From: Antennarius striatus
Taxonomy: Eukaryota; Chordata; Actinopteri; Lophiiformes; Antennariidae
Assembly: GCF_040054535.1 (NCBI RefSeq)
Contig: NC_090785.1
Location: forward strand, 10,082,501-10,146,500
DNA length: 64,000 nucleotides
Direction of reading: 5' to 3'
Both the position numbers and the translations under genes were made by a program. The stretch's first letter is position 1. The number at the start of each line of letters is the position of its first letter. Below are positions 1-64,000 of this stretch, piece by piece. The notes under the pieces are model-generated. The model ran no database searches. It was not told the DNA's origin and saw only the letters and a program-made list of their open reading frames with translations.

Positions 1-2380
1 TAACAATGGTCATTATTTCTTTGTTTATTTGATTGAGCCTTCATTTTAAACCTGTCGGATTTCAGCATCATATCCAGAACTTGTTTAAATCCGTCTTGCA
101 AATTTTAGAACTTCAAACACTGCGTGTACTATAAGGACACAGGGATGTGATTTTGTTCTTGTGTCTCCACACAAGGGTTTCATCTCCCTCTCCTCCAGAG
201 ACATGGGAATGATGTGAGGCTCTTTTTATGCAAAAACTGGTCTGCTTGTGAACTTCTGTCACTTTTTGTATCTTCAGATTCTCCATCTCTTTTAGCAAGC
301 AAAAACATAATTACAACATTGAGCACCTTTTCATATCCATGCAGAAGTGAGTCAGTCTTATTCTACTGTAGACTAGTCCTGAAGCAGTTTGGCAGTTCTG
401 AGGGGGTATAATTATGTATTTATTTCAAAGTAAAGCTGTATTTTGATCATTGAGTGAAGGAATATAAAGAAATAATTAAGAAATAATTCTATAGTGCTTT
501 ATACGTTGTTGTTTAATTATACACAGTCCTCAACTTACAAACATTCAACATAGGAACATCCAGAGATACAAACGTGATATTGTACTATTGTTCTGATGTT
601 CCCCACTCTATCACCCCCCCCCCCCATACCATGGATGACAAATCAAAGACTAGTGGAGAAAGTGGTAATAATGACTATTTCTCTGATGACAACTCTGCCT
701 CTGACCGACAATAATTCCTCCTTCCTTTTCCTTCACTTTAAAGGCAAGCTGTGTGCTACATGCTAGTAGAGTGGCTGTACTCCAAAGAGGTAAACAGCGG
801 GGATCCACGTATCTCCATCACAGAAAAACATTAGAGATAAAAGTAAGTACTCTTGTGGTGAACAAACATTAAGGCAAGTGAAATGACGTAAACTTTATTA
901 CTTTTCTGTGTATTTTTTTAAACCGACGTATAATCATGAACGATTCAACTCAAAATAAACCTCTACCTGTAGTTTATTTTATTATTGTTTATTATAGTTG
1001 TTTTTTTGTTGTCAGGATGTCCCTCTGTAGGAGCTAAATGATGTAGGAGCCAATGTTTTGTGGTTAGGTTATAAGTATTTATGTTATTTATGTTATGTTT
1101 TGCTATTTGATGTTAATTATTGGTATCCTGTAATTGTTTCTGGTACATCTTAGGGAATATTACTTTCATATTTAGAGTACTAATGACATTTAGATGACCT
1201 CATTAACATGGTGATTGTAGATTAAAATTTAACAAATAACACAAACAATTTACGGAGAGTTCAAGTTACGAACAACCTATTGGAAACAATTATGTTTGTA
1301 TGTTGAGGACTACCTGTAATACTATTCTTTAAGTATTTGATATATGCAGCAGCAGCTACAGTAAGTCATATAGGAAGATATAGAACAAAGAAAATGAAGT
1401 TTGACTAACAAACACAAAAAAATCATCTTCTGCATATATATTTATCGTTGGCCTTTCTGTGTGTAGTTCAGGTTTGTGTGTGGTTCCTGGACGACTGGGG
1501 GCTCATGCCACGGGTAGGTTCCTGTTTTGGTTCAAATCACTCTCTTTATCCAAACAAGGACATGAGTGAACAGACCACAGTGTTCTTGTCATTCCACCAA
1601 CCAATAAGTGACTAATTATTAGATTTATCCATTGTAATATAGCAAGTAAAAAAAACAATTGCAAACACTGCAAATGAAACCGCTTGATGATACTAAAATA
1701 TTTTGAATCTGAAGAATTTAAATTTTTAAATTAGGTCAGCAAGTCATTCAATACACACAAAGAGGAGAGCTGAATTGAGGAGCAACACTCAAAGACAAAA
1801 AAAGGCAATGTCATGTGGCTTGTCCTAGAAATAGAAAAGTCAACAATGGAAACAGTTTTCTAACATGTTCATTCTTCCAATGAGCAGTTAAATATGCATA
1901 TAATGTGAAGCAGCACTGCCAGTTAGAGTACAGAGTATCTTTTGACTATTTATTCCCACTCAGCTCTGAACAAGAAACTAGAAATGTAAAGAAAAGAAAA
2001 TACTATAAATGGCACTGACTCACAACGCATAAATAGACTTTATATTCCACACCTTTGCATGAGGGTTTTCCCTTAGACTGGACACCTTTAAGCTCCACCT
2101 TCTGTCAGTTTCATCTCGAGTCTATAATATTCTTTAGATAGGGAGGGTTTGTCCCCGATTGAGGGATGAGTGTAGCAGATGATTCGTGGATGATGTGCTG
2201 GACAAGAGGTGAAAGTAAGGAGAAGGACATGTGACGGAGGGAAAGGAAGGGATAAAGTGCATGGTTATTCCCAGTGAGTGTGTGTGGTGCAAGACGGTTC
2301 TTTCAGTTTTTGTGTAAAAATATTATCAGATTTCTTTTCTGGGAGGACTCAAAAGTTTATGTCTTGGTTGAGGTCAAAGA
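1..2380. other. Intergenic sequence downstream of the nAChR gene
   Basis: AT-rich DNA with no convincing exon on either strand. It holds the transposon-like element at 522-1316 and a short C homopolymer near 615-625. The part next to 2381 is probably the 3' untranslated region of the minus-strand receptor gene. Nothing else is recognised. Confidence 0.6.
522..1316. mobile_element. Non-autonomous pogo/Tigger-like DNA transposon
   Basis: The two ends are inverted copies. The left end reads CACAGTCCTCAACTTACAAA. The reverse complement of the right end reads CAGGTAGTCCTCAACATACA. Both are flanked by a TA dinucleotide (520-521 and 1317-1318), as expected for a Tc1/mariner/pogo target duplication. 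The interior is about 795 bp and has no long open frame. A short frame from 632 has the look of a degenerate N-terminus, but I cannot assign it. The family is inferred from the ends and the TA target. Confidence 0.6.
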
Positions 2381-5300
2381 TCAGTTATGGTCCATGTCAT
2401 CAACAATGGGGGTGTTGTAGCTCTGAAACAGAGGCTGCATGAAGAGGCCCAGCGTGCCAACCACACACACCAGCACGAAGATCCACAAGAAGAGACGATC
2501 AATCACCATGGCCACGTATTTCCAGTCTTCAATGATCTGCAGAGAAACAATAACATTAAAGTTTTCTGTATTTACTCCGTTTTTATATGAAATTATTGAG
2601 CAGCAACACTAATGAAACATAGTTTTGACACGAGGACCAAAAGGCTATCAAGTGGCCCTTCTAGCTGGTGCTAACATGCTCATGTTTACAGTGACACTTC
2701 TGATAGCGTAACACACAGTGTCAGTGTTGCTAAGTAGAAAAACGAGTTTGATATGTATTTGATGATAGAAAATGATTAGTTAAACTAACCCTGTGACCTA
2801 CTGATACAATGCTGTACATAATTAAACTTGTGACAAATGCACATGCCAATTCACCAACCCCTTCATCATCATCTTCACTCTTCATCTTATCGGCAATGTA
2901 GCGGACTCCATCAACTGCATCCTCCACGTCAATGTTACATTTGAGCGTCATTCTCCTTCTGAATTCCGTGTTCTGGGAAAAGTCACTGATCTTCCACCCG
3001 AAACGTTTGGCCGAATCCTCGTTCACAAAGAAGGATGAGGACGAATCGGCCATTCCCAGACCTCCAGTCCCCCCATCCAGTCCACACAGCTTCTGGTCAG
3101 AAAAAGATCGCTGCTGGTGTTTTTTCCTGAATTTTTCACGGATGTTGGATCTACCTGGTCTCCGCATGAAGAGGTAAGATGGGAGCTGGTGCAAGAAAAC
3201 ACGCTTGACCCAAGGAGGCATGGTGTGTGTGCTGGGGGACCGATGATGAACATTGAGGACGCAAACACTGGTGACGATGGAGAAGGTGACCAGCACCATT
3301 GTAAACATCAGGTACTTCCCAATCAGAGGCACTGCTAAAGATGTGGGTGGCACAATCTTTGAGATAAGGAGTAAAAACACAGTCAGGGCCAGGAGGACAG
3401 ATATACACAGAGTCATCTTCTCACCACAGTCTGATGGGAGGTAGAACACCAGAATAGCCAGCGATGTGATTAGAATGCAGGGAATGATCAGGTTGATGGT
3501 GTAGAACAGAGGTTTTCTTTTGATGATGAAGTCATAAGTAATATCCAGGTACCTGATGTCATTAGGATCTACATTCTTGCGGCCAGGCAGTGACACAATG
3601 TCCCACTCACCGCTGGGTTTGAAGTCGTCACGCGAGGCAAAATCACTAAGGAGGATGAGATCAATTTCAGTGTGGTCGTAGGTCCACGAGCGAAACTTAA
3701 GGGTGCAGTTCTGCTGGTCAAAAGGAAAATCACGAACTTCAATTTTGCAGGCAGACTTGTAGATAGCTGGGGGAAGCCAGTTCACCTCTCCATTGTTGGA
3801 GACGACTACGTTACAGTAGAAGGAAACTTCATATGTTCCATCAGCACTGGGAGAACGGGAAGGTAGGAGCAAAAGATGGATGAAAAAGAAAGTCGAAGCA
3901 TTTAATGGGAAGTCACATAACAATGCAAAGATGAAACACATGAGTATTAATATATATTATTAAGTATAACACCAAAAGGATGGGGGGTGGTGGAGGAAGT
4001 GGCTGCTTGTCATTGGTTGAAGTCGATTAAATCATTTGTCCATGAGCCAACATGCGTAGCTGACAAACAACGGAATCAGTGCTGGAGACAAAAATCATCA
4101 TCTGCTCTGATCTCATGTGACTTGATGAGAAATAACACGACACACGCAGCACCTTTGTGTGATGAAATTTAAAACCCATGTTCTCAGGGGAGGCTTAGCT
4201 CGGAACACGTACCAGCTGAGGCATTAACTGTCCCCACCTTGCCTCGAATCTGCTGAAACTGACTCTTTTTTTTTTTTTTTTCATCTGAACAAGCCTATAA
4301 GCGATGAATTATAAATTAGTGGCCTATCAATTATAAAGCAAGTCAAGAATCCTACATCACAGTTGGCCTTTAATGCTTCAGGTCTGCTTTGAATATGAGG
4401 ACTGATTAAAAATGCAGAGACCCCACCTGCTCACTGTGGCCTGGTCAAAGACCTCGACCTGAAGTCATGAAGCAGTGCAGATCGTCTCGTCGTTTAGCCT
4501 CCGAAGACATTTTGCTCTTGTGGTCTTAAGCTGAACAGCAATTTTTGTTGGTAAGGATTTAATGACTACCAGTCTATTAAAAACATAACTTAACACTGTG
4601 GAATAAATGTCCATACACCTTAAGCCTGTCCTACTACTACAGGTAAGTAAGTTCATTTATACTCAACATTGATGAGGTTAATTCAGGACTAATCACCAAA
4701 ATGTTGATGAAATATCTGTTCTTGAGTTTCATATGACAAATTATAGAAACTCAAATTCCTGTTTTGTTTTTTGGACATTGAAGGCTTGTTGTTAAGTTTG
4801 ATTCTTTATCTGCTGATAAACCGAACCATGAGTAAAAGCAAAATATTTTTTTAAAAAAACCCTCCTGATATGATCTGCTGATTAAATTGCTTTCTCAGAT
4901 ATCTTGCTCACATCAACTTGGTCAATTATTATGACAAGTTGAGCTTACTCTCATAATATATGCTGTTTAAATATGACTGGTGTATATGAACAGTTTCTAT
5001 CAAAGTACCAATGCAAATTTTGATTATCTCAATATGTCTAAAATATTTAAGTATTTAGTTTGTATTCTCAAAGGACATTAATCCCTAAAAGTCTATGATC
5101 TTTGTAAAAGATTAGGCAATGTTTATGAAATATTTTTTCTGTAGGAGATCTAAAACAAGAGAACAGAGAAGCTAAGAGAACATTTTAAATAATATGGTGT
5201 TTTTAATTACAATTTTTCATTGGTTTGTATGTGTTCCTCTTTTGATATCTTATTTTACAAACAAATACACATACTTGTTGTAGAGAACGATGTCTGGCAG

Positions 5301-6518
5301 CCAGATGTGTTGTGCAGGAAGTCGGATTTTCTTGATCCCCTCGTACTCTTCAGGATTCCACATTAATCTGTAATCATACCATACCTGATGACAAAGAACG
5401 CATAAAAAAAATCATTCATTCAAAAGTCCTGCAACCAAAAAAAACATTGGTGTATACTAATGACCAACATGAGTCAAATAAACACAGACTACAACGAGTA
5501 CAACAGGTGAGGACACAAACCTGAGACAACCAACAGTTAGTGGTCATGATCTGTTCCCTTTCATTCTGAAACACACACAGGTGGAAAGTTTGTGGTAAAA
5601 CCACGACATGAATGTGAAGCAGTGAGTTCGTTTTTACAAATATTTCCATTAGTGGGACATGTGTGTGTGTGTTTCCTTACCACATTGATCAGCTGGGCCA
5701 GAGACACCTGGATGTAAATAGTGACTTGCTGGCTGTTGTTGACAGCCGGTCTAATCAGCTTGTTGTAGCGCTCCGGTGACAGCAAGTGACTGACCAGCTG
5801 CTCCTCCACATCTGCACACAAGGCAGCTGCGCACACACACACAAACACACACACACACAATTGGGGGGGGGGTCATATAAACCAGGTTATTGTCACACAG
5901 AGATCAAAGTGGGCTGCAATAGCCGATACATTCAGGTAAAGTGGATTCAGATTAGGGGCAGACCTTGGACGAGAAATCAACTCTGTTTTCATTCATGTGG
6001 AGGCAGGTGAGACTTGGCAAAAATAACCAAATAAAATTCACACTGACGCAAAAAAAAAAAATGCTGCCTTATATATGTGTAGCATGTTCATATAAAGAGG
6101 AGAGAGATCCTACCTACCAATGACGTCGAGATCTTTGCTGTTATTTTTCTGAGGTGCATGTAATAAAAGTCACGGCTATGTGGGGGAATAAATCCACTTT
6201 TGGGGCTGCAAAGATGCTGTAAACGGTCTCCCCTGATTACTACTGTCATTTCTTGAGTGTGTAGAAGGGTGGTGCTCTACATGGTGGCTGATTTCAACAA
6301 AATGGTCAGACAATAGAATCCACAGGAGCGTGACCGGGTATCTGTGGAAATTTACTGGTGAATGTAAGGAAAAGTTGACATTCTTGTCTTTCAATTCAGT
6401 CTGTGTAAAACTTTGACATGCATGTTAAATGAGGTGGCCATATTTATTGCGTAGCAATAGCAACCCTGTATAGGTTGGTAACATTTTCAAGAAAATATGA
6501 AATGATAGTAGTAGTAGC

Positions 6519-6564
<46 letters not shown>

Positions 6565-9500
6565 ATAGTAGTAGTAGTAGTAGTAGTAGTAGTGATCACT
6601 GCAACATTTCATCTGAATCTCATGCATTTCTACTTTAGGGGTAATTTACACCACTTCCCACTAACATGAATTTACAGATGTAATAATGATAGATTAGAGG
6701 AATGAGATTAATTACTTGAGATTAGGTGATTAGATTGTCACCTTAAAGGTAAAGGCAGGCCAGAAGTCACACTTGAAGTGTGATTTCTGGCCTGCAAATA
6801 CCTGAAAATTATCAGTGAAATAAAAAAAAAATGTTAAGACCAGATTTTGGACGTCAGTACTTATAAAAACGTACTTCTGGTCCTTTGAATTTAGGACTAT
6901 ATAATCACATCACCCTACTACCAGCACTGCTATCAGAGGGCAGCTGTAGTATCAATCTGTCATCTTAATGTCACTGGACTAGAAATTAGTCAAAACAGAG
7001 AAACAGACATGTGAATGTTAATATTCTCAATAGTATATAATGTTATGATTTATGTCCCACTACATCATGAAAAGCAGACACTACAACATTCATGAACCAC
7101 TGCATTAACCACTGGCCTAACCATTAAAACTAACCACTGCATTAACCACTGGACTAACCATTAAACTAACCACTGCATTAACCACTGGACTAACCATTAA
7201 ACTAACCACTGCATTAATCACTGAACTAACCATTACACTAACCACTGCATTAACCACTGTACTAACCCCTGGACTAACCACTGGATTGACCACTGAATTA
7301 ACCACTGAACCTCTGTGTTAAATTAAGAAACTGGACTTGTACTGAGACCTTCAAGATGTTTCACCTCTCATCCAAGAGGCTTCATTAGTTCTGAGCAGCT
7401 GGTGGGGTGTTCCAGATATTGAACCTATTGGGACTGGTCAAAGTCATTAACTCATGGCGAGATTCATGGAAGCCCAGCCATACCGGTTTCACCTGTGGGG
7501 GCTTCAGGCCCCCACCACAGGGAGATTGGAGTCACCTCCAGTTGTTCAGATGATGATTGGGTCAGTCATGCTAAAGGGGTTTAGATTCCCTCCCCAGGAA
7601 GCTCAAGGACTACAGTACTGCACACAATTAAAAACAAGTAGAAACAAGAACCAAGGCAGTCAGCCACTGCAACATCCCATGACCTACCCTGACTTACTTT
7701 CAGGGTAGGTCAGGGTACCCTGAAATTAGTAGTGCATAGACTAGTGCATATGGAGAAGGCCAGTTTAAGACCATAGTTCAAAGCTAGAGCACCTACTTTC
7801 TTAGATCAAAACTACTATTTTGATCTATGAAAGCTAGTGCTTTGATCTACAGTCTTACGCTGGCCTTCTCCCTTGTCTGTCTATCTTGTCCGGTTCCTGA
7901 GTGTACAATAATTTAAAACTGACCTTGACCTATTTTTCTCAAGGTCAAGGTCATCATCTCATTTTCATCCCCTTTGCCGCATGAGTAATGGGCTTTTGTT
8001 TGATCTCTGTATCTGCAACCATTGCAAAGATATTTGGTGGACTTACTAACGGACAAATGAGCGGACAAACGGACAAACAGACAAATACCGGCAACTACAA
8101 TACATGTATTTTAATTGTCAGTATTTGCCTGTTTGTCTGTGATGCATCACCGCTTTGAAGTGCGATGTTATTGAAGTTAATTCATTGATCTTAAAGAGTT
8201 CCACCGAACATTTTTGAACATGAATAAAAGCACTTGAAAATAATTGTTTATATTACATAAAACACTTGATTCCCTGATCATTGCTGTCTGTGGCTGCACA
8301 TACTAAGAGAAACCTCATGCTGAAAGAGGCCGACACAAACACACGTGCACACTTGCCCAGGGCAGCAGTTGGTGAAGCAACGTTTGAATCTCGTGCTTTA
8401 AGGTTTCACCATTTATGAAGCTGTAGCAGTGCAGCATGCTGCATGTCCTGAGAGTGTAATGACAGTAACAATGCATGCAAGCTGTAGTCAGTCCAAATGA
8501 CAGTAATGAGTCATAGTTGAATATACTCACACACACACACACACACACGCACACACACACACACTGCACATCTGATTTCACTCCAGTAATCAACTAAGAA
8601 CAGTGTCTGACTGGGTCACAGAGCTTCAGAGTTAGTGGGTGGTTTGAAGGAAGGATGCTGCCAAACTTTCATACACTTTATACTTTAAAAAGAAAAAAAA
8701 ACTTTCTCTGGCTGGTTAATTTTGAAAAAAAAAAAATCACCTCAATTCAAATTAAAGCTGTCATGTTTGCCTTTTTATATCTGCGCCGTTTGCTGTCCTT
8801 CTGTTGCCTGCCGTGAAATGCTAGGATGCATTTATTGCTAGTGCTTTGTTGCTCAGCTGTCCTTTGAAATCTACATGAAACCCTGCTTTTCTTCTTTGCG
8901 ACTGTACAAGAAAATGTTCACTCTGTCACATATTCTCCGGTTTAAATGCATTTCTCTTGTGTTTTGCCTTGTACTTGTGTTAATGCAGTGTATTATTTCC
9001 TTTTAGATCCCTTGTTTAGATCCCTTGAGTGAATGTCTTGTCTGTGTTTCATGAAAAACTAAAAAAAAAAGCACACCGTAGATGTTAAAAATATGATGAG
9101 ATGATGAGAGAGAGGTGTGTTACATACAGTATGTGAACAAAACTCTTGAAATGTATATATAAAATAACGTGATTACAGTATTTTCTGCACTATAAGGCGC
9201 ACCTAAAAGCCTATAATTTTCTCATAATCCCGTAGTGCGCCTTATAATCCGATGCACCTTGTATATGGATTAGTATTAATATTAGTATTGGTTAAAAACA
9301 AGATTGCTGAAAAAATTCAGTGACGAAAGAGTTTGTTTTGATGTTTTAGTTAAAGAACAAGAACATTATTATTGTCCAACTGATGTGACACTAATTTCCA
9401 GTTTAATCACTAGACTTACAAAACTACATCAAGGTCAGAGAAGTTTCTGTCCTGCTTTGAAAAAAAAGATGTTGGCTGTGATCTGATTCTAAGATCTTTA

Positions 9501-12500
9501 CCAGACTATAATGAAACTGTATTCATAGGAGACAACTCAAAAATTTTGTTTACATGAAAAATATTCATTAAACACTGTTACAGAATGACAGGCAGCCAGA
9601 CACTGTCCTCTGAAATAGCAATTATAAATGTAATCATAACCATGAATTTACTCGAGCAACTTCCATTAATGTTATTACCAGTTATGATGCAGCACAAAAG
9701 GCGAGTAGTAAACCAGCTACAGTTCAAACATGGATATTAAAAACCGTTGCCTCAAAAGCTGTAGCTGTGCTTTGAGAGCATTTAATAGTTAAAGCTGTAC
9801 AGTTCGAACCAGTTAGCGTATGACAGCTGTGTGTGACACATATTGAAGCTGTTCTGCAAACATTTGTGAAGTGACTTCAGCAAAATAATTCATCCAGACA
9901 ACCTCAAAGCTGTGCAGTTAGCTGCTCTGGACAACAGTGAGTGTTGTTTATTTTGGCACTTTACATGCACTGGTTTCTAGAAATGCTGCCAGCTGCCAGA
10001 CCAACAGAAAATCAAGATAGAAATATTTTCTGAGGCACGTCTAGATCAAACTGCCGAAAAGAGGCACTAAGCCTAAAAGGCACGTGTGGGAAGTAGAGAC
10101 ATACTTCACACTTGGTCAGTAAACATTACCATCCAGCAAGGCTTCTGCATCCACAGGAGAGACAGGAGGAGTGTGGAATGTCTGAGCAACTCTGACATGA
10201 CACTAAAGCAGGAGAATCGATGTTTTCAGATTTAAAGGAAGGGGAACATTAGAGGAGAAGAGAAGGAGACACAAACAAAAACAAACCAGAAGGAAGTGTA
10301 TGTTTATGAGTCGTGTTAATTATTCATAGGAGTGATTCTTGAGTGAGTCTCATAGAAAGGCAACAGTTAATTCATCTGCATAATGTCATGAAGGTTTCTT
10401 GTACTAATTAAGATCAACTGGTGTAATTTAAGGTTTGGGTGGATTGGGAGTTAAGTCTCCCTGCTCAATAAACCGTGTTGGTCTTGTTCATTACTTCCCA
10501 GCGTTATTGAAAAGTGTTTTGGTTAATTGGATTAAAGCTTTGTTAAACGAACAAGAGCTTTGTAACCACCCAGCAGGGAAAAACAGACGAGGGGACGTAA
10601 AAATTAAAGACTTGTCAGAACACTGTCGAGCATCTTATTGATACCAGCAGCATGATGAGGATCATATTATTGATTCCCATCATGCTGCTGGAGACCCTGA
10701 TTTGATTCCATTAAAAAAAAAAAAAAACTTGTGAGGTTTTCACAGTGCAGGATGACATATGTGACTTTTATGACACGTCGATATCAACTAATAATACCGG
10801 CTGACCAATATATTGATCAAGCTCTACTTGTGACCAACGCCTACAGACTTAGAAAGGACTGAAAATATGCAGAAACTGAAGGATATAAAGAGCAAAGTGA
10901 GATCTGACAGTAAATAAGGTTGATTTGCGGTGGATGCAAGTGAAGGTGGAGCATTAGGACGTCCACCAGTAGACCTCGTCACACATGTATGCACACACAT
11001 ACTCACACATATACACACTCTTGTCCAGCTCACTGCACTCTCTGTACCTCAATAATTCATCGGCACTAAAATAAAAAAGCCATCATCTCACAAGCGGAGA
11101 CTGAAACACAATCAAAGATTATTCTCCAAGCCTTTCCCCAACCGGATCACAATCAACACATAGCTTCAAGCACAACACAGATTACACCAAACAGCAGCGT
11201 GCAGATGCTGCTCTGTTTTGGGTGAATTTTACGGACTGTCCGTTATCTGTCCGGATTATACAGAGAAAATCCACCAAATTCTGCATCCTGCAAGCTTCTT
11301 TTTAGGAGAATGAATTATTCACTCTATTGCCATCCAGGGTTGGGTTTTCTTTTAGGTCAAAATGATTTCAGCTTCAGCCTTCTTTGCTTTTGTTTGGCAT
11401 GCTACCCACCATTCCATTAAAGACACCCATGCCATTCATACTCATCTGCAGCTACAAGGTCAAGTTCCAACAAAACTTTAAATTAATGCATTTCTATTAA
11501 ATATGCCTCATTCGGCTGTTTCAGTCTCAAAAAGCACATTAATGTTTTTCTTCTCTTTCTGGCCCTTCTGTCATTCAATGATCATTAAAACAAGCATGCC
11601 AACACAACGACTCATAGTTTATGAGGTGTTGACTCACTGATGTCCTTTTAACCAAACACACATCAGGAGAAAGTAAAATTTAAGCTCATGTGAATCAACT
11701 GTCTGTGAATGTCTCTAAAACCCAACCCCCTTATGTAAAGTTTCACCCACAGGCTGCAGGAAGCCAGAGTCAGGGACGTGTGATGGGGAGTTGCATGTTA
11801 TCCCGTTAGACTCCCCGGGCACAGGACGAGGTTTTAATGAGCAAAACTGGGATGTCTGGGGGAAGCTGTAGCGCATATTAGTGCATTTACAAATGCATGC
11901 AGCAGATACCGAAGCAATACAAGAGACAGATGGGCGTGTGATGAGGAAATTTATGTGTCAAACAAGTTACAGCAATTTAGGAAAATATCGTAAGAATCAG
12001 ATTAAAAATGTGTCAAACAGGACAGAACAGGGCAAAGAGATCCTAACATAGTGGCTGCCTGGGTTTTTTCAATTTACTGTAGGAGCTGATTTGATAGGAA
12101 TGACAAAGCAGTGGAGCGATGCCTCCACTGACAGCAGAAGACAGGTGAGAGAGAGAGGGTGAAGAGAGCAAAGTTGATCTGTGAGACAGAACACATGGTT
12201 TAAAAGGTTAAGGCCAGGGAAAGTGTGGTCTCTGATAGGTATGTAAGGATCACAAGGGCAGGCAGAAATGTCATGTGAAAACTGATATTGATCAGCAAAA
12301 TTAACTTCACGTTGGTGCTGTTTGGTGACAGCAAACACACCCACTCCACATTAAGGTACATATTTGGAGCGGCAGTGGCTCAGTGGTAAAGTGGGCAGTA
12401 GAGCAGGTCATCCCATGATTCAAGATCGGTGGTTCGATTCCCACTCCCACCAAAAAAAAATACCCAGACGTGAGCTGACAGTGGGAGGCGTCAGCTCACC

Positions 12501-13561
12501 TCCAGAGCACTGCCGAGGCACCCTTGAGCAAGGTGCCGTCCCCTTTTCAAACTGCTCATTTGAGGCACACCAAGAAGGAGCTGCCTGCCACTCTACCTCC
12601 CTTGCATGCCTACAGGCCCCCCTGTGTGTGGTGTGTGTATTACAGGGGCCTGTACACACTAATATGCATGCATGTGATTTGATTTGATTGACTAACAAAA
12701 ACTAGAGTGTGTGTTCTTAATTTCCCTTCAGGGATTATAACAGTGTATTAAATTAAAATATTTATTTAAAGATGTTTCTGAATTTCAGCTAATGTTTTTA
12801 ATTGCACAACGTACAAATTTTAATCGACTCTCTTTTGAGCTGCTTTTTTTTTTACTGAAATCAGAAAATATTGATCCATGGGTATTGATTCAATTTGTTT
12901 AAACCATGACTCCCTGAAAACGCATATGACACAAAAAGAATTATTAACTTCCCACTCTATCTACTAACCAATCTACGACAAAACAGGGAAAGGTTTTTGA
13001 CTTGTTGTAGAAGATCACACCCTCACTCTTGTGGTGCGTAACTCAGGAACCTCAGACAGCTCCTGTGCTGCTTTCAGTGCCAAATAAAGTCTAAACTAAG
13101 CTCATCTTGGATGACAGAGTCCGGTTCCTTCTACTAGAACCCATTTGGGACGCATAAAAAGAGAATATGCATAGTAATGGTCAGTTTAAACCACGTGCGT
13201 CATGAGAGCCATGGCACAAAACGGTCGGTGTGACGTGTTGTCTTTCAACTATATGTTTAAGTATTAAAAAAACAAATTCCATGTGTGGTGTACTTACAAT
13301 TATTGCCTGCATAATATACAACATAGTATTAAACTACTAATAAAGTAAACCCATCAGTTAACTACATTATTTGCCGCGTAAAGCCCGCAGAAACGGGTAT
13401 TATATTACATTAACACCCCGAGAGTAAGTGATTAAAAGCCCATACGCAAAGTAGAAGCACCTGTATCCCGTCCCGTCCCAATCCAGGGTGGTAAAAAGGT
13501 TTTACTCACTTGCCACGACGAGAACAAGGAGGGCCACCGCTGTTTTCACCGGGGCTGCCAT
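2381..13561 (-). CDS. Neuronal nicotinic acetylcholine receptor non-alpha subunit (beta2/beta5 type)
   Basis: A subunit of a pentameric acetylcholine-gated cation channel in neuronal membranes. Six coding exons on the minus strand: 13510-13561, 5681-5826, 5521-5565, 5275-5384, 2859-3846 and 2381-2536. They sum to 1497 nt (498 residues plus stop). The 146, 45 and 110-nt exons have the classic nAChR sizes. Exon 1 gives a hydrophobic signal peptide ([19 protein letters not shown]). The Cys-loop runs from C151 to C165. M1 is near 231-253, M2 near 261-280 ([17 protein letters not shown]), M3 near 295-315 and M4 in the last exon (about 456-478). There is no vicinal Cys pair before M1, so it is a non-alpha subunit. 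The M3-M4 loop is serine-rich. Against mammalian beta2 and beta4, it resembles beta2 in most transmembrane parts. The C-terminus and loop recall fish non-alpha-3/CHRNB5 subunits, so paralogue identity is uncertain. The family is certain. Confidence 0.93.
5831..5861. repeat. (CA)n tract abutting the nAChR exon 2 acceptor
   Basis: A CA-rich tract on the plus strand, read as (TG)n in the transcript, lies directly upstream of the exon 2 splice acceptor at 5827-5828. It replaces most of the pyrimidine tract. A G run follows at 5863-5872 on the plus strand. Confidence 0.8.
6504..6593. repeat. (GTA/TAG)n trinucleotide microsatellite
   Basis: About 90 bp of almost pure TAG repeat with single interruptions. 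The valine-rich frame it produces on the plus strand is an artefact of the repeat. Confidence 0.95.
6755..6795. repeat. Near-perfect 20-bp palindrome
   Basis: The left arm 6755-6774 and right arm 6776-6795 pair at 19 of 20 positions around a single base. It could extrude as a cruciform or fold as an RNA hairpin. Confidence 0.85.
7094..7312. repeat. Minisatellite based on AACCACTGCATTAACCACTG
   Basis: Tandem, partly degenerate copies of a unit of roughly 36 bp, itself built from shorter AACCACTG/AACCATTA modules. The frame read across it on the minus strand is repetitive and not a gene. Confidence 0.9.
7640..8100. repeat. Repeat containing long inverted arms
   Basis: Contains a 120-bp imperfect hairpin (7752-7871) and a 12-bp inverted repeat (7920-7931 and 7942-7953). 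It also carries an AAGGCAGTCAG...ACTGCAACATCC motif near 7652 that recurs near 55470. This suggests a degenerate interspersed repeat, but I cannot name the family or fix its edges. Confidence 0.45.
8527..8564. repeat. (CA)n microsatellite
   Basis: About 38 bp of CA with one CG interruption. Confidence 0.9.
9174..9275. mobile_element. Mariner-like MITE fragment (TATAAGGCGCACC type)
   Basis: Starts at TACAGTATTTTCTGCACTAT, followed by ATAAGGCGCACC and then the inverted GTGCGCCTTATA at 9235-9246. This arrangement is familiar from small Tc1/mariner-type elements dispersed in fish genomes. The right boundary is not clear. The 60-codon frame just downstream (9304-9486) shows no recognisable domain. 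Confidence 0.5.
12369..12690 (+). mobile_element. tRNA-derived SINE
   Basis: The head contains a Pol III A box (TGGCTCAGTGGT) and B box (GGTTCGATTCC) about 50 bp apart, followed by an A run. A tRNA-unrelated body follows, with GAGCACTGCCGAGGCACC and AAGGTGCC motifs. It ends in a TTTGATTTGATT-type tail. The head does not fold as a complete tRNA, so this is a SINE and not a tRNA gene. It lies in nAChR intron 1 on the antisense strand. Confidence 0.7.
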
Positions 13562-14060
13562 CGCGTCCTCCCCTCCAGTGCGACAGATACACAAAAACTT
13601 ACTATTGAAAGGGGCTTTCCTCTTCTCGGTCCGCAATGTGAAGCAAGTTCAGAGTGAAACGAAAAGAAGAAAAAAAAAAAGTTTCGCTGGATTATAGTGG
13701 CTTCATTTCAGGGGACTCCTCAAGCAAAGGTCTGGAGTAGCAGTCTGGACACTGGAGAGGAGCCCTGCCTGCAGTCTGCGCCCCCAGATGAGGAGGTTGG
13801 ACGCGTTCTGCCAGTGCGCACCGACTCCACCGACGGTCCTGGAGCAGTGATTGCGCGCAGCGGAAACCGTCGGTTCTTGAGGAGAAAGTCCCCCCCCAGA
13901 TTTTCTTGGGATACACAAACGTCTTTCTCGGAAATATTTACCAGTAGCTACTGGGAATACGCCAGTCCGGTTATCGCCAAGTCGATCATTCAGATAAAAG
14001 ATTTAAGCGCCCCGGTTGTTATCCCCCTGCCCGCCCAGTGCGCTTCCCCCCTTCGGGCGT
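13440..14060 (-). promoter_or_regulatory. CpG-rich promoter region of the nAChR gene
   Basis: GC- and CpG-rich DNA surrounds and precedes exon 1 of the receptor, in contrast to the AT-rich flanks. No clear TATA box can be assigned. A 154-codon plus-strand frame (13697-14161) overlaps it and is discussed as a weak finding. The call is inferred from base composition and position. Confidence 0.45.
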
Positions 14061-17000
14061 CTGTTTTACTTTATGCAGTGTTGATGGACGCAGTTTGTCA
14101 TGACAACAGTCAGGAAGCGATAAAAAAAAAAGCCATCAACACTTATGTGAAAGAGGTTTAATAACGAGCAACGATCCAAATCAAACATATCATTAACCAA
14201 TTAAAAGAAAATCCCCTGATTGAACATTTAGTTTTAATTAAACCTGATTGTGTGAAACTTGGAAGCCAGCCAACACGATTTCGTCCAACTAAAACTACAA
14301 AAGGTAAATGTTATCTATAATTAGAAGATAAAATACTTAAGCTCCAAAGTTGTGCGGAAGAAGGTCTTTCTATCAGCCAATCAGTAAAGCCCTGGTTATG
14401 TGCATTAAACAGACATGATGAGGAGTTTGATGGGGAGTGTTCACATTCTGGGAGGGAAGGATTAGAAAGTGGGGGGTCATAGTACACCTAGCATGAAATA
14501 TTTAAGACTTGGCAGCCTGCCAGTTGGGATAAAACATATTTACTGTATTTATCTATTATTGAAAGCATTACCACAGGGAGGTCAAAGGTTAGCTTAAGGG
14601 CGCCAGTGGAGCTGGACAATAATGGAACTTTGCTTAAGGATGCTTCAGCAGCAGAATCCCGAAGACTGTCAGTTATTTAAGTTCATCATGTCAAAAAAAC
14701 GGACAAAAAGAAACAATAATGGTCAGTTAAATATGGACCTGCAAATCCAGTCATTTCCTGTCTGAAGAAAGCCTGCAGGCTTCCTCACGCCACACTCAGC
14801 ATGGCGGTATTTTATATCGCTGGAGGTGTGAGTAAAGGAGGAGAGAGGAGGAAGATATGTGCTTGATGGTCCTTCAGAAATGACAAGCACACAAGGATGA
14901 TGGTTAAATGTCCAGAAGCTGCACGTTATGGCATCAGGTTGTGAAGAAGGTTATTTAATCACCATCATCGGTAAGTCAGACAGTCAATCAGTTAGTCAGT
15001 TCATCTGGGTCGTCCTCTGCCAAGCTGTTCCCAACCTGTTTTAATACCAAACTGAACAAAGCTAAGATAAACTGCACTAAGATACGATGAGGTAAAGCAA
15101 GAAAATCTAAGCTAAGGTAAACCAACCTAAGATAAGATGATGTACTAGAACTCTATAGCAAGGTGGGTCTTGTCCATACTGTGTGACCTGCTCTACTTCT
15201 GAGACTCCCCATTAAGATAAGAGCAAGTAAACTATGAGGGGGTAAACCTCTGCTAACAACTAGCTTTAGCCTCACTGACAGCGTTCCAGGGAGGAGGACA
15301 AGCAATGCAACTATCTTTACAACAAATATCATGTAAGACTCTTCAATCGTGCAGTACAGGAAGTTACAGGAAGCCACCTGTCACCTGACCTTAGCCTCCC
15401 TCCTTTACACAACTTTTTCATGTTCCATAGATTAATGCACACACGGGGCATTAAAGTAGCTCTTTGCCAAATGCAACCAGATTGTATTACCCTGCCATCA
15501 TTCCTCATTACAGACACGCTTTAGGAACATGTGGGCGTCTGAATCCCAAAATCCCCACCCGTCTCTCCTTATGAGCATTATCTCTGTGTCCTAAAAGCAA
15601 TGGAGAGCAGCACTGGGAGGCCAAATTCAATCAGAGCTACTTAGAGCCCACTGTAGGGTCTGGTACTGTTCTGTAAAGCAGCCAGACTGCCAGCAAACTC
15701 ACACACACACACAGAATAACATGTACGTATGCAGACCTTGATGTAAAAATGATAACTGGGGTCTGCCAGATTATTCATTTTACTTCCATCACATGTTAAC
15801 ATGTTTTCATTAAAATACTTATAAGAACTACATTTGTCCCTACATCAATCTGCACAGGTCTCGATATGCAAATGTCTAACTATCAATGACCACCTTACAA
15901 AATGCATGGCCTCAGGAGTGAGACAGAAGTGTGCATTGGATCATTCATTTAAAAATGGAAAAAACAACAGTACCTTGCATCATCCTAACTCCAGTGTTCA
16001 GGGTAATTTAACCCAAATTTAGTGTTACATTATTAAAGGTTCTAACAATGTCAACTCTATAGTAACACAACCTGATGGTTCCATGATGTTAATGCTGCTG
16101 TAAAGTCCTCGCCATCTCTTCCGTCCATCTGATGTGACATGAAGGTGGCGTCAGAAGCAGTAATGCTCTTCCACCAGAGCTCTACTTTACTTCGACTTCA
16201 CTAAACGTCAGGGTGGATCAAGCAAAAGTGAAAAGACTTGTTGCAGTCTAAGGGACATGTGTGTCAAGACAGATAAGTTTTATCCATGTAGTCCTGTATC
16301 ACATATTTGCCATAAGGGTTTTACAATCTGTACGGCATGCAGTACAACATGATCTACTAGTTTTACACAGATGATATCTTGAATTTAAATATCTGTATTA
16401 GTACTTAACAGATGGTTGAGGGGAAATTTTTATATAAAATAATTATAATAAAATAAAATATAATAAAATATAATAAAAAAAATCACTTCAAAAGAAAGCC
16501 TCATTTGTGTTCTGAAAAACTACAGTTCAGAAATATCAAAGATCATATGATGCATCGATCAGTCATCAGTTGAATCATTCATTATACCAATCAGTATCCG
16601 ATATCTACCAGAGCCAAAGCGCGCTGCCATCATAACATAATTATGCATTTTACCATGTGCTTATGTAGTATACAGTATATCCTGTAACACACACTCCCTG
16701 GGGTTTGAGCAACGTTACAAAATCTGCATTCATTTTGTAAAGGCTGGTTCAAAATATTTTGTATCATTTAAGAAGATTCTTATTTTACACCCCCTCACCA
16801 GATGTTTCCTCTCTCATCTAACAGAACACCCAGTCACAAAAAGTATGCCCTGCAGGGGTAATTCCTGCGCTGCCAAAACCATAAGTTCACATCACAAGAG
16901 GACATTTCTGACAGCATGTCTGTCATGATTGGCCATTTTCCTGATATAAGCAGCATCATTACAAAATGTGGATGTATGCATTTCATTATCTGTCTTTATC

Positions 17001-18989
17001 TCCCTCTAATCTTCTTGTTGCACTTTTATTCTCCTCATGATCACTGCTGGGCATTGCAGTCTTTATTCTTGATATACTCTTGATTCTTCTTCAATTCCTG
17101 TTCTACTCATGTGGTCCATGCCTTCTTTCACCACCTGTTATCTTTCTTATTCTTCTTGAGCCTTACCCCGTTGCTACACTTTTATCCCTTTTAAACCAGA
17201 TTCATGAATCCCAGTTGAGCTCAATCTCATTACAGTAAATGTTGTGACAAAGTCCATCCATTCCGAACATGCCTCCCTGACTCCCTGTAAGTGTTCCTCA
17301 TCCTGCCTCAGCTGGTTTTCTGTAAAGTTAAGAAGGGAAAGGGAGTCTGCCAGAGTCACAGCTTTACCCCTAAATCATTTGACAGTCTAGGAAATTAGGG
17401 AATGGGAGAACTCTGTGCTTATATCAACACAGCTGGATTAAGTGTTCACACTGCAAAACATTAGACCCTTTGCAACATTCTTGTGATGTTGAAAATCCAC
17501 CTCAAAGCAAACAATTTCAGCTTTTCTTATACGCAGGTCGATCAAAACGTGAATGATCTTATGGGGCTCTGGCTCTGCAGGGTGGTGCCTTCATGCACGG
17601 CTGTACCACGTCTGTGGCAGCCCTCTCCACATAAAACTTCTCATGTCATCTCCACTCGAGGCCAAGAAGATTCAACACTGCACATAATCCAGAGGCAACA
17701 ACAATCTGACAGCCTGGGACCCCGCAGACATGCTCTGTCGAAAAGTTAATATGACAACATTACACAATCCAGCATGTTTCTGCGACACAGTCACGTTTCT
17801 CCGCTCGGAGACGAGTGAGGAAGATACAGAAGACTCTGAAATTCACTGAGATTGATGTGCAACAGCGAATTTTACTTGCATAAACTTTTGAAATTAACAC
17901 AAAAAAGAAAAACATTCAGAGATTATGTTTTTAATTAGTGCAGTAATGTGTAGGATATTTCTAATTTGGTTATTGACTTTATTTAGGAGGAAAGAATAAT
18001 TGATCATGAATTATATCACATTATAATGACCTGGAAGCTTTAGGGATTTATTTATTTTTGCCAGTTTCCATCTTACATACCTGCTGTCTCAAGTTGTAAA
18101 AGAAACCTTTAAAAGCCATAAAATGGCAGCAAAAAGGCATGCGTGGTGGTGATGGTAACAACCTAAAACACTGTGAGAAAAAGGTACTTTGGCTAAAGGG
18201 ATCTGTTCACATTTAGACAAAAAAAATTTTTTTTTAGGAAAAAACTGAGTGTCCATGTTTTCAGATGATCACTATAAAGTAATTCCTCCTGTTAACTCCA
18301 GCACGTAGTTCAGTGATTAGCACACAATTTCATTGAATTCATTTATTTGCTTTGTCTGTAAGAAGAATACACAATGAAACAAAATAAAAATAATAATAAT
18401 AATGAGTAGATCATAGCCTCAGTGTTTGATTTGACTGATAAAAGCTCACATGAGGGAGGTTTGAGCTGTGTCTTACTCAAAGACGCAGGTGTGACTTCAC
18501 AGTTCATAAATACATGTGGACATGGACATAAATAATAAAATGCTCTATAATATAACTCTTCCCCTGGAATGACTCTTTAAGTCTCAGCACTTAACCTTTT
18601 GGGAGCAGTGAACCAAAGCCTCCTATAAGTGTCTGTGTAGGCTCCCAGTTATCCAGGTCATGGTTATCCAAAGCTGTTTTAAATCAATCCACTGGCCTGA
18701 GCCTGGTCCAGAGCAGCAGAACCATGAGCCGGCCTGTACCAGCTTTAACTGCAGGCTTCATCAGAGCAGAAGGTTTAAGCCGACTCTCAAGCACTGACAG
18801 AGTCCAGACTTATGATGTTGTTCAGGAATTTATTTCTGAGGTGAGTCGTGCCAAGGGTAATTGTTTCTGTTTTGTTGATAAAATTAATTTAAAAAAAAAA
18901 AATTCCACTATCAACTGTATTAATCCCCGAAGGGAAATTAAGTTTGCTTCATGCTTTATTTTAATTAATTTAGGTCTATATAGAACTGT

Positions 18990-19341
18990 TAGGGCAGTAC
19001 GATGGCACAGTGGGTAACGCTGTCGTCGCACAGCAAAGCGGTTCCCAGTTTCGAGTCCCACTCTGTGTGAAGTTTGCATGTTCTGTGTTTGCGTGGGTTC
19101 TGTCCAGGTTCTCCAGCTTCCTCCCACGTCCAAAAACATGCAGCTTAGGTGAATTGATGACACCAAAGTGCCCATTGCTGTTAGTGTCGTGTGCATAGTT
19201 GCTTTTTTGCATGTGGCTCCCAGGTGCACTGGCATCGCGCCCGGAGTGTACCTTGCCCCACGCTCCCAGTCGGCTGGGATAGGCTCCAACTCCCTGTGAC
19301 AGTGGACGAAGATGAAAATGAATGAATGAATGAATGAATGA
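18990..19341 (+). mobile_element. tRNA-derived fish SINE, near full length
   Basis: The head has an A-box-like TGGCACAGTGGGTAACGC and a B-box-like GTTTCGAGTCCC. The body has GTTTGCATGTTCTGTG, GGTTCTCCAGCTTCCTCCCA and GGGATAGGCTCCAACTCCC. The tail is (GAAT)n. Related copies occur at 32985-33123, 41202-41330, 55984-56309 and 61996-62120. Confidence 0.75.
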
Positions 19342-19576
19342 ACAATATATCTTTTACTTTTGCCTGCTGTCATTGGTTGACAGAACTGACTCCAAACCAT
19401 TGCATTAACCAATCTTGAATTTTTTAAAATTAATGCTCAGTCAACCCAAACGTGGTTGAAAAAAAGGTATCGGAGGTTTACAGCCTCTTGTCTCCAGTTA
19501 CAAACCTGTATGGTTCTTGTAGGATCAGCCTAGCTGGCAGCGCAGCATAAGGAATAAGATGTGAAGTGATTATCTA

Positions 19577-19660
19577 GGGCAGAACATGCTCTGTTGTTGG
19601 ACATGATCCTATGGAATAGGGCAGAACATGCTCTGTTGTTGGACATGATCCTGTGGAATA
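19577..19660. repeat. 42-bp tandem duplication
   Basis: Two head-to-tail copies (19577-19618 and 19619-19660) differing at one position. The unit begins GGGCAGAACATGCTCTGTTG. Confidence 0.9.
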
Positions 19661-21624
19661 GGTCAGAGCTGTAGCTTGAAAAGGTTGCTGCTGCAGTCCA
19701 AAGGCAACATGGCAGACTTACGGTACTCAGTGCATTTGTCCTCTGGTTTGTTCTCCTATTTATGGTTACAGATGACGTTCTTTTCCTTATTGTACTGTCA
19801 TGACAGTGAGCTTTACATAAATACTGTATATTACTATCTAAATTCATATGGTAAATGTACTGGACCATTTACCATATGTCTCATCTGACTGGTGATTCAG
19901 AATACTTCTACAACAGCAGCGACTACAAGGAAAGTAACATTCATTTACATTTGTTTATTTTGGATGGACTGTTTTCATGAAACCAGATGGAGAATCGTGG
20001 GACACTTCTGAAAATTTACTGTATATACTTAGACTAAAATCCTCATCAAATGGTCAATAGAGCAGGGATATACCAGGCAAAATAACTTATTTTTTTAAGG
20101 AAATGTAAATAGGTCTGATAGTGACATGGAAATAAATCTGGATTTAGCTCATGTTGCAACAGTAGCGGAGACCAAGTGTTTTGCTTCTACTTTTGCAGCA
20201 GCAAAACTAGAAGAAGCAAAAGTTGTAGCATATGTCTACCTGGCCATTGGGTATGCATCTTATCAGAAAAGGAAACAACAGAGACATAATATTCTCTCAA
20301 ATATCACTCAAATTGTTTCCCTTGTTGAGTCATAGTTTGATTTGAGCTACATTACATAAAGGGCATTTGTAGCCAGCTTGACCTTTATTGCTGAAGTGGG
20401 ACCAATGGACTTGTCTTAGGGAAAATATATAGATGTAGAATATAGAATAGCTATGTTCATACATTCTTTTTGCAGGCACATAAAATAAATCTGGTGTACA
20501 TATTGTGTGTTGCGTTTATAGTACCCAAACACCATATAATACCCAAACATACGTTATCTCTTTGGAGTCTTTGTGTATCCTATTATAAGCTCAACTGGTT
20601 ACACTGACTTGTTTTCCCAACCCTCTCTGATACATAAAGGATTTCTTTTCACTTTGCATCTTTCAATGCAAACAGCGTTGGAACTGTTGTTAAAATAGAG
20701 CAATAAATAGTATTTCTATGGCCCAATCTGCCACATGCACATGGGCCCATCGACCTCCGCCCTGGAGCAAGTGGCTTCCTCTCATGTGAGCCAGCTGGCA
20801 TCAGACGTGTTTCTCAGGCTGGATAATGAACTATTAAATCAGTGAAGAAAACTGATGTAACACCGTAACCGTGGAGGCTGGGAAATGGCAACCAGTAGAT
20901 CAGAGAAGGAATAAGATTCGGAGACTATAAATATGTCACCAATGTCACTGATCTCAGAATATATTTGGATCACATTCATGCAGTTTGTTGTTTTACTTCT
21001 ATCAGAATATTTTGTTCAAAATATTGTGTTACTTTCTATTCACCTTCTGAACTGAAATTCACTTTAAAACAGATCAGTGAAGATGTAAATTTGATTTTTT
21101 TTTTTTAAAGTATCAGTAATTTGAATTAACTATCATGTTTTTCTGGTATTGTTTTGCACACAACCATGTCCAGCTAACATTGCCTTAACCCAGAAATGTA
21201 AAAAGCTAGATCCACAATACTCTTGAGTATTTATTAGCATTTAATGTGGATTTTATCACAGAATGATTAGAAAGATATGTGACAAAGTACAGACAAAGAT
21301 AACAGATCAGAAGATTGATAGATCAACAGCTGGACAATCCACACACTCCACATTCACAGTTCTTTCTCATTTGCTCCTTTTGTTTTCCTCCTTCTGCAAC
21401 GTTCTCTCACACAAACACATCGTGTTCCATGTGTGACAGTGGCGGCTGTTGACGGATCAGAACATGATGACACAGCGAGCAGCCACCGAGCATGCAAAGG
21501 GGGAAATCCCAATGAAACACTTCAGTCAAGGAGATGAGCGAGGGACAGCTGGCCCTGCTGACTGCTCACATTCAACCCACACACTGCATGACTGGGGAGC
21601 AGCACAGATACTAAAGGACCGGAA

Positions 21625-21626
<2 letters not shown>

Positions 21627-21699
<73 letters not shown>
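21627..21699. repeat. (GT)n microsatellite
   Basis: About 73 bp of uninterrupted GT. A shorter CA tract follows at about 21818-21840, giving an inverted dinucleotide pair. Confidence 0.95.
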
Positions 21700-21700
<1 letters not shown>

Positions 21701-24700
21701 CTGTGACTGTGAATATTAGTCAAGCAGGCAGAGCTCACTGTGCCCTCACCTTCTTTTTATATATGAGCAGGATGGAGAATCCATGTACCCTGTCAGCTCA
21801 AGACAGTGTGTACAACACACACACACACACACACACACAAAAGCTTTGCACATTAAAAGTGTGGACTGCCTGAAGGAGAGCAGTGGAGACAGCTGAAGTG
21901 TAAAAGCGTCTCTTCTCAAGCATCATTGAAAGTACAGAAGATAAGAGTATAAAATTGAATGCATAAAAGATTCCTTTAATTAGATATTTAATATATAATA
22001 GTGGGTGTGATGCCCTGTGGTTAAAAAGGGATACAATGATCTGGAATAGCGTTCTGGTGCCTCATGTCATTCCATTTGCCATTTTGTTTTACTTTGATAA
22101 GCTGGAAACTAGTCACAGAAATACAAAAATCTTAGTGAGGTGGATAACTGGACACAATCCCAGGCTCCGTTTCCACACAAACAAAAAAAAGTTGCAAAAG
22201 CTGTAGTTGTAATCAGTAGAGAAAGAATGCATGAAATGCATACATTCAGCATGTGGTGGAAGGTATTTGTCTCTCTGTAATTTTTTGTTCGGCTACATTT
22301 ACGAATGGAGAAATTCCTGCTCTTATTCATATAAAAGTTCTTCCTCTCTCCTTCAGTTTGACCTGCATCTGACTGACTTGTATGTACTCCTCTTCCTCAC
22401 TGTTACTGTAAGACAATCTGTGTGGAACATGTCATCAGTCCAGGCCCAGCCTGAGGACAGGACAGTCAGTCACACAACTGACTGGAGTGTAACTAACAAG
22501 CCAAAGGGGAAGACAGTGATGTTAAATTGTTGGGACTCTTCTTGAGCAGCTAAAGTGATACTCCTAGTGGTACAGGGCAAGTTTAGATGTTAAGACATGA
22601 AAAAATGTTTAATGTAAAGATGGCCTCACCTGCCTTCAAGCACTGGGCAACCTCTCATGTCATATAACCCTAGTTATAAACATGAGGGATGGCCAAAGGC
22701 AGAAAGAAAACAGTAACAAGACACACATTGTTTGTACCCCAAATTGAGTAACTGCACATACATTTTAAGGCAGGAATCCCATATAACTTCCATTTGACTG
22801 CTTTGCAGCAAGAACAGGTAAAGCAGTGGGTGGTGATCACAACAGAGGCAAAGGAAGTGAAGGGTAAACATGAAGATGCATGACTAAAAGGAGAGAGAAA
22901 GAATGGTGAGGCAGGCGAGACTAGAACAAGAGAGAACAGAGTAAACAAAGGAGAACACATGAGGAAAGGGCAGAAGTGGTAGGAGGGGAAGAAGAGCAGA
23001 GGCAATATACAAGCAGAAAAGGGGTGGAGAATAAGTAGAACAGAGGAAAGGTGAGAGTAGTGGAAATGGTGGGAGATCAGGATGGATGGGAGTCATGTCA
23101 AAGTAGAATCTGACAAGTATGGAGCAAGAATAGCTCCTAACAATGTAAAGAATATGAAAACTGTCCTCAGGTTCGTGTTTCTTCACCAGCACATTCTTAA
23201 TAAGCATCTGTGAATTAATGGCATTTGTGTTCCCTGCGCCTCAAGGAGCTCCATGCCATTTGTACTGTAAAGCTGAGAGATGCATTTTGGAATTGTAGCT
23301 GCTCTAGAAACATGCACTTTAAGAGTTTCTGTTCTCTAAACCAACATAAGGCCAAAGACCAGTCAACTGTGTGCAGTCAGCAAAACACACACTGCTGCAA
23401 AACAAGGCAGAACAGCCTGGTTTCTTGTCTGACTGCCAAATGCACACACATTAATTTTGATTGATGGGTTAGAAATAAAACTGTTATCACAATTTTTGAT
23501 AAGCTGTTGTGACATTACACTGCAGATTCAGATTAGATGTTTTATTTTGGTAACAAAGTGCACTGAAAGAGATTACACAGATTTACATGCAGGTAAATGA
23601 GCTTTTGCAATTTTTAGCTCTCTGGTCTGCTTGACAGAATGCAGCACGCAGCCTTGGTGGAGCTACATACTATTCAACTATCCTTCAATGACATTATAAT
23701 TATTGATCTGAAAAACCTCAAGTTGTTGTGAGGTGGGTGGAACAAAGAACAATAAAACTGCTTCCTGGTCAGCCAACCTCAACACCCTGTGTAAAAACTA
23801 ACAATTTTTTTTTTTTTAACTCAAACACTCTTACTGTACTTTTAACAGGATCAGCCTTATTTTGAAACTGCAACATTCTGCAATGTAAAAGAAAAGTTAA
23901 CGGCATTGCCTCCACCTACAAACCGAAGAATACGTTCTATATTTAAAAAAACAAAAACAAAGTGGCGCTAAGTGGCAAGTTCACAACCGGATCCACGGAG
24001 CTGCAGCACCACCTGGTGGCAGCAGAAGGCATTGCATCTCCAGCCCAAAAAAGTCGACGCACCCAAAACCCGTGAAATGTTTATTAATAAACATATCTAC
24101 AAGGACTATACGGTAAGTTTATAAAATACAACATTCAAAACGTTTGTATCAAGCTTTTTATTTGGTATACAGATATTCATAGATTTATACAGTATATATA
24201 CTGTAGATATGTATATGTAACACATGTGCCACTGCAAAGTCACAGACAAACTTATTTTTTCTAACAAAAAACGGAAAAGAAAAAGTATATAATGTGCTTA
24301 ATTTCAAAGAAGTGCTGTGAAGCGCTTGTAATGAATTATGACCAAAAGAGGAATGATGAGGTAACTGCCAGGCATGAAAACAATCACTTATAACAGTTGA
24401 ATAATAATATCAGTAATAATGATAATAATGATGATAACTAATAATAATAATAAAATAATAATTCTTCAAACAGGCAACTGAGTATAGTGGCAACATGGAC
24501 CCTTAGTGTCAAACCAGAGAAAAGCATTTAAGTCTATAACATACATACACACACAGTATGCATACAGACAGACAGTGCATCATAAATGTACAAACAGGAA
24601 GTCAGTCATCTATGAAAGAAAAAAATCGGATATTGTTCCCACATCTCTGATACATAACAGAAACTCACCTAAAAATCTCTCACTCACACACACACAGAAA

Positions 24701-25301
24701 CATATGATCATGTACCACAGTCCAGCATTACAGGGCTGAGACATTTGTTGTGCATGTAGATGTAGACACAAACACACACCACAGCAAAAGAAGTGGTCGG
24801 GCAGGGTGCACTTAACCAACAGGTGAAAGGACATGCCTTCATGTGAACAGGCAACACTGATGGACAAAAAAAGTATAACGACTGGGGAACAGGGAATCTG
24901 ATGAAGAACATATAAAAAAAAGAAAAGAACCAGAAAGAGCATGTCTCCTCCTAGGTTGCGCAAAATATTGCACCGTGATCAGGAAACACCTCAAAATCTG
25001 ATCACCTTTCCGCCCAGGACCCTTTCTCTACAAAATTTAACTGAAATAATTTGAGAACATCCTGACATTTTCCACTGACAGACAAACATATAGAGAAAAC
25101 AACAATGAAAACATCCTTGGTGGAGGTAATAAAAAAAACAAAACTGAAAAGGTAACAGAGTGGGAAGTTCCCCACAAAGACAAGGGAGTGGTGCGTGCGT
25201 GTGTGTGTGTGTGTGAACACGTACATGCACATCACTATATCAGGAGGATGTAGTGTGAGACAAGTTTCAAAGACAATTTGGAGTGTCTGGCTCCATCACG
25301 A

Positions 25302-36079
<10,778 letters not shown>

Positions 36080-37200
36080 GGTGGAGGATGAGGGAGGTGG
36101 TTGATGGACGTGATGAATGTAGGATGGAGACAGACCCCCGGAAACGTACAAGGGACTCCCTCTTCACAGCGCTCTTCTTGGCGGCTCTCTATCCACTAGT
36201 TACCCCAGAAGACAACCAGCGAGTGTTTTCTGATGCATTTAAAGCTGTTGTTTCAGAATAAGATACCTGGAAAGAGCGGGATCAGCCCTCATACGTCGCA
36301 AAAGCACCATTTGCATTATACACACCCTCTCCTTTGCTTTGAAAAGCCTGTTTATTTGCACAGCATAAGAAGGTGTACAAGCCGTTTTTAAAATTTACGC
36401 AGTCTAAAATTCATAATATTTCAAAACGGCAGTCACTAAGACGATTTTATACAAGTTAGTTAGCAGTTATTTCAAGTCATTACAAAAAAAAACAGCAACT
36501 GGGTCCCAGGTCGTGTAGCGATGTCTTTTCAAAATGGAACAGTTTGGGCTTTTTCCCCCCACTGTAAAATTAAGTATTTTAAAGGAAACAGTCGCACGCA
36601 ATTCGCTTTTAAAACAAAGGTTTCATTAATACCGAATCTCCTAGCTGACAGCTGCAACTCGATTTAAAGCGTGTCGTTCCTTCTCTGCCACGAAAAGCTT
36701 TTCAAGTTAATACATCCCTAAACACAAGATGGCTAGCTGTCGAGCGCTAGCAGACTAAAGGAACAAGCTACTCAAATGCTTGTTAGGAAAAAAAAAAAAG
36801 TTAATTACGTGTGTCCGTGAATAAATTGCAACTAAACTACAATAGGTAACCTACTCAGTTGTAAAGTTACACCCCTCTGCGCTGGCTTATCAAGGTTAGC
36901 ACAATTTCGATTTTAAAGCTAGTTCGCGGCTAACAGGAAGCGGAGTCTAGAGGAAAAACAAGTCCAATAGTTCCGACATTACAAGCTAGCTAACGTCGCA
37001 ATGTGTCGAGGTTAGAATAGCCGTAAAACAGTGTTAATAGCGGATTACCTCAAACCGGATGCCTAGACAGATAGCCACCTTATCTGTCAAATGAGGTGGA
37101 CAGTATTTGTCCAATTTAAATCTCCTCTCACATTTGCTATCGAGTGTTTTCTCTGGTCAGCGGGGAGTGTAGCGAAGATCAATCAATGGGAGTTTCGCAT
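36080..37200 (-). promoter_or_regulatory. 5' region of rnf38
   Basis: Follows the start codon of rnf38 on its upstream side. It begins GC-rich near 36080-36200 and becomes mixed. The 5' untranslated region and promoter should be here. No specific element can be assigned. Confidence 0.4.
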
Positions 37201-38067
37201 CTCTACTAAGTCCACTCAATCGATCACAGAAAAATACGTAGCTCTTCCCAGCAATAATCTGTAACGCGTTCCGAAATAAATCATAGTAGACCAGCTGTAT
37301 TGGAATATAATTTTTATCAAAAGCTGGTCAGAACAGGATTTGATAAATTAACAGCGATTGAGGCCGATTTTGAGTATCACTTTTTTCGTAGGATTCGACT
37401 AGTTCGGACTGGCAAACCTCTGTCTACTGCTCAGTTCATTAATAATTCAGCAGTTTCATACCCCTAATATTATCAGACAACGCTTTGAAAGCCGCTGCCT
37501 TGGTATTCTTTCTTGTATACTCGTGAAGCATGAAGACTATCCTCCTTTTGAAGGGAAATTCACGTTAAATGTTAAATCTTTCGGCCGTCTTCTTGGAGGA
37601 ATGAAATATGATTTAAGTAGATTCTTATCCGTTATCACGAATCAAACATCACTTACCCATCACCTACCTAATGAGGACACACACACACAAGTCGTCTTCG
37701 GAGATTCATGTTTGTTATTTATTCAGTTTCCTTTACAAAAACCAATCAAACTTCTGTGATCGACTGTATTTCAAGTATTGTACTGACTAGTATTATATTT
37801 ATACTGTATATTTTAAAATCAAACCCCACTTCATGCCGAGCAATGGCAAGCAGGAGAAACATGGAACAAAACAGTAAGTTGAATTTTTTTGCAGTCAGTA
37901 AAATATATTTTCCAAATAAGGTTAAGATACAAATATACATTAACCGACTGTGAATGACCAACCTTCAACTGTATAAGCTAATCTTTCAAAGAAAATAAAT
38001 AAACCACTTGATCAAACATGGGTATAAAATCAAGCATATGTACAGAAACTTTTTAAAAAATCTATTT
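37201..38067. other. Interval between the rnf38 promoter and the zcchc7 3' end
   Basis: AT-rich with only short frames and no recognised coding domain. The part next to 38068 is likely the zcchc7 3' untranslated region. Confidence 0.5.
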
Positions 38068-41000
38068 CTATCGTCTTCGATGTCGCACTCTTTGTTCAAG
38101 GGAAGACATATAACTAGAGGGATACCAATCATGCTTTATTCCCCTTCTTCTTTTAAATCTCTCTGTTTCTCTGCTTTTCCTGGTCCTTCTTCCACCCTCC
38201 TCATTTCCCATCTTCATCTTTGGTGAGACTGTACACTGACCATGGAGTGGGGACCTGAAGGGGACTGCAGTGTCCACTTCTTCTTCAAGGTTCCCTCTGG
38301 ATCTAACCATTAGTCCACTTTCCCGTCTGGCTTGAGCTTCTCTCCTTAGTCTCTTCACCTCCCGTCTTTCTCTGCGCTTCTCTGGCCACGTCTTCCTCCT
38401 GTCAATACGACTGCAGGTTTCCTGCTTTGTCCTGCTCCTGCCTTGTCCTGTGTGACTCTCCTCACCACTCCCTTGTCTGGGTTCAGGGTACCTCTGATCA
38501 TTCAGGGATCCTGAACTCATAACCTCTGAGAACAAAGTAGTGACAATATTCCTTAAAAATAAGAACCTTGGTTGGTGGACAATAAGTTGAATTAAACACA
38601 CATGATATCTGTTTCACAAACATGATGAATTGTGTTTTCTTTTAACTGCCTGGAAAATACATTTTTAAAGTGTCTTCAAAAATATTTGAGTTTTGTGAAC
38701 TACGAAGATCTTAATTGAGAATCTGGGTAATTTATTACCCATTTTATATTAAACTGATAACTTGTTTGTTATCAGTTTAATATTCTCGAAACTGATAACA
38801 AACAAGTTATCAGTTTCAAGACTATTAAACAGGCTTTTGTCTTCATTAGTAGGCATGTATGATGAAACACTGAGTGAATTATCTATGCTGGTTAATTCAC
38901 AAGAGGAAATATTAACAAAAATGTGATATATTTAACTGACTACTTTTTTGCAACAAAGTGAGATTATCTACATAACATCCTTGAACGGTAATAACATTTT
39001 GTTTTGACATATTGCAAATGGACATTAATGTGTTGATAGCAAAAAGCTCTGAAATGCGTGGGACAAGACTAAAAAAGGCAGATAAACTTAGACCCAACAA
39101 CTGAACGGTTTCCACTGTCACTACGAAAGACTTGACCGTTGTCTATGGAACTTTATCCCGTTACCCCATCAACAAGAAACTGGAGAGAGCATCTACTTCA
39201 TGTTACAATGAAAGCAAACCATGCAAAAAGACCTTTGGATCAGTAGCTTAAATTTTCCACAAATTTTCTTGTTTAAAAAAAAAAAATTACAGGTACACAA
39301 ATTACAATTTATGTAAATGTTTGTTTTATTGTGTACTGAGTGTAATAGTAATGTATATCCTATAATTTTCTCCATGTTATATCACCTTTGGCTGTTTTCT
39401 GTATCCTGCATCCTTCATTTTGGAGGAGGTCTTCATTGGTGTCGTAGTGGGAAACATATGGAAGTGAAGGAGAAGTCCCACCAATCATCCTCTTTTTAGT
39501 GCACTCCTGGTACCAACAGAGAGAAAGAGGCATTAATGTGGGGGCACAGAAAGAGAAAACATGATGGATGGAAAAAGATGATGGAGAACGGTGGTGTAAC
39601 AAAACCCAGGATATTGCTACATCTTGCAAGATCATTGTGTCAAAAAGTTCTAGTGTCTATAATGTGTATTCCTGGATAGTAAATTCCCATTTTTAAATTT
39701 TCTGTTGGGGGCCCTGGTAATATTTGTTAATAAAAGTGGACTGAAGACACAGGCTTTTGCTTCCAGGTCTATTGTTTTTTAAGAGTCCTTCTGTATTGAA
39801 TGTTATGTCAGAATGATTGATATTTAGGGAGCATTAACTGTGGTCTCTCTCTATGAAGGACAAGACATGTTTACTCTGAGGGGCTGGTGGAGTGTGCAAC
39901 CAGATGTTTGATCTGAATGAAAATTTGTCAGTGACAGAACAGTTTATTAAATATTCAGAAATGCTTAAGGTCAAATTTATTTACCTAGAGCAGTGTGCTA
40001 CTGCAGAAGTCAACTCAATGAATTTTTCATCGAGTGTTCTTATAGACCTAACAATCCCTGAAGAGCAACAACTTGCCAGCATCAACAAGGTAAAAAACAC
40101 ACTTTTAACTGGGTGGCTGCTTGAAACCATAAATAAAGTGTTTCTGAGTCATTTCTGCCTCTCAAGAGCCAAATATTATCAGCTTACGATGTTTGTCCCT
40201 CTGATGATGTAACACAAAGAGATTCACAGACCATAATAACACAACGGTCATGCTCGGAATTGGAAGTTTAAATGCTTGAAATGCTAATGGCGTCACATGT
40301 TTTAGGCGCGTTTTTACTTTAATTTACATTTTTCCAATTGTGTCATTGAATACTAACATTAGTTAGTATTCAATGACACAATTGTTTAAAAGTAATCAAA
40401 TATGTGATTTAACACTAAAATTAAGCCTGAGATTTATACAGATTTTAAATATTCTCCTTTTAGGAGGTGATCAGTAAGAAAGCAGTGACATTTTAACAAT
40501 TGGTTCTAACCAATATATTCATACATTTTTAACCGGAAAACACAATGATATTACATTATCCTTGTAATAGTAGCCTCTGAGCTTCAAAACTTGAGCTGGA
40601 AGTCAGATTTAAATGGTTGCCATGCAAATATGGCAACAATGAGCTGGTATCTCCTCCAGGGTGTACCCTGCTTTTACCCATAACTTGAAAGGCAGATAAG
40701 AGAGAATTATAATCATCTCATCTATGAGAAAATTAATGGATGAATTCGAAATTTCAATAGAGAATTATGGACCAACTCATCACTCATCAAGTCAGTCAGT
40801 AAGTCACACAAAAGCATGCAACCAGTGCAGAGGGAGACATGAGAAACAGATTGAAGAATAAGACAAAAGAAGAATAAGAGATTAAGGGGAATGGCAAACG
40901 TAAGAAGGAATGAAGAGATACTAAAAGAGAAGGATTTCTTTCATTAGACACTTACATAGCCGTAATGACCCCTCTCAGAGCAGTTGAAACAGTGAGGGAG

Positions 41001-44000
41001 GGATGTATGTTTGAGTGAGTGGACAGGATGATGTCTGGTTGGAACCCCTAACCTTATCTGGAAAAAAATGTTTAAATGTAAAAAGGAATATAGGTGATGT
41101 CATAACACAAATCCATGAATACAAACTTTATCATTTCACCAAACGCCCACACGCATACCTACAGACAATCTGTGACCAATTCACATACGTTGTATGTTTT
41201 TAGAGGTGGGAGGAAGCCGGAGGACCCAGAGAGAACCCACGCAGACAAGGGGAAAACATGCAAACTCCGCACATCAAAACCAGAACCTTTTTGCTATGAG
41301 GCACACAACCCACTACACCCCCACGGCACTATTCTATTTAACCCAATTAAATTTGGTTTTATTTGAAAAGTTAGGTTTTGTTCTGAATGTTTTGATGTGC
41401 GATTGCAATCGTCTTGTCTAAAAGATGGATAGATGGATGGATGGATGTTTAGAAAGATTGGTGAATTCTGCTTAGTATGGGCATTAGATCAACTTCAGCT
41501 CACCGTAAAGTGGTATTGTCTCCAAGTATCAGGGCAGGTCTAAGGGAAAAAGGAGAAAATTACTGTTTACTAGCATAGCCAACGTATTGCCTGACCATAG
41601 TGAAGATGAGAAACTGTTTGTAAAGATAAAACATATCTAAAAAGAGGTCCACTTATGCCTGAGGTGAAGGAGTGTCAACAATGCCAAACCCTCAACTTTC
41701 CTTCAACATGGCAACACACTTAGGAGCAATCACATGGGCCAGCCTCAGGGGAAAGATCTGTAACTCACATCAGAGAGGTGCCCTGCCATACCACAGCGCT
41801 GGCAGTGCTGGTTCCACATCGGGGGCCTGTCACAACGTGTGAAGCCATGTGATGGAAGGCCACAGCTGGAGCAGGGGCGGCCAGGACAGTCCCTCTGGAT
41901 GTGGCCCTGGGTTCCACAAAGGATGCAGATGGGACATTTCTGTTGACACAGAGACAACATGTTTCTGCTTACAGAAAAACTGAGCGTTAAAAAGTCTTCA
42001 ATCAACCCGGAACTACAATGAAACATTTTTTAATTTATGGTGGCCTGTGAAGGATAGAAACATTAAAGATAAGGTAAAATAGTCAGTTCAAACAAGATTC
42101 AACATAATACGTTATAAATGAACGGTATTAAATACCATCTGTTTTACAACTTCAAAGCATAATGTCTTACAAAAGCACAGTAATATATTTACTGTTTAAG
42201 TAGTTGAAAATAAAATAGTTTGGAAACACTGAAAGATGAAGAGAAGAGTGAGCAGAGAAGAAAAAAAGAAAAGAAAAAAAAGAAAAGAAAACAGAACAGA
42301 TTTGTATCTTAAGTATCTTAGACTTAAGTATCTTAAGTATCTTAGACCAAGCAAGTTTATTTTTAGAACTCTAATCTATGAGTTACATTTATTTATCAAA
42401 AATCTTAAAGGAAACATGGGCGTGTTCATTTACCTTCTGGTAGTAGCAGCTTTTGGCAAGGTGCCCTGTCTTGTTGCAGATGTTACAAATCAAAGCAAGG
42501 CCAAAATAGCGGCTGGGGAGACACCAATTATCACCAGACTAGATAAAAAGAGAACAAAAACATGACAGACACAGTTCAAAAGTCTGTTTTTGGTGTGTGC
42601 TGACAAATTAGAACACAGACAATGAATGCTTATTGATAACTATCCTCAGTACACAAAACAGTTTGTTTTAATATTTTTTTCAAAAATATCATTGAGAAAT
42701 ATTTTAAGTGTAACACATTTTCTATATATGAATAAAATTCAAAAAAATGGAACAAAATTTGTTTTAAATGTTTGACTATATAAAAAAAATGTAAATAAAA
42801 TAAAATAAAATGAAAATACAGTCCATCTCAACACATACTTCAGGTAAAACTACAGCAGAAGGCTGATACCTGAAAATAAATGCATATTATGTTACCTTGT
42901 CTTTCTCTGATACAAGCCAGGCATCCTTTGCTTTTCCATCTATAAAACAGAGAATGAGAAACAAAAAACATTGAGTTGTGTAGACACTAATGAAGTATAT
43001 TGTCTAATAAAAGCCAATGCATTCTCAAGCCTGAAGCTTCTCACAATAACCAACTTTGCTGAAACAAGTGCTCCTGTAACCAGTTGGCATTTCATGAATA
43101 TTCCTATGTACAAACGTACACTTTCCAAAAAGTTTACACATTCAAAAAAAGTTGATTATGAGAGGACTGCAAGGAAGTTAAGACACCAAAAAAATACTAT
43201 TATCTAGAATACAGTGGTGGGCGGTCAGGGCCAGCAAGGCCTTCTCTGCTGGTCTAACATAAAAAGAAATCATGATATTTATGATAACAGTTAATTATAT
43301 TTTAATGCATTTCCTTTAAATACATATATTCAAATATGTGTATAAATTTATAATTCTACATTTGGATGTATGACATAGACCAAAAGTGGGTCAGTGTTCT
43401 ATTTTAGGTTAGAGAGGTTTTATCCAATCAGAATTCAGCTAGCTTGTGTTGCCAGGTTGAATGAAATCTGCCCAGGGCCTTCAGAATCTAGAGTGCAGGT
43501 TTCCCTGCACTGTGAGTGAACGGGAACATATAGTTAATAGACAGATGAGATAGCCAATCAGATCACGAGTTGGTGAGGCTAAGGCCTTCTAGCTGGCCTC
43601 ACGTTCACCTGAGATGTACGTGTCGTGTGATTGGATACTCACTCTGAGAAGGCGGCCCTATGCAGACGCACATTTGAAGAGAAGCTCTATTGAGAGGACG
43701 GTCCGATCCCTGAAGGAGCTAACTTGTTCTAGCTAACCTGTTCTAGCTAACGGAGAGTTTTTGAGGACAGAAAGAAGAATGGATTTTGTGTTTAAATAAG
43801 CCGTTTAAACAGCTGTTTCGGTGATTACAAGAATTTTATTTATATGATTTTTAATATTTAATGTTTTTGTAATTCAATTTAATTTATATCAAATCAATTG
43901 TAACGAAATAAAATGACAAATAAACTAAAAAAAAAATCTTGCTCTTTTGCGATGCGTGTAAATAATGTGGCACACTTACTCAGCTGTGTGATTGTGGTGG

Positions 44001-45726
44001 AAATACACAAAGAGGCTTGTTTCCCTACTGGAAAATAGCTCATTTTATACATTGACTAGTTGACTACATCGGTGGCAGTGGTGGGAGCAGCTTATAGTAT
44101 TATAGTTTGTATTTATTCACGTTTGACTAAATAGAACATAACTGAAGGCCTAGGTGTGAAATGCACAGCCTGCCACTGCTAGAATGTACTGTATATATTC
44201 AGTATTGCTAGAAGAAAACTAAAAACATCCGATCTGACGCCTTTATTGTTCATAAGCTAAAAAGAGCTTATTTATTTTGACATACCAGCATTCTGTGAAG
44301 CGTCCTCTTGCAAGATTATTGTACATTGTACTGTACGCTACTGTGCTGGTGGCCCTTATAACATCACCATAGCACACACTCCAACGCATTGATGGATTGA
44401 TTGATTTATTGATAGACTGATTGATTACAAATAATTAATGCAGATTAACTTGAATTATTTGTGTATTATTTGTAACAATTATATGAATATTATTATAATA
44501 CATATTCTTAATTGTGACTTCATTTGTTAAGTACTAGTTGACTAAATATTTTAAAAACGTCAGCTTGATATTTGATGTTCATCAAATCTGCTGTATGTTA
44601 ACCATGTATTAGCAACATCTTTACAAAACATGCGTGGTGGCAGTTAGAAGGTTGGCAGTGCTTTTCCTGATGAAATAACCAACCAAGCAACAAGTAACCT
44701 AGGAGCAAAGATCCAAGGATTGATTACATGTCAAAAAAGATCAAGAAATAAGAAATAACGAGGAATAAGAAAGATATAATAATACAGTAAAGCTAATAAG
44801 ATGGAATGATTTTGCAGGGCCGCGACTTGGTGAAAGTTTGTGAATTGTCAGGAGAAGCATTGTACACTCACTAAAATATCTCTGCATAACTTTATGTAAA
44901 AGTTAAATGTGGAGAAAAAAATCTATCCGCGCACAACTTTATACATATCGTTAAAACAATGTCCATCTATTGCTATCAATTACTTTAACCCTCATGCAGT
45001 TACTGGGTATGATGAAGTGATCAGTTGATGTATTGGTGTTTTCTGTTTCTCTCCAGGCAGAATTATCCAAAAACTACTAATCATTCTTCTAATAAAGTTG
45101 AATTTTCACTGACAGAAATATTAATAATAAATTATATTCTGATGTTGGACAGGGTTAGATGGAGGCTATTTATTTGCTGTGGCGACCGCTGAAGGGAAAA
45201 GCTGAATGGAAAAGAAGTATTCTGATGTTGACTCATTGGATAAAAAAGCTGGTTCAACTTTAGAGTGCACTACATGTGAGCAGAGCAGAAATTACATCGT
45301 GATCTATACAAAATATGTATGCCAAGCTTAATTTAGGTACCGAATAGAATGAATGAGATCATTAGTCTCACCTTCTTCTCCAGAATCCTCCTCATCGCTG
45401 TTCCAGTAGCTCAAGTTGAGCTGGATGTTCGAGTCTCCCAACTGCGCATCTCTTCCGAGGATCATCCACTCCTCGATGTCCTGGTCCTCCTCCTCCTCCT
45501 CTGAGTCTACACTGGGGATGGTTCCGCTCGTCTTGGCGTTTCCAGAGGGAAACGCCAAGACGAGCGGAGGAGAACTTTCTCTTCTCAACCGTGAAAACTG
45601 GTAGTCCTGTTGACTGAACTTAACCTCTCCGTCATCTTCTGAACTACCGGAGTCCTCGAAAAAGAAGAGCTCGTTTTTACCAACACCCTCATCACAGATG
45701 TCTTCATTGTCTTTCATATAGTCCAT
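38068..45726 (-). CDS. zcchc7: Zinc finger CCHC domain-containing protein 7 (Air-type TRAMP subunit)
   Basis: An RNA-binding zinc-knuckle protein. ZCCHC7 is the vertebrate relative of yeast Air1/Air2 and works with MTR4 and the PAPD5/7 polymerase in nucleolar RNA surveillance. Eight exons on the minus strand: 45372-45726, 42896-42939, 42434-42538, 41769-41939, 41504-41539, 40956-41057, 39386-39506 and 38068-38525. They total 1392 nt (463 residues). An acidic N-terminus (DSEEEEEDQDIEEWMILG) precedes five CCHC knuckles at about 151-164, 173-186, 191-204, 214-227 and 260-273. Three of these are CNICNKTGHLAKSC, CILCGTQGHIQRDC and CFNCSERGHYGYEC. The WRQYH motif after knuckle 4 is typical of the family. 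The last exon is Arg/Lys-rich. The acceptor of exon 6 was set at the strong pyrimidine tract because the nearer AG breaks the frame. Exon 1 contains a perfect inverted repeat. Confidence 0.92.
38751..38816. repeat. Nested perfect palindrome in zcchc7 intron 7
   Basis: The 28-bp segment 38751-38778 is the exact reverse complement of 38789-38816, separated by 10 bp. Each arm is itself a palindrome with 11-bp stems (AAACTGATAAC and GTTATCAGTTT). Confidence 0.9.
40335..40384. repeat. Perfect 23-bp inverted repeat in zcchc7 intron 6
   Basis: Arms 40335-40357 and 40362-40384 are exact reverse complements around the 4-nt loop ATTA. Confidence 0.92.
41202..41330 (-). mobile_element. SINE 5' part, inverted, in zcchc7 intron 5
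   Basis: Reverse-complement match to the head and body of the 18990-19341 SINE, including GGGAGGAAGCCGGAGGACCC and AACATGCAAACTCCGCAC. The 3' part is absent or diverged. Confidence 0.65.
43212..44178. mobile_element. Non-autonomous hAT-like transposon in zcchc7 intron 1
   Basis: The left end is CAGTGGTGGGC and the right end GCCTGCCACTG, imperfect inverted termini. They are flanked by an 8-bp target duplication, CTAGAATA (43204-43211) and CTAGAATG (44179-44186), matching at 7 of 8 positions. An 8-bp duplication and CAGTGG ends are typical of hAT elements. The 967-bp body has no transposase frame. Confidence 0.75.
45165..45215. repeat. Interspersed-repeat tail fragment
   Basis: TGCTGTGGCGACCGCTGAAG followed by GGGAAAAGCTGAATGG resembles a tail sequence seen in many fish interspersed repeats. 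It is too short to assign to a family. Confidence 0.35.
45523..45568. repeat. Perfect 21-bp inverted repeat inside zcchc7 exon 1
   Basis: Arms 45523-45543 and 45548-45568 are exact reverse complements with a 4-nt loop, GC-rich, and lie fully within the coding sequence (region PPLVLAFPSGNAKTSG). Confidence 0.93.
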
Positions 45727-46928
45727 AGCATAAACTGAACAGCACCAACCAACGATCGCTCACTGCATTGCTATCAAAAAAAGTGGCGATTGATCATTTA
45801 TCACATTTTTTTATCAATAGCAGACACCTCAGAAACATTCGTTTTTGTTGGTGAGGTATTCATAAAACGTATCATTACGAGGTTTATGGGCAAACATGTG
45901 ACACGTGGGTAGGTGGGTTACCACCAGGCTAACCGGCGCTATGCTAACTCATAATCGCGCTGTTGTAGCAGACTGGTAAATTAGATAAATTACTAAACCA
46001 TGTGGAATTGATCTTAAAAACCAACCCCTGCTCTTACAGGTTTCACTTCACCTCATGAGGTCACGCTGCCTGTATTATGTTTCCCTTCCATACATGTGAA
46101 AGGGCTGTCAACTTTGCTATTTGTACTGTATTACTAGTCACTCTCATTCCTGTTAACAAGTTTGTAAAGCGTTACCCCCAGTTTCCGGCGCTGACATGTT
46201 GGTCAACCAAAACTGATTCCGGAGTTTTAAAACTACCTCAGTGAGTACTATCGAAGGTGCAGGTAGGTATCGGTTATGACGGCCCACATTTTTATAAGCA
46301 TTTGTACTGTGTTAGTTGTAGACGGTCACTAAATGGTTCCTACGTTTAAAGGATATTGGAAATTATTTATATTGTCCGCAGCTGGGAGATAGTGGCAAGC
46401 AAAGGGCAAAGGATTTCATGTAATATATTATTGTTTGTTTTTGTTGATTTTTTTCAAAACAAATAAACAATATATATCTCCGCAGTAACAGATAGATGTT
46501 AAATTGTTTTGAATGAAATATCAGTCAGAGACTGATCAAAATGGTGTTATTTGGAGGGAGGTGGTGTTACAGTTTTTTTGTGCGTGTTGTTGTTTGGTTG
46601 GTTGCTTTGCTTTGGTTCTGTGGAACTATTGGATTCGGATAGTCCATTTCTAAGCCTACAATTTTCTAAAACTTCCCAAAATCCCTCTTTGATCACCTGA
46701 ACTAGAGTAATATCGCGCGTTGAAGCGCGTGCACGCGTGGTTGTCATCCAATGGCAGGATCGCGGCGCTGTCCCCCGCCCAGGTGCTGCAGGCAGGTTGC
46801 TGTTCCACAAAAACATGCGAGACGATATCGTACAGTATCCATTTGCAAACTTTTTTTGAGCGTTTATCGTCTGACCAAGAATGAGATATTTGTTCGGAGA
46901 ATCCAGCTGCCAATCACCCCGTTCAGTC
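45727..46928. promoter_or_regulatory. Bidirectional promoter region of zcchc7 and the pax5-like gene
   Basis: The 1.2 kb between the divergent start codons of zcchc7 and the pax5-like gene. It contains an E-box-like ACACGTGGG near 45900 and CpG-bearing sequence near 46690-46800. In human, PAX5 and ZCCHC7 are also head-to-head, so shared regulation is plausible. No start site can be placed from sequence alone. Confidence 0.5.
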
Positions 46929-48975
46929 ATGATGGACCTACGCTTTGCACAGGTGCCGCTCACAGTTACGCACAGTAAGTAAAGATGTGTCTCACTGGAT
47001 TAAAGTTGGGATATATCAGAGCGATTTGAATGATTTTTAAATGCGAGTCTGTCAGTTCTGAGGCTAAAATACAATTGCATGGTGGTTACTTTTTATCGGT
47101 GTTTCTTTGCTGCGCTCCGGCGCACAGGGCACGGTGGAGTGAACCAGCTCGGCGGGGTGTTCGTGAACGGGCGCCCGTTACCGGACGTGGTCAGACGGAC
47201 CATCGTGGAGCTCTCGCAGCAGGGCGTTCGTCCCTGTGACATCTCCCGCCGGATGCGCGTGAGTCACGGCTGTGTCAGCAAAATACTGACCAGGTAAATA
47301 TAATGTCATTTACTTTCATTTTTATTCAGTAAAACATCTATGGTTGTTTTAATAGATATGATTTTGGAGTAGATGTAGAACTAAATAATCTATAAGCCTT
47401 TTACAATATACTGTAATCAGTTTATGTTCACACACTGGCTTCTTAAAATGTTCTTATGTAATCTGGAACTGTAAAACTAGTTTCACTTAAATGCATGAAT
47501 GTATTTTGCCTACATTATTTTCATGTATTATAGGCTAACAGTTAAATATGTATATATCTGTATAAATTCTAGTTGTATTTTAACTAATAGGCCTGTGTGC
47601 ACCATTTACTCACAGCAGTATTGTGGGATCAAATCCAGACCTGGGGTCTTTTCAATCTTTGTGTGGTGTTGTGTTCTTCCTGTGTCTGCATGGTGTTCAG
47701 GCTAATGCCCACAGAACAAGACAACCTTGTGACTTAATAACCCATGGGTGTAAATATCAATGAGTTGATTGTTTGTCTCAAGTAAAGTTAGCTCTGTGAT
47801 GAACTGGGGTCACCTCATGGCATACCTCAAATTATAGAGAACTGATGGATAGTTAGGATTATGCCTGTTCATCCCAGCATTTATTTTTCCGAAATTACTT
47901 TATTGGTGATAAAAATTTAATATAAAGGCCATGTGCTTTTTTTGCTTTTTGAATCTATATTTGCATTTTATTTATTCCAACAAATATGTATGGAAATATG
48001 TTGTTAACCCTCTTCACAACTATGAACGTTGTGAATTCAGGTTCAATGAAACAGGAAGCATCAGACCAGGAGTGATTGGAGGTTCAAAGCCAAAAGTTGC
48101 AACTCCCAGAGTCGTGCAAACGATCCTCCATCTGAAGCGCACCAATCCCAATATATTTGCTTGGGAGATCCGAGACAGGCTGCTGCAGGAGAGAGTGTGT
48201 GACAAAGACAGTGTGCCCAGTGTCAGCTCCATCAACAGGTATCAATCTCGTGTGTGAGTATGCTTTCAAAATGCAGTCTGCTTCCAATACACAAGATAAG
48301 TAACATAAATAACTGAAGTTAAGATACTGTACAGTAAATGATGGTTGCATGATCCAAGAGTGACGTCACACTTTCTGCATGCATGTTTAAATCTGTGATT
48401 CCCTGTTCTTTATTTTGATAGCTGGCGGGCTGTACTGCATGTTAGTGTATGTGAAGGTGCATGTTAGTGTGTGTGAGTTCCTCCCCACCCTGTTTCAACT
48501 TGGCAGCCTGGTAAGAAATTTTATTGTACATAGCCAAACCACACACTAGAATATCATGATAAAATAGGCTGTGCAGTGAAAACCTTTTGGTACAGTGGAT
48601 GGTTTGTTTTTTACCAATTTTTAAGGAACACATAATAGTGGCCGCAAAGAGACAGCCTTTCCTGTTTTAATACAGTGCACTAAAATACTCCTGAAAACAT
48701 CTAATGCCAGTTAATGCATATAACTGTATTACAAGTAGTTCCTTGTGATTTTGCAGAATCATCAGAAACAAAGTCCAGTCTGAGTCTTTTGAAGCAGGTA
48801 AGTTTATCTGTTCCATGTATTCTTTCACTAACTGCATCTCTCTTATGTTTACTATCATTAATGTCTGTCCCCTGTAGCATCGTCTTCTAGGGGAACTGTT
48901 TATTCCTCTGAGTCCAAGTTCTACATCAGTGGAATTCTAGGAATCAGGAAATGCAACAGCAAGGAAGGTAAAAGA

Positions 48976-49066
<91 letters not shown>

Positions 49067-49265
49067 TAGATTTATTTCTACTTGATTTTCAGCTGCTGAT
49101 GTGTCATTTTAAGCTTCAGCACTTTCTTACTGTTATAAAACAAGAGACTTTTATCTATTAGGAATTGTTTCAAAAACAAATAGTAAGACCTAACGCTTGA
49201 TTAAACGTGTCGTGTGAATGGATGCTTTTTCAGAGCAGACACAGAGATTCCAGGGTGCTCTTTGA
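46929..49265 (+). CDS. pax5: Short Pax2/5/8-class protein (pax5-like, paired domain and octapeptide only)
   Basis: A predicted DNA-binding transcription factor. Six exons: 46929-46974, 47128-47293, 48041-48238, 48757-48797, 48878-48967 and 49234-49265, totalling 573 nt (190 residues). The 46, 166 and 198-nt exons equal those of mammalian PAX5 as I recall them, and all phases fit. [19 protein letters not shown] and [13 protein letters not shown] are intact. Elsewhere the paired domain diverges: [28 protein letters not shown] and the helix segment [16 protein letters not shown]. Exon 4 is 24 nt shorter than usual but in phase. The octapeptide region reads [10 protein letters not shown] stop follows 17 codons later, and no homeodomain remnant or C-terminal activation exon was found before stap1. 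An AATAAA lies at 49322. The head-to-head zcchc7 neighbour supports the PAX5 locus. It may be a degenerate pax5 duplicate rather than the main pax5; the end exon is the least certain part. Confidence 0.75.
48979..49063. repeat. (TG)n microsatellite just after pax5-like exon 5
   Basis: About 85 bp of TG beginning 12 nt inside the intron, downstream of the donor at 48968. Confidence 0.95.
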
Positions 49266-51891
49266 GGTAAACCAAACAGCTGACTAATGAGTGAAGCCGG
49301 TGGTCCTGCCTTCATATTACTTTAATAAAACAACATCCACAGCAGGAGATCCACCTCCCCGCCCCAGGGTTCTGTCCTCTCAGTCAGCAGGCTCTCCCCT
49401 CCCCTCCCCTCTACCTCTCATTACAGCCCCATTTCACCTCCAACCCTCCATCACTGAACCCATTAGGTTAGGAGGCTGCGTAGATAAATATGCACATTTA
49501 CAGCTAGGCATACATACATGCACATTTTGTCATCCTGATAATTAGGACAAAGTTATGATTGTAGTCGGGGGGGCAGTAGAGGTACGCCTGAACCTGGACA
49601 GAAGCTGTTTTGTTTTCTAGGAGAAGAACTCCCCTGCTACCAAAACCAGACACAGTCCTGGAGGCGGTCTGACCCATGTATCACTTCTTTTTCCAGTCTT
49701 ACATTTTACCCCTCCCTGCCTGGTACTCATAATTCAAACTTCTTAGGTCAGTAAGTGACAAAATGTTGACTAATCTCCAATGTGAATTCAGCTTTAATAT
49801 GTTTATCAAAGGGTTGCTCCTCTTCTTTTTAGGACCACCATGTCATTACTGCTGAACTGCGCTGCAAAATACCTCAGAGGAAAGCATAGCATCCCCTTGG
49901 TACCAAGACCAGGACATTTCCAAGCCTTTTTTTAACCAAACGTGTTGTCATTACAAATGACAGAAACATAAATTATGATTACAAGCATGTTGGAATAAAA
50001 TTGAGTCGAAATACAGCTTTTACTGTCATATTTTCAATATATAACACATACCTTTGTTGTACATTTGTCACAGGCTAATAGCGCATCATCAGTCCAACAT
50101 ATTATCCCCCATCCCTGTCACCCCTGCGGCCATTTTCTGCTCAGTCGGTGGTGAAAGGGGAGCACCATTATGGGCCACATGATAGAGAGCAGTGGCTGTT
50201 TTCTCTCCTTAGCGCCCGTCTCCCCAGCCTCGCCTACAGCATGAGGGATTAAAGGAGGAGATAGGTGACGCCAGAGGGACCAGCAGGTGGTATCACTCCA
50301 AAGGAAGCATGTGGAGAACATACATATTGTGGGAAATGTTTTTATAGTGCTTGTTTACCATATTCTACATTTGTATTCCTACTTTAAGGGAGAATTCAAA
50401 CATCCTAAATGGAGCAGAGTCATCATTATCATCAATAATAAATGAAGGGGGAATATATGAATGTGTTTATTCCATCTCATCCATATATCTATTCAAAGAT
50501 CATGAGTCAAAAACATTTAGTTTTGTCAAGAATCTTTGTATATACATCGAGCATGAAGCTATGTTTATTATCATGTGGGGGGGCTCTTTTCTTTGTTTTG
50601 GTTCCATTCCCATGGTGATAAGTTAGACCCTTTCTGCCAATGGGTAGTTTTGTTTCGGGAAGGTTCTGAAATACTTTTCAATACTTCGAAAGAAACATTC
50701 CACAACCTGAAGAATGAAGTGGAGCTTTTTGCTATTTCGGAATATTTTCTTTGTTTCTGCAGTTACCTTTTGAAGTATAATTTTCTGTAATTGTTTGTAC
50801 TCACAAATGCCAGGGAGGCAACTTCACTGATTTGAAAATTTCATTCTTATTGTTTTATTATTTCAACTTTATACAGACATAAAATTAACAGCTATTCCTG
50901 TCATGGTTTGGTGTGGCAGTTATCATGATGAGGCTTTTTAAGCCTAGCTCAATGAGAGCTAGGTGCTGGGTCGTTTCTCTTGTTTGGTTCCTGAAAGTCT
51001 GTTATGTTTCTTGCCTGTCTGGAGAATTCTTTCAGTTTTGAATAAATCATGGATGGAAGATTCGCTTTTGGTGTCCTGCACTTGGGTCCATATCCCGCCT
51101 CTCGTGACAATTCCAGTGAAAGAGTGGAAGCTTATTGACTCTGAATGAAGTCTTAAAATGTTAAGTTGGTTTTGCTTTGATTTGACTGAACTTCTATCTT
51201 CTATTAGTGAAGCACCCATGTTTAATAAGGCTCTTATATCTCACACATGTGTACAGTATGTGAATAAATTTAGCTTGGACTTTGAATTGTTTGCTTGTTC
51301 CTTTAGGCCCTGTTGTTTATACAAGGCCTTGGCCTGTAAAAACAATCGGTCCCAATAAAAAATGGATCCATTAACTCTGTAACTTCTTTTTCCATGAGAC
51401 AGGGGGTTTTCTTCTGCCTTTCTCTAATCATTTGTGAACCTACTAAAAGTGTGCATGTGCGCAGACACAAACACGATCATTGCGTTTTGTTTGTAATATA
51501 AAACGATATATTATCTGCGGGTTCGAAGAATTGATTGGTTTTTATTTACATATTGCAGTTGGAAAATATTTGTAATTCCTTCTTCATAAACCGTTGCAGC
51601 ATTTTTTCATTCACAGAGTCCAAATATCACTAAGATTGGTGGTGAAAGGGGGCGGCTTATCAGGTCAGGTTTATAGGCCAGCAATAAGATTTATCAAAGG
51701 TAAATTTATTGCTGCTTTGAGAGCTGGAGGGACAAAATGAAGTAGCGAGACTGTCTCATATGACAACTGTTCCTTGTGTACTAGAGAGTTCACCTCTAGA
51801 TGAAAATTATACAATTAAAATAAAGGTGGACTGAACCAACACTGAAACAAAACAGACAAGAAGACATTTAGTTTTGACTGAGGAGCTGAAG
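49266..51891. other. Interval between the pax5-like gene and stap1
   Basis: About 2.6 kb. Contains a possible polyadenylation signal (AATAAA at 49322), a CCCCT-repeat patch near 49394 and AT-rich sequence. I looked for the remaining Pax5 exons (homeodomain remnant, activation and inhibitory regions) and saw none in any frame. Confidence 0.6.
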
Positions 51892-54800
51892 ATGTCACAC
51901 CCCAGAGTGGTCCACAGGAGGAGGGAGACTATCACGGCTCTGCCGCTCTACTACTCTGGACACCTGCTGAAAAAGCTCCGAAAAGAGAAGGTGGGGACAA
52001 ATTTGGAAAAGAAACTAACTGTAAATGTTTATTTAAGATAAATGGAGCAAAACAGATGTAATGAATAGTGATATACAATGTTCTAAATGAGTTTATGATA
52101 GCACTAAATTTGGAAAGGTGAATGCTTTATTAAAAGAAGACATTCGAAATGACTGTTGTGATTTCCAGGATTTTAATAAGTACCACGCAGAGCTCAGGGG
52201 AGCCACGCTGTTTCTGTATCAGGATGAAACCCAGTACACAGTAAGCAAACAGCTTTGTTTAATCCTAAAACTTAAGGTTTTCAGGCAACAGTAAAATGTG
52301 GATTTCCAGTTTGAATTGAAGTGTTTTCACAGAATGATTTAGATGTCTGTGTAGGATCTCAGTTATCCAAGTCATGGTTATATATTGTATAGAATAAAGA
52401 AACTTTCTTAAAGTCCAGTGGATTGATTTTAACAGCTTTGGACAATGATTTAAATGTATAGAAAAACAAGCGCAACGGAGTTGAAGGGCTGAAAGAAACT
52501 ATTAGTTGTCAGGATGGACTCCTTTAATAGGCTATGCTTCATGTACTGATGAGGTGATGTGTGATTATTCTCTTGTTTTAGACGTTTTTGTCTTGTTTGT
52601 TGTCTTGTTTTAGTACACAGAGAAGCTGGACCTGAAGGCATTAAAGTCCATGGTGTTAGACTCTCCATATCAGAAGAAGGCACCAACTGTCTTCACTCTC
52701 ACACTGAACACAGAGGAGGTGCAGCTGAAGGTGCGTTAAAATGAAACATCTTTACATGGAGATATTTGAGATATTGTTGTAGAGGGCCAAAGTAGAGATT
52801 ATTACGTTTTCAGACAGACTAGGGTAAAGACGTGGATTATGGGTGACTTTTTCACTTTCTTTGCCAATATCATTAATAGTATACGGGTATAATGACAATT
52901 TGATTCAACTCAAATCTGAGTCATCACCACCATGCTGATATCATAGTGTGTGCTAAGCCTTGGGTGCAATAATACAACATTTACCAGTCATAAATGCAGT
53001 GGTCAGGGTGTGTTTTCTAACCCTGCTCTAGTGTATTTATTAGTATTATGTAGGTGAAACATCTGCTGTTCGTGTAACTACAGATGGACAATCCTGACAC
53101 TGGAGAGGTGTGGAGGTGTTACATCCTGACTGTCATGAAAGTAAGCAAGCAGACACACATATTAAGTACAAAAACTTTAAGACACATTTCTGATGAGTTG
53201 GCATGGGGGTCCATCTTATTGTGAGTGTGTGACAAGAAAAACAAGCAATAAGAACAACTTTATAAGCCAACAAATGGGGAAATTATTTTACACACATATA
53301 GACATGAAGTACAACCACAACATACATACAAAGTGTCTGTACTGTTCACATGGAGCTGGAGTTCTGGTTGATTTTGTACGTTTATTTCCTTGTGTTCTAT
53401 ATTATTATTATTTCAGTGGAGATATTTTGTGTTCGTATCATAAGCCTTGTTTCACCGTGTGGATTATCACCAGTTCCAAACACATTTTATCAATAACATT
53501 ATCTCTTAGAGGATGACAGAGGAAAAAATGTACGACAATTTCAAAGGTCACGAGATTGTGTGAAATGACTGGCATTGAAAACACATCATGTGTAAAGGAG
53601 GTTTGGTTCTAACCTGCACTTCCTTGTAGAGAGAGCTTCCCAGCAAACTGCAGCTGCTGCCTGGTCAGGTGCTGCAGCTACAGGATGTTCTGGCTCAGGA
53701 GAAGAGAAGAATCCTCAAGATTTGTCCACCCCTCCCACTTCGACCACCCTTCTTAGACTCAGCCTCCTCCTCCCAACCACCACCCAAAGATGAGAATGAG
53801 AGCACCCCCGAGGTTCCCGCGTAAGTTTGATGCCTCGACTCTGACAAACTGAAGCACTTCCTTCTTATTTCCAGTGTCTTTCTCATCATCATCATCAGCT
53901 GATGAAAACACGTGTGTACGTTTCATCCCTTGCCCTTATAAACCACATTTCTACACATTTTTCCTGCAGGTGTTTCTTTAATGTGACCCGTCAGGAGGCG
54001 GAGAGAATGTTGGAGGCCAACCCCGGCTATGGAGGCATGATTCTCCGTCCATCCACTCTGGCCAATAACTACGCCCTGACTCTCAGACAAATGTTGCCCA
54101 GGTCTGATGATAATGTATCTCATAGACTTTTATTATTATTGTGTATACCATTCTGAGTCATTTGACATGCATGCATGTTTTCCACTACTAGGCAATAGTT
54201 TGGTATGCTCATTGGATTTAAAGATGCATTTATCCCCTTTGAGGTCCTTTTACACAGAAGGACCAAGTATCCATTCAACGTGCATGCACATTTCCTTTTT
54301 GAGTAAAATCTGTGTGCATTTATTCCTTCCTCGTCATTGGGTCTATAGCTTTGAGGAAAGACACACATAATTACGAGTATTCAAGCACATTGTGTGTTAT
54401 GAAAGCCTAGGAAATAAAGATTAGAAATGTTTGCATTTATTTGTTTTAATATGGGCTACAGAAAACTTTACACGTAACTCGCGTTTTTATAAATATGTAA
54501 GACATTAATTCAAAATAGAAATGTATATTATTAGTGTATACAGAAATGCTTAGAACAGGAAAAAGCTGACATTTTAGTCACCGAGGTGACTCCTTTTAAT
54601 CAAGGAGAGATTATATAAATGACTTTAAAGTCCAATATGTAAATAATGCTGTATTTGTTTATATGTACTTTTGATTCTTCAGTCCTGACACAACCAAATT
54701 CTGAGAAGTCATAAATTTAAGTGAGAGATCTGATTTCATTCTCATTTTAAGCCTGAGTACAAAATAAGTCCACTTACAGTTTTGTTTTGTTTTTTTGACA

Positions 54801-55183
54801 AATTCATGATGCATTTGGCCAACTAGCCACTTCCTTGATAAACCCACTCCTGTTAAACGACCCAGATTTGGAGGAAGTACGCCATGTCAGGGGTCACATG
54901 TTTGGGATCTTGGCAGTCCATCAAACAATGTTTGGTGAATGCTCACCATTCACAGTCGTGTTTTTCTATCAGTGTTATGTAGCCAGAGCAACAGGCACAT
55001 GCTGCCTGTTCTCTGGCTGGTCACATGTAATAATGCAGAATCAGAAATCCTCTAACCGCCTGCTGCACCACAGAAACCGGTCCTCACAGGATTCCCCTTC
55101 ATTAAGAGAGATTACTGCCACACATAACTGTACAAAGAAATAACAAGTCAGTAACCACTGCTGTACCAGTGTGCGTGTGTACA

Positions 55184-55215
<32 letters not shown>

Positions 55216-56988
55216 CGTGTGTACGTGTGTGTGTTGTCAAATGTTGTACACTCCGTATATCACATCAGAGAAATGTATTTATGAACAATGTTTGTTTCTT
55301 TGTGACTGATTAAATAAAGGTGATAATTAGGGTCATAAGGTTGTTCATATGGAATACAATATTTTCCTTCAAACACAAACAACCCAAGCATAAACTTAGT
55401 GTTCTGAGAAACAGGATTAACAGGAGGAGGTTATATTTTGTTGAATCCACTCAAAAACATATAATAAACAAGGCAGTCAGAGACTGCAACATCCTGCGAC
55501 ACCGCTGAATTCTAAATTTTACCCTGACGTACATTGACCTAATTTTCCAAAAGTGAAGGTCACCATCACATTTTTGTGCCTCTGGCTTCCTTAAAATGTT
55601 GCTTTTTGTTTTGCGATTATATCTCATCACTGCTTCACGGGATGTAACAAACAATAAATAAAGATATAAATTTGTTTTTGTGTATCGAAGGTCCAGCCAG
55701 CGGAAAATAAATTCAAATTCTTCTGTCTTGTGTTTCAGTGGACCTACCATGAGAAACTACAGAGTGACTGCCACAAAATCAGGCTTCATCATCGAACTGG
55801 ACACAGCAGTAAGGCTTGCTTCATAAAACATATGATGTGTGCACAAATGTTTGGAGGAATCAAATCAAAATCCTTCCAAGTATTCACTAAAATAGAACTC
55901 CATCCATGTGATCTGAAAGTAAAATCTGTAATTCTTGCCTATGTCCTGCAAAGCAGCATGGAGATATAGAAATTTTACCTGTTGGTGCGGCACAGTGGCG
56001 CAGTGGGTAGCGCTGTCGCTGCACAGCAAGGCGGTTCAAGTCCCGCTCTGTGCGGAGTTTGCATGTTCTTCCCGTGTCTGCGTGGGTTCTCTTCAGGTTC
56101 TCCGGCTTCCTCCCAACTCCAAAGAGATGCATGTCAGGTTAATTGGCCAGTCCCAAATTGACCCTAGGAATGAGTGTGTGTGTGCGTGTTTGTGTGTCTG
56201 TGTATAGCTCCATAGTGCACTGGCGTCATGCCCGGAGTTTCCCCACCTTACGCCCTAAGACAAACGGATGAAATGGGTTGAGAAAATGAATGAATAAATG
56301 AATGAATACTAGTTGGTCAAAATCAGGTCAATCACCAGTGTTGTACACATTGTTCGATGACCACAGAAGGAAGAACTCTAAACATGTACATCTTTTGAAT
56401 CGTCGTTTGTTTTACTTATTTCCATATGTCCCCTCCTCTGTAGGTGATTGTTCCATCCTTGAATGATGTACTTAAATACTTCACTGAGAAGACGGAGTAC
56501 CGCCTTCATCCCTACACATTGTCTCACCCCTACGACACCAGCATCAGTGAGTGCAGCACCACAGACACAGATCACCTCAGGTTCAAGTACAGTCTCAAGT
56601 CTTTATGTGTGTTCAATAGATGTGTCACCTGCAACAAACTACATCAGCATCCTCTCATCTACGCCCAAAAAAGTACCAAAGGTACAAGTGGCACCTATGC
56701 CCCCGTCAAATGACAAAGATGAGATGCCTGCTCAAAAAGAGCCTGTTCACGGCGTCTATGTGGTTCCTGATGATTCTGACCATTACGACCATACAGTGGA
56801 GATGGGTGAGAGTGAGCCTGATGCTTCCAGAGCTGTTTTGGTTTTGTACATTAGAGAGTAAAGTCAAACTGAGTGCATATTTTTTGTGTACTGTAGCTCG
56901 GCTGGATGGAGAGCTTCAGACGGTTATAAAACTCCAGAGGGCCAGCATCTGCAAACAATCTGACAAGAAGGAAGTCCCCAACCCATAA
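51892..56988 (+). CDS. stap1: Signal-transducing adaptor protein 1 (PH-SH2 adaptor)
   Basis: A cytoplasmic adaptor. STAP1/BRDG1 is a docking protein in B-cell-receptor and cytokine signalling in mammals. Ten exons: 51892-51990, 52169-52240, 52614-52730, 53084-53140, 53630-53820, 53970-54101, 55739-55808, 56444-56546, 56620-56805 and 56897-56988, totalling 1119 nt (372 residues). The PH domain spans about 15-130, starting at ITALPLYYSGHLLKK and including ELRGATLFLY. LLPGQVLQLQDVLAQEKRRI links it to the SH2 domain at about 180-272. The SH2 phosphate-binding arginine is R205 in MILRPS. The features ITALPLY, ELRGxTLF and MILRP favour STAP1 over STAP2. Residues 281-372 form a tail with ATNYISI and VYVVPDDSDHYDH tyrosine motifs. 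The protein is longer than human STAP1 (about 295). The exon 6 donor (AG/GTCTGA) is weak but is the one that keeps the frame. The exon 9 acceptor was chosen on phase. Confidence 0.85.
55440..55700. repeat. Interspersed repeat shared with nAChR intron 1
   Basis: Carries AGGCAGTCAGAGACTGCAAC and CATCC near 55472, followed by CCCTGAC and an AAGGTCACCATCACATTTT-like stretch. The same order of motifs occurs near 7652-7970. Lies in stap1 intron 6. Family not recognised. Confidence 0.45.
55984..56309 (+). mobile_element. tRNA-derived fish SINE, near full length
   Basis: The clearest copy of the family. It has an A box TGGCGCAGTGGGTAGCGC, a B box GGTTCAAGTCC, and the body motifs GTTTGCATGTTCTTCC and GGTTCTCCGGCTTCCTCCCA. 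It ends in (AATG)n. Lies in stap1 intron 7 in sense orientation. Confidence 0.8.
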
Positions 56989-57228
56989 GAATCCTTCACT
57001 AGAGCCAAACACAGTGTAGGAATGAGAAGCAAAGCCAACTTTTATTGTTTGATTGGAGTCTCCGGTCAGTTAATGTTTAACTTGTTAAGCTCTTGAGGGA
57101 TGACATGCTTCCTTGTAGTTTTCAGAGTATGGAAAATACTTCGAGGATATGCTGGAAAAACTGAAAAACATTGCAAAAAAAATTAAACTGGTTCTTATTT
57201 TTAGAGCAAGGACCCCAAACCGGTATTA

Positions 57229-57230
<2 letters not shown>

Positions 57231-57326
<96 letters not shown>

Positions 57327-57358
57327 GATATAACACACAGTTTATTGTCACACACACA

Positions 57359-57409
<51 letters not shown>
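57231..57409. repeat. Long (GT)n followed by (CA)n, an inverted dinucleotide pair
   Basis: A (TG)n tract at 57231-57323 and a (CA)n tract at 57349-57409 are separated by about 25 bp. They can pair with each other into a stem of up to about 60 bp. They lie just downstream of the stap1 stop codon. Confidence 0.95.
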
Positions 57410-57412
<3 letters not shown>

Positions 57413-58057
57413 TATAAAGATTGAAAGTTTTATATCCACATAACAGATAGAATGCTCGAGTCAGATATAAATGATATTTTTAAACTACTATGCAATTATT
57501 TTATTGTGATCAAATTATATATGTTCATGTACTATCTGTAAAATTTGTCAGTAATTTATTGAAACTATACACAGGAATAATAAAAAGTGTTGATTAAATA
57601 TTGAGGAATCATCTGTCAACAGTCTCTTGGTCATTTCTTCACTTTCTTATTATTGTAACTTTTCCACAAAACTATGTAAAACAATCAGCTGGTCATTTTC
57701 AAAACTCATCAATATCTTCATCTGTGGAATTTCAAAAAGCAGTAAAATATATCTCGAGTTCCAAGAGACCAAAGAAACTGAACAAGCAAATGCTTTAGAT
57801 CAATTACCAAGAATTAGTAATGTCCGCTTTGTTCCTGCGCTCCGATACGCGCCCCGGACTCGGTGTGTGTTCCCATGTGAACACTGCTCCGGAGCCTGCG
57901 TCAAACGTGGAGAAACCACGTGACTGATGACGTTTGGACATTTAGAACTGGTGCCGCCGAACAAAGTAGATTTTAATTTCTGAGAAACTTATTTTCAGAC
58001 TCTGTTGCTCACACAGTAGAAAATAATAAACCATACACATGTCATTTTTAATTTACA

Positions 58058-58244
58058 GGTGAAGTGTTTGCTTTGTTCCCTCCACCTGATGTACAGTAAC
58101 AACACGTCATCAATGATGAGGCATTACCGATCCAGACGTGAGAATGAAGCCGATGGTGCTGCTGTGATGACGTCTCGGAATCGGAACCGTTGTGTGGCTG
58201 CAGTACAGCCACCCCGCCAAAGAGGGCGCCCACGTTCCCAATGA
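58058..58244 (+). pseudogene. BED-type zinc finger fragment
   Basis: After a plausible acceptor (TTTAATTTACAG) the frame reads VKCLLCSLHLMYSNNTSSMM, then RHYRSRRENE. This is the CxxC, NNTSSMxRH signature of a BED finger of the hAT transposase/ZBED class. The second zinc histidine expected after HYRSR appears to be arginine. The frame ends at 58242-58244 and there is no upstream BED tryptophan block or downstream hAT catalytic region. It is most likely a decayed transposon-derived or zbed fragment. It could instead be one exon of an unrecognised gene. It lies between the convergent stap1 and ankrd13d genes. Confidence 0.45.
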
Positions 58245-58428
58245 ATGGGGCGCCGAGTAATGGAAGAAGCCGGTTCGAAGCCCCATGGGGCGCCATTCAG
58301 ACATCACTACCAAGAATCACTCATTTTATTTCAAATGATTTATTGCATGCATAATTAAGCATTAAGCAGTAAAATGTTAAAATGTAGTCAGTAAAGGAAA
58401 TAAGCAGAAGTCAGGATGAACACAATTC

Positions 58429-58434
58429 TTTATT
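58429..58434 (-). terminator. Possible ankrd13d polyadenylation signal
   Basis: TTTATT on the plus strand gives AATAAA on the minus strand, about 430 nt past the ankrd13d stop codon. Position is plausible, with no further support. Confidence 0.3.
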
Positions 58435-58862
58435 TTTCACACATAGGAGTAAGCCAACATAAATGTTTGAAATGTTATAATCACATTTTTATTCCATAAT
58501 TATTCCATCAAGATTATATTTTTTTACTTCTCAGAATTATCATGTTATAGGTTTAAAGTTTAAGGATCATTCAATACTCAAAAGACAGCAAGACCGTGAA
58601 AAATGCTCAATAAAAAAAAAGGAAAAAGACTTTCTGTTCAGTGTCCTTTACTCTAGTGTAGTGTACTGGTTTCGGCCATTTCTTATCCACCACTGCCACT
58701 GGTTTCCCTCACACTTCTACCTCTTGCTGTCGCAGCCGTTGTGTGAGAAAGACAAATAAAATATCTGTAATAACTTAACATCTCAGGATTTTAAAAAAGA
58801 AAACAAATAAATAACGAGGTTTGTTCCTCAGTAAAGATCTTTGATCCGTTGATGTGGTGACA

Positions 58863-61800
58863 TTACTTCTCGGTGAGTGACAGCTGCAGGATCCTTTCCA
58901 GCTCTTCCTCTTCCTCCTTCTGCTGCCTAAAGCGCAGAAATAAAGTGGTCGCCACAATGTCCATTATTATAATTTTAATAAAAATGAAATCTTCCAAAAA
59001 ATTTTTACTCCTTTAAATGGTTCTGTATAGTTTATTTTACTTTGTATTCTCATGGTGTTATTTCATATTTGGAAGATCATCTGATGATATTTAATATCAA
59101 ATTAAACAGTTGACGTGTAAAAAAAAACAGTTTTGACAATTCACACTTGTTAATATTACTAATAAGGTTGTGAGTATTCAACAACAAGTGAACAAAACAA
59201 AATTAAAACTTCAAATTCTTCCGGATGTCTGTCACAAAAGTCAAATTCAGACTTGCACCACCTTCAGGCAGCAAATGTAAGGCTTTGTAAATGAATTCAG
59301 AACTCTATCTTACTCCGACTCACCTATCTATCTCCTCCTGCTCCCGGCATGACAGCTCCATGGCGATACGCAGCTGCTCATCGAAGCTCGACGCCACGCC
59401 AAAGTGTCCCGACAACCGTGGGTCGGTCACTGCGCTGTAGGAGAGCGGGGAGTTGACAGTCGGGTCTGAAGGGGAGATAGAGGACTGCTGACTGGGGTCA
59501 GATGTGTCCTCCCCCTCTCTGCTGGCCAGTGAGATGGACAGGGACTCCTGGATCGCTCTGGAAAAAGTGAAAGAACAAAGGCAGTTAAGATGTGAACCAA
59601 AACAGTGTCTTTGCAGGTAAGTTTCCCTTCTGGTCTTCATTACAGGACGACAGGATCTGCTATTCTCTTCAGAAGGCTGTCATGGGTTCAAATATCTCAA
59701 GCTATCAATAATACAATAATTAAAATTGATTGATTTAGTCTTGTTTAATAATTTGAATACATCTTATTAAGATGGGACAATAGCTGGAACTCTGACATTT
59801 ATATTGAGACTTTTTCCAGAGAATTTCTGTAATAATAATTACTGAATATTATCTTATTACTGAGACTCTCTAAGACTGGCTGCAGCTGCATCCCTTCAGG
59901 TTCAGTGCATTGGTCGGCGTTGTGGATCTGTGGTTGTGATGACTCCATGTTTCCTACAAATTCAACAGTTCACTTCCTCTTTGTTGTTGGGCTCCTATTT
60001 TCCATTTGGCTTGAAAACAAATCTGACAATCAATGGATGATCACTGGAAAGTTAAGCCCCTCCAGAGACAGTCGGGGGTGCTGAAGACTAATTTAAATCT
60101 CCATTCATAGCAGGGTTTTTGTAGTATACAGTATTGATCCTCGTAGGGAAATTGTTTTTCCACTCATATATCTACACCATAGCCTAGATTCAGTAGCCTC
60201 CACTACCAGTTCACACTACATATTATTTGGTCCACACTGGTCTTGAACCGACCACTCTCTTGTCCCCAAGTCCTTGTGTACTAAGCTACAGCTGCCCAAG
60301 GCTGGATCCACCTCTGGTCCTTTTCCCTACTCAAAGCCATGAGTCATGTGACTCCAAACCAGGAATTCATGGATAAATTAAATTATTACTATGTTTATAT
60401 TCAGTCACCTCTCCAGCAGGGAGTCTTCCTCGTACATTGGACTCTGAAGCACTGGGCGGCTGTTGGTCAGAGCCTCCCAGATGGTCACCTAAAACCAAAA
60501 TAAGTGTTACTACCACATCTATAAATACAAGAAAACAGAGCTGGTTATTAAATGATCCTTTGTGGCGCATGTTTAAAATGTATTCCAGGGGCCACTAGGC
60601 GAGCTGACAGAGGGAACTAATTCTCATACCTGTTTATTCAATGGAGTGGGGATTGTAAAAATAAGGGATGACAACGACAAAACTCGAACCTGGTCACTCT
60701 CAGTGCCAGCATCCAACAGGCTCTGCTGGATGGCAAACTGCAGCAGGTTGTCATCCTCGTCCCTCATTGGTTCGCTGCGGCCTGGGCCGAGGGTGGTGTA
60801 ATCAGCAGGAGGTTCAAACACCGAAGGGTCCACCTCACATTGGAAGGGAGGGAGAGACTGACCTGGGAGATGGCGCGTTTTAAAACATTACTGTACCTGC
60901 AATTGAAGGGTTTATATGCATACATATAGAGAGAGGTGTATTATAATTAATTCCAACAGTCACCTGCTTCGTCTGAGCCGTCTGGTTTTTGAACGATCAC
61001 GGAGCTGACGGGCTCGTCGCAGCCGCACAGGTTGCTGAACGTCACTCTGGCGTTCAATACGTGGAACAGGGGAATCTCTGGAAGAAGATTTGTATGGAAA
61101 ATTATTCATGTGGCGCCAATGACCAATGGGGATGAAGCTGCAGCTACAATCAACAGGTCTGGAACAGCTGGGGGGGGGGGGTTAGGGTTATAAATGAACC
61201 ACAGTGTACGACTTCTGAAACTGATGCCCACCTATCTTGACAGGGAAGCCTGACGGCAGACGCAGGGTGATGAAGTCACGCAGCTTGGCAAAGTGGGCGT
61301 TGGAGATAGCCATGAGGTCGATGATGGGTGTCACCTGCTCCGCCAGAGACAGAGGGTGACTCTCACTCAACCACAGGGTCGCTTTGAACCTGAAGGACAG
61401 GCAGAGTGAAGACGAGGAGATCAAGACATTTCAACTTTAACACGAACTGTTCAAATGGAGAACTTGAAGCAGCGTGTGTTTCCATGGCTACGTCATACTT
61501 CTGGACTTTGCTAGTCAGCTCAACGGGACGTCCAATGTCCCGGCCGTTCAGGTTGAACTCGGCGTTAAAGTACTCCTCAGCTGTGATGGCTGTTGGGTTG
61601 TGAGGACTGGCACACTGGGACACATTACTCTGATAGAAACACAAGGAGTTATGAGTGATTCATCAAAAAGAAAAAAAAGAGCTGCAGGTGGTGCAGGCGG
61701 ATGTGGCGCCGAGACTCTCACCCCATTATGAGCCGTGTGTTGCTCAGCAATCCCCAGGAAAGACTGGAGAGGAGTCTTTGAGCCTGAGAGTGAATAATGC

Positions 61801-62123
61801 AGGGAGACCGTTCATTATCATCAATCTTCTTTAGAACAGCAGGCAACTAATACATCTGGAACATAACACCCTCAAAAAACATCCTATTTCTCACAAATTG
61901 AAATTTTTTTCTAATTCATAAAAAATCCAAAACATTTGGCCGATCTAAGGTGTCCAATTCTGTTAAACAACATTTATATCTAGCTTTTATGGACGGACTG
62001 TGGAAGCTCCACGGTGCACTGGCGTCACGCCCGGAGTTTCCCCCACCTCACGCCCTAAGCCAGCTGGGATGGGCTCCAACTCCCTGTGACCTGCTTCGGC
62101 GGATAAAGCGGTTTGGAATATGA

Positions 62124-62170
<47 letters not shown>

Positions 62171-63270
62171 TGTGTGTGTGTTTTCACCTTTGCTTCTCGA
62201 CTTATCTTGGTCTGATAGGTGTTCCGTCCTTGATCGAGTCACAAGCTCCACATTGGTAGCACTATAAACCTGAACACAGCAACAAAGAACAGACAAAAGT
62301 TACAAAAACACTTAAGTAAACAGTCATAGGTAAAACTGTTGTGTCATATACAGAGTCTCTCCTGGCCTATCTTTGACAGAGCAAACACACCGTGTTTGGG
62401 CTGCAACTCAAGGACAAAAGAAAAATCTTGAGGAAGATAAATGTTTCTCTTCAAAATTCCTATAAAGGTCACTGATATCCTTCAAATTCAGACAGGTTCT
62501 TCCTTGTGTGAGTAAAACAGTTATTTCAAAAGTGTTGTCACGTTAAAGTGTTAAATTCTCTGTTAACTTTGTGTTGAAAGTGGATCAAAGAAGGTCGGAT
62601 CAGTGGTCACCTACCTTGGCTTCATACCCGCTGACCACCTCACTCTTTTCGGAACGCCAGCCCCAGATACCTGACTTGTTCCTGAACAAGCAGAGACATA
62701 AAATAAGACTGCTCTATAGACCACGGTGAGGCAGATATGTGCAACCGGCTCACAAGCCCAAACCAACCAAACATGACACTGATTATGTGGCTTCTTACCG
62801 TTCAAAGGCAATGTTGCGGGTGTTTAGGTGTGTGGAGACGATGGGCGACGTGAGTCTCTGGGCTGTGTTCTCCTGCGACGGCTGCATGGCCGCCAGCAGG
62901 GAGGGCGCGTCGCGGGGAGAAAGAACTAGTGGCTCCGTGTACACCACCTGCTTCTCGTGGTCCACCTCCATCACCACAGCTCCATCGTCTAAGAAGGAGT
63001 TAGGGGTTAGGCATATGGAATGTGGGAATCATTGAATGACTGATGTCAGCAGTCTTTTGGGAGAGGTCCATGTTCAGTTTTCAGAGCTACATGATATTTG
63101 TATGCGAATCCTACAGACGTACACACCTCCACCTTTGAAGATGTAGCTGCGTCTGCCTTTTAACCAGGTCATGTGTTCGAAGCCCAGGAGGGTGGTGTCC
63201 ACACGGAGGCACGAGCCACTCTTCCACACCCGGTAAACATCGCTGGGACAAACCTTTGAGACCAGGGGCA
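58863..63270 (-). CDS. ankrd13d: Ankyrin repeat domain-containing protein 13D (3' part)
   Basis: A membrane-associated ubiquitin-binding protein. The ANKRD13 family binds K63-linked ubiquitin on internalised receptors through UIMs. Twelve exons on the minus strand are present: 63127-63270, 62799-62988, 62615-62681, 62188-62269, 61722-61783, 61499-61629, 61232-61389, 60964-61077, 60690-60862, 60409-60488, 59324-59557 and 58863-58926. All phases join. Diagnostic blocks are [40 protein letters not shown] and [14 protein letters not shown], which match ANKRD13D better than 13A or 13B. Four UIM-like helices follow: [34 protein letters not shown] and [12 protein letters not shown], the last being the C-terminus. 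The N-terminal ankyrin repeats and start codon lie beyond the right edge. The donor of the 63127 exon was placed at GGAG/GTGTGT; AAAG/GTGGAG is a same-phase alternative. Confidence 0.9.
61996..62120 (+). mobile_element. SINE 3' fragment in an ankrd13d intron
   Basis: Matches the SINE 3' half (ACTGGCGTCACGCCCGGAGT, GCTGGGATGGGCTCCAACTC). It runs into a (TG)n tract at 62125-62180. Confidence 0.7.
62125..62180. repeat. (TG)n microsatellite next to an ankrd13d donor
   Basis: TG tract with one C interruption at 62170. In the ankrd13d transcript it is (CA)n starting about 7 nt into the intron after the exon 62188-62269. Confidence 0.95.
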
Positions 63271-64000
63271 CTAAGTGTGTGAAGAAATAAGAGAGGAGGT
63301 AAAGAAATGGGGAGCAGTGAGGGAAAATGACAAAATGTGACACCTTAAAGTTTCTTTTTTTCCATGACAAATGGTTAAGTTACTAAAAGTGTTCAATTTG
63401 TTATAAGTAAACTACAGATGAAACTGTCATTTAAACAGATTTACTTATCAATCTACAAAATATATCAATCTATATCTATATATCTATCCTGCATGATTTT
63501 TGGGGTTTTTTAACCACTTCGTTCAACGCTTTTATTGTGAGTCACTTTGGATCAAACCCTCAAAGAAATGAATGTAATTTATTGACTGGAAGTTGGAGGA
63601 GCAGGACCTGTATATAATGAACTTTGTAGTTACCTGAGTTTATAGTAAATATACTATACTAATATACTATATATGTTTACTATAAACAGTACATGTTTAT
63701 AGTAAATAGGAGTGGCTGACTAGTTCACAGCCTGTCGAGATATTTCTGATTTTGGGTGTCTGGAACTTTTTTACATTGTTAACAAGACCGATGGCATGAT
63801 CTTGGCAGACTGATGAATTAAACAACAGCATGTTGACACTGAGGTGGACTTCTCTTAGGAACATATCAATGTGGTTATAAAACAAACTCAAAGTGAACAA
63901 AGTGCCAGTTCAGCGGGATCCAAAACACCTTTAATCTGGACCACAGGAAAAATGTCCAAAGAGATTTGTGCAGAAATCCATGACCACAGACCGGACAACT
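63271..64000 (-). other. ankrd13d intron at the right edge
   Basis: No exon encoding the expected preceding segment (the WEFTSW-type region of ANKRD13 proteins) is visible, so the next 5' exon lies outside the window. The sequence is AT-rich. Confidence 0.6.

Follow-up and report, generated by a model that had tools for sequence, protein, structure and literature searches.

Proteins of the Pax2/5/8 group activate transcription through a C-terminal domain. They bind Groucho-family corepressors via the octapeptide (PMC4488758, PMC10931086), and in mammals PAX5 drives B-cell identity (PMC9456430, PMC9640836). Shortened forms have been described: PAX5 splice isoforms without exons 6-9 keep the paired domain and have lost most of the C-terminal exons (PMC9456430), while PAX3f, a dominant-negative isoform with most of its activation domain gone, lowers the transcription driven by PAX3a in occupying its sites (PMC10931086). 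Pax1 and Pax9 (group I) have a paired domain and an octapeptide and no homeodomain (PMC4488758).

In fishes, a 2013 survey of eight ray-finned genomes reported extra copies for seven of nine PAX genes, with PAX5 and PAX8 excepted (PMC3759438), and within Pax2/5/8 another source names teleost duplicates for pax2 only (PMC2532684). In databases the eel gene LOC118227625 is called 'paired box protein Pax-5-like' (PMC9780358), which may or may not mark a second pax5 copy. None of the literature matches listed, which came from open-access papers, describes a shortened pax5 or a further copy of it in a fish; other annotations of such a gene may well exist.

The gene described here lies in the Antennarius striatus genome, in a window of 64,000 nucleotides (C10:10082501-10146500), the term window being used for the whole stretch analyzed. 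Like the PAX5 isoforms, it keeps the paired domain and has most of the C-terminal exons gone; those isoforms are spliced from a full gene (PMC9456430), whereas in the window the short form is hard-coded in a gene of its own, the paired domain of which has diverged. PAX3f resembles the mode of action proposed below, that is, site occupancy without activation, and differs in belonging to another PAX group and in being an isoform rather than a separate gene (PMC10931086). Pax1 and Pax9 are comparable in having no homeodomain next to their paired domain and octapeptide (PMC4488758), but unlike the window copy they keep a C-terminal activation domain (PMC10931086). With canonical PAX5, represented here by a pax5 gene on contig C8, the window copy shares the places of the paired-domain introns, the octapeptide exon and a head-to-head zcchc7, whereas it has no partial homeodomain, KRKR stretch or Pax2_C domain and differs at 21 of 126 paired-domain positions.

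The window copy has six exons, re-derived from the sequence, which form an open frame of 573 nt (190 codons) with GT-AG borders at all introns (Table 1), thus bearing out the exon sizes of 46/166/198 nt, the splice sites and the unbroken frame of a preliminary description of this DNA. Those sizes had been said to fit PAX5; the likely first exon of C8 pax5 has 43 coding nt against 46. Exon 4 measures 41 nt where C8 pax5 has 65 nt, so that eight codons are gone from the spacer, as had been noticed before, and exon 5 has 90 nt against 126 nt, 12 codons fewer. The octapeptide reads FYISGILG; its core ISGILG is intact and the glycine is kept, while residues 1-2 are changed (FY for YS), and the KRKR stretch that lies C-terminal of the octapeptide in C8 pax5 is absent. 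The frame does stop early, 18 codons past the octapeptide and not 17 as first counted, and in the last coding exon there is no recognizable homeodomain remnant or counterpart. The paired domain PF00292 is complete in the predicted product (221.3 bits, profile 2-125 of 125), and the best PDB match is human Pax5, 1k78 (E 1.3e-67). From the first to the last exon found, the window copy spans 2.3 kb versus about 46.6 kb for C8 pax5. A (GT)42 run occupies 48980-49063, from 12 nt past the exon 5 donor, and a similar GT run is seen in the corresponding C8 pax5 intron (c8 58228-58313).

Table 1. Features of the window pax5 copy and of its head-to-head neighbor (positions within the window).
Feature	Position	Strand	Remarks
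zcchc7 copy, head-to-head neighbor	38068..45759	-	outer limits of recognized exons, no full gene model
CpG-rich promoter/exon 1-2 region	46601..47400	.	CpG observed/expected in 400-bp windows
Exon 1, window pax5 copy	46929..46974	+	46 nt; 15 codons + 1 nt; donor GTAAGT
Exon 2, N-terminal (PAI) half of paired domain	47128..47293	+	166 nt
Exon 3, linker and C-terminal (RED) half of paired domain	48041..48238	+	198 nt
Exon 4, paired domain end (IIRNKVQ) and shortened spacer	48757..48797	+	41 nt
Exon 5, octapeptide exon; without the KRKR stretch of C8 pax5	48878..48967	+	90 nt
Last coding exon (predicted), 10 residues then TGA	49234..49265	+	stop 49263-49265
AATAAA, possible poly(A) signal, 59 nt past stop	49324..49329	+	

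At the 5' end, CpG observed/expected values of 1.21 (start 47001) and 1.15 (start 46801) rank first and second of 636 400-bp intervals over the 64 kb, the mean of which is 0.40. Part of this peak is exon 2 coding sequence; the mostly non-coding interval 46601-47000 still ranks 22nd. This CpG richness speaks for an unmethylated 5' end of the window copy.

The Pfam paired-domain profile gave 30 matches in the whole genome (548 Mb, 42 contigs), of which the 26 strong ones fall in 14 loci; four weak matches (28.7-30.2 bits, above the family cut-off) were left out of the locus count. Among the 14 loci, five show the exon pattern of Pax2/5/8: C8, C10 (that of the window), C11, C15 and C21. The names pax1/9, 3/7 and 4/6, as well as pax2 and pax8 for C21, C11 and C15, were read from exon patterns and residues. 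The search for a second, full-length pax5 that the preliminary description had proposed thus found one on C8, next to two pax2-like genes and one pax8-like gene elsewhere. Exons 2-10 of C8 pax5 were located in order over about 39 kb by tblastn with a human PAX5 query. Upstream of them lies its likely exon 1, MEIHCKHDPFAAMH, with 43 coding nt, picked out of five candidates by its resemblance to Pax2/5 first exons; it ends in CACA before GTAAG, and exon 1 of the window copy ends in CACA before GTAAGT.

Over 126 paired-domain positions the window protein is identical to C8 pax5 at 105, to the pax2-like proteins at 102 and 101, and to the pax8-like protein at 96, while the other four genes match one another at 115-123 positions; Pax1 and Pax9 are presumably less similar to it by sequence. 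In a five-sequence tree the grouping of the window copy with C8 pax5 was the best one, both for protein and for codons/nucleotides. The AU test on protein excluded all three alternative placements (p = 0.007 each), KH and SH tests on protein left them standing (p = 0.066), and the AU test on nucleotides excluded one of the three (p = 0.15, 0.34 and 0.027; bootstrap 85). A larger protein tree with human sequences gave the pair 88.9 SH-aLRT and an ultrafast bootstrap of 54, with human PAX5 falling outside it, the conserved domain resolving little. The Pax2/5/8 tree suggested earlier, here with sequences of this genome and of human, therefore unites the window copy and C8 pax5 by protein AU and more weakly by KH/SH and nucleotides. 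Residues common to both are SIRPG, ERVCD and the DS in KDSVPS/NDSVPS.

Head-to-head with the window copy lies a zcchc7 copy, which we named from pieces of human ZCCHC7. Its zinc-knuckle exon occurs at two genomic places, C10 and C8, each head-to-head with a pax5, an arrangement that we take to exist also for human PAX5-ZCCHC7; the last (C-terminal) zcchc7 exon of the window matched itself only. The knuckle exon at two pax5 loci indicates that the window contains one half of a duplicated pax5-zcchc7 block, in agreement with the earlier proposal of a paralogue at the zcchc7-linked PAX5 locus, and the presence of two such blocks in one genome (C8 and C10) is as expected of a teleost-duplication ohnolog. 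In a fish, a block duplication is most simply the teleost genome duplication, and a fish genome-duplication copy, as had been suggested, fits the finding of the knuckle exon at these two places only. One RNF38-like exon was found on C10 only, and a kinase exon read as melk at C8 had no match among the C10 reading frames; melk and RNF38 presumably flank human PAX5, and their distribution here is what reciprocal loss would leave.

When the open reading frames of C10 and C8 were compared with each other, two paired-domain exons and apparent repeats were recovered; zcchc7 was missed, the C8 knuckle exon lying outside the stretch compared. At the DNA level the two loci resembled each other in exons 2 and 3 alone, apart from microsatellites and dispersed repeats, and no conserved non-coding element common to both was seen. 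A tandem or recent copy was considered and rejected, with no other pax nearby and with silent sites saturated despite a protein identity of 105/126. The window gene is very probably a duplicate of pax5: by descent it is a Pax5, while by domain content it lacks two features of group II PAX proteins.

As for the neighboring gene, the first zinc knuckle agrees with human ZCCHC7 at 16 of 18 residues in the C8 copy and at 9 of 14 in the window copy, the next knuckles being about equal (47% and 44%). The window zcchc7 is thus, at least partly, more divergent than its C8 counterpart, so that fast evolution may be a trait of both genes in the C10 block. Within the matched C8 zcchc7 stretch lies a single in-frame TAG, perhaps intronic.

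Exons 6-10 of C8 pax5 were used as baits against the window plus 50 kb of C10, with the reversed sequence as control. The best match had E 0.024 and the others E 0.16 or worse, the reversed control reaching 0.32; the former, at 28.5k on the minus strand, falls inside the RNF38-like gene, looks unlike Pax and was discarded as a hidden late exon. No convincing later pax5 exon was found in the 65 kb downstream of the window copy, which extends the earlier remark that none is seen before stap1; nor did the window with its 50 kb extension contain a convincing match to exon 6, the partial homeodomain. The same baits recovered pax8 exons 8, 9 and 10 with E values of 4e-4 or lower; pax8 exons 6-7 were not recovered at E 0.01, which makes this a strong control for the C-terminal exons and a weaker one for the homeodomain part. 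Genome-wide, Pax2_C (PF12403) matches 8 times, in pairs on C8, C11, C15 and C21 and nowhere on C10, which sets five Pax2/5/8 paired domains against four recognizable activation domains. These searches show the predicted window gene to be without an activation domain.

It is highly improbable that the missing exons exist after all, in an assembly gap or elsewhere. Assemblies can misplace exons, and the 150 kb of C8 do contain two runs of N, 7,500 in all, one between pax5 exons 5 and 6 and the other between 6 and 7; but the 114 kb of C10 searched contain no N, every Pax2_C match lies beside one of the other four genes, and the bait peptides do find pax8 exons 8-10, though not 6-7. Placement of these exons elsewhere, one of the alternatives first offered, was dropped on the Pax2_C distribution, with the pax8 exons as positive control. 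We also regard as quite unlikely a working gene that is not a repressor, having lineage-specific 3' exons that escape recognition or acting through protein partners on the paired domain. A last coding exon that resembles nothing recognizable, and a 3' end predicted from sequence only, would suit such a gene, but that next exon has a good acceptor and an in-frame stop, AATAAA follows 59 nt on, and a stap1-like reading frame starts about 2.6 kb downstream.

Of 114 paired-domain sites that are invariant among the other four Pax2/5/8 genes, 19 are changed in the window protein, and the stretches quoted earlier as changed at normally invariant sites are all present; each of the other genes, compared with the remaining three, has fewer private changes (C8 2, C15 7, C21 1 and C11 0). 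The 19 changes are clustered, with 12 neighboring pairs within 3 residues (permutation P = 0.003), although by the longest unchanged gap there is no significant clustering (P = 0.37). Most of them lie in the first helix, the linker start and the fourth helix, whereas the beta-hairpin, the SHGCVSKIL and SVSSIN helices and most of the linker, as seen post hoc, are spared, the helix names being those of known paired-domain structures. Residue 42 of the paired domain is one of three that set Pax5 versus Pax6 DNA specificity; it is R in the window protein instead of Q, with 44 and 47 unchanged, so the site preference may be altered. In the numbering of human PAX5, V26, R38 and P80 are kept and positions 39, 40 and 57 are changed, V26 being presumably a leukaemia-linked position as well. 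P80R, R38H and G183S are leukaemia-linked changes of PAX5 (PMC9640836).

The dN/dS analysis that had been proposed was run on the paired domain, as a codon model over the five Pax2/5/8 genes and 126 aligned codons. Omega was 0.052 on the window branch versus 0.0077 elsewhere, an about seven-fold relaxed constraint. With lnL values of -1247.71 (free), -1252.39 (window omega = 1) and -1254.03 (one omega), both a single shared omega (2 delta lnL = 12.6) and neutrality on the window branch (2 delta lnL = 9.4) were rejected, omega = 1 on that branch fitting better than one omega for all; these figures are rough, synonymous sites being saturated and branch lengths near or at their upper bound. As modeled, they show purifying selection averaged over the window branch, and since the average is taken over a whole saturated branch a recent loss of function would escape the test.

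Decay was the other alternative first raised: a gene long functional that then lost its 3' exons and is drifting to a pseudogene, its frame still unhit. The loss of exons 6-10 and the shortness of exons 4 and 5 would agree with it, as would the 19 private replacements versus 2, 0, 1 and 7, the higher omega and the want of any conserved non-coding match to the C8 locus. Against it, the 573 nt have no stop or frameshift, every intron is GT-AG, omega = 1 is rejected (roughly, given the saturation), the private changes are clustered and spare most core DNA-contact elements, and the 5' end is CpG-rich against the window mean. The open frame and the rejection of omega = 1 weaken this explanation and leave it mainly the form of a recent decay, which we consider unlikely. 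The low omega, the clustering, the kept residues and the CpG-rich 5' end favor a gene maintained by selection, and the window copy is probably a functional coding gene.

We lean towards reading the window gene as a retained, fast-evolving pax5 ohnolog without activation domain, whose product would be a repressor or competitor of Pax2/5/8. In such a history pax5 and its neighbor zcchc7 would have been duplicated, as a block or with the whole genome, and the C8 sister would have stayed canonical; the window copy would have kept exons 1-5, with paired domain and octapeptide, and shed exons 6-10, with the partial homeodomain and the C-terminal activation/inhibitory part. It would be transcribed, and its product would bind Pax2/5/8-type sites, recruit Groucho/TLE through the ISGILG core and be unable to activate, so that by occupying Pax sites it would repress, or merely compete with, full-length Pax2/5/8. 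A protein reduced to DNA binding and Groucho recruitment, as envisaged in the preliminary description, fits this anatomy and the lack of a fifth Pax2_C locus. To the repressor/competitor mechanism taken by itself we would give about an even chance; with KRKR absent and octapeptide residues 1-2 changed, the protein may enter the nucleus or bind Groucho less well. More tentatively, this second pax5 might have been kept as a hard-wired antagonist, devoid of the activation domain and with a retuned paired domain (42 Q to R), for Pax2/5/8 targets in B cells, brain or other tissue.

If a second pax5 survives here, the picture given in the 2013 survey (PMC3759438) would need correction for one lineage at least. 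If the reading is true, activation-domain loss would be a route for keeping a duplicated master regulator, a built-in counterpart of the splice isoforms for which other vertebrates use a single gene. The role of PAX5 as a driver of mammalian B-cell identity means that a natural antagonist could be put to a direct test in fish immunity.

Other features were observed in the window. A stap1-like gene is located at 51835-54150 (+), about 2.6 kb past the stop of the window pax5 copy, and beyond it an ANKRD13-like gene at about 57-65.7 kb (-) runs past the window end; both names are our assumption from a reading of the open reading frames. At 2730-3956 (-) there is an exon of a nicotinic-receptor-like channel subunit (Pfam Neur_chan LBD and membrane domains). 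Finally, a dispersed repeat at 55987-56191, tRNA-derived SINE-like, is found also at the C8 locus with about 75% identity.
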